The notes below the pieces were generated by a model. The model did no database searches, had not been told where the DNA came from, and worked only from the letters and a program-made list of their open reading frames with translations. Made by a program: the position numbers and the translations under genes. From Leisingera sp. NJS204 (lineage in GTDB: Bacteria > Pseudomonadota > Alphaproteobacteria > Rhodobacterales > Rhodobacteraceae), in the NCBI RefSeq assembly GCF_004123675.1, contig NZ_CP035417.1, forward strand, positions 3,773,501 through 3,837,500: a stretch of 64,000 nt of DNA, in the 5' to 3' direction. Positions 1-64,000 of the stretch are shown piece after piece (the first letter of the stretch is position 1; the number at the start of each line of letters is the position of its first letter).

Positions 1-1431
1 CCCCCACAGCTGCGAGGACAGGGCCGAAATGGTATCCTCGGTCAGGCCCATGGCGCGGCCCACCTCGCGGATGGCGCGTTTGCCGCGGTAGTGGATCACC
101 GTGGCACAGAGGCCTGCGCGGTGGCGGCCGTAGCGTTCATAAATCCACTGGATCACCTCCTCGCGCCGCTCGTGCTCGAAATCGACGTCGATGTCCGGCG
201 GCTCGTCGCGGGCTTCGGAGACGAAACGCTCGAACACCATGGTGCCGAGTTCGGGGCTGACCGAGGTCACGCCCAGGCAGTAGCAGACCACCGAATTCGC
301 TGCCGAGCCGCGCCCCTGGCACAGGATCCCGCGGGAGCGGGCAAAGGCGACGATGTCGCGCACGGTCAGAAAATAGGGGTCGTATTTCAGCTTGCCGATC
401 AGGGCCAGCTCATGCTCCAGCAGGCTGCGCACCTTGTCCGGCGCGCCGCCCGGATAGCGCCATTGCAGGCCCTCCTCGGCCAGCCGCCGCAGGCGTTGCG
501 GCGGGGTTTCGCTGCCGCGCCCCTCATCCGGGTAGTCATAACGCAGCTCATCCAGGGAAAAGGTCAGCTGGTCCGCCAGCCGGGCGGCGTTGTCCACCGC
601 CGTCTCATGGCCCCGGAACAGGCGGCGCATCTCCGCCTCGGACCGCAGGCGCTGCTCGCCATTGGCCATGGCGGCGCGGCCCAGGGTCTCTACCTTGCAG
701 CGCAGGCGGATGGCGCTGAGGACATCACCCAGGCGGCGGCGGCTGCCGTGGTGCATCTTTGGCGCGGCGCTGGCGAGCGGCGGCAGGTTCAGATGCCGGG
801 CGAGATCCGCGAGCTGCGCAAACCGTGCCCGGTCGCCGCCGTCATAGACAGGCGCCATCAGCAGATGCATCCGCCCGGCAAAGCGGCGCGTCAGCCCGTC
901 CATATGCGGCCCCCATCCGCCCGCGCCGCTGAGGCCATGTTCCGTCTGCGGCAACAGGAGCAGGTGGAGACCCTCCGCGAATTCCAGCAGGTCAGCGATG
1001 TGCAGGAGACAGCTGCCCTTCTGTGCCCTCAGCCGCCCGGTGGACAGGAGCCGGGTCAGGCTGCCCCAGCCCGCGCGGTTCACTGGCAGCGCAATCACCT
1101 CAGGCGCATCACTGAAGATCAGCCGCGCCGCCGGGATCAGCCGTGGCGCATCGTAGATAGGGAAAGAAAGCGGCGGCGCGATGCCTTCGGGGGGCGGCGG
1201 GCCGATGGGCGTGTTCTGCCGGTTCCAGGCCTGCCGCTCGCGCACCTGGCGGGCAATGCCGCGGCATTCGGCATGGGCGCGCACGATGCCCGCCACCGAG
1301 TTTTCGTCGGCAATGGCAACCGCCGCGATCCCCAGCTCCAGCGCGCGGGTCACATACTCCTCAGGGTGGGAGGCCCCGGTGAGGAAGGTGAAGTTGGAAA
1401 GGCAGGCGAATTCGGCAAACATGGCCCGCAT
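1..1431 (-). CDS. dnaE2: Error-prone DNA polymerase DnaE2, N-terminal part (truncated by window edge)
   Basis: This is a C-family polymerase used for translesion synthesis in the SOS response. The minus-strand reading is open from the ATG at 1431 to the window edge (477 codons). It begins MRAMFAEFACLSNFTFLTGA, a PHP-domain start, and continues to the motif PDIDVDFEHERREEVIQW of the palm domain, so the fingers and C-terminal part lie outside. An AGGA lies seven bases before the 1431 ATG. The internal ATG at 1422 is an equally plausible start, because DnaE2 proteins commonly begin close to that point. A LexA-like direct repeat lies immediately upstream. The usual partners imuA and imuB are not upstream here; the next gene is divergent. 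DnaE2 rather than DnaE1 is inferred from the N-terminal wording and the SOS box. Confidence 0.9.
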   Translation of the reverse strand, partial: MRAMFAEFACLSNFTFLTGASHPEEYVTRALELGIAAVAIADENSVAGIVRAHAECRGIARQVRERQAWNRQNTPIGPPPPEGIAPPLSFPIYDAPRLIPAARLIFSDAPEVIALPVNRAGWGSLTRLLSTGRLRAQKGSCLLHIADLLEFAEGLHLLLLPQTEHGLSGAGGWGPHMDGLTRRFAGRMHLLMAPVYDGGDRARFAQLADLARHLNLPPLASAAPKMHHGSRRRLGDVLSAIRLRCKVETLGRAAMANGEQRLRSEAEMRRLFRGHETAVDNAARLADQLTFSLDELRYDYPDEGRGSETPPQRLRRLAEEGLQWRYPGGAPDKVRSLLEHELALIGKLKYDPYFLTVRDIVAFARSRGILCQGRGSAANSVVCYCLGVTSVSPELGTMVFERFVSEARDEPPDIDVDFEHERREEVIQWIYERYGRHRAGLCATVIHYRGKRAIREVGRAMGLTEDTISALSSQLWG

Positions 1432-1434
1432 GAT

Positions 1435-1449
1435 ATTCCTGTTTTGTTC
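1435..1449. promoter_or_regulatory. Candidate LexA (SOS) operator of dnaE2
   Basis: The plus strand reads ATTC-CTGTTTT-GTTC, one mismatch from the alphaproteobacterial LexA direct repeat GTTC-N7-GTTC. It ends three bases before the dnaE2 ATG at 1431 and overlaps its ribosome-binding site. LexA control of dnaE2 is established in alphaproteobacteria. The site itself is read by eye only. Confidence 0.55.
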
Positions 1450-1491
1450 CCATGTGGAGTCCTGCCGCAACGCCAGCCGCAAACGCCGCCC

Positions 1492-1562
1492 GCGCCGCGC
1501 ACAGCGCGGCGCTTGGCCCAACCGCCGCAGGGCATTTCCAATGCCCGCACGACGGGCGGGAG
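1492..1562 (+). repeat. Dispersed palindromic repeat, family 1, copy A
   Basis: A perfect 9-bp stem gcgccgcgc/gcgcggcgc with loop aca (1492-1512) is followed by ttggcccaac, a second hairpin gggcat-ttcca-atgccc, and the tail gggcgggagc. The same order of parts recurs at 7844, 16977 (inverted), 27432, 34675 and 41176. It lies in the divergent gap between dnaE2 and the DUF1203 gene. Confidence 0.7.
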
Positions 1563-1656
1563 CGCTTTGTTTCGGGCCACAGCAGGATCCGCAAGATCCG
1601 GGTCGATTGCGGCAGGGCGGACCGGGCATGGTGGTGTCAGCAAAAGGAGAAAACGC

Positions 1657-2121
1657 ATGATCAGGATCACCGCCCTGCCCACAGAAATTGTCCGCGCGCT
1701 GCAGGATGGCGGCACCGATGCCCACGGCCAAGTGCCGGAGCGCGCGGTGTCCGGCGGCGGCAGCAACCCCTGCCGCCACTGCCTGCAATACATCCCCGAT
1801 GGCACAGGCATGCTGACCCTGGCCCACCGCCCCTTTCCCGAGGCGCAGCCCTATGCCGAGACGGGGCCGATTTTCCTGTGCGCCGATCATTGCGAACGGC
1901 ACGAAGGCGAAGAGATGCCGGAGATATTGACGGGCTCCCCGGATTACCTGATCAAAGGCTACAGCGCCGATCACCGGATTGTTTACGGCACCGGCATTGT
2001 CATCCCGCAGGCGGAGATGAGGGGGCAGACGGAAGCGATCTTTGCGGATGAGCGGGTCAGCTACATCCACGTCCGGTCATCACGCAACAACTGCTACCAG
2101 GCGCGGATCGACCGGGGGTGA
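1657..2121 (+). CDS. DUF1203 domain-containing protein
   Basis: A 154-residue soluble protein of unknown function. The start at 1657 is supported by AAGGAGA at 1644-1650. The sequence matches the DUF1203 pattern as I know it: an early segment GGSNPCRHCLQ with a CxxC pair, a central FLCADHCERH, and a C-terminal stretch ending near SSRNNCYQARIDRG. The conserved Cys and His residues suggest metal or redox chemistry, but no reaction is established for the family. It has no signal peptide or membrane segment. It stands alone, divergent from dnaE2 and convergent with the ABC ATPase. The stop codon sits inside a short tandem duplication. Confidence 0.8.
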   Translation: MIRITALPTEIVRALQDGGTDAHGQVPERAVSGGGSNPCRHCLQYIPDGTGMLTLAHRPFPEAQPYAETGPIFLCADHCERHEGEEMPEILTGSPDYLIKGYSADHRIVYGTGIVIPQAEMRGQTEAIFADERVSYIHVRSSRNNCYQARIDRG

Positions 2122-2146
2122 AGGGGGAACCGGGGGTGAAGGGGAA
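2111..2146. repeat. Two tandem 18-bp units spanning the DUF1203 stop codon
   Basis: The unit accgggggtgaaggggga occurs at 2111-2128 and again at 2129-2146 with one change. The first copy contains the TGA stop of the upstream gene, and the second repeats it just downstream. Confidence 0.8.
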
Positions 2147-2215
2147 AGTGCCAACCCTCACGTTGACCTCGGAACACTGAGGGCGGCGTCTGCCTGGGCA
2201 GGCGCGCACGTGCAT

Positions 2216-2280
2216 GTCCGTTTTGCCGGAGGCAAACCTTCGGATTGACGGGCCGGCAGGCGCGGCCCGGCCTGCCGGCC
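2216..2280 (-). repeat. Dispersed palindromic repeat, family 2, copy 1; probable bidirectional terminator
   Basis: Read on the minus strand, an 11-bp GC stem (2251-2261 with 2270-2280) is followed by cgtcaatccgaaggtttg and cctccggcaaaacgg. The core gtttgcc-tcc-ggcaaac is itself a hairpin. A near-identical arrangement occurs at 46186-46265. It lies between the convergent DUF1203 and ABC ATPase genes, where the GC hairpin could end both transcripts. There is no clear T run. Confidence 0.65.
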
Positions 2281-2322
2281 GCGCGGAACAGATGTTCCAA
2301 CCTGCCGGACAGACTATCCCGC

Positions 2323-3252
2323 TCAGGCAGACTTTGTCAGCGACAGGAAAACGTCCTCCAAGTCTGCCTCTTCAGTCTTCACGTCACGGATCGAAATACC
2401 GGCGGCATGGACCGCGGCCAGCACGTCCTCGGCGCTGGTCAGGCGGCTGCGGTAGCGCAGCACCACGGCGCCGTCTTCGCGCAAACTGGCCTCGATCCCC
2501 TCGCCCTGCGGCACGACCGTGGCGGGCACTGCCGGATGCACCACCATGGTCTTGGCATCCAGCCGGCCCAGCAGGCTGGATTTGCTGTCCCGCGCCACCA
2601 CCTCGCCCTGGTTGATTATGGCGATCTCGTCGCACATCTCCTCGGCTTCCTCCAGGTAATGGGTGGTGAGGATGATCGTCATGCCTTGGGCGTTCAGCTT
2701 GCGGATGTTCTGCCACAGCATCTGGCGCAGCTCGATATCGACACCCGCAGTAGGTTCATCCAGCACCAGCACCGACGGGCGGTGAACCAGCGCCTTGCCC
2801 AGCAGCAAGCGCCGCCGCATGCCGCCAGAGAGGGTCCGGGCATAAGCCTCGGCCTTGTCGGTGAGGCCGATCATCCGCAGGATTTCGTCGCTGTGGCGTT
2901 CGGGTTCGGGCACACCGTAAAGACCCGCCTGCACCTCCAGCGCGCCGCGCGGGGTGAAGAAGGGATCAAGGTTCAGCTCCTGCGGCATGACACCGATGGC
3001 GGCGCGGCTCTGGCGCGGGTTTTCGTCCTGGTCAAAGCCCCAGATCGACACTTGTCCGCTGGTCTTGCGCACCAGCCCTGCCAGAATATTGATCAGGGTG
3101 GATTTACCGGCGCCATTCGGCCCCAATAGCCCAAAGACCGAGCCGCGCGGCACCGTGAGATCGACGCCCTTCAGCGCGTGTTTCCCGGGCTGGCCTTTGT
3201 GCCCTTTGTAGATTTTACGCAAAGCTTTGATACGGATTGCATCGCTTGTCAT
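2323..3252 (-). CDS. ABC transporter ATP-binding protein (ABC-2 type exporter)
   Basis: This 309-residue nucleotide-binding subunit would power a membrane exporter. It carries Walker A GPNGAGKST near residue 46, signature LSGGMRRRL, Walker B VLVLDEPTAGVD and switch histidine TTHYLEEAEE. The C-terminal part after residue 230 (VRDVKTEEADLEDVFLSLT-like) is typical of the YadG/DrrA group that pairs with ABC-2 permeases. No permease is adjacent in the window, so the partner and substrate are unknown. The gene is monocistronic here. It is convergent with DUF1203 and divergent from the zinc-finger gene. Confidence 0.85.
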   Translation of the reverse strand: MTSDAIRIKALRKIYKGHKGQPGKHALKGVDLTVPRGSVFGLLGPNGAGKSTLINILAGLVRKTSGQVSIWGFDQDENPRQSRAAIGVMPQELNLDPFFTPRGALEVQAGLYGVPEPERHSDEILRMIGLTDKAEAYARTLSGGMRRRLLLGKALVHRPSVLVLDEPTAGVDIELRQMLWQNIRKLNAQGMTIILTTHYLEEAEEMCDEIAIINQGEVVARDSKSSLLGRLDAKTMVVHPAVPATVVPQGEGIEASLREDGAVVLRYRSRLTSAEDVLAAVHAAGISIRDVKTEEADLEDVFLSLTKSA

Positions 3253-3323
3253 CGCCGCTCTTGCCCCCGGTTTTTCCTTGGCTCATAAAAGCGCCTAGCC
3301 GAAAAGTGAAAGGACTGCCAGCC

Positions 3324-3518
3324 ATGAGCACCGCCACGCCCCCTGAAGCGCCGGAAACCAGGATCGTGAACAGCCGCAAGGTGGCCTGCGACGGCAGCGA
3401 GGGCGCGCTGGGGCATCCGCGGGTCTATCTGCAGATCCCCGAGGCCGAGGGTTTCGTAGAATGCCCCTATTGCGACTGCAAGTATATCTATGAGGATGCG
3501 GCCAAGGCGGCGGAGTGA
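3324..3518 (+). CDS. Zinc-finger (zf-CHCC) protein, NDUFS6-like
   Basis: A 64-residue protein with the pattern C-x8-GHPRVYLQI-x13-CPYCDCKY, matching the zf-CHCC family. In mitochondria and alphaproteobacteria this family corresponds to the small zinc subunit of respiratory complex I (NDUFS6). The Zn ligands would be Cys, His and the CPYC cysteines. The start at 3324 has AAAGGA at 3309-3314. Complex I membership is family knowledge, not shown by the neighbours, since no nuo genes are nearby. Confidence 0.85.
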   Translation: MSTATPPEAPETRIVNSRKVACDGSEGALGHPRVYLQIPEAEGFVECPYCDCKYIYEDAAKAAE

Positions 3519-3640
3519 TCCAACGCAGCCAAGCCCAGGCCTGCAGCGGCTGAGAACCGGAGAATTCAAGTTTTTCGGCCAAATTTCTTTGAAGAAATTT
3601 GCCAGCGCCCGGTATGGTCCCGCTGGGCTGAAGCAAACGG

Positions 3641-4135
3641 ATGGCGCACATGGCACAGCTTCTGATCGTCTACCACTCGCGCACCGGCGGCAGCCGCCGG
3701 ATGGCGGAGGCGGCGGCAGAGGCGGCACGCGGCGAGGTTTCCACGGTTCTGAAACGGGCCGTAGAGGCCGGGCCGGAGGATCTGCTGGCGGCCGATGGCT
3801 ATCTGTTCTGCGCGCCGGAGAACCTGGCGGCGCTGTCCGGCCAAATGAAAGAGTTTTTCGACCGCTGCTATTATCCGGTGCTGGGGCGGCTCAACGGACG
3901 GCCCTATGCGCAGCTGGTCTGTGCCGGATCGGATGGGGAAAACGCCGCCCGGCAATGCGCCCGGATTGCCACCGGCTGGCGATTGAAACAGGTGCAGGAG
4001 CCGCTGATCATCTGCACCAATGCCCAAACGCCCGAAGCTATTCTGGCGGAGAAGGTGATCCCGGAGGACCAGCTGGATGCCTGCCGCGAGCTGGGGCTGG
4101 CACTGGGCGCGGGGCTGGCGATGGGGGTGTTTTGA
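3641..4135 (+). CDS. Flavodoxin-like / NAD(P)H-dependent FMN reductase family protein
   Basis: A 164-residue alpha/beta protein with a flavodoxin fold. The N-terminus LLIVYHSRTGGSRRMAEA is the phosphate-binding loop for FMN, and LFCAPENLAALSGQMKEFFDR is the second FMN loop seen in WrbA and FMN reductase proteins. It probably transfers electrons or reduces a small substrate in the cytoplasm; the substrate is unknown. The starts at 3641 and 3650 (MAQLLIV) are both possible, and the ribosome-binding signal is weak for either. It is convergent with the lipoprotein gene; the 109-bp gap holds no clear terminator. Confidence 0.75.
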   Translation: MAHMAQLLIVYHSRTGGSRRMAEAAAEAARGEVSTVLKRAVEAGPEDLLAADGYLFCAPENLAALSGQMKEFFDRCYYPVLGRLNGRPYAQLVCAGSDGENAARQCARIATGWRLKQVQEPLIICTNAQTPEAILAEKVIPEDQLDACRELGLALGAGLAMGVF

Positions 4136-4244
4136 CACTTTACCTTTGCGCGCTGAAGACCATGCCTAGGTCACGCCTGTGTCCAGCCAGTTATATATAG
4201 CAATCTTCTCGGCAAAAAAATGGCCATTCATAACTGTTTCGGCT

Positions 4245-4754
4245 TCAGAACCCTGAACAAACAGCACTGGCAGTTCTATAGTTTCTGTTAAGACGCTCTT
4301 TCAGCCCCGGCCCGGCCCATACTTTGAGTTTGCCGCCGCCCGACAATTCGCCATCCCCCCAAACTGTGTGCGATGCAAAATCCGCATATGCAAAACGGGC
4401 GGAGCCTTCCCGGCCATCACTGCAGGAAATGTCCGCAGTGCCGTAATTGCCGATTTTGCTTTGCACCTTCCATGTGCCCGTACACTGCACGCCCGAGGAC
4501 GTTTCGCCGCTGAAACTGCCCTTAAGCCAGCCTGTTGCGGCCCCAGTGAAAATCTCTCCTCCTTCCAGGCAGGCCGCCAGGGGCGCACAATTGCCCGGGC
4601 TGCCTTGCACGGTTGAACACTCTGCGGGGAAAAGGGCGTCGATTGTACCATCATTGCCCACAGGTTCAGTGCAAGACACGAGAACCGTCAGTGCAACCGG
4701 CAGAACGGCAATTGCAGTGCAGCGGGGGATGAAGGATAAGGTTTTTTGAAACAT
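4245..4754 (-). CDS. Small lipoprotein of unknown function
   Basis: I do not recognise a family. The 169-residue product begins MFQKTLSFIPRCTAIAVLPV and continues ALTVLVSC, a hydrophobic signal with an LVSC lipobox, so it should be lipid-anchored at about Cys28. The mature part is rich in Gly, Ser and Cys, with CxGG-like turns (GGEIFTGAATG, SGVQCTGTWKVQSK) that suggest a beta-rich fold and possible disulfides. Its base composition is visibly less GC-rich than the neighbours. The start lies only 31 bases from polA, which is divergent, so the promoters must overlap. Confidence 0.65.
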   Translation of the reverse strand: MFQKTLSFIPRCTAIAVLPVALTVLVSCTEPVGNDGTIDALFPAECSTVQGSPGNCAPLAACLEGGEIFTGAATGWLKGSFSGETSSGVQCTGTWKVQSKIGNYGTADISCSDGREGSARFAYADFASHTVWGDGELSGGGKLKVWAGPGLKERLNRNYRTASAVCSGF

Positions 4755-4785
4755 GCGGGCGCCAAATCAACGGGAGTAAATAACC

Positions 4786-7587
4786 ATGAGCAATACTCAG
4801 TTCGGCAAAGGTTGTCATCTCCATCTGATCGACGGCTCGGCTTTCATCTTCCGCGCCTATCACGCGCTGCCGCCGCTGACGCGGAAATCCGACGGGCTGC
4901 CGATTGGGGCAGTGGCCGGTTTTTGCAACATGCTGCAGCGATATGTGGAGGGCAACACAGGCCCCGATGCGCCGACCCATGTGGCGGTGATATTCGACCA
5001 TTCCGGCAAGTCGTTCCGCAACGAGATGTACGACCTTTACAAAGCCAACCGTCCGCCCGCGCCTGAGGACTTGCGCCCGCAGTTCCCGCTGACCCGCGAG
5101 GCAACCCGCGCTTTCAACATCGCCTGCAAGGAAGTTGAAGGGTTCGAGGCCGATGACATCATCGCCACCTTGGCGCACCAGGCGCGTGATGCCGGCGGGC
5201 GCTGTACCATTATTTCATCCGACAAGGACCTGATGCAGCTGGTCGGCGGCGGCGTTGAAATGCTGGACGCGATGAAGAACAAGCGGATCGACAGCGACGG
5301 GGTGCATGAGAAATTCGGTGTCGGCCCCGACAGGGTGGTGGATGTGCAGGCGCTGGCGGGTGACAGCGTTGATAACGTGCCCGGCGCGCCGGGGATCGGG
5401 ATCAAGACCGCAGCGCTTTTGATCAATGAATTCGGCGATCTGACCAGCCTTCTGGACCGCGCCGAGGAGATCAAACAGCCCAAGCGCCGCCAGACCCTGA
5501 TCGAACACCGCGCGCAGATTGAACTGTCCAAACGGCTGGTGCAGCTGGATTGCAATATGGCGCTGGATTTCTCGCTGGAGGATCTGGAAGTGATGGAGCC
5601 GGATGCCGAGACCCTGCTGACCTTCCTGTCGGAGATGGAATTCCGCACCCTGACCAAGCGCCTTGCCGATCAGCTGGGCATGGATGCACCTGCCATTCCC
5701 GAAGCGCCCGCCGCTGCGGCTGAGGCCACAGCACCCGAAGCTGTGCCTTTCGACAAGGACAAATACGAATGCGTCAGCGAGGCGGAAGCCTTGCAGGTCT
5801 GGGTGGACCGCATCCGCCGGCGCGGCTGGGTGGCGGTGGATACCGAGACCACCGGGCTTGATGAAATGGTTGTCGATCTGGTCGGCATTTCGCTGTGCGT
5901 GGAAGCGGGCGAGGCCTGCTATATTCCGCTGGCGCATAAGGCCGGGGGCGATGATCTGTTTGGCGGCGAGGGGTTGTCCGACGGGCAGATGCCGCTGGAA
6001 GAGGCCGTCGCAATGCTGAAGGACGTGCTGGAAGATCCGGCGATCCTGAAGATCGGCCAGAACATGAAATACGACGCCAAGATCCTGCACCGCTACGGGG
6101 TGGATGTGGCGCCGATTGATGACACCATGCTGATGTCTTACGCGCTGCATGCCGGGATGCACGGGCATGGTATGGATGCGCTGTCCGAACGCTATCTGGA
6201 CCACACGCCGATCCCGATCAAGCCGCTCTTGGGGTCCGGCAAATCGGCGATCACCTTTGACCGGGTGCCGATTGACGACGCGGTACCTTATGCGGCTGAG
6301 GACGCCGATATCACCCTGCGCCTGTGGCAGGCGTTCAAGCCGCAGCTGCATCAGGAGCGGGTGACCACGGTTTACGAGACGCTGGAACGGCCCTTGGTGC
6401 CGGTGCTGGCGGATATGGAACGCAACGGCATCAAGGTGGACCGCGATACGCTGAGCCGGATGTCCAATGCCTTTGCCCAGAAGATGGCTGGCTTGGAGGC
6501 CGAGATCCACGAGCTGGCGGGCCGCAGCTTCAACGTCGGCTCCCCCAAACAGCTGGGGGAGATCCTGTTTGACGAAATGTCCCTGCCCGGCGGCAAGAAG
6601 GGCAAGACAGGCGCCTATGCCACCGGTGCCGATATCCTTGAGGATCTGGCGACCGAACATGATCTGCCCGCGCGAGTGCTGGACTGGCGGCAGCTCAGCA
6701 AACTGAAATCGACCTACACGGATGCGCTGCAGGACCATATCAATGCGGAAACCGGCCGGGTGCATACGTCTTATGCACAGACCGGGGCAAGCACCGGCCG
6801 CATGGCCTCGACCGATCCGAACCTGCAGAACATTCCGGTGCGCACCGAGGAAGGCCGCCGCATCCGCGAGGCCTTTGTGGCGGACGAGGGCAATGTTCTG
6901 CTATCGCTGGATTACAGCCAGATTGAGCTGCGTATTCTGGCGCATATGGCCGGGATTGACGCGCTGAAGGCGGCCTTTGCCGAGGGGCAGGATATTCACG
7001 CCATGACTGCGTCGGAGATGTTCGAGGTGCCGCTGGACCAGATGACACCGGAGATCCGCCGTCAGGCCAAGGCGATCAACTTCGGTGTGATCTACGGCAT
7101 TTCCGGCTTTGGCCTGGCGCGCAATCTGCGCATTCCGCGCAAGGACGCGCAGGGGTTCATCGACCGCTATTTCGAGCGTTTCCCGGGCATCCGCAAATAC
7201 ATGGATCAGACGGTGGAATTCGCCAAGGAGCATGGCTATGTGCAGACCTTGTTCGGGCGCAAGATCCACACCGCCGAGATCAATGCCAAGGGGCCGAAAG
7301 CAGGCTTTGCCAAACGCGCCGCGATCAATGCGCCGATCCAGGGTACCGCTGCCGATGTGATCCGCCGGGCGATGGTCCGGATGCCTGCGGCGATTGCCCA
7401 TCTGCCCGCACGGATGCTGCTGCAGGTGCACGATGAACTGCTGTTCGAAGTGCCGGAAGCGGCAGTGGAGGAGACCATCGCAGCCGCCCGTCAGGTAATG
7501 GAGACCGCCGCCGATCCGGCAGTGCATCTGGACGTGAAACTGGTGGTGGACGCAGGCCGCGGTCAGAACTGGGCGGAGGCGCACTAA
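4786..7587 (+). CDS. polA: DNA polymerase I
   Basis: This 933-residue enzyme fills gaps and removes RNA primers in repair and replication. Three domains are visible. The 5'-3' exonuclease covers residues 1 to about 290 (HLIDGSAFIFRAYHALPP; FEADDIIATLA). A 3'-5' proofreading domain from about 345 has intact Exo I DTETTG, Exo II NMKYDAKIL and Exo III YAAEDADITLR. The polymerase domain has motif A LDYSQIELR (Asp709), motif B RRQAKAINFGVIYG and motif C HDE (Asp883). Length and order match full-length Pol I with proofreading, unlike Taq-type enzymes. It is transcribed alone, with a palindrome-rich gap downstream. Confidence 0.97.
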   Translation: MSNTQFGKGCHLHLIDGSAFIFRAYHALPPLTRKSDGLPIGAVAGFCNMLQRYVEGNTGPDAPTHVAVIFDHSGKSFRNEMYDLYKANRPPAPEDLRPQFPLTREATRAFNIACKEVEGFEADDIIATLAHQARDAGGRCTIISSDKDLMQLVGGGVEMLDAMKNKRIDSDGVHEKFGVGPDRVVDVQALAGDSVDNVPGAPGIGIKTAALLINEFGDLTSLLDRAEEIKQPKRRQTLIEHRAQIELSKRLVQLDCNMALDFSLEDLEVMEPDAETLLTFLSEMEFRTLTKRLADQLGMDAPAIPEAPAAAAEATAPEAVPFDKDKYECVSEAEALQVWVDRIRRRGWVAVDTETTGLDEMVVDLVGISLCVEAGEACYIPLAHKAGGDDLFGGEGLSDGQMPLEEAVAMLKDVLEDPAILKIGQNMKYDAKILHRYGVDVAPIDDTMLMSYALHAGMHGHGMDALSERYLDHTPIPIKPLLGSGKSAITFDRVPIDDAVPYAAEDADITLRLWQAFKPQLHQERVTTVYETLERPLVPVLADMERNGIKVDRDTLSRMSNAFAQKMAGLEAEIHELAGRSFNVGSPKQLGEILFDEMSLPGGKKGKTGAYATGADILEDLATEHDLPARVLDWRQLSKLKSTYTDALQDHINAETGRVHTSYAQTGASTGRMASTDPNLQNIPVRTEEGRRIREAFVADEGNVLLSLDYSQIELRILAHMAGIDALKAAFAEGQDIHAMTASEMFEVPLDQMTPEIRRQAKAINFGVIYGISGFGLARNLRIPRKDAQGFIDRYFERFPGIRKYMDQTVEFAKEHGYVQTLFGRKIHTAEINAKGPKAGFAKRAAINAPIQGTAADVIRRAMVRMPAAIAHLPARMLLQVHDELLFEVPEAAVEETIAAARQVMETAADPAVHLDVKLVVDAGRGQNWAEAH

Positions 7588-7673
7588 GCCAGTTTTCTTG
7601 AGGCAATTCCTTTTGAGGCAGGCGAAGCACTCCCGTCCGGCTTCGATCTGGCGATCTCATCCCGTTGAACCAA

Positions 7674-7756
7674 GCGCCGCTGACGCGGCGCGGCGATTGC
7701 CGCACCCTTTCCACCATGGGTCGAGGGAGCCGCAAGGCTCCGCGCGTTCAGCGCGG
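7674..7756. repeat. Cluster of three GC-rich stem-loops downstream of polA
   Basis: Three perfect short palindromes lie in a row: gcgccgc-tgac-gcggcgc (7674-7691), ggagcc-gcaa-ggctcc (7726-7741) and ccgcgc-gttca-gcgcgg (7740-7756). None is followed by a T run on the plus strand. Confidence 0.65.
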
Positions 7757-7843
7757 CTTGCCCTTGACGCGGACTGCGCTGAAAACAATTGGGAACGCCC
7801 CTCAAGGACAGACCTGCCCTAGGGGCTTCTCAGCATAGGCTCT

Positions 7844-7913
7844 GCGCCGCGCCAGCGGCGCCACGCCCAACGGCTGCTGCGGCATCGCAGATGCAGCTTG
7901 CAGCGGGCGGGAG
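7844..7913 (+). repeat. Dispersed palindromic repeat, family 1, copy B
   Basis: It has stem gcgccgc-gcca-gcggcgc, then cgcccaac, a central imperfect hairpin, and the tail gggcgggag. The first stem and loop are identical to copy E at 34675. Confidence 0.65.
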
Positions 7914-7930
7914 TTTTCCCCTGCCCGGCC

Positions 7931-8167
7931 TCAGCCTTCGGCCGGCTTTTTGACCAGTTTTGCCACCAGCCGCCGCACCAGCGGTGCGGCCGTGAAGGCG
8001 ACGGCAAAGGCAATCGGCCAGCTGACCGACCAGGCCTGCATCCAGGCCTGCGTAAAACCCGCACCAAACCCCAGCGTTTTCCAGGTCGCCACACCAGTCA
8101 CGATAAAGGACATCAGCCCCGACAGGATCAGGCTGAACAGCAGAGGGGCAAAGCGGGCGGGCAGCAT
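7931..8167 (-). CDS. DUF2798 domain-containing small membrane protein
   Basis: A 78-residue protein with two predicted membrane helices: LFSLILSGLMSFIVTGVATW near residues 9-28 and a second near 45-62 (SVSWPIAFAVAFTAAPLVRR). The SGxMSF...W...W..AF...P pattern and length fit DUF2798, a two-helix family of unknown function. It ends with a basic tail (LVAKLVKKPAEG) that probably faces the cytoplasm. It lies 90 bases downstream of the isomerase-like gene on the same strand and may be cotranscribed with it. Confidence 0.75.
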   Translation of the reverse strand: MLPARFAPLLFSLILSGLMSFIVTGVATWKTLGFGAGFTQAWMQAWSVSWPIAFAVAFTAAPLVRRLVAKLVKKPAEG

Positions 8168-8257
8168 CGGCGGGGTCCTTCCTGTGATCCTGCGGCCCTT
8201 ATGCAGGCCGCCGTATCACATTTCAATTCACGAATGTAACAGCCCGCCTGCGGCGGC

Positions 8258-9010
8258 TTAACGCATCCAGCCGAGGCTGTCTTCGGTGCGCCGGGTCGAG
8301 GGCGTGTATTCAGCGCTGACCCAGCCGTCATAACCGCTGGCGTCGATGGCGGCAAACAGCGCCGGGAAATCGACCGGACCGGTGCCCGGCTCGCAGCGTC
8401 CGGGTGCTGCACCGATCTGCACATGCACGGCGCGGGAGCCGAACATCTCCCAGACCTTGGCCGCATCGCCGTGGATCAGCTGGGCATGGTAGGCATCATA
8501 CTGCAAACCGACGTTGGGGCGGTCCACCGCCTCCAGCACTTCCATCGCCAGGTTGTAGTCGTCCAGGAAATAACCGGGCTGGTCGCCGCTGTTCAAAGGT
8601 TCGATTGTGAACTGCTGCTCCGGCGCGCGGCCGGCGGCCCATTGCAGGTTCTCAATGAACGTCCGCTGCGCCTCTGCACCCTTGGTATAGCCCGCCATAA
8701 CATGGATCTTGCCCGCCTTCAGTACCTCGGCGTAGCGCAGCACCCGGCGGATGTCGCGCTGGAACCGGTCGACGCCCTCGGGGATGGCCGCATAGCCGGG
8801 CGTGCCGCCGGTGTAATTCGGCGGCGGCGCGTTGATCAGCAGCAGCTCCAGCCCGTTGGCAAGCAGGGCGCGCTGGGTTTCCTTGGCGGCAAGTTCATAG
8901 GGATACAGGATCTCTACCGCCTCAAACCCGGCGGCGGCCGCAGCCTGGAAGCGGTCGAGATAAGGCAGCTCTGCAAACAACAGCGAAATATTGGCCGCGA
9001 AGCGGGGCAT
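8258..9010 (-). CDS. hyi: Hydroxypyruvate isomerase family TIM-barrel protein
   Basis: A 250-residue protein of the xylose-isomerase-like TIM barrel family, close to hydroxypyruvate isomerase (hydroxypyruvate to tartronate semialdehyde). It begins MPRFAANISLLFAELPYLDR and contains IEPLNSGDQPGYFLDD (metal-binding Glu), LQYDAYHAQ (Asp/His ligands) and a C-terminal WVSAEYTP (second Glu). The start at 9010 was preferred over an upstream in-frame start because AAGGAGAA lies just before it. No glyoxylate carboligase or tartronate semialdehyde reductase is nearby, so a related sugar isomerase role is possible. Confidence 0.8.
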   Translation of the reverse strand: MPRFAANISLLFAELPYLDRFQAAAAAGFEAVEILYPYELAAKETQRALLANGLELLLINAPPPNYTGGTPGYAAIPEGVDRFQRDIRRVLRYAEVLKAGKIHVMAGYTKGAEAQRTFIENLQWAAGRAPEQQFTIEPLNSGDQPGYFLDDYNLAMEVLEAVDRPNVGLQYDAYHAQLIHGDAAKVWEMFGSRAVHVQIGAAPGRCEPGTGPVDFPALFAAIDASGYDGWVSAEYTPSTRRTEDSLGWMR

Positions 9011-9184
9011 GAGGGTTCTCCTTCTTCCCCGAAGGTCTAGCGCTGCGCACAGGGGCCGCCAAGGCGTCAAAAGAACAGAATTTTCATATTAAATCCTTAT
9101 TAACCTTTAGCGGCAAGTTTCTGCCGCCGCGCCGGGTGGCAACTGGCATCATAGGCGGCGGCAGGTGGGCATAACTGCGCGGAT

Positions 9185-9210
9185 TGATACACGCCTAGGC
9201 TGACGTATCA
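9185..9210. promoter_or_regulatory. Inverted repeat upstream of the cupin gene, possible operator
   Basis: The half-sites tgatac and gtatca are separated by 14 bases and end 12 bases before the ATG of the cupin gene. They overlap the region just before its GAGGAG ribosome-binding site. No regulator is assigned. Confidence 0.35.
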
Positions 9211-9222
9211 GAGGAGACAGCC

Positions 9223-9537
9223 ATGTGTGATGCAATGGGAACCGCCAAGCCGGCGGTCAGAATTGACAACGACCGTGTCCGCGTGACCGAATGGAGCTTT
9301 GCCAAAAGCGGCGACAACACCGGCTGGCACCGGCACGGGTTCGACTATGTCGTGGTGCCGTTGTTTGACGGCGTGCTGGAAATCGCCCATCCCGACGGGA
9401 CGCGCACAGAGGCGGTGATGCAGCGTGGGGTTCCATATTTCCGCAAGGCCGGGGTGGAGCATGACGTGATCAACGGCAATGACTTTGCCTGCGCCTTTGT
9501 CGAAACCGAACTGCTGGAGGAAGCCTCCGCCGGTTAG
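9223..9537 (+). CDS. Small single-domain cupin protein
   Basis: A 104-residue beta-barrel protein. The first cupin motif reads GWHRHGFDYVVVPLFDG, with two of the usual metal-binding histidines. The second half contains YFRKAGVEHDVINGND, with the third histidine. GAGGAG stands before the ATG at 9223. Small cupins of this shape occur next to many catabolic genes and may isomerise or bind small acids. The substrate cannot be read from sequence. It is divergent from the isomerase-like gene, with 212 bases between them, and convergent with the DUF1285 gene (3-base gap). Confidence 0.75.
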   Translation: MCDAMGTAKPAVRIDNDRVRVTEWSFAKSGDNTGWHRHGFDYVVVPLFDGVLEIAHPDGTRTEAVMQRGVPYFRKAGVEHDVINGNDFACAFVETELLEEASAG

Positions 9538-9540
9538 CGG

Positions 9541-10149
9541 TCAGTCCGCTTCCAGCTCCACCGAAGGGATCAGCGGGAAAAACTCCCCGCCGGACCAGAC
9601 CCCGAACCAGCCGTCGTGGTGCTCTCCCAGCTCTGCCAGCCGGTAGAAGCTTTTGCGGTCGATCAGCGCCTCCAGCCCGGCCCGCATCATAACGTACGGA
9701 GACGGCTCGCCGGATTCGCCATCGCGTTCGGCCCGGACCGGGTTCTCCGCCCCCGCCGCGGCAGTGTCGCCGATATTGGTGGTGAAGGTGATCACCTGCT
9801 CACGCCCCGCGCCTTCAACATCGAAATCCACCGCCACAAATGGTGCGTCCTCGACGGTGATTCCAACCTTTTCCACTGGGGTAACAAGGTAGTATTTGCC
9901 ATCCTCCAGTTTGAGGATGGAGGCGAACAGCTTGACCAGTTCAAACCGGGTGAACGGCGTGCCGAGGTAATGCCAGCTGCCGTCACGGGCGATGCGAATG
10001 TCCAGATCGCCGCTGAACGGCGGGTTCCACAGGTGGACCGGCGGCAGCCCTCCGCGCTTCCCGGCTTTCTTGCCGGCCGCTTTGGCCGCCGCGGCAAGGC
10101 CTCCGGCATCGGGTGTCACAGCTTTTTGTCCGCTCATTGCTTTTGCCAT
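9541..10149 (-). CDS. DUF1285 domain-containing protein
   Basis: A 202-residue protein. A low-complexity Ala/Lys/Gly N-terminus (residues 1-33) precedes LPPVHLWNPPFSGDLDIRIA and DGSWHYLGTPFTRFELVKLF, the hallmark opening of DUF1285. YYLVTPVEKVGITVEDAPFV and a loop-rich C-terminus follow. Family function is unknown; it is widespread in proteobacteria. The start at 10149 (MAKAMSG) is chosen for length; 10137 is also possible. It is divergent from the MoxR operon with about 52 bases between, so its promoter must overlap the operon's control region. In alphaproteobacteria this gene is often found beside moxR, so a link to the envelope operon is plausible but unproven. Confidence 0.85.
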   Translation of the reverse strand: MAKAMSGQKAVTPDAGGLAAAAKAAGKKAGKRGGLPPVHLWNPPFSGDLDIRIARDGSWHYLGTPFTRFELVKLFASILKLEDGKYYLVTPVEKVGITVEDAPFVAVDFDVEGAGREQVITFTTNIGDTAAAGAENPVRAERDGESGEPSPYVMMRAGLEALIDRKSFYRLAELGEHHDGWFGVWSGGEFFPLIPSVELEAD

Positions 10150-10201
10150 TTCCAGTCAGCACGATAGAGTAACAGCATATATCCGGGAAACGAGGAATGT
10201 C

Positions 10202-11205
<1,004 letters not shown>

Positions 11206-11209
<4 letters not shown>

Positions 11210-12111
11210 CCAGAGAAACCGCCTCCGTACCGGCCTCTGGTGCAGCAGCAGGACTGCGGCACCGGGCCGAGGCCGCGGCCAGTGCCCTGCCGCCCTTGCT
11301 GGTGCAGGCGCGGCATTTGGCCGGGTCTGTCCTGATGGGCGAACATGGCCGCCGCCGCGCGGGCACGGGGGATGATTTCTGGCAGTACCGGCCGGCGCAA
11401 GCGGGCGACAGCCGCCGGATGATCGACCACCGGCGTTCGGCCCGCGGCGACATTCAGTTTGTGCGCGAGCGGGAGTGGCAGATTTCCCAGACGGTGCATC
11501 TGTGGGTGGATACCGGCGCCTCAATGCGGTTTGCCTCGTCACCGAAGCTGCCGCAAAAGGCAGACCGCGCCCGCTTGCTGGCGCTGGCAGCCTCGGTGCT
11601 GATGGTGCAGGGCGGCGAGCGGGTTGGCCTGACCGGCGGCGGCCTGCCGCCCCGGCGCGGCAATGTGCAGATCCTGCGGCTGGCCGAGGCGCTCTCGGAC
11701 GACGCGGAACAGGAATACGCGCCGCCGAACGACCGTGCCCTGATCCCGCATGCCCGCGCGCTGTTCATTTCGGATTTCCTGGGACCGTCCGAACCGATGG
11801 AGCAGGCGCTGTCCAAGGCTGCGGCACGCGGCGTGCGCGGGGTGCTGTTGCAGGTGCTGGACCCGGCAGAGGAGGCCTTTCCGTTCTCCGGGCGCACGGT
11901 GTTTGAAAGCATCAAGGGCGGTGTCACACATGAAACATTGAAGGCCTCGGCGCTGCAGGAGCGCTATCTGGACCGGCTGGCCGAGCGCCGCAGCGTGCTG
12001 GAACGCCTGTGCCGTGAGGCCGGCTGGCGGTTTGGCCAGCATCACACGGGCGATACGGCGCAAAATGCGCTGATGTGGCTTTACCACGCATTGGAGCGGA
12101 CCGCGCCATGA
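11206..12111 (+). CDS. DUF58 domain-containing protein
   Basis: A 301-residue cytoplasmic protein that starts with GTG overlapping the moxR stop, so translation is probably coupled. DUF58 is seen in YRPAQAGDSRRMIDHRRSARGD (residues 62-83), followed by a VWA-like fold beginning QTVHLWVDTGASMRF, where the metal-site pattern DxSxS is changed to DTGAS. A later ISDFLGP strand fits the same fold. DUF58 proteins are partners of MoxR ATPases. The end overlaps the next start as ATGA. Confidence 0.9.
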
Positions 12112-14891
12112 CAATGATTGCAGGCATCGGTTTTACGGCGCCCTGGCTTTTGCTGGGGCTCTTGGCTTTGCCGGTGCTGTGGCTGCTGTTGCGTGCGATA
12201 CCGCCCGCCCCCAAGCGCCAGCCGTTTCCGGCGGTGACGCTGCTGCTGGGCCTTAAGGACGACGAGAGCCTGTCGGACCGCACCCCTTGGTGGCTGCTGC
12301 TGCTGCGGATACTGGCGGTGGCGGCGGCGATCATCGGGCTGGCGGGGCCGGTACTCAATCCCGCAACCGAAAAGGCAGGCGGCCGCGGGCCGCTGCTGAT
12401 CGTAATGGATGCCAGCTGGGGCGGTGCTGCGGGCTGGAAACAGACCAGCGCCCAGGCCGCGGCGCAGCTGGAGGAGGCGGGCCGCGCCGGACGCCCGGTG
12501 GCCGTCCTGCGGCTGAGCGCGCCGGAACCCTTGCAGTTCCGCGCTGCCAGCGACTGGCAGCGGCAATTGGCCGGGCTGGCGCCCCTGCCCTGGCAGCCGG
12601 GACCGGATCAGCTGCAGCAGACCGTGGCCGCGATTGCCGCGGCAGAGGGCGGATTTGACACCGTCTGGTTCAGCGACGGGCTGGCGTATCCGGACCGCGG
12701 CGGAGTGATCGAAGCCCTGGGCCGCCGTGGTGATATCGAAGTTTTTGAGCAGCCGCTGCCGGTACTGGGGCTGCAGCCCGCCAGCTATTCCGGCGGGGCA
12801 ATCGAACTGACGGTGCAGCGCAACCGCGCCGGGCCTGCACAGGAGGTTTCGGTGGTCGCGCAGGGCAAAGACCCCGGCGGCACCGCGCGCAGCCTGGCGG
12901 TGCTGCCGCTGCGGTTTGCGGATGGCGCCCGCAGCGCCACTGCTGAGCTGTCGCTGCCGGCCGAGCTGCGCGCGCGGCTGTCGCGGTTCGAAATCCGCGA
13001 GGTGAAATCCGCAGGCGCAGTGGCGCTGACCGATGACAGCTTGCGGCGGCGCGAGGTGGCGCTGGTCTCCTCTGAAAGCGCCGATGAAGCGCTGGCGCTT
13101 CTGTCGCCGCTGCATTACCTGCGCCAGGCGCTGGCGCCCTCTGCCGAGCTGCTGGAGGGCGCGCTGGCGGACCTGCTGCCTGCCAACCCGGATGTGATCG
13201 TGCTGGCGGATGTGGCGCGGCTGGCGCCCGCACAGGAAGAGGCGGTGATCACATGGGTGGAAAACGGCGGTCTGCTGTTGCGCTTTGCCGGGCCAAGGCT
13301 GGCCGCCAGCGACACCGCGCGCAGCGGAGAGGAACCCTTGATGCCGGTGCGGTTGCGCATTGGCGGCCGCAGCATTGGCGGCGCGATGAGCTGGGGCGAA
13401 CCGAAGACACTGGCCCCCTTTGCCGAGACCTCGCCCTTCTACGGGCTGGAGGTGCCGGGCGAGGTCTCGATCAGCTCGCAGGTGGTTGCACAGCCCGATC
13501 CGCAGCTGGCGGACCGGGTGATTGCCGAACTGGGCGACGGCACGCCGCTGGTCACCCGCAAGACGCTGGGCCAGGGCCAGGTGGTGCTGTTTCACGTGAC
13601 CGCCAATGCGGAGTGGAGCAGCCTGCCGCTGTCCGGCCTGTTTGTGTCGATGCTGGAGCGGCTGGCGGTGTCTTCCTCTGCCGCCGCACCTACGGCTGCG
13701 GACCTGGAAGGCACCACCTGGACCCCGGTTGAAGTGCTGGACGGCTTTGGCCGGCTGGCGGCGGCGGAAACGCTGCCCGGCGTCAAAGGCCCGGATCTGG
13801 TGACGGCACCCGCCGGGCCGGAGCTGCGCCCCGGTGTCTATGATGGCGGGCGCCGGATGCTGGCCCGCAATGTGCTGCGCCCGGGCGATGAGCTGCAGGC
13901 CGCGCGCTGGCCTGCCTCGGTTGCGGTCAGCAGCTATGACGCGCCGCAGGAGCTGCCGCTGGGCGGCGCGCTGCTGACGCTGGCGCTGGGGCTCTTGGTA
14001 CTGGATGTACTGGGTACGCTGGTCCTTTCCGGCATGCTGGGCGGTGCCCGGACTGCGGCTCTGGCAGCTGCGCTGGGGCTGGCGGCATGGGCCGCGCCGC
14101 AGGAGATGCAGGCGCAGAACGCAGCGGCGCCTGAAGATTTCAGAGCGGCGGAGCTGGCCTCGGAACTGGTGCTGGCACATGTGCTGACCGGCGACCGGGA
14201 GGTGGACCGCATCGCAGCGGCCGGCCTGCGCGGACTGTCCGAGACGCTGTTCTTCCGCACTTCGGTCGAGCCTGCCGCCCCGGCGGGTGTCGATCTGGAG
14301 CGCGATGAGCTGGCGTTTTATCCGCTTCTGTACTGGCCGGTCACGCCGGATCAGCGGCTGCCCTCGTCCCAGGCTTACGGCAAGCTGAACGCATATTTGC
14401 GGGCGGGCGGCATGATCCTGTTCGACACCCGGGATGCGGATCTGGCGGTCTCCGGCACCACCAGCCCGGCGGCGCGGCGGCTGCAGCAGATTGCGCTGCC
14501 GCTGGACGTGCCGCCGCTGGAAGTGCTGCCGGAAGATCATGTGCTGACCCGGGCCTTTTATTTGCTGCAGGCCTTTCCTGGCCGCCACAGCCGCGGCCCG
14601 GTCTGGGTCGAGGCCGCACCGCCGGATGCGGAACAGGCCGAGGGCATCCCGTTCCGCAACCTCAACGACGGGGTGACGCCGGTGGTGATCGGCGGCAATG
14701 ACTGGGCGGCGGCCTGGGCCGTGGACGGCAACGGGCGGCCCTTGCTGCCGGTCGGGCGCGGCTATGCCGGCGAGCGGCAGCGCGAACTGGCGTTCCGGTT
14801 CGGCGTCAACCTGGTGATGCATGTGCTGACCGGCAATTACAAATCGGACCAGGTGCATGTGCCCGCACTGCTGGACCGGCTGGGGCAATAG
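12108..14891 (+). CDS. BatA-like N-terminal / DUF4159 membrane protein
   Basis: A 927-residue envelope protein. The aerotolerance-regulator (BatA) N-terminus has two membrane helices (FTAPWLLLGLLALPVLWLL and the stretch WWLLLLRILAVAAAIIGL). A long periplasmic or cytoplasmic VWA-like region follows, with LLIVMDASWGGAAG in place of an intact metal site. A further helix pair lies near residues 610-650, and a C-terminal DUF4159 domain begins about ELASELVLAHVLTGDREVD and runs through LLYWPV and AYLRAGGMILFDTRD. It is coupled to DUF58 by ATGA. An ORF upstream in the same frame (12075) was rejected because the ATGA overlap explains the start. Confidence 0.88.
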   Translation: MTMIAGIGFTAPWLLLGLLALPVLWLLLRAIPPAPKRQPFPAVTLLLGLKDDESLSDRTPWWLLLLRILAVAAAIIGLAGPVLNPATEKAGGRGPLLIVMDASWGGAAGWKQTSAQAAAQLEEAGRAGRPVAVLRLSAPEPLQFRAASDWQRQLAGLAPLPWQPGPDQLQQTVAAIAAAEGGFDTVWFSDGLAYPDRGGVIEALGRRGDIEVFEQPLPVLGLQPASYSGGAIELTVQRNRAGPAQEVSVVAQGKDPGGTARSLAVLPLRFADGARSATAELSLPAELRARLSRFEIREVKSAGAVALTDDSLRRREVALVSSESADEALALLSPLHYLRQALAPSAELLEGALADLLPANPDVIVLADVARLAPAQEEAVITWVENGGLLLRFAGPRLAASDTARSGEEPLMPVRLRIGGRSIGGAMSWGEPKTLAPFAETSPFYGLEVPGEVSISSQVVAQPDPQLADRVIAELGDGTPLVTRKTLGQGQVVLFHVTANAEWSSLPLSGLFVSMLERLAVSSSAAAPTAADLEGTTWTPVEVLDGFGRLAAAETLPGVKGPDLVTAPAGPELRPGVYDGGRRMLARNVLRPGDELQAARWPASVAVSSYDAPQELPLGGALLTLALGLLVLDVLGTLVLSGMLGGARTAALAAALGLAAWAAPQEMQAQNAAAPEDFRAAELASELVLAHVLTGDREVDRIAAAGLRGLSETLFFRTSVEPAAPAGVDLERDELAFYPLLYWPVTPDQRLPSSQAYGKLNAYLRAGGMILFDTRDADLAVSGTTSPAARRLQQIALPLDVPPLEVLPEDHVLTRAFYLLQAFPGRHSRGPVWVEAAPPDAEQAEGIPFRNLNDGVTPVVIGGNDWAAAWAVDGNGRPLLPVGRGYAGERQRELAFRFGVNLVMHVLTGNYKSDQVHVPALLDRLGQ

Positions 14892-14900
14892 GGGAACCCG

Positions 14901-16943
14901 ATGACACAGACGATCCTGTTTGACCCGCTGGTGCCATGGCCGGTGATCTGGGCCGCGGGTGCCATAACACTGGCGGCGCTGGTGCTGGGCCTGTGGAGAG
15001 GCCTGTCGGGCTGGGCGCTGCGGGCGCTGGCGGCGCTTGTGTTGCTGGCCGCGCTGGCAGGTCCGGTGCATCAAAGCGAGGACCGCGCCCCCTTAAGCGA
15101 CATCGTGATTGTGGCCGAGGACCAGACTGCCAGCCAGCAGCTGCGCGGCCGCCCGGAACAGATGGCGCGGGCACGGGCCCAGCTGAAGGCAGCATTGGCC
15201 GCGCGGGCAGGCACCGAGGTGCGCTGGATCACCGTTCCGGACGGCGAAGGCGACGCGGGCACCCGTCTGATAGCGGCCATCGCGCAGGCGCTGGCGGATG
15301 AGCCGCGGGCGCGGGTGGCGGGGATCATTGCCCTGTCCGACGGCCAAGTTCATGACGCGGATCAGGTGCTGAACCTGCCTGCGCCGATGCATTTGCTGCT
15401 GACCGGCCGCAAAGACGATTGGGACCGCCGCCTGATCGTGAAGAACGCCCCCGGTTTTGCCATCATCGGCGAGCCGGTGAAGCTGACGCTGCGGATCGAG
15501 GATCAGGGCGCGGTGCCGGTTCAGGGCGGCTTTGCGGATCTGAACATTTCAGTCGGCGGCGACGCGCCGCAGCGTTTCACCTTGCCAATCGGCGTCGATT
15601 TCGAGCTGCCGATGGTACTGCAGCACGGCGGCCGCAATGTAATCCGGTTCAGCGTGCCGGAAGAGCCGGGCGAGCTGACGGCGCGCAACAACCAGGCCTT
15701 GGTGCAGATCAACGGGGTCCGCGACCGGCTGCGGGTGCTGCTGGTCTCGGGCGAGCCGCATGCCGGCGGGCGCACCTGGCGCAATCTGCTGAAGTCCGAC
15801 AGCGCCGTGGATCTGGTGCATTTCACCATCCTGCGCCCGCCGGAAAAACAGGATGGCGTGCCGGTGGAGGAGCTGTCGCTGATCGCCTTCCCGACGCGCG
15901 AGCTGTTTCTGGAGAAAATCGACGATTTCGACCTGATCATCTTTGACCGCTACAAGCGGCGCGGCATCCTGCCTGCGGTCTATCTGGACAATGTGGCCAA
16001 TTACGCGATGGGCGGCGGCGCGGTGCTGGTGGCCGCCGGGCCGGATTTTGCCAGCGCCGACAGCATCTACCGCTCACCTTTGTCACTGATCCTTCCCGCC
16101 GAACCCTCGGCGCGGGTGCTGCAAGAGGCCTACCGCCCGGAGGTGACCGATCTGGGCAAACAGCATCCGGTGACCTCGGGGCTGGAGGGAGCTGCGGATT
16201 GGGGCCGCTGGCTGCGCCAGGTCGAGCTGCGCCGCCCCGAGGGCCATGTGCTGATGAACGGCGCCGGTGAACGCCCGCTTCTGGTGCTGAACCGGGTCGG
16301 CGAGGGGCGGGTGGCGCTGCTGGCATCAGACCATGCCTGGTTGTGGAGCCGCGGCTATGAGGGCGGCGGGCCGCAGCTGGAACTGCTGCGTCGTCTGGCC
16401 CATTGGATGATGAAGGAACCGGAACTGGAAGAAGAAGCACTGTGGGCTGAGGCCTCGGGCCAGCGGATGCGTATCCTGCGCCGCACGCTTGCCGGTCAGG
16501 CAGGGCCGGTGACGGTGACCAACCCGGATGGCTCCACCGTGGAGCTGGCGCTGCGCCAGACTGCACCGGGACGGTGGGAGGCCCGTTATGACGGTCCGGA
16601 AGCGGGGCTGTACAGGCTGGAAGAAGGCGGCGAGACGGCAGTGGCCGGGCTGGGGCCTGCGGCACCGAAAGAATTCGAGGAAACCATTGCCACCGGCGAA
16701 GTGCTGGCGCCGGTTCTGGAACCTTTGCGCGGCGGTGTGCTGCGGCTGGAGGACGGTATGCCGTCCTTGCGCAACATGCGGGCCGGGCGCCCGGCGGCGG
16801 GACGCGGCTGGATCGGACTTACGCCGCGCGCGGCTTATGAAACGCTGTCAGTCAGCCAAGGACCGCTGCTGCCCGGCTGGCTGGCGCTGGTTATGGCGTC
16901 GTTCTTTATCGTCGCGGGCTGGCTGCGGGAAGGGCGGCGGTAA
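14901..16943 (+). CDS. Membrane protein with glutamine-amidotransferase-like fold, last gene of the MoxR operon
   Basis: A 680-residue protein, nine bases after the DUF4159 gene. Two N-terminal helices (VIWAAGAITLAALVLGLW; ALRALAALVLLAALAGPV) are followed by a VWA-like strand LSDIVIVAEDQTASQQL and an Ig-like middle region. A class I glutamine-amidotransferase-like domain comes next (residues about 270-480; DLIIFDRYKRRGILPAVYLD, GGAVLVAAGPDF), and a last helix GWLALVMASFFIVAGWL. The amidotransferase-like fold lacks an obvious catalytic Cys triad, so it is probably structural. I know the four-gene arrangement from other alphaproteobacteria, but its biochemical role is not settled. Confidence 0.8.
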   Translation: MTQTILFDPLVPWPVIWAAGAITLAALVLGLWRGLSGWALRALAALVLLAALAGPVHQSEDRAPLSDIVIVAEDQTASQQLRGRPEQMARARAQLKAALAARAGTEVRWITVPDGEGDAGTRLIAAIAQALADEPRARVAGIIALSDGQVHDADQVLNLPAPMHLLLTGRKDDWDRRLIVKNAPGFAIIGEPVKLTLRIEDQGAVPVQGGFADLNISVGGDAPQRFTLPIGVDFELPMVLQHGGRNVIRFSVPEEPGELTARNNQALVQINGVRDRLRVLLVSGEPHAGGRTWRNLLKSDSAVDLVHFTILRPPEKQDGVPVEELSLIAFPTRELFLEKIDDFDLIIFDRYKRRGILPAVYLDNVANYAMGGGAVLVAAGPDFASADSIYRSPLSLILPAEPSARVLQEAYRPEVTDLGKQHPVTSGLEGAADWGRWLRQVELRRPEGHVLMNGAGERPLLVLNRVGEGRVALLASDHAWLWSRGYEGGGPQLELLRRLAHWMMKEPELEEEALWAEASGQRMRILRRTLAGQAGPVTVTNPDGSTVELALRQTAPGRWEARYDGPEAGLYRLEEGGETAVAGLGPAAPKEFEETIATGEVLAPVLEPLRGGVLRLEDGMPSLRNMRAGRPAAGRGWIGLTPRAAYETLSVSQGPLLPGWLALVMASFFIVAGWLREGRR

Positions 16944-16976
16944 GCGGCTTAAACCGGTGTCACAACGGGCGGGGTC

Positions 16977-17049
16977 CTCCCGCCCATCGCAGGTTTCCTG
17001 CCGGAACCCCGCGAAAGTTGGGCCAAGCGCCGCGCCAAAGGCGCGGCGC
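16977..17049 (-). repeat. Dispersed palindromic repeat, family 1, copy C (inverted)
   Basis: On the minus strand it has a perfect 10-bp stem with loop ttt, then ttggcccaac, a hairpin gcagg-aaa-cctgc, and the tail gggcgggag. This is the same order of parts as copy A. It lies between the convergent MoxR operon and pbpC. Confidence 0.7.
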
Positions 17050-17140
17050 GGGTCGCTTCGGGCGCAGCCCGAAGCGAAACATCTCTGCCCGGCAGTGCCC
17101 CGCGTCAATTAAGCCACCCATATCAGTCAATCCGCCCGTA

Positions 17141-19270
17141 TCAGTCAATCCGCAGGTCAACCCGGTCAGACCGGCCTTCACCATCGACAATCACCAGCGA
17201 AGAAAAACCAGGGCCGGGGCTGGGCAGGGAGAACTCGCGCCGGCGCTGTCCCGTCAGCACCGGCAGGCCGTTTGCCATCACCAGAAACGGCGCGGTGCCG
17301 CCGCGGAGTTTCAGTGTCAGGTCCGCGCCTTCCAGCATCAGCCAGGCGCCTTCGGGCGGGAAGATCAGCTCCGGCGCATCCGCGGGTTCCGAGAAGGCGG
17401 CATCGCGGGGGCGGAAGCGCTGCAGGGGCTGCGGCAATTCGGCCGAGCTGACGATCAGCGTGGCGGGGGGCGGCGGCGGCAGCGGGTCGAGGGCCGGTTT
17501 CAGGCGGCCAAATGCTTCAAACAGCACCGGTGCTGCAAGATCGCCGCCAAAGATACCGGGGACAGGCGTGCCGTCGGCGCGGCCCATCCAGACGCCGATC
17601 ACGTGGCGCCCGTCCCAGCCGATCGCCCAGGCATCGCGGTGGCCATAGGAGGTGCCGGTCTTATAGGCGATGGTGCCGCGGCGCGCGCCCGCAGGCACCG
17701 GCAGCCCGCGCAGGATGTCTGCGACTTGCCAGGCGGCCTCGGGCGAGGTCAGGCGGCCTGCGGGCGCGGGCGCTTCGCCCTGCAACATGCGCAAGGCCGG
17801 CCCCTGCCCGCTTGCCGCCAGCCCGGCGTAAAGCTGCACCATGTCTTGCAGGCTGATGCCCAGCCCGCCCAGCGACAGCGCCAGGCCGGGGGGGCCGCCG
17901 GGCAGCTCCGGCTTGGCGCCGCCAGCGCGCAAGGACCCCAGCACGCGCGCCGGTCCCAGCTCCTGCGTCAGCTTCACCACTGGGATGTTGAGCGATAGCT
18001 GCAGCGCTTTGCGCAGCCTTATTTCGCCGCGGAACTCACCATCGAAATTCTGCGGCGCGTAGCCTGCGAAGTTGACAGGACCGTCGTGGATCAGGGTTTC
18101 CGGATGCGCCAGCCCCTGATCGAAGGCGAGGCCGTAGATCAGCGGTTTCAGGGTCGAACCGGGGGAGCGGGTCGCCTGTGTCATATCGACAAAGCCGCGC
18201 CTTTGCGCATCGGAATAGCCAGGAGAACCAACCAGCGCCAGCACTTCGCCGGTCTGGTGGTCCGCGGCGATCAGGGCAGCGGAAAGAGACGGGGTGGCGC
18301 TGCGGGCGGCCTCTGCCAGCAACTGTTGCATCCGGGATTGCACCGCGCTGTCGATGGTCAGCCTGATCTGCCGCTTGCCAGGGTGCTGTGCCTTCACCCG
18401 GTCCGCCAAATGCGGTGCCAGCCGCGGGAAGGCCGCCATTTGGTGCGGCAGCGGAGTGCGGCGGGCCGCCTCGGCCTGTTCTTCGCTCAGGAGGCCCTGG
18501 CGCTGCATCCGGGCGAGCACGCGGTCGCGGGCCTCGCTGGCGGTCTCTGGGAAACGGTCCGGGCGGCGGCGTTCAGGAGATTGCGGCAGGGCGACCAGCA
18601 GCGACGCTTCTGCCGGGGTGAGGCGGCGCGGTTCTTTGCCGAACCAGCTGTAGGCCGCCGCGCGGATGCCCTCTGCCGCGCCGCCATAGGGGGCGTGGGT
18701 CAGGTAGAGGGTGAGGATCCCGTCCTTGCTAAGGCGGCGTTCCAGCGCCAGCGCCACCCGCATCTGGCGCAGCTTGCCGGCCCAGCGGCCGGTGGTGCCA
18801 TCCTCCAGCAGGCGCGCCACCTGCATGGTCAGGGTAGAGCCGCCGGAGACCGCGCGGCCATTCCAAAGCGCCTGCCCTGCGGCGCGCAGCAGGGCAACGG
18901 GGTCGACACCGGCGTGGGAGCGGAAGCGCTTGTCCTCGTAGCGCAGAAGCATGTCGAGGAAGCGCGGGTCGACGTCCTCGGGCTGGACAGCGAGACGCCA
19001 GAGGCCTGTGCCGACCGGGTAGGCGCGCAAAAGCTTGCCGTTGCGGCCGAGTACTTCAGTGGAGGTTTCGGCGAGGGTGAGGGGGAGATCTGTGGCGTCG
19101 ATCCAAGCATCGAAGCTGCGCCAAGCCGTGAAAGCAGCCGCAAGCAGGACCGCTAAAGTAGCGGTGTACCATTTCCATCTTTTCCCTGGCCGAAGGCCGG
19201 GCAGCGCCCGTCCCGCCCCCGACGGGGCGGGACGGGCGCTGCCCTCTGAGCTGTTCAGCCGGCGTTTCAC
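17141..19270 (-). CDS. pbpC: Penicillin-binding protein 1C
   Basis: A 709-residue bifunctional peptidoglycan synthase. A short basic cytoplasmic stretch precedes one membrane anchor (WYTATLAVLLAAAFTAW, about residues 40-57). The glycosyltransferase 51 domain contains RYEDKRFRSHAGVDP (catalytic Glu) and SGGSTLTMQVARLL. The transpeptidase domain has SPGSTLKP (catalytic Ser), an SLN-like SLNIP and KTGTSYGH. A beta-rich C-terminal domain typical of PBP1C closes it. I chose the GTG at 19270, which overlaps the upstream stop as GTGA; a longer upstream reading overlaps the macroglobulin gene. The first 25 codons include a perfect palindrome. Confidence 0.93.
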   Translation of the reverse strand: MKRRLNSSEGSARPAPSGAGRALPGLRPGKRWKWYTATLAVLLAAAFTAWRSFDAWIDATDLPLTLAETSTEVLGRNGKLLRAYPVGTGLWRLAVQPEDVDPRFLDMLLRYEDKRFRSHAGVDPVALLRAAGQALWNGRAVSGGSTLTMQVARLLEDGTTGRWAGKLRQMRVALALERRLSKDGILTLYLTHAPYGGAAEGIRAAAYSWFGKEPRRLTPAEASLLVALPQSPERRRPDRFPETASEARDRVLARMQRQGLLSEEQAEAARRTPLPHQMAAFPRLAPHLADRVKAQHPGKRQIRLTIDSAVQSRMQQLLAEAARSATPSLSAALIAADHQTGEVLALVGSPGYSDAQRRGFVDMTQATRSPGSTLKPLIYGLAFDQGLAHPETLIHDGPVNFAGYAPQNFDGEFRGEIRLRKALQLSLNIPVVKLTQELGPARVLGSLRAGGAKPELPGGPPGLALSLGGLGISLQDMVQLYAGLAASGQGPALRMLQGEAPAPAGRLTSPEAAWQVADILRGLPVPAGARRGTIAYKTGTSYGHRDAWAIGWDGRHVIGVWMGRADGTPVPGIFGGDLAAPVLFEAFGRLKPALDPLPPPPPATLIVSSAELPQPLQRFRPRDAAFSEPADAPELIFPPEGAWLMLEGADLTLKLRGGTAPFLVMANGLPVLTGQRRREFSLPSPGPGFSSLVIVDGEGRSDRVDLRID
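19199..19244. repeat. Perfect 21-bp palindrome inside the 5' end of pbpC
   Basis: The arms 19199-19219 and 19224-19244 are exact reverse complements with a 4-base loop. The hairpin starts 26 bases after the pbpC GTG and encodes residues about 10-24 of the pre-membrane segment. The outer arm gggcagcgccc is also the outer arm of the long inverted repeat at 46201-46265. Confidence 0.85.
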
Positions 19271-22200
19271 TTCACGACCACGCGCCCCGTGCCGGTCCTC
19301 GCGCGGTAGGCGGGGCGGTACATGTCTTCGACCGAGGCTGCCGGGTGGTGGAATGTGCCGGGCGTCACCGCGCGGGCGATATAGGCCAGTGTCACCGGCG
19401 CGGCATCGCGCATATTCACAGCCGCCAGAAAACGGTCGCTGCGGAATTCGGTGTGTTCGGCCCCGGCCGGGTTCAGCCAATCCAGATCGCGCAGGTCGCC
19501 AGAGCGCAAGAGGTTCGGGTTGTCGATCTCGAACCCGGCAGGCAGCGGATCGTTGATCATCAGCCTCGCACCGGTCTTCTCATGCGGTTTCACCCGCAGG
19601 ACGGTGACAAAACGCGCGCCTGCAGTGACAGACTGCACGTCCAGCGGTTGGCCATCCAGCGTGTAGTAGCTGCGTTCGATGGTGTAGCCGAAGCCGCCCG
19701 CGGCCGGCGGGACCAGTGGCACGCCAAGCGTGGTGAGGGTGATCTCCGCAGTCCGCCCGCTGGCGGCAGTCAGCGCCAGCTCCGGCGTGTTGTGCCCGTC
19801 TGCAGCCTGCACAAATGGCCCCTGAACAGGCTGACCGTTGACCAGAAGGCCGGAATCCTCGGGGGTCCGGGTCAGCGCGTGGGCGGCCATCAGGGTCCAG
19901 GCGGACTCTTGCGTGGAGCGATGGCCGCTGGCGTCGGCAAGCCGCGACGACAGGCTGACGCGGTCCACAGCCTCGGACCCGGCCTCGGCGGCAAGGGCCA
20001 GAACGCCAGCAGTATCGCGCAAGGCGGTGCCAAAGTCGGCGCGCCAGAGGCGGCTGTCCTTTTGCCCATCGGACCCGATCATCTGCGCGGCGCGGCTGAA
20101 CATCCGGTCCGCACGGCGCTGATCGCCATAGGCTGCAAGGGCCGCGCCCAATTGGGCGGCAGCAAGCGGGGTGGCGAAGGCCTCACCCTTCACATCGGCG
20201 TAATAGCGCAGGTCGCCCATCCGGGCCGCACCCTCGCGCGCCAGAACATGGAGGGCATAGGCAATCTCCTCGCCGCCGGTATCGAAGTCGGGGGCATAGT
20301 TGATGCGGTTGCGCAGGTTGTCCATCGCCTGGGCAAAGGCCTGTTGCGGCACGGTGTAGCCTTGCGCGCGGGCGCGGCTGAGGAAGTCGCTGGCATAGGC
20401 GTCCAGCCAGAACTCACCGCTGTCGGCGCGCCAGAGGCCAAAGGCGCCGCTGGAGGCCTGGCGGGTCAGCACCTTGCGGATGGCGGCGTTAATGCGCGCA
20501 TCCACCGCCGGGCCGTCGCCCAGACCCGCTCCCTGCGCGACGCTGCTGAGGTAGAGCAGCGGCAGCGCCTTGGAAGTCACCTGTTCGGTGCAGCCATAGG
20601 GGTACTGGTCCAGCTCTGCCAGCAGACCCGGAACGTCGAATTTGGCCAGCGGGCCAGAGGAGATGGCGGCGCGGGCGGTGCCGGGGCGCAGGCCGGTGAA
20701 AACATCTTTACTGAACAGGAAAGTGTTACCGCCTGCGAGCGTGAAGCGGCGGGTTTCAGAAACCACCGGATCATTGGCGCGGACCGGCAGACGCAAATTT
20801 TGACGCAGCACCTGCCCGTCCGGCGTGGTGAGGGTAAGGGTGAGTTCGTGGTCACCAACGGTTTCTGCCGTCACCGGCAGTTCCAGCACTGTCTTGCCCT
20901 GTTCCGCCAGGGTGACGGAGGCGGGCAGGCTGCCCAGCGTCAGACCGCCTGCGGTGCTGGCGGTCAGCGCCATGTCTCCGGCGGGGCCGTCGGCATGGAC
21001 GATCTCGATCCTTGCGCGGCTTTCGTCGCCGGGCGCCAGGAAGCGCGGCAGCGCGGCGGTGACCACCACGGGATCGCGCACCAGCATGTCGGCCTCGGCC
21101 TGACCGACAGCCCGGCCGGACCAGGCGACAGCCATCAGCCGCACGGTGCCGTTGAAGGCGGGCAGGGTCATCGGGAACTCCGCTCTGCCATTGGCGTCCA
21201 CTTTCAGCGGGCCGGAGAACAGCGCCACCAGGTCCTGCGTGGGCGGCGGCGATTGCATCTTGAGGCCACTGTCAGCATCACCGCCGGAGCGGATGCGGCC
21301 CAAAGCGCCGTTGCCGGGGTCGATGAGGCGGCCATAGATGTCGCGCAGCTCCATCCCCAGCCGGCGCTGGCCATAATAATGCGCGCTGGGATCGGGGCTG
21401 GTGAAGCCGGTGAGATTGAGGATGCCAAGGTCCACGGCGGCGACGGTGAGCCAGACTTCATCGCCCTCTGCCGCGCCCTCCACGCGGAGTTCCGCCACTT
21501 GCGTGCCGCGCGGCCGGGCCACGCCGGGGACGTCAATCGTCACCTCCAGCTGCTGGCCGGGCTGGGTGATGCTAGCATGCGCCAACCCTAGGGCGCGCAG
21601 CGGGGTGCGGCCCCGGTCGCCTGCAACAGGCTGGATTATGGTGGCGGTCACATAGGCGCCGCTGCCCCAGTCCTGTGTCACCTCTAGCGGGATCACGGTT
21701 TCGCCGGCGGGAACTTCGACAGCCATGCGGTGGATCAGGTGGTTCGATACCACCGAGACCAGCGCGGTGCCCGCGGCCTGCGGCACGATGCGCAACCGGG
21801 CGGTGTCGCCGGGTGCATAGCTTTCGCGATCCAGCGACAGCTCCAGCCGGGCGGGCGTCCCGGTGCTGCCTTCGGGGGCGTACCAGCCGGCATAGAAGTC
21901 ATAAGCGGCAGAGGCATAGGCGCCATCCAGACGCTCCACCACCAGCTCATAACGGCCCCAGCCGACTGGCTGAGACAGCGGCAGTGGATCGCTGCCCAGC
22001 TGCGCCTCGCCCGTCGCGATGCGGGTGCGGCGCGTTATAGGCTCCCAGTTCCAGTTGCCGTAAAGCTGATACCATTGATAGCGGGTCTCGACCCGGTTCA
22101 GGGTCCATTTGACACGCATCGGCACCGGCGACAGGTCCGGCGACAGGGCGATGAGTTCAAAGCCTGCCTCGGAGCCTTCTGCCGCAACCTCGTCAAACTG

Positions 22201-24726
22201 CGGTTTAATGCCGAGGACGGGGCCTGCAGGGCGGACAGGGATTTCCAGTGAGCGTTCGACCGGACGCGCAGCGCCATCAGCAACACGGGTGGTGAGAGTG
22301 GCCAGAAGCGGCTTGCCCTCTGCCGGGGCGGCGGCGGGCAGGTTTACAGCGAAGGCCGCGCTGCCATCAGCGCCGGTTTCCTGGCCGCCGAAAAATCCGG
22401 TCTGGGCAGAGGAGACCGTATCATAGCGGCCAAAACGGAAACCCGGCCATTGATCCAGGGTATTAGCGGCAGTGAGGCGGATGTCTCCTTCCACCTTCAG
22501 CCCGGCACCCGGCGCGCCGAACAGGTAGTCTGCTTGCAGTGCAATCTGCGCTGCACTGCCGGGCTGGAGTGTGTTTGCATTGGCGACCTCTTGCTCAAAG
22601 TCGATACGCTCGGGCAGGAAATCCTCGACCAGGATCTGGCGGCTGGCGAGCGCGGGGGACTTGAGGTCGCTTTTGATTTCAATCCGCCAGGTGCCTCGCG
22701 GGGCGGCGGGGCCGGTAGGCAGCGCAAAGACATGGCCGCCCTGATGGCCTGCGGCTGAGGTCTGGCGGGTGTATTCCACCCCGTCAGGGCGCAGCAGGAT
22801 TGCGGTGAGCGGCAGGCCCGCGATCGCCTGCGCCTTGCCGTCACGCGCCAATGCAGTCACATGCACGGTTTCACCCGCACGGTAGGCGCCGCGGGTGGTG
22901 GCGAGGAAGACATCCACCGGCCCCGGTGCGGGCCGGCCGGCCACGCCGCGGTCTGACAGATCAAAAGCGGCATCGTTGAGGGGCAGGAAGGTGAAATCGC
23001 CCTCCCCCGCCCGGGCAGTGATCAGCGCCGGTGACGCGCCGCCGGAACCGCGCGTCAGGCCGGGCCTAAAACGGACATAGCCGCTGGCGTCGCTTGTTTC
23101 AGTTGCCAGAACCTCATTGGCACTGGAGATCAAACTGACCTCGGCACCGGCCTGCGGTTTGGCGTCCGCCAGGCCCTGCACCTGCACATGCAGGCCATCG
23201 CTGCCGGACATGGTGCTGAGACCCAGGGTGGTCAGCACAAACCATTGCGTGGCACCGGCATCGTCATAGGGATCGGCCCCGGGTATCCGCGCTGTTAGGG
23301 CGTACAGACCCGGTGTCTTTTGCCCAGTCAGGGCATCTTCCAGCGGCAGGCGGCTGGTCATCGCCTGATTGAGCGCAGTGCCCACTTCGGCACTGCCCTG
23401 CCAGATCTCCTCGGCGATATCGGAGGCGAAATGCTTATCCTCCCACTGGGAAAGCGGTTTGGCAAAGTACCCCTCCTGCAGGGTGCGCAGCACGTTGCGG
23501 CTGCTGACCCGGCGCAAGCGCAGGTCCAGTTCCGTCAGGTTCACGGTTTCCACCGGCAGCGCCGCAGCAGCGCCCGCGGGCAGCACATAGGCGCGGCCCG
23601 GGAAGCGGACCTTGGGCGCGCGGTCGCGCACGTAATGAGTCAGCTCCACATCTTTATAAAGCTGCTCGCCGCTGGCCGCCGGCAACCCGCGGCGCAGGGT
23701 CAGCTGGTAGCGCTTGCCGTGCTCCACCCCGTCAAAACACAGCTGCCGGCCGGATGCGGTGACTGCCAGACTGCTGCCGGCCAAGCGCACATAGTTTTCG
23801 TAATCGGTTCCGGCCTGTTCCAGATCTTCGGAGAACTCGGCGCAGATACGGGGGGCTGCGCTGTCGCTTTCAACCGTGGAGCCAGTCACGCGAAAACCGT
23901 ATTTCCGGATCGCATAATGGATCATCTCGGCATTCGCCTTAAGCGGAATGATGTTGTCAGCCAGGCGCAGCAGCGGCAGCATCTCGCGGCCGCGGCCAAG
24001 CGCCTCCACCGCTTCGGCGGCCTGACGCAGGGCCTGCGCCTGATCTGCCGGTGCCGCAGCCCGCAAGTAGCCATTGAGGGCCGCAGAATAAGCGTCCTGC
24101 CGGAAACGGCGCTGCTGGGAACGGTTGCCGGAGTCTTTGGCAGCCCGCAGCAAATAGGCCGAGAATCGGGTCCAGTCCTGGGCAGAGTCAGTCAGCACCA
24201 CGGCCTGCCCCATCCATCGCAATGCCGCGAGCGGCTCTGCGGCACGGAACAGCGAGCGGGCCGCCGAAACCGCCTTGGCGGCGTCCTCTGTTGTCAGCGG
24301 ATAGGCCAGGCCCAGCGACTGGGCAAACCCGGCCGCGCGCGGCAATTCCAGCTCCGGGGTAGCGTCCAGCCGGCCTGCCCGCACAGCGGCCTCTGCCTGA
24401 AGCCCGCCGGGTGCCGGCTGTTTCAGTGCCGAAAAGGCGCCCTCATAGGAACTGGGCTGAGTCAGGGCGGATTTTGGAAAGCAGGCATTTGCCTTTTGGT
24501 TGAACACAAAACCGGCGCAATCCGTCTGGGCAGCACACGCCCGCGCGCAGGACTCGACATCCGTATCGAACAGCGGCTGCAGGTCCGAGCCGAAAAAATC
24601 GGTGTTGGCAAAAGCCTTGTACCGGAAACCGGGAACCTCCGGCCCGGCCCAGGCAGCGGGCAGAAACGCAACAAAAGAAATAAAAACAATGGCATACATT
24701 AGAACTGAAGCAAACAGACGCGGCAT
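19267..24726 (-). CDS. Alpha-2-macroglobulin family protein with N-terminal PAN/Apple-like domain
   Basis: A 1819-residue periplasmic protease trap. A signal peptide (MPRLFASVLMYAIVFISFVA, then FLPAAWA) ends in a signal-peptidase-I site, not a lipobox. A Cys-rich segment follows (SCARACAAQTDCAGFVFNQK, then ACFP; residues about 58-87) resembling a PAN/Apple domain. MG domains, a bait region and the complement-like thioester motif YGCTEQ (Cys1379) follow, then an alpha-alpha barrel and a final MG domain. The ATG at 24726 has GGAGG five bases upstream, so it was preferred over a TTG at 24738. It is coupled to pbpC by a GTGA overlap, the same pairing as E. coli yfhM-pbpC, suggesting protection of the periplasm when the wall is breached. 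Confidence 0.92.
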   Translation of the reverse strand: MPRLFASVLMYAIVFISFVAFLPAAWAGPEVPGFRYKAFANTDFFGSDLQPLFDTDVESCARACAAQTDCAGFVFNQKANACFPKSALTQPSSYEGAFSALKQPAPGGLQAEAAVRAGRLDATPELELPRAAGFAQSLGLAYPLTTEDAAKAVSAARSLFRAAEPLAALRWMGQAVVLTDSAQDWTRFSAYLLRAAKDSGNRSQQRRFRQDAYSAALNGYLRAAAPADQAQALRQAAEAVEALGRGREMLPLLRLADNIIPLKANAEMIHYAIRKYGFRVTGSTVESDSAAPRICAEFSEDLEQAGTDYENYVRLAGSSLAVTASGRQLCFDGVEHGKRYQLTLRRGLPAASGEQLYKDVELTHYVRDRAPKVRFPGRAYVLPAGAAAALPVETVNLTELDLRLRRVSSRNVLRTLQEGYFAKPLSQWEDKHFASDIAEEIWQGSAEVGTALNQAMTSRLPLEDALTGQKTPGLYALTARIPGADPYDDAGATQWFVLTTLGLSTMSGSDGLHVQVQGLADAKPQAGAEVSLISSANEVLATETSDASGYVRFRPGLTRGSGGASPALITARAGEGDFTFLPLNDAAFDLSDRGVAGRPAPGPVDVFLATTRGAYRAGETVHVTALARDGKAQAIAGLPLTAILLRPDGVEYTRQTSAAGHQGGHVFALPTGPAAPRGTWRIEIKSDLKSPALASRQILVEDFLPERIDFEQEVANANTLQPGSAAQIALQADYLFGAPGAGLKVEGDIRLTAANTLDQWPGFRFGRYDTVSSAQTGFFGGQETGADGSAAFAVNLPAAAPAEGKPLLATLTTRVADGAARPVERSLEIPVRPAGPVLGIKPQFDEVAAEGSEAGFELIALSPDLSPVPMRVKWTLNRVETRYQWYQLYGNWNWEPITRRTRIATGEAQLGSDPLPLSQPVGWGRYELVVERLDGAYASAAYDFYAGWYAPEGSTGTPARLELSLDRESYAPGDTARLRIVPQAAGTALVSVVSNHLIHRMAVEVPAGETVIPLEVTQDWGSGAYVTATIIQPVAGDRGRTPLRALGLAHASITQPGQQLEVTIDVPGVARPRGTQVAELRVEGAAEGDEVWLTVAAVDLGILNLTGFTSPDPSAHYYGQRRLGMELRDIYGRLIDPGNGALGRIRSGGDADSGLKMQSPPPTQDLVALFSGPLKVDANGRAEFPMTLPAFNGTVRLMAVAWSGRAVGQAEADMLVRDPVVVTAALPRFLAPGDESRARIEIVHADGPAGDMALTASTAGGLTLGSLPASVTLAEQGKTVLELPVTAETVGDHELTLTLTTPDGQVLRQNLRLPVRANDPVVSETRRFTLAGGNTFLFSKDVFTGLRPGTARAAISSGPLAKFDVPGLLAELDQYPYGCTEQVTSKALPLLYLSSVAQGAGLGDGPAVDARINAAIRKVLTRQASSGAFGLWRADSGEFWLDAYASDFLSRARAQGYTVPQQAFAQAMDNLRNRINYAPDFDTGGEEIAYALHVLAREGAARMGDLRYYADVKGEAFATPLAAAQLGAALAAYGDQRRADRMFSRAAQMIGSDGQKDSRLWRADFGTALRDTAGVLALAAEAGSEAVDRVSLSSRLADASGHRSTQESAWTLMAAHALTRTPEDSGLLVNGQPVQGPFVQAADGHNTPELALTAASGRTAEITLTTLGVPLVPPAAGGFGYTIERSYYTLDGQPLDVQSVTAGARFVTVLRVKPHEKTGARLMINDPLPAGFEIDNPNLLRSGDLRDLDWLNPAGAEHTEFRSDRFLAAVNMRDAAPVTLAYIARAVTPGTFHHPAASVEDMYRPAYRARTGTGRVVVK

Positions 24727-24874
24727 GGCACCCTCCAATACTTGGCGCAGGCTGGCACGGGCTTAACGTCATAGCAAGATTCACCCGCGTAACACGTAAG
24801 GGCAGCCCTGCTGTCTCTTGCGTGCGGAATTGCCGCGCGCTGTTCGTGTTAATGTATTGCCGGAGTGCGCAGGG

Positions 24875-27163
24875 ATGACCCTTGCCAGCAAATTAGCGGA
24901 AGAAAGACGCGCCCGGCTGGCCGCGGAACGGCTGCTTGAGCTGAAGCAGGCGGAGCTGTCTGCTGCCAACCGCAAGCTGGGCCGCCATGCGCTGGCGCTG
25001 ACCAAGCGGATCGGCCAGACCCAGGCTGAAGTGGCCACTGTGCGCGACGAAAACGCCAAGGTGAAATCCGACCTCGATACCGCGCATGAAAAGGTTGAGA
25101 CTGCCGAGCGGCGGCTGTGGCATTCGATCCAGGCATTTCAGGACGGTTTCGCCTTTTTTGATGCTGATGGCAGTCTGATCGGGGCGAACACCGCCTACCT
25201 CAATATCTTCGACGGGCTGGAAGAGGTCTCGCCCGGTATCTCCTATGTGCGGATCCTGCAGCTTCTGACCGACGAAGGGCTGATCAATACCGGCGAGCTG
25301 GGCACCGATGCCTGGCGCGAAATGATGAGTGAGCGCTGGCTGTCGCCTTCGCCCGATCCGGTGGTGATCCAGCTGTGGGATGAACGGTATTTGCGGCTGA
25401 TCGATCAGCGCGGCCACGGCGGCGATGTGGTGACGCTGGCGCTCGATATCACTTCGACCGTGCAGTATGAAAAGGACCTGCGCGGCGCCCGCGCCCGCGC
25501 CGAAGCGGCAAACCGGGCAAAATCCGCCTTCCTTGCCAATATGAGCCATGAGATCCGCACCCCGATGAACGGGGTGGTGGGCATGGCAGAGCTGCTGAGC
25601 GATACCGCGCTGGACGAGGAACAGCGGCTTTATGCCAATACCATCAAAAACTCGGGCGAAGCGCTGCTGGTCATCATCAATGACGTGCTCGACTATTCCA
25701 AGATCGAAGCCGACAAGCTGGAGCTGCATCCCGAACCCTTTGACCTGGAACGCAGCCTGCACGAAGTGGTGATGCTGCTGCAACCCACCGCGCGGGACAA
25801 GGGGCTGACGCTGCTGGTCGATTACGACCTGTTCCTGCCGACCCGCTTTACCGGCGATCCAGGCCGGATCCGGCAGGTGCTGACCAATCTGGCCGGCAAT
25901 GCGGTGAAGTTCACCAAAGAAGGCCATGTGACCCTGCGGGTGACCGGTGTCTCCTCGCCTGATGACAAACAATGCGCGGTGCATATTTCGATCGAGGACA
26001 CCGGCATCGGCATCCCGGAAGAGAAGATTGAGCATATTTTCGGCGAATTCAACCAGGTCGAAGATGAGCGCAACCGCAAGTTTGAAGGCACCGGGCTGGG
26101 GCTGGCGATCTCCAAGCGGCTGATCGAATTGATGGGCGGCGAGATCTGGGTCGACAGTGAGGAAGGCAAAGGCTCCTGTTTCGGCTTCCGCTTGCCGCTG
26201 CCCCTTGAAGGATCAGCAGAGCAGCCTGTGCCGAAGCTGCCCAGCTCGCTGCGCCATGTGCTGCTGGTGGATGACGCGCCGCTCAACAGCGAGATCCTGC
26301 AAAAGCACCTGCTGATGCTGGGCATTCAGGTCACCACTACAGAAACCGCGCATGGCGCGCTTGCCGCGATGCAAGGCGGTATTGACCTGGTCATCAGCGG
26401 CCATAACCTGCCTGGGCTGGACGGCGTGCAGCTGGCGAGGGATCTGAAATCCGGTTCCTGGCGCGGAGTGCCGGTGCTGATGCTGAATTCCGGTCCCCAG
26501 GGCGCCAATGATCCGGAAATCCGCTATCTGGCGGACGGGGTGCTGCAAACCCCTGCACCGCGGGACGATTTTTTCAACCAGCTGGCCAAGCTGGCGGCCA
26601 GTGCCGTCGGCCCCGGCTGCGCGGCTCCGCTGCAAGGCCCGGTGACGGCAGACAGGCCGATGGCACCGCAAGCAGGTCTCGAGGCACAGCAGACCGAACC
26701 ATCCGCCGGCCCGCCGCCGGACCCGGAAATCCGCCGGATGCGGGTGCTGGCAGCAGAGGACAACAAGACCAATCAGCTGGTGTTCAGCAAAATGGTGAAA
26801 GAGCTGAACATAGAGCTGAAGTTTGCCAGCAACGGGCTGGAGGCGGTCGAAGCCTTCCAGGCGTTCCGCCCGGATCTGATTTTCATGGATATATCGATGC
26901 CAATGATGGACGGCAAGGAAGCCACCGCCAGGATCCGCAGTATCGAGGCGGACACCGGCGGCCATACCCCGATTGTGGCCTTGACCGCACATGCGATGGC
27001 AGGCGATTCCGATGGTATCCTTGCGGCCGGCCTGGACCATTACCTGACCAAGCCGTTGCGCAAGGCGCTGATCCACGAAAAGATCCACGCCTGTGCGCCG
27101 GACGGGACACAGGCCTTGGATCAGGACGGCCCGCCTGCCCCGGCTGCCGCCCAAGCACTCTGA
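24875..27163 (+). CDS. Soluble hybrid sensor histidine kinase with two receiver domains
   Basis: A 762-residue cytoplasmic kinase with no membrane segment. Order: N-terminal coiled coil (residues about 1-90, Ala/Glu/Arg heptads), PAS-like domain ([20 protein letters not shown]), HisKA with [11 protein letters not shown] (His225), and ATPase with [19 protein letters not shown] and GTGLGLAI. Receiver 1 ([15 protein letters not shown]) has GHNLPGLDG where the phospho-Asp should be and lacks the conserved Lys. Receiver 2 is intact ([23 protein letters not shown]). The start at 24875 has GGAG nine bases upstream; an in-frame start at 24818 is less likely. It is divergent from the macroglobulin gene and has no adjacent response regulator. 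Confidence 0.92.
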
Positions 27164-27522
27164 GCCGACAGGTCTCTCCCGCCGCCGCCACGCCATGGCG
27201 GTCAGTCTTTGAAACAAACTGTTCTCAGGGTGCGCTAGGGCTTCTGCTCTTGGCACAATGCTGTGCTGGGTCCCGGTTGCCGGACGCCGCCAGGATCCGG
27301 CTTTTCCGGGTCTTGCCCCACCCGTTTGCAGCGTACGCCCTTTCCGTCACCCGGCCCGAATTTAACAACGGCGAAGCTCTCCCGCGCCCGCAGGCGCACC
27401 GGCTGCGCCGGCACCGCCCTTGTGCGGCCTTGGGCGTGGCAGCGCGCAGAGCGCGCTGCCACGCCCAACCGTGAAGGTGCGTTCTTGAATGTGCCGGAAC
27501 GGGCGGGAGCCTTTCTCCTGCC
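27164..27522. other. Gap between the hybrid kinase and yaaA
   Basis: The flanking genes converge. The only structure I can support is the family 1 repeat at 27432-27510 and a few weak GC palindromes. Short reading frames here look like chance openings in GC-rich DNA. Confidence 0.5.
27432..27510 (+). repeat. Dispersed palindromic repeat, family 1, copy D
   Basis: A perfect 16-bp stem (27432-27447 with 27451-27466, loop aga) is the longest first stem of the family. It is followed by aaccgtgaaggtgcgttctt and the tail gaacgggcgggagc. It lies between convergent genes, so the stem may also stop transcription. Confidence 0.75.
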
Positions 27523-28287
27523 TCAGGCGCCGCGCAAAAAGACAGGTTTATCGGGGGCCGACATTGCCGGCTGATGCACGTAGCCGCCAGCATCAAATGC
27601 TTTGAGGCTCTCCGTATCTGTCAGCCGGTTCTGGATAATGAACCGTGCCATCGCACCGCGGGCGCGCTTGGCGTAGAAACTCACCACCTTGGGAGTGCCG
27701 TTCTTTTCTTCCATGAACACCGGAGTGACGACCCGCAGTTTCAGCGCTGCTAAATCCACTGCGCCGAAATACTCCTGGCTGGCACAGTTGACCAGCACGC
27801 TGGCATTTACCGCATCCGCCTGCGCATTCAGTGCCGCGGAAACCTGGCTGCCCCAGAATTCATAGAGGTTTTTGCCGCGCGCATTTTTCAGACGCGATCC
27901 CATTTCCAGCCGGTAGGGCTGCATCGCGTCCAAGGGACGCAGCAGGCCATAAAGACCTGACAGGATGCGGAAATGCTCCTGCGCCCAGGCCATTTCATCA
28001 GCATCAAGCGAGGACGCCTCCAGCCCCTGGTAGGTATCGCCGGCAAACGCCAGCGCCGCCGGGCGAGTGGCCGCAGTTGCCGGATCCGCACTAAACTCTT
28101 GAAACCGTGCGTGATTCAGTTTGGCCAGATCTTCGCTGATATGCATCAGCTTCATCAGATTCGCCACGGATTGTCCGCGGGCCACCTCTGCCAGCTCTAC
28201 CGCGTCGTCATGCAGCGCGGGCCAGGTCATCTCCTGATCCCGTTCCGCCCAGTCCAGCTTCTTGGCCGGAGAGGTCACTACCAGCAT
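27523..28287 (-). CDS. yaaA: Peroxide stress protein YaaA
   Basis: A 254-residue DUF328 protein. It begins MLVVTSPAKKLDWAE, with family landmarks FAGDTYQGLEA, HFRILSGLYGLLRPLD, RLEMGSRL and NLYEFWG. E. coli YaaA limits free iron and DNA damage during hydrogen peroxide stress and binds DNA. The gene follows recQ by 30 bases on the same strand, so the two probably share a transcript. That places a peroxide-protection gene with a DNA-repair helicase. Confidence 0.93.
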   Translation of the reverse strand: MLVVTSPAKKLDWAERDQEMTWPALHDDAVELAEVARGQSVANLMKLMHISEDLAKLNHARFQEFSADPATAATRPAALAFAGDTYQGLEASSLDADEMAWAQEHFRILSGLYGLLRPLDAMQPYRLEMGSRLKNARGKNLYEFWGSQVSAALNAQADAVNASVLVNCASQEYFGAVDLAALKLRVVTPVFMEEKNGTPKVVSFYAKRARGAMARFIIQNRLTDTESLKAFDAGGYVHQPAMSAPDKPVFLRGA

Positions 28288-28317
28288 ATCTGCCCCCTTG
28301 ATGATCTTGGCGCGACC

Positions 28318-30399
28318 CTAGCCCGCGCCGCGCAGGACGTCCAGAAACGCCGCCGCGAAACGTTCGGCGCGGCGCTCCCCTAACAGTTTCGTGATCCCCG
28401 CCTCGTCACCGGCGCGCATCTGCGCCACTTTCGCAAGCAGCGACGCAGAACAGGTGAGCGGTTTCATGGTGCCGCAGTCCCCGCGGGCAAGCTGTGCCTG
28501 CACTTCCAGCAGCGAATCGTAAACCGAACCGGACCCGCTCCCGGCCAGCTTGCGCCTTGCGGGATGCAGCTGCTCGGCGGCGCCGGTGATCACGCTTAGG
28601 AAATCATCGCCGTAGCGCTCCAGCTTCTTGGCGCCGACACCGTTCACACGCGCCATCTGGTCCAGCGTTTCCGGGCGGGTCTCGGCCATCTCAATGAGGG
28701 TGCGGTCGGGAAAGATCACATAGGCCGGCACTTTCTGCGCCTCCGCCAATGCACGCCGCTTGGCCTTGAGAGCCGACAGCAGCGGCGCGTCTTCTTCAGA
28801 GACCAGTGCCTTCACTGCGGGACGGCGCTCAGCCGCTTTGATGGTGTCGCGGCGCAGCTCGATCGACTGTTCACCGCGCAGGATCGGCAGGGCGGCTTCC
28901 GTGAAGCGGAGCGCGCCGTGGCGTTCCGGATCGGGGCGCAAGAGGTCGTGGCCCATCATCTGCCGGAACACCGCCTGCCATTGGCGCTTGCCGAATTCCT
29001 TGCCGCAGCCATAGACCGACAGCTGGTCATGGCGCTTGGCCCGGATCCGCTCGTTGTCAGCGCCCAAAAGGATGTCGATCAGATGACCCGAGCCGAACCA
29101 TTCCTCGGTCCTGAGCACCGCTGACAGCGCCTTGCGCACCACAGTGGTGCCGTCGAACACATCCGCGGGCGTGTCGCAGAGGTCGCAATTGCCGCAGGGG
29201 TTTGACTCCTCGCCGAAGTAGGCCAGAAGCTTCTGGCGGCGGCAGCGCAGCGCCTCGGCCAGACCAAGCAACGCATTCAACCGGGCATGGTCGGCGGCGC
29301 GGCGTTCCGGCGGGGCCAATCCTTCGTCCACCTGCGTGCGGCGCAGGCGGATGTCATCGGGACCGAACAGGGTGAGAGTTTCCGCAGGCGCCCCGTCCCG
29401 GCCCGCGCGGCCGATTTCCTGATAATAAGCCTCAATGCTTTTCGGCAGGTCGGCATGGGCGACCCAGCGGATGTCCGGTTTGTCGATCCCCATACCAAAC
29501 GCAACTGTGGCAACCACGATCAAGCCGTCCTCGCGGGCAAAGCGGGTCTCAACAATGCGGCGGTCCTCGGCGTCCATGCCGCCGTGATAGAAACAGGCGG
29601 AGTGGCCACCTTCGCGCAGGGCTGCAGACAGGGCTTCGGTCTTAGCCCGGGTGCCGCAATAGACGATGCCGGACTGGCCCTTGCGGGCGGCGGCAAATTC
29701 CAGGATCTGGCGGCGCGGGCTGTCCTTGGCGCCAAAGGCCAGATGGATGTTTGGCCGGTCAAAACCGCGCAGGAAGCTGCGCGGGGCCTCGCCGTCAAAC
29801 AGTTTCTGGACAATTTCTTCCTGGGTTTCCTGATCCGCCGTTGCGGTGAAGGCGGCCAGCGGCACGTCCAGGGCGCGGCGCAATTCGCCTATGCGCAGGT
29901 AGTCGGGGCGGAAATCATGGCCCCACTGGCTGACGCAGTGCGCCTCATCCACCGCAATCAGGCTGACACCGATGCGGCGCAGCATGCCCATCGCAGCCCC
30001 CGAGGCAAGCCGCTCCGGCGCCATATAAAGAAGCTTGAGCCGCCCGGCCTCGATCGCCTGCCAGACCGCTTCGGTCTCTTCTTCGGTATTGCCGGAGGTG
30101 AGCGCGCCGGCGGTGACGCCCGCCTCCTGCAGGGCGCGGACCTGATCGCGCATCAGCGCAATCAGCGGCGAGATCACCACTGTCACACCGTCGCGCAACA
30201 GGGCAGGCAGCTGGAAACACAGGGATTTGCCGCCGCCGGTGGGCATGATTGCCAGCACGTTTTCGCCCGCGGTCACGGCGTCAACGATTTCCTCCTGGCC
30301 GGGACGGAAGGCGTCAAAGCCGAAGATCTCGCGCAAGATCGGGGACGCGCCTGTCAGGGCTGGCGCGGCTAACTCTGCCGGGGATGCCGGGGCTGTCAT
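28318..30399 (-). CDS. recQ: ATP-dependent DNA helicase RecQ
   Basis: A 693-residue 3'-5' helicase for recombination and fork repair. Motif I is MPTGGGKSLCFQLPAL and motif II VDEAHCVSQWGHDFRPDY; motif VI is QEIGRAGRDG. The zinc-binding RecQ-Ct domain has CRRQKLLAYFGE and NPCGNCDLC, and the C-terminal HRDC domain runs about residues 525-600 (VPAYVIFPDRTLIEMA). A further tail of about 90 residues follows. The ATG at 30399 was chosen; the open frame continues to a TTG at 30417 without a better ribosome-binding site. The first gene of a likely recQ-yaaA operon. Confidence 0.95.
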   Translation of the reverse strand: MTAPASPAELAAPALTGASPILREIFGFDAFRPGQEEIVDAVTAGENVLAIMPTGGGKSLCFQLPALLRDGVTVVISPLIALMRDQVRALQEAGVTAGALTSGNTEEETEAVWQAIEAGRLKLLYMAPERLASGAAMGMLRRIGVSLIAVDEAHCVSQWGHDFRPDYLRIGELRRALDVPLAAFTATADQETQEEIVQKLFDGEAPRSFLRGFDRPNIHLAFGAKDSPRRQILEFAAARKGQSGIVYCGTRAKTEALSAALREGGHSACFYHGGMDAEDRRIVETRFAREDGLIVVATVAFGMGIDKPDIRWVAHADLPKSIEAYYQEIGRAGRDGAPAETLTLFGPDDIRLRRTQVDEGLAPPERRAADHARLNALLGLAEALRCRRQKLLAYFGEESNPCGNCDLCDTPADVFDGTTVVRKALSAVLRTEEWFGSGHLIDILLGADNERIRAKRHDQLSVYGCGKEFGKRQWQAVFRQMMGHDLLRPDPERHGALRFTEAALPILRGEQSIELRRDTIKAAERRPAVKALVSEEDAPLLSALKAKRRALAEAQKVPAYVIFPDRTLIEMAETRPETLDQMARVNGVGAKKLERYGDDFLSVITGAAEQLHPARRKLAGSGSGSVYDSLLEVQAQLARGDCGTMKPLTCSASLLAKVAQMRAGDEAGITKLLGERRAERFAAAFLDVLRGAG

Positions 30400-30524
30400 G
30401 GGGGCGATGGGCCTCAATGTGGTGGTCTGCTCTTGTTGGCAGGCACAATCCCACAGGAGGTATCAGCCGGCAAGGGCTGCCGCGCAAAAGCCCGGCGAAA
30501 GCCGCCGGGCCGCAGATGTCCAGA

Positions 30525-30812
30525 TCAGTAGAACGCCGAGACGTTGTTCACCAGGATGATGCGCAGCGCATAGACAGCGACCAGAACCGCCAGCGGCGCC
30601 AGATCAATGCCGCCCATATTGGGCAAGATGCGGCGCACCGGGGCATAAAGCGGTTCCAGAACCCGGTTCAGACCGTACCAGATCTGGCCCACCAGCTGCT
30701 GGTGCAGGTTCAGTACCTGGAAGTTGATCAGCCAGCTCATGATCACATGGGCAATGATGAAGAACCAGACAATGTCCAGGATCAGCATCAGAATTTGGAA
30801 CAGCGAGACCAT
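30525..30812 (-). CDS. YggT family membrane protein
   Basis: A 95-residue protein with two membrane helices: FQILMLILDIVWFFIIAHVI (residues 5-24) and IDLAPLAVLVAVYALRIIL near the C-terminus. Between them is the family signature LNRVLEPLYAPVRRILPNMG. YggT proteins are linked to osmotic tolerance, K+ homeostasis and membrane organisation. The ATG at 30812 has GAGGG upstream; longer readings were rejected. A hairpin gcccggc-N7-gccgggc at 30490-30510, just past its stop, may be its terminator. Confidence 0.88.
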   Translation of the reverse strand: MVSLFQILMLILDIVWFFIIAHVIMSWLINFQVLNLHQQLVGQIWYGLNRVLEPLYAPVRRILPNMGGIDLAPLAVLVAVYALRIILVNNVSAFY

Positions 30813-30945
30813 CTGTAATTCCCTCTTTCGAACAGCCTCACAGGTAAGCAGACGCGGTGAAATGCGCAAGGCTTCCGCGAGGTTGCGGTTGACGCGCTGT
30901 AAACGGGTGGCATCACGGGCACAAGCGAAACAGGAGGCCTTGCGC

Positions 30946-31494
30946 ATGTACCCTATATTCCGCCTGATCAAGGATACCATTCTGGCCAGCCGGATGCCGC
31001 GGCTGCCGATCACCGGGCTGCATGTCTCGCACCACATCTGCTGGCCGTGGGATCTGGATATGTGGATGGAGCTGAACAACGGCCGCACCATGACGTTGTA
31101 TGACCTTGGCCGCACCATGCTGGCGCAGCGGGCGGGGCTGATCGGCGCGCTGAAGAAAAACCGCTGGGGGCTGACGGTTGCGGGATCCTCTGTGCGTTAC
31201 CGCCGCCGCATCCGCGGATTTGAAAGGTTCGAGATGCGCAGCCGCGCGGCGGGCTGGGATGACAAGTTCATCTATGTCGAACAGTCCATGTGGAAGAAAA
31301 ACGGCGACTGCGCCAGCCATGTGATGCTTCGCACCGCAGTCACGGACCGCATGGGCATCGTGCCGCCCGCAAAGGTGCTGGAGGCATTGGGGCAGGACGC
31401 TGAAACCTCACCCGAATTGCCCGGCTGGATCAAGGATTGGTGCCAAGCGGATGGCGGCCGGCCCTGGCCGCCGATGCAGGACGGGCTTGCCTAG
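30946..31494 (+). CDS. Thioesterase-like (THEM6/hot-dog) family protein
   Basis: A 182-residue protein that resembles the thioesterase-superfamily proteins related to THEM6. Landmarks are HHICWPWDLDMWMELNNGRT (hot-dog helix start with an Asn-Asn-Gly turn), LYDLGRTMLAQRAGL and RRIRGFERFEMRSRAAGWDD. This fold hydrolyses acyl-CoA or acyl-carrier thioesters; the acyl substrate is unknown. AGGAGG precedes the ATG at 30946. It is divergent from yggT and 50 bases upstream of the MFS gene. Confidence 0.75.
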   Translation: MYPIFRLIKDTILASRMPRLPITGLHVSHHICWPWDLDMWMELNNGRTMTLYDLGRTMLAQRAGLIGALKKNRWGLTVAGSSVRYRRRIRGFERFEMRSRAAGWDDKFIYVEQSMWKKNGDCASHVMLRTAVTDRMGIVPPAKVLEALGQDAETSPELPGWIKDWCQADGGRPWPPMQDGLA

Positions 31495-31544
31495 GCCCCT
31501 GCCCGCCTGCCATACCTGAGGGCAACGATAAAAAGAGGCCGGGC

Positions 31545-32909
31545 ATGAAGCAGGTATCCACGCGCAAGCGGATCTGGGGATGGTGGTTCTTTGACTGGGC
31601 TAGCCAGCCGTATCAGACGCTGCTGGTGACGTTTATTTTCAGCCCGTTCTTTGCCGCCGTGGCCGCGGATTACTTTATGACCCAGGGGCTGGCGGGCGAG
31701 GCGGCCAAGGCGCAGGCGCAGACTGTCTGGTCGCTGTGCCTGACCGTGACCGGCCTGATCATCGCCTTTGGTGCGCCGTTTCTGGGGGCACTGGCCGATA
31801 TCACCGGCCGCCGCCTGCCCTGGATCATGATGTTTTCGCTGATGTATCTGATCGGTGCCTGGGGGCTGTGGTACATGGACCCTGCGGGAAGCAACCTGTG
31901 GTGGATGCTGGTCAGCTTTGGTTTTGGCTTCATCGGCGCCGAGTTTGCGCTGATCTTTGTCAACGCCCAGCTGCCGACGCTTGCCAGCCGCGAGGACGTG
32001 GGGGCGGTCTCTGGCTCCGGCTTTGCATTCGGCTATCTTGGCGGGGTGATTGCGCTGTTCATCATGCTGCTGCTGTTTGTCGAACAAAGTTCGGGCAAGA
32101 CGCTGATCGGCCTTAGCCCCGCCCTGGGTCTGGATGCCGAGGCCAAGGAAGGCACCCGCGCCGTCGGCCCTTTTACCGCCGTCTGGTTTGCTGTCTTCAT
32201 GGTGCCTTACTTTCTGTGGGTGCAGGACCGCGGCGCCACCGGGCGCAAGGCCAGCCTGGGCAAAGCCTGGCAAATGGTGGTCAAGCTGGTTACCAGCCTG
32301 CGCCACCGGCTGAGCCTGGCAACCTATCTTGGATCGTCAATGTTTTACCGCGACGCGCTGAACGGGCTGTACGGTTTTGGCGGTGTCTACGCCAAGCTGG
32401 TGCTGGGCTGGGAAATAACCCAGATCGGCATTTTCGGCATTGTCGCCGCCTTTGCCGCCACTGTCTTCAGCTGGCTGGGCGGCAAGGCTGACCGGCGGCT
32501 GGGCCCGAAGCCGGTGATCATCGCCTCGATCCTGGTACTGTCCTTTGTCTGCCTGATCCTCGTCAGCATGTCGCGCCACCAGATTTTCGGCTTTGCCCTG
32601 GCAGAAGGCTCCACGCTGCCCGACACGGTGTTCTTTGGCTGCGGCATGCTGATCGGCGGCTTTGGCGGCATCCTGCAGGCCGCCAGCCGCAGCCTGATGG
32701 TGCGCCACACCAGCCCTGCGGATGCGACCGAAAGCTTCGGCCTTTATGGCCTATCAGGGCGCGCCACCGCATTTCTGGCGCCGGCCCTGATCGGTTTGGC
32801 CACCACAGTGACCGGCAGCGCCCGGCTGGGGATCACCCCCGTGATCGGGCTGTTTTTAATCGGATTGGTACTGTTGTTCTGGGTTCAAGGAGAAGGAGAT
32901 CAGGGTTGA
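31545..32909 (+). CDS. MFS transporter, UMF1/Atg22-like
   Basis: A 454-residue permease with about twelve membrane helices. The opening FFDWASQPYQTLLVTFIFSP and the loop GAPFLGALADITGRRLPWI are typical of the Atg22-like UMF1 group. In fungi Atg22 releases amino acids from the vacuole; bacterial members are mostly uncharacterised exporters. The start at 31545 is supported by AAGAGG. The stop overlaps the mepA TTG start, so the two are translationally coupled. Confidence 0.85.
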   Translation: MKQVSTRKRIWGWWFFDWASQPYQTLLVTFIFSPFFAAVAADYFMTQGLAGEAAKAQAQTVWSLCLTVTGLIIAFGAPFLGALADITGRRLPWIMMFSLMYLIGAWGLWYMDPAGSNLWWMLVSFGFGFIGAEFALIFVNAQLPTLASREDVGAVSGSGFAFGYLGGVIALFIMLLLFVEQSSGKTLIGLSPALGLDAEAKEGTRAVGPFTAVWFAVFMVPYFLWVQDRGATGRKASLGKAWQMVVKLVTSLRHRLSLATYLGSSMFYRDALNGLYGFGGVYAKLVLGWEITQIGIFGIVAAFAATVFSWLGGKADRRLGPKPVIIASILVLSFVCLILVSMSRHQIFGFALAEGSTLPDTVFFGCGMLIGGFGGILQAASRSLMVRHTSPADATESFGLYGLSGRATAFLAPALIGLATTVTGSARLGITPVIGLFLIGLVLLFWVQGEGDQG

Positions 32910-33775
32910 AACTGTTTCTTGCCATATGTTTAGCTGTTGCGGGCTTATGCAGCCCGGCCAGTGCGCAAACCCCGGCCAAGGCCCTGTTCGGGGCCAAGCC
33001 CAGCGCCTCGCAGCAGCGCCCCGCGCCGTTCGGCTCTTATGCCAAGGGCTGCGTTGCCGGCGCCGCCCAGCTGCCCGAAACCGGCCCGACCTGGCAGGCG
33101 ATGCGCCTTAGCCGCAACCGCAACTGGGGGCACCCGGCGGCAATTGATTTTGTTCAGGACCTGAGCCGCGTGGCCGCCAAACAGCGCGGCTGGAAGGGGC
33201 TGTACATCGGCGACATCAGCCAGCCGCGCGGCGGGCCGATGCTGTCGGGCCACCGCAGCCATCAGATCGGTCTTGATATCGACATCTGGATGCGGCCGCC
33301 GGACCGGCTGAACCTCAGCCGCAGCGCGCGGGAAAACATCTCCTCAATCTCGATGCGCCGGGCCAAGGGCGCCTATGTGAATTCCAGCTGGACCCGTGCC
33401 CATCATGAAATTCTGAAAGCCGCGGCGCAGGATAAACGGGTGGCGCGGATCTTTGTCTTTCCCGGCGCCAAGGTGCAGATGTGCAAGGACGCAAAGGGCG
33501 ACCGCCGCTGGCTGCGCAAGATCCGGCCCTGGTGGGGGCATCACTATCACTTCCACGTGCGGCTGGCCTGTCCGCGCGGCGCGCGCGGTTGCGTTGATCA
33601 GGCGTCCCCGCCCAAAGGCGACGGTTGCGCCGATGCCCAGCGCTGGGTCAATGACATTCTGAACCCGCCGAAACCGAAACCGGTTGACCCCAACGCGCCA
33701 AAGCCTAAACCGAGACGGGATTACACCCTTTCGGACCTGCCCAAGCAATGCGCCGCCGTTCTGCAATCAAACTGA
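32906..33775 (+). CDS. mepA: Penicillin-insensitive murein endopeptidase
   Basis: A 289-residue periplasmic LAS-type zinc peptidase that cleaves D,D cross-links in peptidoglycan. The signal peptide MKLFLAICLAVAGLCSPASA is followed by the family landmarks RNRNWGHP, GGPMLSGHRSHQIGLDIDIW (Zn-binding His and Asp) and PWWGHHYHFHVRL (catalytic and Zn-binding His). C-terminal cysteines may form disulfides; a Pro/Lys-rich linker follows. The start is TTG with AAGGAGA upstream, overlapping the MFS stop as TTGA. The 3' end overlaps the next gene by 28 bases. Confidence 0.93.
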   Translation: MKLFLAICLAVAGLCSPASAQTPAKALFGAKPSASQQRPAPFGSYAKGCVAGAAQLPETGPTWQAMRLSRNRNWGHPAAIDFVQDLSRVAAKQRGWKGLYIGDISQPRGGPMLSGHRSHQIGLDIDIWMRPPDRLNLSRSARENISSISMRRAKGAYVNSSWTRAHHEILKAAAQDKRVARIFVFPGAKVQMCKDAKGDRRWLRKIRPWWGHHYHFHVRLACPRGARGCVDQASPPKGDGCADAQRWVNDILNPPKPKPVDPNAPKPKPRRDYTLSDLPKQCAAVLQSN

Positions 33776-34662
33776 TTCTGGCCCTAGCGGCCGCCGCCTG
33801 CCTGGCAGCGGCGGGTTATGCGGCAAACCGCCCCGCGGCGGCTGCAGCAGGCAAGGCGCAGCACCTCAGCAGCTATACCTGGAAGCTGAACCAGCGCTGG
33901 TTCGGCGGGTTCTCGGCGCTCAAGCTCAGTGACGGCGGCAAGTCGATGACCGTGCTCAGCGACCGTGCGACACTGGTGACAACCCGGATCCAGCGCAACC
34001 AGGGTCTGATTTCCGGCATCACGGCCCGGCGCGCGCATGAACTGCGGGCCTCCACCGGAAAAACACTCCGGGGCTTTGCCGGCGACAGCGAAGGGTTGGC
34101 AGTGGCGGCCGACGGCAGCCGCTATATCTCCTTTGAAGGTGCTGCACGGGTGGCACGGTACCGCAGCCCCGAAGGCCGCGCCAAAGTGCTGCCGCGCCCC
34201 AAGGCCTTTCGCGGCCTGCCGCCTAACAAATCGCTGGAAACCCTGGCCATCGATGCTCGCGGGCGGCTGTATACATTGCCCGAGCGCGCCTTGGACAAAC
34301 ACGGGCAGATCCCGGTCTGGCGCTGGAACGGCCACCGCTGGTCGCGCCCCTTCAGCCTGCCGCCCGTGGGTGGATTTTTGCCGGTGGATGCCGATTTCGG
34401 CCCCGATGGGCGGTTCTATCTTCTGGAGCGCGACTTTACTCTGTTTGGCTTCCGCAGCCGGTTGCGCCGCTGGGACATCACCGCCGCCGGGCCGATCAAT
34501 GAAACGGTGCTGCTGCAGACCCGCGCCCGCACCCATGACAATCTGGAAGGGCTGTCGGTCTGGGCGGATGGAACCGGGCGCCTGCGCGCCACGATGGTAT
34601 CGGACGACAATTTCCTGCCCTTTCAACGCACCGAAATAGTAGAATACGCGTTGCCCCGCTGA
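33748..34662 (+). CDS. Esterase-like activity of phytase family protein
   Basis: A 304-residue exported protein. A Tat-like or Sec signal (MRRRSAIKLILALAAAACLA) precedes a beta-propeller-like sequence with SDRATLVTTRIQ, DSEGLAVAADGSRYISFE, LETLAIDARGRLYTLPE and THDNLEGLSVWADGTG. This pattern of EGL and DGR loops matches the phytase-like esterase family (DUF ydjH group). It may hydrolyse phosphate or ester compounds in the periplasm. The 28-base overlap with mepA suggests coupled expression of the two secreted enzymes. Confidence 0.8.
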   Translation: MRRRSAIKLILALAAAACLAAAGYAANRPAAAAAGKAQHLSSYTWKLNQRWFGGFSALKLSDGGKSMTVLSDRATLVTTRIQRNQGLISGITARRAHELRASTGKTLRGFAGDSEGLAVAADGSRYISFEGAARVARYRSPEGRAKVLPRPKAFRGLPPNKSLETLAIDARGRLYTLPERALDKHGQIPVWRWNGHRWSRPFSLPPVGGFLPVDADFGPDGRFYLLERDFTLFGFRSRLRRWDITAAGPINETVLLQTRARTHDNLEGLSVWADGTGRLRATMVSDDNFLPFQRTEIVEYALPR

Positions 34663-34674
34663 CCAGCAGCCCCC

Positions 34675-34745
34675 GCGCCGCGCCAGCGGCGCCGGGCCCA
34701 ACCGGGAGTGTGCATTTCCTGAAATGCGCCCGAACGGGCGGGAGC
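34675..34745 (+). repeat. Dispersed palindromic repeat, family 1, copy E
   Basis: Stem gcgccgc-gcca-gcggcgc, then gggcccaac, a second hairpin gcattt-cctg-aaatgc, and the tail gaacgggcgggagc. It lies between the phytase-like gene and the queuosine-transporter gene, both on the plus strand. Confidence 0.75.
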
Positions 34746-34850
34746 CGCTGCCCTGCAGCATGCTTGCAGCAGCAGGACGTACGGTTTAAAGGGCCAGTCT
34801 TCTGCCGTAGCAGTTATGATGCCCGCGGCCTTGAAAAATGGATCCGGCCC

Positions 34851-35486
34851 ATGACCCGCTCACATACTCCCGGCATTGCTGCCATGGCCGCCGTCGTTGT
34901 GGCGTCCAACATCCTGGTGCAATTCCTGTTCGGCCAATGGCTGACCTGGGGCGCCTTCACCTATCCCATCGCTTTCCTGGTCACTGACGTGATGAACCGG
35001 GTCTATGGCACCGCAGCTGCCCGCAAGGTGGTGCTCGCCGGTTTCCTTGCCGGGGTCATCTGCTCGCTGATCGGCACTCAAATCATGCTGCAGGGCGACG
35101 GCTTCACCTATCCGGCCGTGACGCTGCGGATTGCTCTTGGCTCCGGCCTTGCCTTTCTCACTGCGCAGCTTTTGGACGTTGCCGTCTTTTCCGCCCTGCG
35201 GACAGGCAAATGGTGGCGCGCGCCGCTGGCGTCCACGCTGGCCGGCTCTTCGGTGGACACAGCAATTTTCTTCACCATCGCCTTCTCAGGCGCGCTTGTC
35301 TGGCTGGAGCCGGGCAACGATGTCGCCTGGGCCGCAGAGGTGCTGCCGCTGCTGGGCAGCGGCCCTATGGCCCCCCTGTGGGTCTCGCTTGCCGCGGCCG
35401 ATTGGCTGGTGAAACTGTCGCTTGCTTTGGCCGCCCTTGTGCCCTTCCGCATCATCGTGCGTAAACTGACCGCAAAGACCACATGA
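34851..35486 (+). CDS. Queuosine precursor transporter (YhhQ/QueT family)
   Basis: A 211-residue inner-membrane protein with about six helices. ITVxSN-like VVVASNILVQFLFGQW, FTYPIAFLVTDVMNRVYG and a C-terminal VWLEPGN fit the family that imports 7-deazaguanine precursors of queuosine in tRNA. The start at 34851 follows an ATGG-free leader; no preQ1 riboswitch could be recognised. A terminator was not found before the small RNA element that starts about 60 bases after its stop. Confidence 0.88.
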   Translation: MTRSHTPGIAAMAAVVVASNILVQFLFGQWLTWGAFTYPIAFLVTDVMNRVYGTAAARKVVLAGFLAGVICSLIGTQIMLQGDGFTYPAVTLRIALGSGLAFLTAQLLDVAVFSALRTGKWWRAPLASTLAGSSVDTAIFFTIAFSGALVWLEPGNDVAWAAEVLPLLGSGPMAPLWVSLAAADWLVKLSLALAALVPFRIIVRKLTAKTT

Positions 35487-35493
35487 TTTTGTT

Positions 35494-35499
35494 TTGACA
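35494..35499 (+). promoter_or_regulatory. Possible -35 element TTGACA before the small ORF
   Basis: A perfect TTGACA stands 46 bases before the Shine-Dalgarno of the small ORF. At the expected distance there is no clear -10 box, so this is a weak call. Confidence 0.3.
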
Positions 35500-35544
35500 T
35501 TAACCGAATCTATGGCAGGCTGGGGTCACACGAAACATTCAGAA

Positions 35545-35672
35545 AGGAGGTGCCCATTGTCTAGAGAAGCTATGGAGAGCAGTGCCGGAACAGTTCAGAA
35601 GGCGTGCGGCCGAGGCAGCCCTTGGCGCGTATAGATTACTGAATTGGTGCTGACCTAACCGGTGCACCTCCT
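35545..35672 (+). ncRNA. Structured RNA with SD/anti-SD closing stem
   Basis: The segment aggaggtgc (35545-35553), which is the Shine-Dalgarno of the small ORF, is exactly complementary to gcacctcct (35664-35672). These nine pairs would close a loop of about 110 nt that contains the whole ORF. A strong terminator follows at 35680-35716, so the element has its own transcript end. I do not recognise it as SRP RNA, 6S RNA, tmRNA or RNase P RNA. Confidence 0.5.
35557..35634 (+). CDS. 25-codon small ORF, unknown function
   Basis: A TTG start lies six bases after the consensus Shine-Dalgarno AAGGAGG (35544-35550). The product is M-SREAMESSAG, then TVQKACGRGSPWRV, ending at TAG 35632-35634. An internal ATG at 35572 lacks a ribosome-binding site. 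The peptide is hydrophilic, with one Cys and one Trp, and has no signal or membrane segment. I do not recognise a family. Coding status is supported by the near-ideal SD and spacing only. It could be a leader peptide, a small regulator, or an incidental frame in a structured RNA. Confidence 0.5.
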   Translation: MSREAMESSAGTVQKACGRGSPWRV

Positions 35673-35679
35673 ATCATCT

Positions 35680-35716
35680 CGAAGGGCTGTTTCCGCGTGT
35701 GGGAACGGCCCTTTTC
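35680..35716 (+). terminator. Intrinsic terminator after the small ORF RNA
   Basis: A stem of about 13 pairs, aagggctgtttcc with gggaacggccctt (two G-T pairs), has a six-base loop gcgtgt and is followed by a short T run. It ends about 17 bases before the arfB ATG, so arfB needs its own promoter or read-through. Confidence 0.85.
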
Positions 35717-35732
35717 GATTACTGACTGAGCC

Positions 35733-36152
35733 ATGATCCACGTTAACGCGCAAATCACCCTGCAGGATTGGGAACTCACCGAAAGCTTTGTCCGTGCCTC
35801 CGGCCCCGGCGGGCAGAATGTGAACAAGGTGGCCACTGCGGTGGAATTGCGGTTCGAGGCCGAACGCTCACCGGCGCTGGTGCCTGCGGTCAAGAACCGG
35901 CTGAAACGGCTGGCCGGGCGCCGCTGGACCAAGGAAGGCGCGATCATCCTGCAATGCGACGAGACCCGGTCGCAGCAGCGCAACCGCGAAATCGTACGCG
36001 AGCGGCTGGCCGAGCTGGTGCGCAAGGCGCTGGTGGCGCCCAAGCGGCGCATTGCCACCAAACCCACACGCGGCTCGGTCAAGCGGCGGCTGGAGGCCAA
36101 GAAACAGCGCGGCGGCCTGAAAGCGACGCGCGGTAAAATCGACCCGGATTGA
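35733..36152 (+). CDS. arfB: Alternative ribosome-rescue factor ArfB (peptidyl-tRNA hydrolase)
   Basis: A 139-residue release-factor-like protein that frees ribosomes stalled at the ends of broken messages. It has the catalytic GGQ in ASGPGGQNVNKVATAVELRF, the domain-3 fold of release factors, and a long basic C-terminal tail (KKQRGGLKATRGK) that enters the empty mRNA channel. Length fits ArfB/YaeJ. The ATG at 35733 follows closely after the terminator of the small ORF element, and the SDR operon starts 67 bases downstream. Confidence 0.93.
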   Translation: MIHVNAQITLQDWELTESFVRASGPGGQNVNKVATAVELRFEAERSPALVPAVKNRLKRLAGRRWTKEGAIILQCDETRSQQRNREIVRERLAELVRKALVAPKRRIATKPTRGSVKRRLEAKKQRGGLKATRGKIDPD

Positions 36153-36219
36153 TCCGGCGGATTGCACCCGCCGTCCGCTCCGCCCATGCTGCTGGCAAAA
36201 CAGCAGGGAGGATAAGAAC

Positions 36220-36966
36220 ATGCGGCTGGACGGAAAAACCGCCATTGTGACCGGCGGCGCCTCGGGTTTTGGCGCCGGGATCGCACGCAAGTTCCTGGCT
36301 GAGGGCGCCCGGGTGATGATTGCTGACATCAATGGTGCCGCGGCAGCGGAAATGGCCGCAGAGCTGGGCAGCAACGCCACCGCCCGGACAGTGGATGTCT
36401 CCGACAGCGCCTCGGTCAATGCCATGGCAGAGGCCGCCCTGGAGGCCTTTGGACAGCTGGACATCCTGATCAACAATGCCGGCGTCACCCATTTGCCCGC
36501 GCCGCTGGAAGACATCAGCGAGGAAGATTTCGACCGGGTGCTAGGCGTCAACGTCAAATCCGTCTACCTGACAGCCCGCGCCCTGGTGCCGCATATGAAG
36601 GCGCGCCAGACCGGCGCGATCCTGAATGTCGCCTCCACCGCCGGTGTCTCGCCGCGCCCCAGCCTCAACTGGTACAACGCCTCCAAGGGCTGGATGATCA
36701 CTGCCACCAAAACCATGGCCGTGGAATTGGCGCCGCATGGCGTGCGGGTCAATGCGATTAATCCGGTGGCGGGGGAAACGCCGCTGCTGAAAACCTTCAT
36801 GGGTGAAGACACCCCGGAAATGCGCGCCAAATTCCTATCCACCATCCCGATCGGCCGGTTTTCCACGCCTGAGGACATGGGCAACGCGGCTTGCTTCCTG
36901 TGTTCGGACGAGGCGGGTATGGTGACCGGTGTTGCGATGGAAGTGGACGGAGGACGCTGCATATGA
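36220..36966 (+). CDS. SDR family oxidoreductase
   Basis: A 248-residue NAD(P)-dependent dehydrogenase. The Rossmann motif is TGGASGFGAGIA, NNAG appears near residue 90, and the catalytic Ser-Tyr-Lys set is NVAST...WYNASKG. The C-terminus ends MEVDGGRCI, a typical SDR closing. The cofactor-binding acidic residue after beta-2 (ADINGA) suggests NAD preference. The end overlaps the cupin start by ATGA. Substrate unknown. Confidence 0.92.
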   Translation: MRLDGKTAIVTGGASGFGAGIARKFLAEGARVMIADINGAAAAEMAAELGSNATARTVDVSDSASVNAMAEAALEAFGQLDILINNAGVTHLPAPLEDISEEDFDRVLGVNVKSVYLTARALVPHMKARQTGAILNVASTAGVSPRPSLNWYNASKGWMITATKTMAVELAPHGVRVNAINPVAGETPLLKTFMGEDTPEMRAKFLSTIPIGRFSTPEDMGNAACFLCSDEAGMVTGVAMEVDGGRCI

Positions 36967-37316
36967 AGACCGTGAACCTGAGCGAAAAACTGGCAATGTT
37001 TTCCAGCCATTGGGACCCGCATGTGGTGGCGGATTATAACGGCAACGACGTGATGGTGGTGAAATTCCAGGGGGAATTTCCGTTCCATGTTCACGCCGGT
37101 ACCGATGACTTCTTCCTCGTGCTTGAGGGCGAAATGCTGATGGACATCGAAGGTGAGCCACCACAGGCCGTATGCGCGGGCGAGTTGTTTGTGGTGCCCA
37201 AAGGCGTCAGCCACCGCCCCCGCGCCGAGCAAGAATGCAAGGTGCTGCTGATCGAACCCAAGGGTGAGCCGAACTCAGGCGACCCGGAAACTGCAGCCCC
37301 CAAGCCGCGGATCTGA
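36963..37316 (+). CDS. Cupin domain protein coupled to the SDR
   Basis: A 117-residue cupin. The first motif is FPFHVHAGTDDFFLVLEGEM (two His and the Glu), the second half VVPKGVSHRPRAEQECKVLL (third His). It is joined to the SDR by an ATGA overlap, so the two are made together, which suggests action on one substrate. The C-terminal 15 residues are Pro/Ala-rich and probably disordered. The next gene follows after about 80 bases that hold a short GC-rich repeat-like segment. Confidence 0.88.
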   Translation: MKTVNLSEKLAMFSSHWDPHVVADYNGNDVMVVKFQGEFPFHVHAGTDDFFLVLEGEMLMDIEGEPPQAVCAGELFVVPKGVSHRPRAEQECKVLLIEPKGEPNSGDPETAAPKPRI

Positions 37317-37398
37317 CGCCGCGCTTTCATCTTTCCCAAAATACTCCCGCCGGAGGCAGCGCGCCCCAGCGCGCTTCATGCAAGAAGGACTTCTCACC

Positions 37399-38421
37399 AT
37401 GCTTCCCGGCCCTCGAAATCTGATCACCGATGTCCCCGGCATCCTGGTTGGCAATGCGCAGGACAGCGCGCTGAAATCCGGTGTCACGGTGCTAACAGCG
37501 GATCAGCCCTTCACCGCATCGGTGCATGTGATGGGCGGTGCGCCGGGAACGCGGGAGACCGATCTGCTGGCGCCGGACAAATCAGTTGCCAAGATCGACG
37601 CGCTGCTTCTTTCCGGCGGCTCGGCCTTTGGTCTTGATGCCTGTTCCGGGGTGATGGACGCGCTGCACAGTCAGGGCCACGGTTTTCCGGTTGGCCCGGC
37701 GCGGGTGCCGCTGGTCCCGGGCGCGATCCTGTTTGATCTGCTGAACGGCGGGCAGAAGGACTGGGGTGAAAATCCCTACCGCGCCCTGGGCCGAGCGGCG
37801 TTCGAAGCCGCGGCAGATACCTTTGATCTTGGTACCTATGGTGCGGGCACCGGCGCGCTGACCGCTATGGTCAAGGGCGGGCTGGGATCGGCCTCGCTGG
37901 TGCTGGACAGCGGCATGACCGTGGGCGCGCTGGTGGCCGCCAACCCGCTGGGCGCCGTCACCACGCCGGGTGAGCGGCATTTCTGGGCGGCGCCGTTTGA
38001 AATCGGGGATGAATTCGGCGGATTGGGCCCGGATCCATCCGCCGGGCTGGGCCGCAGTCCGGAGAGCCGCAAACTGGCCGCCATGCAGAAGCTGGGCGGC
38101 GCCCCGATGCCGCAAGAGCGCGCCAATACCACCATCGCCATCGTCGCCACAGATGCCGCACTCAGCAAGGCGCAGTGCCAGCGCCTGGCCACTGCCGCCC
38201 ATGACGGCATCGGCCGCGCAATTGTCCCCGCCCATGCCCCCGGCGACGGCGATCTGGTCTTTGCCGCCAGCACCGGCGCCCGCGCCCTGGAAAACCCGGA
38301 TGCGGACCTTGGACCGGTCTGCCATGCCGCAGCGCTGTGCCTTAGCCGTGCCATTGCCCGTGCCGTCTCACACGCCCGCCCGGACGCTGGCGATCTGCTG
38401 CCCTGCTGGGCGGCGCCATAA
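37399..38421 (+). CDS. P1 family peptidase (DmpA-like aminopeptidase)
   Basis: A 340-residue self-processing hydrolase of the DmpA/OAT fold. Landmarks are NLITDVPGILVGNAQD, ALLLSGGSAFGLDACSGV and RERANTTIAIVATDAALSKAQ-like text (PQERANTTIAIVATD), where the Thr/Ser nucleophile of the family is expected (N-T-T). DmpA enzymes release N-terminal amino acids, including D-amino acids and beta-peptides. The ATG at 37399 has AAGAAGGA upstream; an in-frame extension to 37264 was rejected because it overlaps the cupin gene. Confidence 0.88.
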   Translation: MLPGPRNLITDVPGILVGNAQDSALKSGVTVLTADQPFTASVHVMGGAPGTRETDLLAPDKSVAKIDALLLSGGSAFGLDACSGVMDALHSQGHGFPVGPARVPLVPGAILFDLLNGGQKDWGENPYRALGRAAFEAAADTFDLGTYGAGTGALTAMVKGGLGSASLVLDSGMTVGALVAANPLGAVTTPGERHFWAAPFEIGDEFGGLGPDPSAGLGRSPESRKLAAMQKLGGAPMPQERANTTIAIVATDAALSKAQCQRLATAAHDGIGRAIVPAHAPGDGDLVFAASTGARALENPDADLGPVCHAAALCLSRAIARAVSHARPDAGDLLPCWAAP

Positions 38422-38530
38422 GGGTCCGCAACTTCCTGCCATGACTTTGATGCGCGTCAAACTGCCGGTTGACACCGCCGGCTATTGGATCATGAGTCAA
38501 ACCTGCCAACTCAAAACCGGAGCAAGCAAT

Positions 38531-38992
38531 ATGAAACCTCTCGTAACAGCCGCCATTTTCGGCCTCCTCGCCGCCCCTGCCTTTGCCGAAGGCGACCCGG
38601 CCAAGGGGGAAAAGGGGTTTAATAAATGCAAATCCTGCCACATGGTCGTCTCGGACGACGGCGATGTGATTGTTAAGGGCGGCAAGACCGGCCCGAACCT
38701 GTGGGGACTGGCAGGCCGCGCGGCCGGCAGCACCGAAGGCTTCAAATACAGTAAGGACCTGGTTGCGGCAGGCGAAGCCGGGCTTGTCTGGGACGAAGCG
38801 AAATTCGTCGGCTTCACCACCGACCCCAAGAAATTCCTGCAGGCTGAAACCGGCAACGCCAAAGCCAAGTCAAAAATGTCCTTCCGTCTGAAGAAGGGCG
38901 GCGAGGATATCTTTGCTTTCCTGGCCAGCCACGGCCCGGCGCCGGCTGAAGAACCCGCCGCGGAAGAAAACGCGGAAGCCGCTTCCGAGTAA
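38531..38992 (+). CDS. Cytochrome c (c2/c550-like)
   Basis: A 153-residue periplasmic electron carrier. The signal peptide MKPLVTAAIFGLLAAPAFA is followed directly by the heme site [20 protein letters not shown] is a heme-pocket loop, and SKMSFRLKK probably carries the axial Met. The C-terminal 20 residues are Ala/Glu-rich and likely flexible. The gene stands alone and ends at a strong terminator. It may feed electrons to oxidases or denitrification enzymes such as Nap, but nothing in the neighbourhood fixes the partner. Confidence 0.9.
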   Translation: MKPLVTAAIFGLLAAPAFAEGDPAKGEKGFNKCKSCHMVVSDDGDVIVKGGKTGPNLWGLAGRAAGSTEGFKYSKDLVAAGEAGLVWDEAKFVGFTTDPKKFLQAETGNAKAKSKMSFRLKKGGEDIFAFLASHGPAPAEEPAAEENAEAASE

Positions 38993-39019
38993 GGCCGGAT
39001 TTTCCGGCAGCACGGCCAC

Positions 39020-39049
39020 AAAGCCGCGGCATTTTCGCCGCGGCTTTTC
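39020..39049 (+). terminator. Intrinsic terminator after cytochrome c
   Basis: The perfect stem aaagccgcgg/ccgcggcttt with an 8-base loop is followed by a short T-containing stretch (ttttcg). It lies about 30 bases after the cytochrome stop. Confidence 0.85.
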
Positions 39050-39145
39050 GCGTAATTGCTTTCGTAACCCGCAAAGGTTAGCGGTAGGAGCCAGGCCATC
39101 GCAGTTGCGGCAGGCCGCGCCAGAAAAAACCGTCACGGACACAGC

Positions 39146-39688
39146 ATGAGCCACATGATCCCCGCCTGGGTGAACGGCGATTTGACACCTGTTGACAAGC
39201 TCGCCGCGCATGAGCGCGGGCTGAAACACAAGGCGGTCTCCGTTTTTGTGGTGAAAGGCGTGGAAATCCTGATGCAGCGCCGGGCAATGGGGAAGTACCA
39301 CACCCCCGGCCTCTGGGCGAACACCTGCTGCACCCATCCGATGTGGGACGAGCAGCCCTCGGCCTGTGCCGTGCGGCGGATGCAGGAAGAGCTGGGCCTG
39401 ACCGGCCTCTATCCTGAGTTCCGCCATCACCTGGAATACCGCGCCGATGTCGGCAACGGCCTGGTCGAGCATGAGGCAGTGGATGTGTTCCTGGCCCATG
39501 CCCACCGCCCCTTGACCATCACCCCAAACCCGGACGAAGTCATGGAGACCCGCTGGGTCGATTACCATGACCTTCTGGCCGAAGTCAGCCGCCACCCGGA
39601 ACGGTTCACGCCCTGGCTGAAAATCTATCTGCACAATTATGCCGATGTGATCTTTGGCCCCGACCTGATCATCGGCGGCCGGCGCTGA
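39146..39688 (+). CDS. idi: Isopentenyl-diphosphate delta-isomerase, type I
   Basis: A 180-residue Nudix enzyme that interconverts IPP and DMAPP for isoprenoid and carotenoid synthesis. The family features are WANTCCTHP (catalytic Cys), RRMQEELGLTG of the Nudix helix, and HEAVDVF with the catalytic Glu. Length is normal. There are no bch, crt or mevalonate genes nearby, so it is a stand-alone supplement to the MEP pathway in this locus. Confidence 0.95.
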   Translation: MSHMIPAWVNGDLTPVDKLAAHERGLKHKAVSVFVVKGVEILMQRRAMGKYHTPGLWANTCCTHPMWDEQPSACAVRRMQEELGLTGLYPEFRHHLEYRADVGNGLVEHEAVDVFLAHAHRPLTITPNPDEVMETRWVDYHDLLAEVSRHPERFTPWLKIYLHNYADVIFGPDLIIGGRR

Positions 39689-39766
39689 CCATTTACCCTT
39701 TCCGCCAGCTTGCTCCCTGCCGCGCGCCGTGGTTATCTGCCCGTGCAATTAGGGAGTATACTTATT

Positions 39767-41023
39767 ATGTCCATCCTCATCGCGGGCGGCGGCATTGCAG
39801 GGCTGACACTGGGGCTGACGCTGCATCAGATCGGGGTCCCATTTCAGATTTATGAGGCAGTCCGCGGCCTGAAACCGCTGGGTGTTGGCATCAACCTGCA
39901 GCCCAACGCGGTGCGGGAGCTGTTCGATTTAGGGCTGAAGGCAGAACTGGACGCGATTGCTGTCCGGACCCGGCAGCTGGGATTTTACAGCAAGCTTGGC
40001 AAAACGATCTGGGAGGAACCGCGCGGTACACGCGCCGGCTATGACTGGCCGCAGTATTCGGTGCACCGTGGCGCGCTGCAGATGATGCTCTACCGGACCC
40101 TGGTGGAGCGCGCGGGGACGGGCTGTTTTAAGACCGGCGCACGGGCGGCAGGGTTTGAGAATACGGCAGAAGGTGCTGCGCTGCTGCTGGCGGACGGGCA
40201 ACGGGTCGAAGGATCGCTGGTGGTGGCGGCAGACGGCATCCATTCCGCCCTGCGCGCGCAGATTGTGCCGGGTGAGGGCGCGCCTGTCTGGAACGGCCGT
40301 ATCCTGTGGCGGGCCACCGCCCGCGCGCCTGCCTTCAAGGGCGGCGCGGCGATGGCGATGATCGGCAATGATCATCTTCGGCTGGTGGCCTACCCGATCT
40401 CGGCGCCGGACGCCGATGGCCGCGTCACAATGAACTGGATCGCCGAGAAGAGCTTTGATCCTTCCGCCCCATGGCGCCGGGAAGACTGGAACCGGCCTGC
40501 GGATATCACTGAGTTCCTGCCGGATTTCGCAGCCTGGCGGTTTGATTGGATAGACGTGCCCGCCCTGATCCGCGGTGCCGGGACGGTCTATGAATACCCG
40601 ATGGTGGACCGCAACCCGCTGGAGCGCTGGACGACCGGCAACGTGTCTCTGATGGGTGACGCTGCCCATCCGACCTATCCGGTAGGATCAAACGGCGCCA
40701 GCCAGGCCATTGTGGACGCGCGGGTGATCGGCACCAGGCTGCTGAAGCACGGGGTGAACGCTGGCGCTTTGCAAGCCTATGAAGCAGAAGTGCGCCCCGT
40801 CACGACGGCTGTAGGTCTGGCAAACCGCGCTGGCGGCGGACCGGACGGGGTGCTGCAGCGGGTCGAGGATCTCTGCGGCGGCGACTTCGGGGACATCAGC
40901 GAGGTGATCCCGCAGGCGGAGCTGGCCGCCCATGCCGCCAAATACAAATCCATAGCGGGCTTCTCCATCGAAGAGCTGAACGCCCGCGCCCCGACCCTCC
41001 CGGCAGGCGCGCGCATCAGCTGA
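39767..41023 (+). CDS. FAD-dependent monooxygenase (UbiH/salicylate-hydroxylase type)
   Basis: A 418-residue class A flavoprotein. The FAD-binding fingerprint GGGIAGLTLGLTLH is at the N-terminus. The DG motif is VVAADGIHSALRAQIV, and the GD motif is LMGDAAHPTYPVGSNGASQAI. These place it with hydroxylases that use NAD(P)H and O2 on aromatic or similar substrates. AGGGAG precedes the ATG at 39767. It is not in an evident operon; its substrate is unknown. It converges with glpK across a family 1 repeat. Confidence 0.85.
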   Translation: MSILIAGGGIAGLTLGLTLHQIGVPFQIYEAVRGLKPLGVGINLQPNAVRELFDLGLKAELDAIAVRTRQLGFYSKLGKTIWEEPRGTRAGYDWPQYSVHRGALQMMLYRTLVERAGTGCFKTGARAAGFENTAEGAALLLADGQRVEGSLVVAADGIHSALRAQIVPGEGAPVWNGRILWRATARAPAFKGGAAMAMIGNDHLRLVAYPISAPDADGRVTMNWIAEKSFDPSAPWRREDWNRPADITEFLPDFAAWRFDWIDVPALIRGAGTVYEYPMVDRNPLERWTTGNVSLMGDAAHPTYPVGSNGASQAIVDARVIGTRLLKHGVNAGALQAYEAEVRPVTTAVGLANRAGGGPDGVLQRVEDLCGGDFGDISEVIPQAELAAHAAKYKSIAGFSIEELNARAPTLPAGARIS

Positions 41024-41175
41024 GGCCTGCCTGCGGCCAGCCGCGGGTCAAGGGCGGCACAGCCGCCGTGCCGCAGGCACGGTTCACCCTTGAGGCGCGG
41101 ATGGCCGCTATCACCCTGGAATGGGCGCGTTTAAGGGCAGTTCTGACCTTGAACCGCTTCTCAGCAAAGGGAAAA

Positions 41176-41245
41176 CGCCGCGCAAAGCGCGGCGCTACGC
41201 CCAACTGTGAGGCGCATTCGCAGAATGTGGCGGAACAGGCGGGAG
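41176..41245 (+). repeat. Dispersed palindromic repeat, family 1, copy F
   Basis: Stem cgccgcgc-aaa-gcgcggcg, then tacgcccaac, the imperfect hairpin gcattcgcagaatgtg, and tail gaacaggcgggagc. It lies between the convergent FAD monooxygenase and glpK genes, just past the glpK stop. Confidence 0.75.
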
Positions 41246-41268
41246 CGCCCTGCCCTGCCCGCCTGACG

Positions 41269-42759
41269 TCAAACCCCGATCACCGCCTGAACCGCGCGCT
41301 GCCAGCGCGCATAAGCCGCCTGCCGCGCCGCAGGCTGCATCAGCGGCGCAAACTGGCGGTCTAGCTTCCAGGTGTCGGCGAACCCCGTCTGATCCGGATA
41401 GATCCCGGCCCGCATCCCCGCCAGCCAAGCGGCGCCAAGTGCTGTGGTTTCCTGCATCACCGGGCGGTCGACGGCGGCACCCAGGATGTCCGACAGGCTC
41501 TGCATCGCCCAGTCGCTGGCGCTCATGCCGCCATCGACACGCAGGGTCACGGTGTGGTGGCTGTCGTCCTCCCAGTCGGCACGCATCGCCTCATAAAGAT
41601 CGCGGGTCTGGTAGGCGACGCTTTGCAGCGCGGCGCGGGCAAATTCCGCCGGGCCGGAGTTGCGGCTGAGGCCGAACATGCCGCCACGGCAGTCCGGCTC
41701 CCAGTAAGGGGCGCCAAGACCGGTGAAGGCGGGCACCAGGATCACGTCCTGTCCCGGATCGGCCCGCAGCGCCAGCTCGCCCGACTGCGACGCCTCTTCA
41801 ATGATACCCAGCCCGTCGCGCAGCCATTGCACCGCGGCGCCGGCGATGAAGATCGAACCTTCCAGCGCATAGGTCGGCTTGCCATCGAGCTGATAGGCGA
41901 TGGTGGTCAGCATCCGGTTCTTCGACACCACCGGTTCGTCGCCGGTGTTCAAAAGGGCAAAGCAGCCGGTGCCATAGGTGGATTTCATCATTCCCGGCTG
42001 GAAACAGGCCTGGCCGATGGTGGCTGCCTGCTGGTCGCCGGCCACGCCCAGGATCGGCACAGCGCCGCCCAGGATCTCCGGGTCGGTGGTGCCGAAATCT
42101 GCGGCGCTGTCCTTAACCTCCGGCAGCATCTGCTGCGGCACATCCAGCAGATCGCTGATGGTGCGGCTCCAGCGGCCCTTGCGGATGTCATACATCAGCG
42201 TCCGCGCGGCGTTGGTGGCGTCGGTGACGTGCGAGGCACCGCCGGTCAGCCGCCAGATCAGAAAGGTATCCACCGTGCCGAACAGCAGATCGCCCGCCGC
42301 CGCCCGCTCGCGCGCGCCGGGCACCATGTCGAGGATCCACTTCACCTTGGTGCCGGAGAAATAGGGATCGAGCAGCAGCCCGGTGCGGTCGGCCACCATC
42401 TCAGCCTGGCCATCCTGGCGCAGCTGCTCGCAAATGGCGGCAGTGCGGCGGTCCTGCCAGACAATGGCGTTGTGAATGGCTTTGCCGCTGGTCTTATCCC
42501 AGACCACGGTGGTTTCGCGCTGGTTGGTGATGCCAATGCCCGCGATGTCCGCGGCAGACACATCCAGCTCCGCCATCACCTTGCGGCAGACGGCGATAGT
42601 GGTCTCCCAGATCTCTTCCGGGTCATGCTCCACCCAGCCTGCCTGCGGGTAGTGCTGGGTGAACTCCTGCTGCGCGCTGCCCGCGACCTGCATTCCCGCA
42701 TCAAACAGGATTGCCCGGGTCGACGTGGTGCCCTGATCAATTGCCAGAATATAGGTCAT
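41269..42759 (-). CDS. glpK: Glycerol kinase
   Basis: A 496-residue FGGY kinase that makes glycerol-3-phosphate. The N-terminus [18 protein letters not shown] is the phosphate-binding loop, [13 protein letters not shown] follows, and the late signature [17 protein letters not shown] is an FGGY motif. Length is typical. No glpF or glpD is adjacent. It converges with the FAD monooxygenase and lies 67 bases downstream of panC on the same strand; whether they share a promoter is not evident. Confidence 0.96.
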
Positions 42760-42826
42760 CGGCTGCCCTCCAGTCTCCTCTGACCGGGGAGCATAAACGC
42801 AAAAGTGTTACCGCTGCCAGCCCCTA

Positions 42827-43699
42827 CTAAGGATTTAGTTGAGGAACTTCGATATTATCGATCAGCCGGACGCCATCCATCCAGGCGGCGGCCAGCAGAC
42901 GGGCGGGACGGGAGGGGCTGTCCAGCGCCTCCAGCGTCTGAGCGCAGCGCAGGTCGAAGTATTCCACGTCGCCGAATCCTGCCTCTGCCAGTGTCTGGCG
43001 CGCAGCAGTCTCCAGCGGCGCCCAGGCTCCGCCCGCTGATGCCTTGGCGGCGGCTACCCGCATCGCGGCATTCAGCGCTGCCGCCTTGGCAAGCCTGTCC
43101 TTTGGCAGCAGCAGATTGCGCGAGGACATGGCAAGGCCCGACGCCTCGCGCACGGTTTCGCAGCCGATAACCTCGATCGGGATATCTAGATCCCGTGCCA
43201 TGCGGGTCACCACCATCAGCTGCTGGTAATCCTTCTGGCCGAAAAACGCCTTATCCGCGCTGGTTTGCAAAAACAGCTTGGCCACAACCGTTGCCACCCC
43301 GTCGAAATGACCGGGGCGGAATGGACCTTCCATCACGTCCGTAATGCTGCCGGCGACCGAGACATTGGTGGCGTAACCCTCCGGGTAGATCTGGTCCGGG
43401 TCCGGGACATAGATCAGATCCACCCCCAGATGTGCGAGCTTTTGCGCGTCGTCAGCTTCAGTCCGGGGGTAGTTTTCCAGGTCTTCCGGCTTGTTGAACT
43501 GCTTGGGGTTCACGAAGATGGTCACGATCACCCGGTCGCAGGACTGTTTGGCCGCTGCGGCCAGTGACAGATGGCCGGCGTGCAGCGCGCCCATGGTCGG
43601 GACCAGGCCGATGGTTTCGCCGGCACGGCGCCATGCGGCTGTCTTGGCGCGCAGATCAGACAGGCGGCGCAGGATCGGTGCGGTCATGTCGGCAGTCAT
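42827..43699 (-). CDS. panC: Pantothenate synthetase
   Basis: A 290-residue enzyme joining pantoate and beta-alanine with ATP to give pantothenate, on the route to coenzyme A. The HIGH-like motif is [11 protein letters not shown], and [15 protein letters not shown] and GLAMSSRN (the KMSKS-like loop) follow. It overlaps panB by ATGA (43696-43699), so the two are translated in order. The ATG at 43699 is used; an internal ATG at 43687 is possible. Confidence 0.96.
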
Positions 43700-44526
43700 C
43701 CTTTGGAGGGCGCCTGATCGGCAAACACATGCTCAGCCGCCGGGAAGCTGCGGGCACGGACCTCGGCGGCGTATTCGGCAATACCAGCCTCGGCCAGCGG
43801 GCCAAGATCGGCGTAGCGTTTCACGAACTTCGGCTTGAAGGCGGTGAAAAAGCCCAGCATGTCGTCGACCACCAGGATCTGCCCGTCGCAGCCGGCACTG
43901 GCGCCGATGCCGATGGTGGGGATTGCCACTTCGGCGGTGATCTTGTCGGCCAGTTTCTGCGGTACCTTTTCCAGCACCACGGAAAACGCGCCGGCATCGG
44001 CCACCGCACGGGCATCGGCCAGCACGGCGTCGGCTTGCGTATCGCGGCCCTGCACCTTGTAGCCGCCCAGCGTGTTGATGGACTGCGGTGTAAGACCGAT
44101 ATGCGCCATTACCGGAATGCCGCGCCTGACCAGAAAGCGGATGGTTTCGGCCATCCCGACGCCACCCTCCAGCTTGACCGCGGCGCAGCCGGTTTCCGCC
44201 ATCAGCCGGGCGGCATTGCGGAATGCCTGCTGCGGGCTTTCTTCATAAGACCCGAAGGGCATGTCGATCACCAGCATCGCCTGTTCCAGACCACGCGCCA
44301 CCGCCTGGCCGTGCAGGATCATCATCTCCATCGTCACGCCCAGGGTGGAGGTGAGCCCATGCAGCACCATGCCAACGCTGTCGCCGACCAGCACAAAGTC
44401 GCAATGGGCGTCCATCAACCGCGCCATCGGCGTGGTATAGGCTGTCAGGCTTACCAAAGGGGTGCCGCCCTTGCGGGCCCGGAGGTCTTCGGCGTTGGGC
44501 GCCTGTTTCTTGGCTGTTGCGCTCAT
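43696..44526 (-). CDS. panB: 3-methyl-2-oxobutanoate hydroxymethyltransferase
   Basis: A 276-residue TIM-barrel enzyme that makes ketopantoate from 2-ketoisovalerate. Features are [28 protein letters not shown] (metal-binding Asp), MPFGSY and KLEGG. It is the first gene of a panBC pair and is divergent from the solute-binding protein gene; the 163-base gap carries both promoters but no motif I can name. Confidence 0.96.
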
Positions 44527-44689
44527 GGCTTCCTGTCCGCAGTTCGAATAGCGCCCGGATTACCAATTAACGCCGCGTGCTTCCAGTGCGCGAAATGCCG
44601 CCCGCCCTTGATTACGCTCGGGAAACAGGGAAACTCGTTTCCAATAGGCGCCATTACAGGCCCGTATTTTGCACACAGGGAGATTTCAG

Positions 44690-46168
44690 ATGGCCTTCAA
44701 GTCCTTTGTAGTTGCTGCCAGTTCCGCGCTGGCCTTGATGGCGGGCGCCGCCTGGGCCAAGGACAGCGTCACCATCGGTCTGCAGCTGGAACCGCCGCAT
44801 CTGGACCCGACCAGCGCCGCCGCACAGGCCATCGATTCGGTAGTTTACAGCAACATTTTCGAAGGGCTGACCCGGTTCATGGGCGATGGATCCGTGGTGC
44901 CGGGCCTCGCCGAAAACTGGGAAATCTCTGAGGACGGCACCGTCTATACCTTCCGCTTGCGTGCGGGCGTCACCTTTCACGACGGCAGCGCGATGGATGC
45001 GGAGGACGTGAAATTCTCGCTTGACCGCGCCCGCGCCGAAGACAGCACCAACGCGCAGAAAGCGCTGTTTGAGGGGATCGTGTCGGTGGATGCGGTGAAC
45101 CCGCAGACCGTCAAAGTCACTCTGGACGCGCCGAACGGCAGTTTCCTGTTCAATCTGGCTTGGGGCGATGCGGTGATTGTGGCACCGGAGAGCATCGAGG
45201 ATATCAAGACCAGCCCGGTCGGCACCGGCGCCTATACCTTTCAGGAATGGGTGCAGGGCGACCGGATCAGCCTGGCGCGCAATCCGGAGTATTGGGGCGA
45301 ACAGCCCGCGCTGGCCTCGGCCACCTTTAAATTCATCTCCGATCCCACCGCCGCCTTTGCCGCGATGATGGCCGAGGATATCGACGCCTTTGACAACTTC
45401 CCGGCGCCGGAGAACCTGCCGCAATTCGAGGCTGATCCGCGGTTCCAGGTGCTGGTGGGATCGACCGAGGGCGAGACGATCCTGTCCACCAACAACAAAC
45501 AGCCGCCATTCGACGACGCGCGCGTACGCCAGGCTGTGGCCTATGCCATCGACCGGCAGTCCATCATTGACGGCGCGATGTTCGGCTATGGCACCCCCAT
45601 CGGCACCCATTTTGCACCGCATAACCCGGCCTATAAAGATCTGACCGGCACGTCATCCTTTGATCCTGAGAAGGCCAAGGCGCTGCTGGCGGAGGCTGGT
45701 CTGCCTGACGGGTTTGAGACCACATTGCATCTGCCGCCGCCCTCTTATGCCCGCCGCGGCGGCGAAATTGTTGCGGCGCAGCTGGCCCAGGTTGGGATCA
45801 AGGCGGAGATCATCAACGTGGAATGGGCGCAGTGGCTGGAGTCTGTCTTTCGCGGCAAAAGCTTTGGCCTGACGATCATCAGCCATACCGAGCCGATGGA
45901 CATCGGCATCTATGCCCGGCCCGAGTATTACTTTCAGTATGACAGCAAGCCATTCCAGGAGCTTATGGCGAAGCTGAACGCCACCACCGATCCGGACGCC
46001 CGCACCGCGCTGCTGCAAGAGGCGCAAGAGATTATCGCGGCGGATTACGTCAATGGCTACCTGTTCCAGCTGGCCAAGCTGGGGGTGGCCAAGGCCGGGT
46101 TGCAGGGGCTGTGGGAGAACGCGCCCACCGCCGCCATCGACCTCAGCGCACTAAGCTGGGCGGAGTAG
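44690..46168 (+). CDS. ABC transporter substrate-binding protein, family 5 (peptide type)
   Basis: A 492-residue periplasmic binding protein with signal peptide MAFKSFVVAASSALALMAGA and cleavage near AWA-K. SBP family 5 is seen in LDPTSAAAQAID, VYSNIFEGLTRF, WEISEDGTVYTFRLR, the dipeptide/oligopeptide-type PVGTGAYTF and VRQAVAYAIDRQ. Ligands of this family range from peptides to amines and opines. The matching permeases begin at 47589, on the far side of a minus-strand deacetylase gene. The ATG at 44690 has AGGGAG upstream. Confidence 0.92.
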   Translation: MAFKSFVVAASSALALMAGAAWAKDSVTIGLQLEPPHLDPTSAAAQAIDSVVYSNIFEGLTRFMGDGSVVPGLAENWEISEDGTVYTFRLRAGVTFHDGSAMDAEDVKFSLDRARAEDSTNAQKALFEGIVSVDAVNPQTVKVTLDAPNGSFLFNLAWGDAVIVAPESIEDIKTSPVGTGAYTFQEWVQGDRISLARNPEYWGEQPALASATFKFISDPTAAFAAMMAEDIDAFDNFPAPENLPQFEADPRFQVLVGSTEGETILSTNNKQPPFDDARVRQAVAYAIDRQSIIDGAMFGYGTPIGTHFAPHNPAYKDLTGTSSFDPEKAKALLAEAGLPDGFETTLHLPPPSYARRGGEIVAAQLAQVGIKAEIINVEWAQWLESVFRGKSFGLTIISHTEPMDIGIYARPEYYFQYDSKPFQELMAKLNATTDPDARTALLQEAQEIIAADYVNGYLFQLAKLGVAKAGLQGLWENAPTAAIDLSALSWAE

Positions 46169-46185
46169 CAGCAGGCATACTTTTG

Positions 46186-46265
46186 CCCGGCGGCACCGCC
46201 GGGCAGCGCCCGGCCCTCCCGTCAAACCGTAGGTTTGCCTCCGGTAAAACGGGGAGGGCGCTGCC
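46186..46265 (+). repeat. Dispersed palindromic repeat, family 2, copy 2; possible terminator
   Basis: It has stem gcccggcg-gca-ccgccgggc, then a long imperfect inverted repeat with outer arms gggcagcgccc (46201-46211) and gggcgctgccc (46255-46265). Inside is ccgtcaaaccgtaggtttg and cctccggtaaaacgg, nearly the same as 2216-2250 on the other strand. The core hairpin is kept by a G-T pair. It lies between the convergent binding-protein and deacetylase genes. Confidence 0.7.
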
Positions 46266-46274
46266 CTCACCGCG

Positions 46275-47393
46275 CTACAAACTCTGTCTAGCCCGCAAGT
46301 AAGCCACCCTCTCCCCGATTTCCCGCCGGACCTCCCCGCCCCTCGGCTGGTCGCGCAGCGTGGAGAACCAATGCTCCGGCGGGTTACGGCCCAGACGGTT
46401 GCCGTTGAACTGCAGCCCGCGCAGCACATCCTGGCCGGCCTCCGGCAGCCTCTTCGGAACATCAAACCCGTTCAGCGTGGCCCAGACCCCGGTCCAGAGC
46501 CGCCCGACCGACCACGGATTATAGCCGCCGCCGCCCAGCACCAGCAATCGCGGCGCCATCCCCATCAGCGCCCGCACCACCGCCCAATGCGCATTGTTCG
46601 ACAGGTCCAGATGCGGCAGCGGATCCTCTGTCACCGCATCCGCCCCGCATTGCAGCACGATGGCATCCGGTGCGAAACCCTCCACCGCGGGCAAAATCAG
46701 CGCGTCCCGGATATGGGCCATCTCATCATCGTTAAAACCACGCGGCACTGGCATGTTCAGGGCCGAGCCGCCCGCGTCCTCAACCAGCGTGCCTGTCTTG
46801 GGCCAGAGGTTCTCCTCATGCACCGAGATCATCAGCACGTCCCTGTCGCCGGCAAAGCCATGCTCCACCCCGTCGGAATGATGCGCGTCGATGTCCACAT
46901 AGGCGATCCGCCGGGCACCGTGATGGCGCAGGGACAGCATCGCCAGCACCGGATCGTTCAGATAGCAAAAGCCGTTGGCCCGGTCCGGCATCCCGTGGTG
47001 GGTGCCGCCCGCCGGGTTGTAGACGATGCCGCCCCCTGCCAGCAGCTCACCCGCCAGGATCGATCCGCCCGCGGCAGTGGCCGGGCGGCGGAACATCTCC
47101 GGAAACACCGGGTTGGAAATGCTGCCCAAATGGTGCCGCACCCGAACGTCTTCGCTTACAGACTGCGCCGCCTCTGCCGCTTGCAGCGCCGCAACATATT
47201 CGGGCGTGTGCCAAACAGTCAGCGCTGCCGGTTTCGCCCGGGGCGAATTCACATAGGCCTGATCCGGCAGCCAGCCCAGCGCCCGGGACAGATCCATCAC
47301 GGTTGAGACCCGTGGCACCCGCAGCGGATGCGTGCCGCCATAAGACGATCCGCGATAGATTTCCGATCCAATGAACAGGGGGCGCGTCAGCAT
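46275..47393 (-). CDS. Histone deacetylase family protein (AcuC-like)
   Basis: A 372-residue zinc amidohydrolase. The arginase-like fold shows GGTHHGMPDRANGFCYLND (catalytic His pair), RIAYVDIDAHHSDGVEHGF (Zn ligands Asp and His), VLQCGADAVTEDPL (Zn Asp) and LLVLGGGGYNPWSVGRLW (transition-state Tyr). The GGGGY pattern fits class I HDAC and AcuC deacetylases rather than acetylpolyamine amidohydrolases. It removes an acyl group from a lysine or a small amine; the target is unknown. The ATG at 47393 has a poor ribosome-binding site. It splits the ABC transporter genes and lies opposite them. Confidence 0.88.
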   Translation of the reverse strand: MLTRPLFIGSEIYRGSSYGGTHPLRVPRVSTVMDLSRALGWLPDQAYVNSPRAKPAALTVWHTPEYVAALQAAEAAQSVSEDVRVRHHLGSISNPVFPEMFRRPATAAGGSILAGELLAGGGIVYNPAGGTHHGMPDRANGFCYLNDPVLAMLSLRHHGARRIAYVDIDAHHSDGVEHGFAGDRDVLMISVHEENLWPKTGTLVEDAGGSALNMPVPRGFNDDEMAHIRDALILPAVEGFAPDAIVLQCGADAVTEDPLPHLDLSNNAHWAVVRALMGMAPRLLVLGGGGYNPWSVGRLWTGVWATLNGFDVPKRLPEAGQDVLRGLQFNGNRLGRNPPEHWFSTLRDQPRGGEVRREIGERVAYLRARQSL

Positions 47394-47588
47394 AAGGCAG
47401 TGATAGCCGGTTTCCGCCCGCTGCCAAAGCACATCGCACCGGGGCGGGCCGCCGCTTGCCCGGCGCGGTGCGCATGTTCCGGGCAGGTCCTGTACAACTT
47501 CTTGACGTTGCGCGCTTTTATGCTCTGCCGCTCGTTTCTCTTCGCTGCCCACTGGACCGGACCGCCCGGCGCTCCTAACGTGGCGGGC

Positions 47589-48536
47589 ATGTTGCGTTAC
47601 GCCCTGAAACGCCTGTTGTCGCTGATTGCCAGCCTGGCTGTAGCCTCGCTGGTGATTTTTCTTGTGGTGGAGGTGGCGCCGGGCGATCCGGCCTCCTTCA
47701 TGCTGGGGGTCAATGCACAGCCCGATACCGTCGCTGCGCTGCGCACCGAACTGGGGCTGGATCAGGGCAAGGCCGCCCGTTACCTTAACTGGGCCGCCGG
47801 CATGCTGCGCGGCGACTTCGGCACCTCCTACACGTACCGCACGCCAGTTGCCGGCATGATTGCAGACCGGCTGTGGGTGTCGCTGCCGCTGGCGCTTTAT
47901 GCGCTGACGCTCTCCACGCTCATCACCTTTCCGGCCGGCATCTACGCCGCCGCCCGCCGCGGCAAGCCCGGGGACATGGCCGTGATCGGGGCTACCCAGC
48001 TGGGTGTCGCCGTGCCGAACTTCTGGTTTGCGATGATGCTCGTGCTGATCTTTGCCATCAACCTGCGCTGGTTCGGAGCCGGCGGCTTTCCGGGCTGGAA
48101 TGCCGGGCTTTGGACCGGCGTCCATGCGCTCACCCTGCCCGCGATTGCACTGGCGCTGCCGCAGGCTGCGATCCTGACGCGGGTGATGCGCTCGGCGCTG
48201 CTCGACATCCTGGCCGAGGATTTCATGCGCACCGCCCGCGCCAAGGGGCTCTCGCGCCGCCAGGCTCTGTGGCGGCATGGGGTCAGGAATGCCCTGATCC
48301 CGGTGCTGACCATCATCGGCCTGCAGTTTTCGTTCCTGCTGGCGGGCGCCATCATCATTGAGCAGGTGTTCTACCTGCCCGGCCTCGGGCGGCTGGTGTT
48401 CCAGGCGATTTCGTCGCGCGATCTGATCGTGGTGGAATCGGTGGTGATGCTGCTGGTCTTTGCCGTCATTACGGTTAATTTCCTGGTCGATCTTGCCTAT
48501 GCGCTGGTCGACCCGCGCCTCAGGAGCCGGACATGA
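47589..48536 (+). CDS. ABC transporter permease (DppB-like)
   Basis: A 315-residue inner-membrane subunit with about six helices. The first is LLSLIASLAVASLVIFLVVE, and the cytoplasmic EAA loop is TARAKGLSRRQALWRHGVRNA. It belongs to the peptide/opine/nickel importer class that works with family 5 binding proteins. The ATG at 47589 was chosen because homologues begin at MLRYALKRL; longer readings overlap the deacetylase gene. It ends with an ATGA overlap to the second permease. Confidence 0.92.
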   Translation: MLRYALKRLLSLIASLAVASLVIFLVVEVAPGDPASFMLGVNAQPDTVAALRTELGLDQGKAARYLNWAAGMLRGDFGTSYTYRTPVAGMIADRLWVSLPLALYALTLSTLITFPAGIYAAARRGKPGDMAVIGATQLGVAVPNFWFAMMLVLIFAINLRWFGAGGFPGWNAGLWTGVHALTLPAIALALPQAAILTRVMRSALLDILAEDFMRTARAKGLSRRQALWRHGVRNALIPVLTIIGLQFSFLLAGAIIIEQVFYLPGLGRLVFQAISSRDLIVVESVVMLLVFAVITVNFLVDLAYALVDPRLRSRT

Positions 48537-49348
48537 CCCGCAACCTGATCCTTGGCGGCGTGCTGTCCTCGCTGCTGCTGCTGGCGGCGCTGGTGTCGTT
48601 TCTGTGGACGCCGTTCGACCACGCGGCAATGAACATCCCAGCCAAACTGCAAACGCCGAATGCGCAGCACTGGCTGGGCACCGATCATTTCGGACGCGAC
48701 CTGATGTCGATGATCATGGTCGGCGCCCGCACCTCCATCGCCGTGGCGCTGGTGGCTGTCGGCATTGGCATGGGCGCGGGTGTGCCGCTGGGGCTGGCCG
48801 CCGCCGCGCGCAACGGGTCATGGCTGGATGAGGGGATCATGCGCGGCAATGACCTAGTCTTTGCCTTCCCCTCGCTGGTGATCGCCATCCTGATTACAGC
48901 CGTCCTTGGCGCCGGCGCTGTCAACGCCATCATCGCCATCGGCATCTTCAACATCCCCGTCTTCGCCCGCACCACCCGCGCCGCCGCGCTGAGCCTGTGG
49001 GAACGCGAATTCATCCTGGCCGCCCGCGTCGTCGGCAAGGGCCAGGCACGGATCTCGGCTGAGCATATCCTGCCCAATGTGATGAACCTACTGATCGTGC
49101 AGGGCACCATCCAGTTCTCGCTGGGTATCCTGGCGGAAGCGGGTCTCAGCTATGTTGGCCTCGGCGCCCAGCCGCCCACCCCTAGCTGGGGCCGGATGCT
49201 GGCCGACGCTCAGACAATGGTCAGCTTTGCCCCGCATCTGGCACTTGTGCCGGGCATGGCCATCATCCTGACCGTGCTGGGACTGAACCTGCTGGGCGAC
49301 GGGTTGCGCGATTTCCTGGACCCGAAACTAAGGGTGGCACGCGCATGA
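48533..49348 (+). CDS. ABC transporter permease (DppC-like)
   Basis: A 271-residue partner permease. The N-terminal helix SSLLLLAALVSFLWTPF is followed by the DppC pattern NAQHWLGTDHFGRDLMSMI. The EAA loop is ARVVGKGQARISAEHILPNV. It is linked by ATGA overlaps to both the DppB-like and the ATPase gene, so the three are made in fixed proportion. Confidence 0.93.
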   Translation: MTRNLILGGVLSSLLLLAALVSFLWTPFDHAAMNIPAKLQTPNAQHWLGTDHFGRDLMSMIMVGARTSIAVALVAVGIGMGAGVPLGLAAAARNGSWLDEGIMRGNDLVFAFPSLVIAILITAVLGAGAVNAIIAIGIFNIPVFARTTRAAALSLWEREFILAARVVGKGQARISAEHILPNVMNLLIVQGTIQFSLGILAEAGLSYVGLGAQPPTPSWGRMLADAQTMVSFAPHLALVPGMAIILTVLGLNLLGDGLRDFLDPKLRVARA

Positions 49349-50937
49349 CGCTACTGGATGTCACCAGCCTGTCGGTCAGGATCGGCGCTTTTCAAGTGCT
49401 GAAGGATGTCTGCTTCCACATCGAGCCGGGCGAGATCGTGGCGGTCACCGGCGAAAGCGGGTCGGGCAAGTCGATGACCGCACTCGCCATCCTGCAGCTG
49501 CTGCCGGACCTTGCGGAGGTCAAGGGGTACATCACGCTGGGCGGCACCCAGTTGCAGGAGCAGTCCGAGACGCAAATGTGTGCCCTGCGCGGTCAGTCCA
49601 TCGGCATGGTGTTCCAGGAGCCGATGACCGCGCTGAACCCGGTCAAAACCATCGGTGCGCAGGTGATGGAGACGATCCTGATCCACAAGGCGATGCCCCG
49701 CAGGCAAGCCGAAGCCCGCGCCCGCGAGGTGCTGGAGCGGGTAGGCCTGCCGGCGGACCGCTTCCCCCTGTCGCGCTTTCCGCATGAGCTGTCGGGCGGC
49801 CAGCGCCAGCGGGTGGTGATCGCAATGGCCATTGCTTTGCGCCCCAAGCTGCTGATCGCGGATGAGCCGACCACCGCGCTGGATGTCACCACCCAGGCGC
49901 AGGTTCTGGAGCTGCTGAAGGACCTGGTTCAGGACTATGGCATGGGGTTGATGATCATCAGCCATGACCTGGCCGTTGTCGCGGACCTGGCCGACCGGAT
50001 CGTCGTCATGCGGAACGGCGGAGTGGTGGAAACCGGTCACACCACCTGGCTTTTGCGCAACATGCGGCATCCCTATACGCGGATGCTGTTTAATGCCTCC
50101 CGCCATCAGGTGGCGCTGCCGGACCCGCCCGCCCCCGCGCCGCTGCTGGAAGTCAGGAATGCGGTCCGCGACTACAGAACTCCGCGCGAATCACTGTTTT
50201 CCAGACCCGGCACATTCCGCGCCGTGAACAATGTCTCCTTTACCCTGAACCGCGGCGAACGGCTGGGACTGGTGGGTGAGTCGGGGTGCGGAAAATCGAC
50301 CCTGACACGGGCGATTCTGGGGCTGGAACCACTGCAGGGCGGGCAGATCCGCCTCGATGGAGAGCCTGTTGCGACTCACCTCAACCCGACGATTCGACGG
50401 AAAGTCCAGGTTGTGTTCCAGGACCCCTATGGCAGTTTCAACCCGCGTCACCGGGTGGAGCGGCTGATCACCGAACCTTTCCATTTGCTGCCCGATCCGC
50501 CAAGCGGAGCGGCGCGCGCCGGGCTTATTTCCGAAACCCTCGCCGCTGTCGGGTTGAACCCCGAAGATGCCGGCAAATACATCCACCAGTTCTCCGGCGG
50601 CCAGCGCCAGCGTATTGCAATTGCCCGCGCATTGATCACCCGTCCAGAGCTGATCATCTTTGACGAGGCGGTCTCCGCTCTCGACGTCTCGGTCCGGGCC
50701 CGGATCCTTGATCTGCTGGCGGAGCTGTGCGAGGCCTATGCCCTCACCTATCTGTTCATCAGCCATGACCTGAGCGTGGTGCGGACGATCACCGACCGCT
50801 GCCTGGTGATGCAAAAAGGCGAGATCGTCGAGCAGGGCGCAACCGGGGCCATGTTCAGCAATCCGCAGCATCCCTATACCCGGCAGCTGATTGCCGCCGC
50901 GCCGGTTCTTCCCGATCTGAATTCGGGGGCTGCATGA
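49345..50937 (+). CDS. ABC transporter ATP-binding protein, two fused ATPase domains
   Basis: A 530-residue fusion of DppD- and DppF-like ATPases. Domain 1 has GESGSGKSMT, signature ELSGGQRQRVV and Walker B LLIADEPTTALD. Domain 2 has GESGCGKSTL, FSGGQRQRIA and Walker B LIIFDEAVSALD. Note the second Walker B glutamate is followed by AVSALD rather than PTSALD, which is common. Fusing both ATPases is seen in part of the family. ATGA overlaps join it on both sides. Confidence 0.94.
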   Translation: MTLLDVTSLSVRIGAFQVLKDVCFHIEPGEIVAVTGESGSGKSMTALAILQLLPDLAEVKGYITLGGTQLQEQSETQMCALRGQSIGMVFQEPMTALNPVKTIGAQVMETILIHKAMPRRQAEARAREVLERVGLPADRFPLSRFPHELSGGQRQRVVIAMAIALRPKLLIADEPTTALDVTTQAQVLELLKDLVQDYGMGLMIISHDLAVVADLADRIVVMRNGGVVETGHTTWLLRNMRHPYTRMLFNASRHQVALPDPPAPAPLLEVRNAVRDYRTPRESLFSRPGTFRAVNNVSFTLNRGERLGLVGESGCGKSTLTRAILGLEPLQGGQIRLDGEPVATHLNPTIRRKVQVVFQDPYGSFNPRHRVERLITEPFHLLPDPPSGAARAGLISETLAAVGLNPEDAGKYIHQFSGGQRQRIAIARALITRPELIIFDEAVSALDVSVRARILDLLAELCEAYALTYLFISHDLSVVRTITDRCLVMQKGEIVEQGATGAMFSNPQHPYTRQLIAAAPVLPDLNSGAA

Positions 50938-51407
50938 CCCTGTCGCTGGCGCTGATCATGCCGCGGGAACAGGCCTTGCTGGCCACAGCGATGGCTCCCT
51001 ATTTCAAGGAGACAGCGCCGCACGCGGCGATCGATCCTACCGAGCGTGCAGGCCAGATGCTGCACCGCAAAGATGTGACCGCCTTCTGGCTGCGCAAGGA
51101 CAGCACCCGCATCGGCTTTGCCATCGTGCTGAACCTGCCCGATGACCGGCGCGAATTGTCGGAGTTCTGCATTCTGCCGCAACACCGCCGCCAGGGCTGG
51201 GGCCAGGAAGCCGCTTGCCTTATCCTGCAGGAGTTTCCAGGGCGCTGGCGCATGGGATTGTCGAAATCCTCGCGCCAGGCAGTGGCGTTCTGGGGCACAT
51301 GCCTCAGCCTCCTGCCTGGCATCCGGGACTTGCGCGAGGGCGCGCCCTTCACCGGACATCAGATCAAAAGCTACACATTCGATGTTGCAGGAGCCCATGA
51401 TGACTGA
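50934..51407 (+). CDS. GNAT family N-acetyltransferase
   Basis: A 157-residue acetyl-CoA-dependent acyltransferase. The acetyl-CoA loop is ILPQHRRQGWGQEAAC (Q/RxxGxG/A) and the preceding strand GFAIVLNLPDDRRELSEF is typical. It is coupled to the ATPase gene by ATGA and overlaps the aldehyde dehydrogenase start by 8 bases. Its place inside a transport operon with a deacetylase opposite suggests that the imported compound, or a protein of the pathway, is acetylated. The substrate is unknown. Confidence 0.88.
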   Translation: MTLSLALIMPREQALLATAMAPYFKETAPHAAIDPTERAGQMLHRKDVTAFWLRKDSTRIGFAIVLNLPDDRRELSEFCILPQHRRQGWGQEAACLILQEFPGRWRMGLSKSSRQAVAFWGTCLSLLPGIRDLREGAPFTGHQIKSYTFDVAGAHDD

Positions 51408-52857
51408 CGCCTCCCCTCTCTGGTTCGATCCCGCGCTGTGCCTCATCGGCGGCGCTTGGCTTCCTGCCGCCAGCGGCGGAACCCTGCCGTTGGTGAACCC
51501 CTCGGACGACAGCGAAATCTGCCGGATCCCCCGCGGCGGCGCGGCGGATATCGAGGCTGCGGTGCAGGCCGCGGATGCTGCCTTGGAAGGGGAATGGGGC
51601 GCGATGACAGCGCTGGAGCGCGGCCGCATCCTGACACGGATCGGACAGCTGGTGCTGGAACGGGTGGAGCAACTGGCCGCGCTGGAAGCGACGGACGTGG
51701 GCAAGCCGCTGACCCAGGCGCGGGCCGATGCGCTGGCGCTGGCGCGCTACTGCGAATTCTACGGCGGCGCAGCGGACAAGGTGATGGGAGAGACCATCCC
51801 TTATCTGGACGGTTTCACCGTCTATACTCTGCGCGAACCGCATGGGGTGACGGGGCATATCGTGCCCTGGAATTACCCAATGCAGATCATCGGGCGTTCG
51901 GTGGGTGCGGCGCTGGCAATGGGCAATGCCTGCGTTCTGAAACCGGCCGAAGAAGCCTGCCTGACGGCACTGGCTTTTGCCCGTATCGCGGTTGAGGCCG
52001 GGCTGCCCGCCGGCGCGCTGAATGTGGTGCCGGGTCTGGGAGGGGAAGCCGGCGCGGCGCTGGCAGGGCATCCAAATGTGCAGCATATTTCCTTTACCGG
52101 CTCGGTGCGCACGGGCGCACTGGTGCAGCAGGCCGCAGGCGCCAATGTGGTTCCGGTGACGCTGGAGCTGGGCGGCAAGTCTCCGCAGCTTGTGTTCGAC
52201 GATGCGGATCTGGACGCCGCATTGCCGTTTCTTGTGAATGCAGGCATCCAGAATGCAGGCCAGACCTGTTCGGCCTCCTCGCGCATTCTGGTGCAGAGCG
52301 GGGTCTATGGCGAGGTGAAGGCGCGGATGGCAGATGCCTACCGTGACCTGACGGCGGGGCCGGCAAAGGACGACCTGCAGCTGGGACCGCTGATCTCTGC
52401 CCGGCAAAAACAGATTGTCGAGAGCTATCTGGAGCAGGGCGCGAACCTGCCGGTTGCGGCCCAAGGCACCATTTCCCCGCAGGCGCCGGAAGCGGGTGCC
52501 TATGTCCGGCCCACTCTGTTTGCAGACGTGCCGCCGGATCATGCGCTGGCGCGCGAGGAGGTCTTTGGCCCGGTGCAGGTGCTGATCCCGTTTGAGACCG
52601 AAGAAGACGCCGTGCGGATTGCCAACAGCACCGATTACGGTCTGGTGGCCAGCGTCTGGACCCGAGACGGCGCACGGCAGATGCGGCTGGCAAAGCGTCT
52701 TCGGGCCGGGCAGGTGCTCCTTAACAATTACGGCGCCGGCGGCGGCGTTGAGCTGCCCTTTGGCGGTGTCGGGAAATCCGGCCATGGGCGGGAAAAGGGG
52801 TTTGAAGCGCTCTATGGGTTCTCGCAGCTCAAGACCGTGGCCGCTCATCACGGTTAG
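51400..52857 (+). CDS. Aldehyde dehydrogenase family protein
   Basis: A 485-residue NAD(P)-dependent enzyme that oxidises an aldehyde to an acid. It has PWNYPMQIIGRSVGAALAMG, the cofactor loop FTGSVRTG, catalytic Glu in LELGGKSPQLVF and catalytic Cys in NAGQTCSASSRI. The C-terminus GVELPFGGVGKSGHGREKG is standard. Wording such as MGETIPYLDGFTVYTLREPHG is close to gamma-aminobutyraldehyde/betaine-type ALDHs. The ATG at 51400 was preferred over 51397 because CAGGAG is then six bases away. Confidence 0.9.
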   Translation: MTDASPLWFDPALCLIGGAWLPAASGGTLPLVNPSDDSEICRIPRGGAADIEAAVQAADAALEGEWGAMTALERGRILTRIGQLVLERVEQLAALEATDVGKPLTQARADALALARYCEFYGGAADKVMGETIPYLDGFTVYTLREPHGVTGHIVPWNYPMQIIGRSVGAALAMGNACVLKPAEEACLTALAFARIAVEAGLPAGALNVVPGLGGEAGAALAGHPNVQHISFTGSVRTGALVQQAAGANVVPVTLELGGKSPQLVFDDADLDAALPFLVNAGIQNAGQTCSASSRILVQSGVYGEVKARMADAYRDLTAGPAKDDLQLGPLISARQKQIVESYLEQGANLPVAAQGTISPQAPEAGAYVRPTLFADVPPDHALAREEVFGPVQVLIPFETEEDAVRIANSTDYGLVASVWTRDGARQMRLAKRLRAGQVLLNNYGAGGGVELPFGGVGKSGHGREKGFEALYGFSQLKTVAAHHG

Positions 52858-52899
52858 GCCCCGCTGCCGCAAGAGGTTTTGCGCTGTGCGTTGCACAAT

Positions 52900-52936
52900 G
52901 CCCGGCAGGCCGCGCATCCAGCGCGGTCTGCCGGGC
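52900..52936. terminator. Bidirectional hairpin between the ALDH and pncB genes
   Basis: The arms gcccggcaggccgcgc (52900-52915) and 52921-52936 pair over 16 positions with one mismatch, with loop atcca. The convergent position suggests termination for both strands; there is no strong T run. Confidence 0.65.
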
Positions 52937-53012
52937 CCAAGGGGTGCCCTTGCTTTTCAAAGCGGGGGCAACGCGCGGGTGCCAGCCCGTTCGTTGCAGC
53001 GCAGGAAGAGAG

Positions 53013-54302
53013 TCAAACAATAACGTCCAGCCGTTCCTGAGAACCGACGCCGAACACTTGCTTGTAGCGCGCAATCTCCTTTGCAGGCCCCATTGCCTTT
53101 TCCGGATTGTCCGACAGTTTCACGGTCGGCCGGCCATTGGCGGCAACCGCCTTGCAGACCAGCGAAAACGGCGCCAGCGCGTTATCCTTCACCAGCCCGC
53201 GGAAGTCGTTGGTCAGCAGCGTGCCCCAGCCAAAGGACACCTTGGTGCGGTCCGAGAACTGCGCGTGCAGCTCCTGGATCTGCTGCACGTCGAGCCCGTC
53301 GGAAAAGATCACCCGTTTCTCCGCCGGATCCTCGCCGCGGTCCTGCCACCAATTGATCGCAACCTCCGCGCCCTTGGCCGGATCGCCGCTGTCGATACGG
53401 ATGCCGGTCCAGCCGGCCAGCCAATCGGGCGCACGGTCCAGGAAGCCTTGGGTGCCGTAGGTGTCGGGCAGGATGATGCGCAGGTTTCCCTCGTGCTCGT
53501 CATGCCAGTCGGACAGAACGTCATAGGGCGCTTGGGCCAGCTTCGCGTCATCTTCAGCCAGCGCGGAATAGACCATCGGCAGCTCATGGGCATTGGTGCC
53601 GATCGCCTCCACTTCGCGGCGCATCGCGATGAGACAGTTGGAGGTGCCGGTGAATTTACCGCCCAGCCCCTCGTGCATCGCCTGCACGCACCAGTCCTGC
53701 CACAGGAACGAGTGCCGCCGCCGGGTGCCGAAATCGGCGATGGTCAGCCCGTCCACGTCCCGCAGGCGATCGATCTTTTCCCAGACTTTGGTCATGGCAC
53801 GGGCATAGAGCACTTGCAGCTCAAACCGGCCCATGCTGTTGATCACCGCACGGCTGCGCAGCTCCATCAGCACCGCCAGCGCCGGGATTTCCCACAGCAT
53901 CACTTCATGCCATTTGCCCTCGAAGGTCAGCTCATACTGATCGCCCCTGCGTTCCAGATGATAGGGCGGCAGGCGCAGGCCCTCGAACCATTCCATGAAG
54001 TCAGGGCGGAACATCTGCCGCTTGCCGTAAAAGGTATTGCCGCGCAGCCAAGTGCTTTCACCGCGGCTGAGCGACAGCGAGCGGATGTGGTCGAGCTGTT
54101 CGCGCAGCTCGCCCTCGTCGATCAGCCGGGCCAGCGGCACCTGCGCGGAACGGTTGATCAAGGAGAAGGTCACTGTCGTGTCCGGCTTGTTGCGAAACAC
54201 CGACTGGCACATCAGAAGTTTGTAAAAATCCGTATCAATCAGCGACCGGACAATCGGATCGATTTTCCATTTGTGATTGTAGACGCGGGTTGCAATATCC
54301 AC
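53013..54302 (-). CDS. pncB: Nicotinate phosphoribosyltransferase
   Basis: A 429-residue NAD-salvage enzyme that joins nicotinate to PRPP. It has SLIDTDFYKLLMCQSVF near the start, FGTRRRHSFLWQD (phosphoribosyl and His-phosphorylation region), the GTSNCL loop, and IRIDSGDPAKGAEVAI with VIFSDGLDV. The family active His is in RRRHSF. It starts with GTG at 54302. pncA, the step before it in the pathway, lies on the same strand upstream, separated by a sensor kinase. Confidence 0.95.
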   Translation of the reverse strand: MDIATRVYNHKWKIDPIVRSLIDTDFYKLLMCQSVFRNKPDTTVTFSLINRSAQVPLARLIDEGELREQLDHIRSLSLSRGESTWLRGNTFYGKRQMFRPDFMEWFEGLRLPPYHLERRGDQYELTFEGKWHEVMLWEIPALAVLMELRSRAVINSMGRFELQVLYARAMTKVWEKIDRLRDVDGLTIADFGTRRRHSFLWQDWCVQAMHEGLGGKFTGTSNCLIAMRREVEAIGTNAHELPMVYSALAEDDAKLAQAPYDVLSDWHDEHEGNLRIILPDTYGTQGFLDRAPDWLAGWTGIRIDSGDPAKGAEVAINWWQDRGEDPAEKRVIFSDGLDVQQIQELHAQFSDRTKVSFGWGTLLTNDFRGLVKDNALAPFSLVCKAVAANGRPTVKLSDNPEKAMGPAKEIARYKQVFGVGSQERLDVIV

Positions 54303-54364
54303 CGGCAGCCTCGTGCATAAGGGTCACTGATTGATAGGATAGCGCGCCTGCAGGAGCAAGGAAA

Positions 54365-56632
54365 TCAACCCGCGCGGCGGGCTTGTGCTTGCGGTGCCAA
54401 TTGGCCCAGAACCTCCAAAAGCACACCCCGGTTGATCGGCTTGCTCATAAAGTTATCCATGCCGGCATCCAGGCAGGCCTTACGGTCAGACTCAAAGGCG
54501 TTGGCGGTCAGGGCCACAATGGCCGGCTGCGGGCGGGCCCTGGCCCGGATCATCCGGGTGGCCTCCAGCCCATCCATTTCCGGCATCGACATATCCATCA
54601 GAATGATATCGGGCGCAAAATCCTCAAAACGCGCCACTGCCTCGCGGCCATCCTTGGCAAAGGCCAGCTCTACCGGGACGGATTGCAAGAATTTTTCAAT
54701 CAGCACCCGGTTCACCGCGTTGTCCTCGGCCACCAGAACCCGCAGGCCGTCCAGTGCGGGGGAACCGTCCGGATAGGCCGGTGCCGCGGGCGCCTTTTCG
54801 GGTTCGGGCTGAGGTGTTTGCAACTGCAGCCGCACCGTAAAACAGGACCCCAAGCCCGGTTCCGACGTGACCGTGATACTGCCGTCCATCGCTTCCGCAA
54901 TGCGGCGGGAAATGGCCAGCCCAAGCCCAGTACCGCCAAAACGGCGGCTGATTGCAGCATCCGCCTGAGAAAAACGCTCAAACACCGTGCCAAGCTTTTC
55001 CGCGGCGATGCCAATTCCGGTATCTGCAACCGAGAACACCAGGTCGCGGCCTGTCCCTGACGCCGCCGGTTCGGCATCCAGTGTCACCAGCACCCGTCCC
55101 TGATCCGTGAATTTGATCGCATTGCCGGTGAGATTCATCAGAACCTGCCGGATCCGCCGGTCATCCCCCCGCAGCAGGCTGGGCACACGACCGGTGATTT
55201 TCAGTACCAGCTCCAACTCTTTGGCGTCTGCCTGGGCCTGCAGCAGGCGGATGGTTTCCTCAAAACAGGCGTGCGGATCAAAATTGACCTGGCTGAGGTT
55301 AAGCTCCTCGGCATCCATTTGCGAAAAATCGAGCACATCATTAATCAGCGCCAGCAGGGTATCCGCCGAACTGAGGATGGTGTCTGTGTAAAGCGTTTGC
55401 TCTTCGTCCATGCTGCTTTCGCGCAGCAACTGGGCCATGCCGATCACACCATTCATCGGTGTACGGATTTCGTGGCTCATCGTGGCCAGAAAATCAGCCT
55501 TGGCCCGGGCGCCTTCCTCGGCAGCGATACGGGCCTGCTCCAGTTGCTGGGCATGTTCCTTGGCGGCGGTGATGTCCCGCTCCACTGCGATCAAGGTCTC
55601 CAGTTCGCCGGCAGCGTTCAGCATCGGCACCTGGCTGGTCTCGATCCAGACCAGCCGGCCGTCCTTGCATCGGTTGCGGACTTCCACCCGCAGAGGACGC
55701 GCATGCAGAACACTGTCTTGCAGCTTGCGGATTGTCTCAGCGTCCGTCTCGCCGCTGTTCAGCAGATCGCCGGGCAACTGACCCTGCGCTTCGTCAAAGC
55801 TGTAACCGGTGATGCGGGTGAAACTGTCGTTCACCCAGGTGATGCGCCCGTCGCGGTCCATCAGCATCACGCTGTCGTTGGCGCTTTCAGCAACCAGTGC
55901 CAGACGCTTGGCCTCCATCTTCTGGTCGGAAAGCCGGACATAGGCGGCTTCCAGTTCCTCCTGCTGGAGCGCCTGAGACAGCAAAGCGCTGCGGGTCCGG
56001 CTGAAATTGCGCCTGACATAGGTCAGAAACCAGAAAAAGGAGGCATAAAGAACTGCCAGCCCTGCCAGATGAAGGAAATACTCAGGTGCCAGAACCGGGG
56101 TTCCAACGATCTCCACAGCCAGAAAGGCAACCGGCAGTACCGCATAGGTGACAAGTCTGGTTATGACTGCAAGCGGATGATACGGCAGCACCAGCCCGGC
56201 ATTGATCGCCATCCCGGTAAGCAGACCGATTGTAAAAAGCGGCTCATTATGGGCGTGCGGCACCAATCCCGGCATTTCGACCCAGAACGGCACCGACGCG
56301 GCCGCGCCGAGCGCCAAGGCGTGCAAAAAGGCGGTCAGCGCCGTCAGCAGCCGCAGCCCCCCTTCGCTCATCCCGCGGCGGACCAGATGGTCTGCCTGGC
56401 GCAGCAGAAGGCAGTCCGCAACATCCCCGGCAAGCGCAATCGCAAACGCCAGCAGCGAATAGAGCGATGGTACGACCAGCCCAAGAACGGCAAAGGCAAA
56501 AAACATGAACAGCAGGCGGGCCCGGAACGCGCGGACACGGCCGCGGCAATAGCGCAACAGCAGCTCAAGCGAGCCGTATCGTTTTCTAAAGTTGGCCAGC
56601 GGTCCATTGCCGGTCCAGTCCGAAGTGTCCAT
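54365..56632 (-). CDS. Membrane hybrid sensor histidine kinase (PAS-HisKA-ATPase-REC)
   Basis: A 755-residue kinase. The N-terminal third has about five to six membrane helices (FMFFAFAVLGLVVPSLYSLL onward). A PAS domain follows (NDSVMLMDRDGRITWVNDSF), then HisKA with [11 protein letters not shown] (His387), ATPase [30 protein letters not shown], and one receiver with LMDMSMPEMDG (Asp680) and SKPI. No phosphotransfer partner is adjacent. The ATG at 56632 is used; a TTG precedes it. It stands 74 bases after pncA and 62 bases before pncB on one strand. Confidence 0.93.
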   Translation of the reverse strand: MDTSDWTGNGPLANFRKRYGSLELLLRYCRGRVRAFRARLLFMFFAFAVLGLVVPSLYSLLAFAIALAGDVADCLLLRQADHLVRRGMSEGGLRLLTALTAFLHALALGAAASVPFWVEMPGLVPHAHNEPLFTIGLLTGMAINAGLVLPYHPLAVITRLVTYAVLPVAFLAVEIVGTPVLAPEYFLHLAGLAVLYASFFWFLTYVRRNFSRTRSALLSQALQQEELEAAYVRLSDQKMEAKRLALVAESANDSVMLMDRDGRITWVNDSFTRITGYSFDEAQGQLPGDLLNSGETDAETIRKLQDSVLHARPLRVEVRNRCKDGRLVWIETSQVPMLNAAGELETLIAVERDITAAKEHAQQLEQARIAAEEGARAKADFLATMSHEIRTPMNGVIGMAQLLRESSMDEEQTLYTDTILSSADTLLALINDVLDFSQMDAEELNLSQVNFDPHACFEETIRLLQAQADAKELELVLKITGRVPSLLRGDDRRIRQVLMNLTGNAIKFTDQGRVLVTLDAEPAASGTGRDLVFSVADTGIGIAAEKLGTVFERFSQADAAISRRFGGTGLGLAISRRIAEAMDGSITVTSEPGLGSCFTVRLQLQTPQPEPEKAPAAPAYPDGSPALDGLRVLVAEDNAVNRVLIEKFLQSVPVELAFAKDGREAVARFEDFAPDIILMDMSMPEMDGLEATRMIRARARPQPAIVALTANAFESDRKACLDAGMDNFMSKPINRGVLLEVLGQLAPQAQARRAG

Positions 56633-56706
56633 CAATCAGCCTTGGCGTCTATCGGGGTGCCCGCACAGCATAGCAACGCCTTTATTAATATTTCGCCCCA
56701 ATCTCC

Positions 56707-57303
56707 TTAAGATTGCAGGATTATGTTATTGCTCTCCATTCTCTCCAGCGCCGCCTGCAGCGATCCGTCCAGATCAATGGCGCGGCAGGCCGCCAGCTCA
56801 ACCGTTACGGAAAAGCCTAGCCGCGCCGCATCCAGGGCAGTGAAGGCAACACAGAAATCAGTGGCCAGTCCAGCCAGGGTCAGCGCAGTGATGCCGCGGC
56901 TGCGCAAATACCCCTCCAGCCCGGTGGGGGTGGAGTGATCGTTCTCAAAGAACCCCGAATAGCTGTCGATCCCTGGCCGGAAGCCCTTACGGATGATCAG
57001 GTCGCCATCGGTGCGCAAACCCTTGCGAAATGCGGCCCCATCGCTGCCCTGCACGCAGTGATCCGGCCACAAAACCTGGGTGCCATAAGGCATTTCGGTC
57101 GTTTCGAACGAATCCTTTCCCGGATGCGAAGACGCAAAGGAGGAATGCCCCGCCGGGTGCCAGTCCTGGGTCAGGATCACGGCATCGAACCGGTCCATCA
57201 TGGCGTTTACGGGGGCCACCACCTCATCCCCGCCGGGCACGGCCAGCGCGCCCCCGGGGCAGAAATCATTCTGTACATCCACGACAATCAGAGCCTGGGT
57301 CAT
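56707..57303 (-). CDS. pncA: Nicotinamidase / pyrazinamidase
   Basis: A 198-residue isochorismatase-fold hydrolase that turns nicotinamide into nicotinate. The start MTQALIVVDVQNDFCPGGAL carries the catalytic Asp; metal ligands are in TQDWHPAGHSSFAS; the catalytic Cys is in GLATDFCVAFTALDA. AAGGAA precedes the ATG at 57303, so an upstream extension was rejected. Its product is the substrate of pncB, two genes downstream. Confidence 0.95.
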   Translation of the reverse strand: MTQALIVVDVQNDFCPGGALAVPGGDEVVAPVNAMMDRFDAVILTQDWHPAGHSSFASSHPGKDSFETTEMPYGTQVLWPDHCVQGSDGAAFRKGLRTDGDLIIRKGFRPGIDSYSGFFENDHSTPTGLEGYLRSRGITALTLAGLATDFCVAFTALDAARLGFSVTVELAACRAIDLDGSLQAALERMESNNIILQS

Positions 57304-57481
57304 CGGCAGTTCCTTTGCTGGGCACACAATATGTAGCGGCGGCGGCGGATCTTGGAAACTCCCGCCGGGAAGTTGCAAACCGGCGCAGCAATTAACATGC
57401 ATCCAAAGCCCTTATTTTACTGGCTCATCGACGGTGGTTCTTTCTCTTGAATTACCCGCGCCATGGTTCTAAGGGCGGGGT

Positions 57482-58393
57482 ATGTACACAATTGCTGCCC
57501 TCTATCACTTCACCCGTTTCCCCGATCCCGCCGCGATCCGTCCGGCGCTGCTGGAGCTATGCCAGGCGCAAGACGTCAAAGGCTCGCTGCTGCTGGCGCA
57601 GGAGGGGATCAATGGCACCATCGCCGGACCGCGCGCAGGTATCGATGCGGTGCTGGCCCATATCAAGGGCTTGCCCGGCTGCGCGGATCTGGACTGGAAA
57701 GAAGCCACCGCCGCTGAACCGCCCTTTGGCAGGATGAAGGTGCGGCTGAAGAAAGAGATCGTGACGATGGGCCAGCCGGACGTGGATCCGCTGGCATCTG
57801 TTGGCCATTACGTTGAGCCGGAGGAATGGAACGATCTGATCCGGCAGGACGATGTTGTCCTGATCGACACCCGCAACGATTACGAAGTGGCGATCGGCAC
57901 CTTTGAAGGCGCGATTGATCCCATGACCGAGTCGTTCCGCGACTTTCCGGCCTGGTGGGAAAAGAACAAGGACCGCTTTCACAACAAGCGGGTTGCGATG
58001 TTCTGCACCGGCGGCATCCGCTGTGAGAAATCGACCAACTACCTGCTGGGCCAGGGGGTAGAGGACGTCTATCACCTGAAGGGCGGCATCCTGCGCTATC
58101 TGGAGGAAATGCCAGCGGAAAACAGCACCTGGGAAGGTGAATGTTTTGTCTTCGACAACCGGGTGTCGGTCGGCCACGGGCTGGTGGAAGGCCCGCACGA
58201 GCTGTGCCACGGCTGCCGCCGCCCGATCCTGCCCGAGGACAAGGCGCGCCCCGGGTTTGAGCAGGGCGTCACCTGCCATCAGTGCATCGATCAGACCTCG
58301 GAAGAAGACAAGGCGCGGTTCCGTGAGCGGCAGAAGCAGATGATGCTGGCCCGCAAACGCGGCGCAGATCATCTGGGCAGCATCCCTCTGTAA
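57482..58393 (+). CDS. trhO: tRNA uridine(34) hydroxylase TrhO (rhodanese-like)
   Basis: A 303-residue enzyme that adds oxygen at the wobble uridine in tRNA (5-hydroxyuridine). An N-terminal UPF0176 domain ([13 protein letters not shown]) precedes a rhodanese domain with the active-site loop [14 protein letters not shown]. The C-terminus has two CxxC pairs, CHGCRRP and CHQCID, likely a zinc knuckle. It ends at a strong bidirectional terminator shared with the nap operon. Confidence 0.93.
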
Positions 58394-58413
58394 ACCGCCG
58401 GACAACAGACACC

Positions 58414-58450
58414 AAAAAAGGCCGCTGCACATCGAGGCAGCGGCCTTTTT
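58414..58450. terminator. Bidirectional intrinsic terminator between trhO and napC
   Basis: The perfect stem aaaaaggccgctgc/gcagcggccttttt has an 8-base loop and A/T tracts on both sides, so it can act for trhO (plus) and the nap operon (minus). Confidence 0.92.
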
Positions 58451-58474
58451 AGTTGTTTGCGGGGGCTGGCAGCG

Positions 58475-59143
58475 TCAGTCGCTGCTCAGACCCAGATAGC
58501 TGCGGGTGCTGGCCAGCAGGCCTTCGCCGTGGGCCGGGGCCAGCAGACCGGCATGATCTTCGCCTTCGGCGGCGCTCATGTCGGGCAGCTGGTGGGCGAT
58601 GCCTTTGTGGCAGCTGATGCAGGTTTTTTCGCCGGTGAACAGGAAGCGTTCATGCGCATCCGCAGCCCGTTTGGACTGGCGGGTGATGTCCATCGACTCG
58701 TCCGAGTGGCAGTTGCGGCATTCCAGCGAGTCGTTGGCCTCAAGCCGCGCCCATTCGTGCTGCGCCAGTTCCAGCCGGTGCTCCAGGAATTTCTCGCGCG
58801 TGTTGATGGTGCCGAAGATCTTGCCCCAGACCTCTTTGGAGGCCTGCATTTTGCGGGCGATCTTGTTGGACCATTGATGCGGCACGTGGCAGTCCGGGCA
58901 GGACGCCCGCACGCCGGAGCGGTTGGAATAGTGGATCGTCGGCTTCAGCTCCTCAAACACGTTGTCGCGCATCTCGTGGCAGCTGGTGCAGAAGGCCTCG
59001 GTGTTGGTGACCTCAAGCGCGGTGTTGAAACCGCCCCAGAAGATGATCCCCATCACAAAGCCGCCCATGGTCAGGAAGCCAAGCGAGAAGAAGGCGCTGG
59101 GGCGGGTGATGATCCACCACAGACGTTTTAAGAAACCCCACAT
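58475..59143 (-). CDS. napC: Membrane-anchored tetraheme cytochrome NapC
   Basis: A 222-residue quinol dehydrogenase that passes electrons from ubiquinol to NapAB. One N-terminal anchor ([19 protein letters not shown]) is followed by four heme sites: CTSCH, CPDCH, CRNCH and CISCH. Its ATG shares one base with the napB stop (TGATG). It is the last gene of the operon. Confidence 0.96.
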
Positions 59144-59628
59144 CAGTCAGACCCGCCCTGTTTCGAGTGCACGTAGTCCAGCACCTGATCGACATCGACA
59201 AACTCGTTTTCAACCAGCGGCCGGGCATTGGTCTGCACGACGTGGCACTGGGTGCAGAAATACCGCCGCGGGCTGATCGCGCCCAGCGTCTGGCCCTCGC
59301 GGTTCATGAAGTGGGTGACCGAGATCATCGGCGCCTGGCTGACCTCAACCGCGGTGCGGCTGTGGCAGGTCAGGCATTTGTTGGAATTGAGATCCACCTG
59401 ATAATTGTCGGTCTTGTGCGGGATCAGCGGCGGCTGATCCGGGTAGTTGCGCACCTGGCGGATGTCGGTGTTGACGATGCCGGGGATCTGGGTGGCTTCG
59501 CCCTGTTCACCCAGCGGCGCGTTGTTGCGCAGCGTGGCGACCTGATTCTGGGCAAAAGCTGGTGAAGCCATAAAGACCGGGGCCAGCAGGATCGGAGCGG
59601 CCAGGATGGCGAGACGGAGATGTTTCAT
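59143..59628 (-). CDS. napB: Periplasmic diheme cytochrome NapB
   Basis: A 161-residue electron-transfer subunit of nitrate reductase. The signal peptide ends at SPAFA-Q, and the two hemes are bound by CLTCH and CTQCH. The ATG at 59628 has GAGG upstream; an upstream in-frame reading was rejected. It lies 8 bases after napA. Confidence 0.96.
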
Positions 59629-59636
59629 GACGGGCC

Positions 59637-62135
59637 TCACACTGCTTCGATACGGACTGCGCATTTCTTGTAGTCCGTCTGTTTCGAGATCGGATCGGTG
59701 GCATCCAGCGTGACCTTGTTGATCAGCCGGCGCGCATCGAACCAGGGCACAAACACCAGACCTTTGGGCGGCTTATTGCGGCCGCGGGTTTCAACCCGGG
59801 TGCGGATTTCACCGCGCCGCGAGATGATCCGCACTTCGGTGCCGCGCCGGAACCCCTGGGCCTTGGCATCGTCCGGGTGCATGTAGCACAGCGCGTCGGG
59901 GACGGCCTGATACAGCTCCGGCACCCGCTGGGTCATCGAGCCGGAGTGCCAGTGTTCCAGCACGCGGCCAGTGGCCAGCCATATCGGGTATTCCGCGTCC
60001 GGGCTTTCTGCCGGCGGCTCGTAGGGCAGCGCAAAGATCACCGCTTTGCCGTCGGGCTTGCCATAGAACTCGTAGTCCGAGCCCGGGGTCACATAGGGGT
60101 CTGAGCCTTCCTTGAAGCGCCAGCGGGTTTCCTTGCCGTCGACCACTGGCCAGCGCAGCCCGCGTTCCTCGTGGTAGCGGTCAAAGGGTGCCAGATCGTG
60201 GCCGTGGCCGCGGCCGAACTCTGCATACTCCTCGAACAGACCCTTTTGGAGATAGAAACCAAAGTCTTCGGATTCGTGGTTGCCGTACTCTTTGGCTTTC
60301 TCGGTCAGTTCAAACTGGTCAACCTTGCCGTTGGCAAACAGCACGTCGAACAGGGTCTTGCCTTTATACTCCGGGTTGGCGTCCAGCAGCTCGGCCGGCC
60401 AGACCTCATCGGTGGTGAAGCGTTTGGAGAACTCGGCCAGCTGCCACAGGTCGGACCTGGATTCACCCGGTGCATTGACCAGCTGGTACCAGAACTGGGT
60501 GCGGCGCTCGGCGTTGCCATAGGCACCTTCTTTCTCCACCCACATTGCGGCGGGCAGGATCAGATCGGCGGCCTCTGCGGTCACCGTCGGATAGGCATCC
60601 GACACCACGATAAAGTTGTCGGGGTTGCGGTAGCCCGGCAGCCCTTCCTCCATCATGTTGGGGGCGGCCTGCATGTTGTTGTTCACCTGCACCCAGTAGC
60701 AGTTGATCTTGCCATCCTTCAGGTCGCGGTTCTGTTTCACCGCGTGGGAGCCGACCCAGCCGGGCACGGTGCCTTCGGGCAGATTCCAGATTTTTTCAGC
60801 AAAGGCGCGGTGTTCGGGGTTCTTCACCACCAGATCCGCAGGCAGGCGGTGCGAGAAAGTCCCCACTTCGCGCGCAGTGCCGCAGGCCGACGGCTGGCCG
60901 GTCAGCGAGAACGGCGAGTTGCCGGGGGTGGAGATTTTGCCGGTCAGCAGGTGGATGTTGTAAAGCAGGTTATTGGTCCAGACACCGCGGGTGTGCTGGT
61001 TAACGCCCATGGTCCACAGCGACATGACCTTGGTGTCGGGATCGGCATAAAGCTTGGCGATCTTCTCCAGGGTCTCGGCCGGAACACCGGACATTTCCTC
61101 AGCTTTTTCAAGCGTGTATTCGGAGACGAATTCGGCGAACTCCTCAAAGCTCATCGGCTCGGAGCCGCCTGCCTTGTCGTTGTTCTCGGCGGCCTGCTCC
61201 AGCGGGTGCTCAGGACGCAGGCCATAGCCGATGTCCTGATTGCCACGGCGGAAGTTCACGTGTTTGCCGACAAAGTCCTTATGCACCGCATCATTCTGGA
61301 TGATGTAGTTGGCGATGTAGTTCAGGATCACCATGTCGGTCTGCGGGGTGAACACCGCCGGGATGTCCGCAAGATCAAAGCTGCGGTGGGTAAAGGTCGA
61401 CAGAACCGCCACCTTCACATGCGGATGGCTGAACCGGCGGTCGGTGATGCGGGTCCACAGGATCGGGTGCATCTCGGCCATGTTCGAGCCCCACAGCACA
61501 AAGGCGTCGGCGTTCTCGAAGTCGTCATAGCAGCCCATCGGCTCGTCGATGCCGAAGGTGCGCATGAAACCGCCCACAGCGCTGGCCATGCAATGGCGCG
61601 CGTTGGGGTCGATGTTGTTGGAACGAAAGCCCGCCTTCATCAGCTTGGACGCGGCATAGCCCTCCCAGACTGTCCACTGGCCGGAGCCGAACATGCCAAT
61701 GCCCTCGGGGCCTTTTTCGGCCAGGGTCTTCTTCCACTTCTCGGCCATGATATCAAAGGCTTCATCCCAGGAAACCGGGGTGAATTCGCCTTCTTTGTCA
61801 TATTCGCCATTGGTCTTGCGCAGCAGCGGCTGGGTCAGACGGTCGGCGCCATACATGATCTTCGAGAGGAAGTAGCCCTTGACGCAGTTCAACCCGCGGT
61901 TCACCTCGGCCTGGGTGTCGCCATGGGTGGCAACCACGCGGCCGGCCTTGGTGGCGACCATGATCGAACAGCCAGTACCGCAGAAACGGCAGGCCGCCTT
62001 GGACCATTTCAGCTCGGTCACATTGGCGTCGGTGACAAGGTTCTGTGCTGCCGCAGGGATCGGCAGGCCGGCGGCAAGTGCCGCAGCTGCGGCTGCCTGC
62101 GCCTTGATGGCGTCGCGGCGGGTAAGTCCGGTCAT
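59637..62135 (-). CDS. napA: Periplasmic nitrate reductase catalytic subunit NapA
   Basis: An 832-residue Mo-bis-MGD enzyme reducing nitrate to nitrite. A twin-arginine signal ([13 protein letters not shown], then an Ala-rich stretch) directs it to the Tat system. The 4Fe-4S site is [11 protein letters not shown] with the fourth Cys in LNCVKGY. The Mo-ligand Cys is in [15 protein letters not shown]. Length and motifs match NapA rather than Nas. It overlaps napD by ATGA. NapD normally binds the Tat signal to control cofactor loading. Confidence 0.97.
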
Positions 62136-62410
62136 TGGGGGACTCCTTCTTCAATAGCGAGATCCTGCGCATCGCAGGTTTGATGAAAGACAAGCGCCGC
62201 GCTGGCGACGCCGTCGAGAAGCTGAATTCTGGCCAAGGCATCGCCGATGACCCGGTCGCTTTCGGCCTCGAACAGGACGACGATCTTGCCCGAGGGGTCG
62301 GCTTGCGAAATCTCGGCGCCAGCCATGGATTTGATGTCGGCAAGGACGGCCTCCATGTGTACAGGGTTGCTGCGCACCAGCAGGCTGGAAATATGGATCT
62401 CTTCTGTCAC
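62132..62410 (-). CDS. napD: Nap assembly chaperone NapD
   Basis: A 92-residue cytoplasmic chaperone for the NapA Tat signal. It begins with GTG at 62410 ([16 protein letters not shown]), overlapping the napF stop, and ends with an ATGA overlap to napA. The ferredoxin-like fold pattern IHISSLLV...GKIVVLFE fits NapD. Its start is too weak for simple ATG-based gene calling. Confidence 0.92.
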
Positions 62411-62922
62411 GCGGGCGTCCTTTGCTGGCGGGGATCGCAGAGTGCGATGGCATTGTTGGGACAGGTGGACAGGCAGGCACCGCAGCCGGTGCAGGCGCCG
62501 GGATCCACCTGAATGGCGCCGACCGGACGGACCGACAGGACCATCCGAAGGGCACGAGGGTCGCAAATGTCGGTGCACAGCTGGCAGGCGATTCCGGCGG
62601 CATTCAGGCAGCTGCTGGTGATCTCCACCGTCACCGGCCAGGGCGCTGGCTGTGCCAGATCGAACACCGCTTGCGGGCAGGCTTCGGCACAAGCGCCGCA
62701 AAATGTGCATTCGCCACCGTGGAAACTGATCCGCGGGCGGCTGCGGCTGTCGAATTCGATGATGTTCTCCGGGCAGCTCTCCACGCAGGCATTGCAGCCG
62801 GTGCACTGCGCCTGCACCCGGGCCTCATCCGTCCAGGGCGGACGGAATTCCGGATCCGGGCGGGCCACTTTCCCGGTCAGGAAGGCGCGCCGCGAGGGGG
62901 CTGTGCTGGCATGTGCTGGCAT
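62407..62922 (-). CDS. napF: Ferredoxin-type protein NapF
   Basis: A 171-residue iron-sulfur protein. Cysteine clusters CTGCNACVESCP, CTFCGACAEACP and CTGCGACLSTCP each bind a 4Fe-4S cluster; a further CQLCTDICDP is near residue 115. NapF helps assemble NapA in the cytoplasm. It follows napE by 12 bases. Confidence 0.95.
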   Translation of the reverse strand: MPAHASTAPSRRAFLTGKVARPDPEFRPPWTDEARVQAQCTGCNACVESCPENIIEFDSRSRPRISFHGGECTFCGACAEACPQAVFDLAQPAPWPVTVEITSSCLNAAGIACQLCTDICDPRALRMVLSVRPVGAIQVDPGACTGCGACLSTCPNNAIALCDPRQQRTPA

Positions 62923-62934
62923 TGGCCTGGCCTC

Positions 62935-63084
62935 TTACCCGGCCGGCGGTCCCAGGAAGATCTGGGAGATCCAGATGATCAGGCCGTATCCGCCGACCAG
63001 TCCCACCGCCAGCACCGGCGCCAGAACCACGGCAAGGAACAGGAAGGTGTTCCGCTCTTCGGCTTTGCTTGGCTGTTCGGACAT
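62935..63084 (-). CDS. napE: Small membrane protein NapE
   Basis: A 49-residue protein with one membrane helix (FLFLAVVLAPVLAVGLVGGY). AAGGAGG precedes the ATG at 63084; an upstream in-frame extension was rejected. It opens the napEFDABC order known from Paracoccus and related alphaproteobacteria. The role is accessory. Confidence 0.9.
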   Translation of the reverse strand: MSEQPSKAEERNTFLFLAVVLAPVLAVGLVGGYGLIIWISQIFLGPPAG

Positions 63085-63580
63085 TTTTTGTCCTCCTTGG
63101 CTCGTACAAATGTAGCGCAGCAAGCCGGCCGGAAAAGGCCGCATCTGATTCCGGTTTTCTGAACAGTGCCGCGTCGCTGGCAGGAGAATGCGCAGGACGG
63201 CCGTACTGCACTTTGATCTGAATCATTTCCCGGGCGGTAGATTTGGCAAAACCAAACATTCAAACAATCGAAATTAACGATATCAATATTTCCAGAGCGC
63301 TTCCAACCGCGAATGTCGCAATCCAATTTGGGACACGCCCATGTGTCTGTAATTGTTTGGGAAGTGCCGCCAGCCAGCCTCGTGGCGCTTGGCATGTGAA
63401 GGCGCACTGAATTTGATCATCACAATTGAGATGCCATTCGGACGCAGGTACCGGGGCCAGAAATACGCCTGCCGCGACGTGGCGTGTGAAGTCCTCGCAG
63501 CAGCGCTTATGCGCAAACCTATGGGCCAATCGCGCAAAGTTATGGGGATCGCGCACGGCTGCACGCGATCCTACACCCGA
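63085..63580. other. Gap between napE and gyrB
   Basis: It contains the FNR-like box at 63213-63226. Around 63250-63300 the sequence is AT-richer than the rest of the window. No start with a good ribosome-binding site was found; short open frames here are not convincing. Confidence 0.55.
63213..63226. promoter_or_regulatory. Candidate FNR/FnrL box upstream of the nap operon
   Basis: The sequence TTGAT-CTGA-ATCAT differs from the FNR consensus TTGAT-N4-ATCAA at one base. It lies 129 bases before the napE start. Oxygen control of nap by FNR-type regulators is established for several bacteria. Confidence 0.5.
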
Positions 63581-64000
63581 TCAGAAATCCAGGTTTTCGA
63601 CGCTAAGCGCGTTCTTTTGGATAAACTCGCGACGGGGTTCGACAACATCGCCCATCAGCTTGGTGAACAGATCATCCGCCTCGATCATATCGTCGACCCG
63701 CACTTGCAGCAGTGTCCGGGCGTCCGGGTCCAGTGTCGTCTCCCACAGCTGGTCCGGGTTCATCTCGCCCAGGCCTTTGTAGCGCTGCAGCGAGAGACCC
63801 TTTTCGCCTTCATCAAGGATCGCCTTCAATAGATCCAGCGGACCGTGAATAATCTGGCTGCGGTCGCGGCGGATCAGCTGAGAGGCGGTGCCGTAGACTT
63901 CCTGCAGGCTTTGGGTGAAGCTGCCGGTCTTGCGCGCCTCGCCGGAGCGCAGCATCGGGCCGTCCAGGGTACGCACTTCCTCGACTCCGCGCAGGATGCG
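63581..64000 (-). CDS. gyrB: DNA gyrase subunit B, C-terminal part (truncated by window edge)
   Basis: The last 139 residues of the type II topoisomerase subunit. The family C-terminus is clear: [34 protein letters not shown], and the end [20 protein letters not shown] with ENLDF. This ending is gyrB-like rather than parE-like. The frame stays open across the window edge. Confidence 0.94.

Follow-up and report, generated by a model that had tools for sequence, protein, structure and literature searches.

A small RNA gene of the Rhodobacterales, probably related to Rfam CC2171, with a short reading frame that may be kept for its translation and not for its peptide

The element of interest lies between positions 35494 and 35716 of the window, that is, the whole 64,000-nucleotide stretch of the Leisingera sp. 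NJS204 genome that was analysed. Its sequence marks it as the form taken in Rhodobacterales by an RNA gene that is widespread among alphaproteobacteria, and the family is probably the one known to Rfam as CC2171. We tentatively read the gene as a stand-alone ribosome-loading (translation-gauge) RNA, which would be selected for translation and not for the encoded peptide; this is our best reading, and we judge it a shade short of probable. It draws on (i) promoter-like and terminator signals of the gene's own, (ii) a Shine-Dalgarno (SD) sequence that matches the 16S rRNA tail over 11–15 bases, (iii) a closed frame, usually of 14–35 codons, (iv) a peptide without detectable coding selection, and (v) a start region paired to the sequence before the terminator. 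The parts of the element in the window are as follows:

35494–35499, + strand: −35 box TTGACA of the element's own putative promoter; exact in 27 of the 31 Rhodobacterales upstream regions listed
35516–35521, + strand: probable −10 box CAGGCT, 16 nt past TTGACA
35542–35552, + strand: extended SD GAAAGGAGGTG; 11 contiguous bases complementary to the genome's own 16S rRNA 3' end
35544–35550, + strand: AAGGAGG core, then the six-base spacer TGCCCA before TTG (35557–35559)
35557–35634, + strand: mini-ORF LSREAMESSAGTVQKACGRGSPWRV; TTG, 25 codons, stop TAG at 35632–35634
35591–35598, + strand: 5' arm of helix P2, CAGTTCAG, codons 12–14; partner 35639–35646
35611–35613, + strand: CGA at codon 19, a stop codon in most Rhodobacterales relatives
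35639–35646, + strand: 3' arm of helix P2, CTGAATTG; partner 35591–35598
35646–35650, + strand: GGTGC, potential local partner of GCACC (35664–35668), from window sequence and alignment
35664–35672, + strand: anti-SD GCACCTCCT; helix P1 partner of 35545–35553
35682–35715, + strand: intrinsic terminator, 13-pair stem and short T run

Much of this layout had been described in a first-pass annotation of the window. The AAGGAGG motif, six-base spacer, TTG and 25 codons that it reported are all present, and the nine-base complementarity that it saw between SD and anti-SD is exact: AGGAGGTGC (35545–35553) is the complement of GCACCTCCT, and all nine pairs occur in the minimum-energy fold. The fold predicted for the 227-nt stretch has −86 kcal/mol (z −2.8). 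The stem estimated at about 13 pairs has 13 (35682–35694 with 35701–35713, two of them G-U), and its T run ends at 35715; a stricter terminator scan listed no terminator at the window element, probably because the T run is short. The idea of a self-contained transcript also holds up, in that the element has promoter-like and terminator signals of its own. A CAnnCT-like or YAnnnT block lies 15–17 bases from TTGACA in 26 of the same 31 upstream regions. What changes is the 5' end. There is indeed a feature at 35494, but it is the −35 box, and we therefore place the transcript start near 35528; the transcript of the window element probably runs from there to 35716. An alternative frame at 35552–35650, protein-like by eye, gave no Pfam match and was dropped.

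The first-pass annotation knew no name for the element, and at the gathering threshold Rfam has nothing in the window. The nearest named family is RF01867 (CC2171, a Caulobacter sRNA), to which cmscan aligns the window element end to end (model positions 1–159 of 159; 25.6 bits, E 0.0019 in 601 bases), short of the family's gathering score of 75 bits; three same-family genomes give 33–39 bits. We regard the window element as a probable homologue of CC2171 that lies below the threshold for membership. SD, start position and terminator are common to the two. The 5' block of CC2171, GAAAGGAGGUGAUCCA followed by the start codon and UCU, reads GAAAGGAGGTGCCCA in the window with a spacer one base shorter, and its exact form is common in the window's family. 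The terminator hairpin that adjoins the closing helix in CC2171 is present as well, and Rfam's own consensus contains a frame of 22 codons (VSHCHQPRPPAWAWPPPKALSA) that begins at the aligned place and ends in a stop. CC2171 differs in that it is filed as non-coding and in that its closing helix is formed from codons 2–5, where Rhodobacterales use the SD. A search of the open-licence literature found no function for the CC2171 family and no description of it as a translated, peptide-indifferent RNA.

Element DNA was recovered from 20/20 other same-genus genomes searched (92–98% identity) and, at E 0.01, from six of 41 genera sampled, in some of them via short weak matches. Within the family, 194 of 248 genomes (193 of 247 genera) contain the exact pattern AAAGGAGGTGN{4,5}DTGTC, as a rule in a single copy with few exceptions. 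The short exact pattern (AAAGGAGGTG, 4–5 bases, a start codon and TC) occurs in 96/199 genomes of a Rhizobiaceae-type family and in 63/289 genomes sampled across the class; the other 226 lack it, so many genomes have either no such RNA or a diverged one. At E 0.01 the RF01867 model matches 68 of the 289 genomes from the class, and in nine the score exceeds the cut-off; that search filtered more strictly, and the window's own genome does not appear among its 68.

Several individual occurrences were recorded. Sphingomonadales seem to hold two paralogues (L041, L050, G048), an 18-codon MSHGS and a 22–24-codon MSHC version, and the pattern matches twice in genome G048. Bradyrhizobium and a Xanthobacteraceae MAG (L143, L157, L116) carry a version of 14 codons (VSYLKRCHLAGIAR-like), and two Rhizobiaceae-type genomes (L269, L270) an 18-codon one that is Rhodobacterales-like (MSKAILEIEVRKIGGNGI). 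A Pelagibacteraceae contig (L115) combines the same SD with a frame of 32 codons and an end that looks like a terminator. Two Gemmatimonadota MAG contigs (L068, L121) have an extended SD and frames of 20–21 codons, which may be due to mis-binning, to transfer or to a broader distribution. The same layout—GAAAGGAGGTGTC.., ATGTCT, a 20-codon frame and a GCGAG..CTCGC hairpin with a T run—appears on two Flavobacteriaceae MAG contigs (L131:5767, + strand; L135, − strand), both times after a Na/H exchanger gene. The phylum of the Flavobacteriaceae is mostly without SD sequences.

The SD is GAAAGGAGGTGATCC in 75 of 117 alphaproteobacterial loci, the scan pattern having required only GAAAGGAGGTG. GAAAGGAGGTGATCC is the exact reverse complement of GGATCACCTCCTTTC, which is single in the window's genome and lies at the 16S rRNA 3' end; across loci, the match between SD and 16S tail extends over 11 to 15 bases. 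At 111/113 loci the element is followed by a terminator-like hairpin, as against 81/492 random positions, and the same holds for 30 of 30 family loci. (A laxer terminator routine, replaced by this one, was positive at 125/137 loci with a background of 228/506.)

The frame downstream of the SD is kept open and short. A scan of GTDB contigs with GAAAGGAGGTGN{4,5}DTGTC, a pattern with no open-frame criterion, returned at least 120 loci. Among the matches listed, 80 of the 82 alphaproteobacterial loci (three of them MAGs labelled only 'Proteobacteria') close a frame of 12–32 codons; in the remaining two, the stretch ends before a stop, after 16 and 6 codons. Among the 38 non-alphaproteobacterial matches listed, which were sorted by hand according to record title, 12 have frames of 33 codons or fewer (one cut by the end) and 26 have longer ones. 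A length of 14–32 codons is seen in frame at 114/115 alphaproteobacterial loci, compared with 26/114 and 25/113 in the other two frames and with an expectation of 30% for shuffled sequence. The same-genus near-copies L002–L021 were left out of the frame and terminator counts. Thirty family loci that had not been selected for length carry frames of 18 (26 loci), 20 (two) and 26 codons (two), with L218 and L232 among them repeating loci already in the set. Thirty class loci, mostly the same places as L027–L056, include one frame of 137 codons, one that runs off the contig end and three of 34–35 codons. Later steps took named loci with a frame of fewer than 45 codons, a limit that dropped 0/82 alphaproteobacterial and 25/38 other loci; L026 was not used.

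The 25 codons noted in the first pass are correct for the window and do not carry over to its relatives, being a genus-specific extension of an 18-codon frame. In the window's genus, the stop at codon 19 is replaced by CGA in 21/21 rows; with the usual stop lost, the frame runs to 25 codons, again in 21/21. Elsewhere, the stop codon itself varies: the 49 length-18 rows end in TGA (22), TAG (16) or TAA (11). The Rhodobacterales and Sphingomonadales peptide sets and the stop set were chosen for length 18 (51 of the 55 Rhodobacterales rows), which makes the counts of rows open up to codon 19, and of those with a stop there, conditional on that choice.

No selection at the amino-acid level was detected in three groups, a result that tells against the regulated micropeptide proposed in the first pass. 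Among Rhodobacterales, the 49 unique frames of 18 codons give a pN/pS of 0.82 in frame against 0.72 and 0.86 when read out of frame, with variation spread about evenly over the three codon positions. The corresponding values are 1.29 (0.76 and 0.65 out of frame) for 16 Sphingomonadales frames, 0.83 (0.95, 0.81) for Rhizobiaceae-type frames of 22 codons (10 sequences) and 0.77 (1.02, 0.89) for those of 23 codons (13 sequences). A control gene, VUT, taken at 50 of the same loci in 11 windows, gives 0.17–0.49 in frame and 1.04–4.42 out of frame; this clearly coding result shows that the method can detect coding selection at this divergence. Peptide length and charge vary freely among the Rhizobiaceae-type relatives, with predicted pI ranging from 4.05 to 10.83. 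On these frame-controlled pN/pS values the micropeptide was set aside as leading idea, and the alignments suggest a peptide whose sequence seems to be of little consequence. The extension at codon 19 in the window's genus illustrates this directly. The main caveat is that weak peptide selection could be masked by a constraint of RNA structure on silent sites; in-frame pN/pS of 0.77–0.83 is slightly below 1.

RNA pairing was assessed by alignment-free duplex tests, in which each RNA's own pairing is set against pairings swapped among relatives, with relatedness ignored. Such tests were used instead of pair counting because MAFFT misplaced the anti-SD columns in several rows. The Rhodobacterales set comprised 53 rows, leaving aside L218 and L232 (duplicates) and L230 and L236 (another sub-type). 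Here, the SD pairs with the pre-terminator stretch at −16.7 kcal/mol within the same RNA, −15.7 after swapping and −11.0 after shuffling. With kinship ignored, 0/5000 permutations reach the observed mean (1/5000 in an earlier set of 27), and the pairing is preserved across the family. The SD core is predicted to be hidden in 51/53 of these RNAs versus 155/318 shuffles, which agrees with the first-pass view of a start site concealed by its own fold. That view is limited to Rhodobacterales: in other groups the SD is predicted hidden in 4/14, 8/25, 0/12 and 7/15 RNAs, with no excess over shuffles. In the window, GGTGC (35646–35650) could rival the SD for the anti-SD.

A second helix joins codons 11–16 to the region after the stop. 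In Rhodobacterales, 3/5000 permutations reach its own pairing; the same region gives 0/5000 in Sphingomonadales and 48/5000 in the MSSD group, and is not supported at that level in Rhizobiales (341/5000) or MSHC (1615/5000). In the groups outside Rhodobacterales, codons 2–7 pair with the pre-terminator stretch that takes up the SD in Rhodobacterales. Own pairs exceed swapped pairs in Rhizobiales (1/5000) and the MSSD group (4/5000), while in Sphingomonadales and MSHC the pairing is strong relative to shuffles and shows no covariation (3664 and 3897 of 5000). The codons 2–5 helix of CC2171 is absent as such in Rhodobacterales, where codons 2–7 do no better than swapped partners (3690/5000). The SD seal thus looks like the Rhodobacterales solution to a wider theme, a start region bound to the 3' end of the RNA. 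On a broader and more doubtful version of our reading, the element would be an ancient alphaproteobacterial RNA selected for being translated, a free-standing ribosome gauge or buffer, neither a gene's leader nor a peptide gene, whose lock was re-invented from one order to another, with the SD in Rhodobacterales and early codons elsewhere.

The genomic neighbourhood bears on whether the element acts on an adjacent gene. Of the 58 Rhodobacterales loci (55 distinct segments), 50 have VUT directly upstream, and 40 have arfB on the same strand within 500 bases downstream. The first-pass annotation had called the proximity of arfB suggestive, perhaps chance; it is real synteny within Rhodobacterales, but does not extend beyond them, as neither gene is so placed in the 131 other loci examined (113 distinct segments, 13 of them non-alphaproteobacterial), with 0/131 for arfB within 500 bases downstream. 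An arfB-like match lies elsewhere in the stretch at four of these 131. Given this distribution, arfB is probably incidental to the family. Twenty flanking proteins were scanned at selected loci in other groups; acetyl-CoA synthetase, a patatin-like phospholipase, gamma-glutamyltranspeptidase, an aminotransferase and an RNB-domain nuclease are among them, and six had no family match. All 20 were longest-ORF picks, which are error-prone in GC-rich DNA. Since the sampled neighbours differ between orders, the gene appears to stand alone. In the window, arfB starts at 35733 with no evident SD just upstream, and a promoter-like site (CTGACC, 16 nt, TATCAT; 35650–35677) overlaps the anti-SD.

For Rhodobacterales only, one might propose that the element is a translation-dependent attenuator of arfB, such that translation of the ORF would let the terminator form and its failure would allow read-through. 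The same-strand arrangement in 40 of 58 loci would suit this, as would the distance of 17 nt from the T run to the arfB start in the window, and among six blocks compared it is the one just past the usual stop that is most complementary to the 5' arm of the terminator. That complementarity, however, comes without covariation (2414/5000 permutations are as good), the arrangement is found at 0/131 other loci, and the promoter-like site within the element could serve arfB; we rate this explanation as quite improbable. A more serious competitor, if still an unlikely one, is an ordinary base-pairing sRNA, whose 3' region would act in trans while ribosomes loading onto a throw-away ORF would protect it from nucleases or tune its level. 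Such an sRNA fits Rfam's filing of the family, a stand-alone gene with a terminator and an unselected peptide, but internal pairing already explains some of the conservation seen outside the SD.

The remaining explanations give the SD or the peptide the leading part. The element could be an SD decoy, that is, a sponge for the 16S tail or for anti-SD sRNAs (cuckoo/CcsR, SisA-D), with translation unneeded. Its match to the 16S tail over 11–15 bases would serve that purpose, and both anti-SD sRNAs and sRNA sponges are described in the class (PMC12559287, PMC3927594). Yet an open frame and a stop are kept that a decoy would not need, the SD is predicted to be hidden in Rhodobacterales, and the match runs both ways along the 16S tail and not along the CCUCCUCCC motif of those sRNAs as they are presented in these sources; we consider a decoy improbable. 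We are no more inclined to accept a micropeptide gene, the peptide of which would act (at the membrane, as a chaperone or as a regulator) while its sequence evolves fast. The intact frame speaks for it, and so might SEP1 of Sinorhizobium meliloti, which could be a local member of the element's family: SEP1 is reported as a novel protein of 23 aa, with an ATG start assigned by exclusion, a pI of 4.18 and the top translation efficiency of 54 unannotated ORFs (PMC10117765). Rhizobiaceae-type members have 22–25 codons in 29/34 cases and a predicted pI of 4.05–4.56 in nine. Against a micropeptide stand the freely varying length and charge, and an in-frame pN/pS about equal to the out-of-frame values in three groups, whereas the VUT control is clearly coding. 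Type I toxin mRNAs have a start site sealed by a long-range fold. The long-range sealing of the element's start site may resemble theirs, and one could picture a toxin mRNA silenced by its 5'–3' fold until it is trimmed, but the peptides are short and divergent, with no evident membrane segment by eye, and we hold this to be very improbable indeed.

We return to the ribosome-loading RNA, the reading that we prefer. A 30S subunit caught by the SD would have to open the start-region helix, and the RNA would therefore exist in two states, ribosome-loaded (open) and ribosome-free (closed). The balance between open and closed would track the supply of free, active ribosomes; if the two states differ in stability or in the strand that they expose, the RNA would gauge or buffer ribosome supply. 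The word gauge, as a statement of function, is a guess. An RNA that titrates ribosomes, as offered in the first pass, is possible.

The closest studied mechanism among the sources consulted is the leader of a DUF1127 gene in Sinorhizobium meliloti, with a 29-codon uORF for which the RNA and its translation are reported to matter and the peptide not (PMC12218461). Without a ribosome, its ribosome-binding site is taken up in pairing with neighbouring RNA, and the uORF is proposed to monitor ribosome availability, acting in cis on the downstream gene by an attenuation thought to be Rho-dependent (PMC12218461). A short ORF, and a role for RNA over peptide, would be common to both; the DUF1127 uORF differs in having its controlled gene downstream in the transcript, whereas no shared downstream gene was seen for the element. 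A crude DUF1127 motif search across 239 loci gave two downstream matches, and on inspection by eye neither looked like DUF1127. In Rhodobacterales, such a controlled gene could be arfB.

Other small RNAs of the class are comparable in single respects. rnTrpL/peTrpL of Sinorhizobium meliloti is likewise a small RNA with a mini-ORF (PMC10117765), but it is leaderless and coupled to trpE, and its peptide is described as functional. The cuckoo/CcsR-type RNAs and SisA-D are also alphaproteobacterial small RNAs built on SD/anti-SD pairing; as described, they carry anti-SD motifs directed against mRNAs, whereas the element carries an SD and a frame. Pos19 of Rhodobacter sphaeroides is another sRNA with a translated small ORF and differs in its 150-nt ORF, its RpoE promoter and its reported absence from other species (PMC5036791). 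In Caulobacter, two previously predicted ncRNAs are reported to be in fact translated (PMC4117421).

What these observations describe is a family, filed as non-coding sRNA, that holds a frame kept open with its amino acids apparently ignored, beside a near-perfect ribosome-binding site. They carry a caution for the use of Ribo-seq lists, in which 'translated small ORF' need not equal 'functional peptide'. If it is true that this RNA gauges free ribosomes in trans, it would give bacteria a novel means of sensing or buffering their translation capacity.
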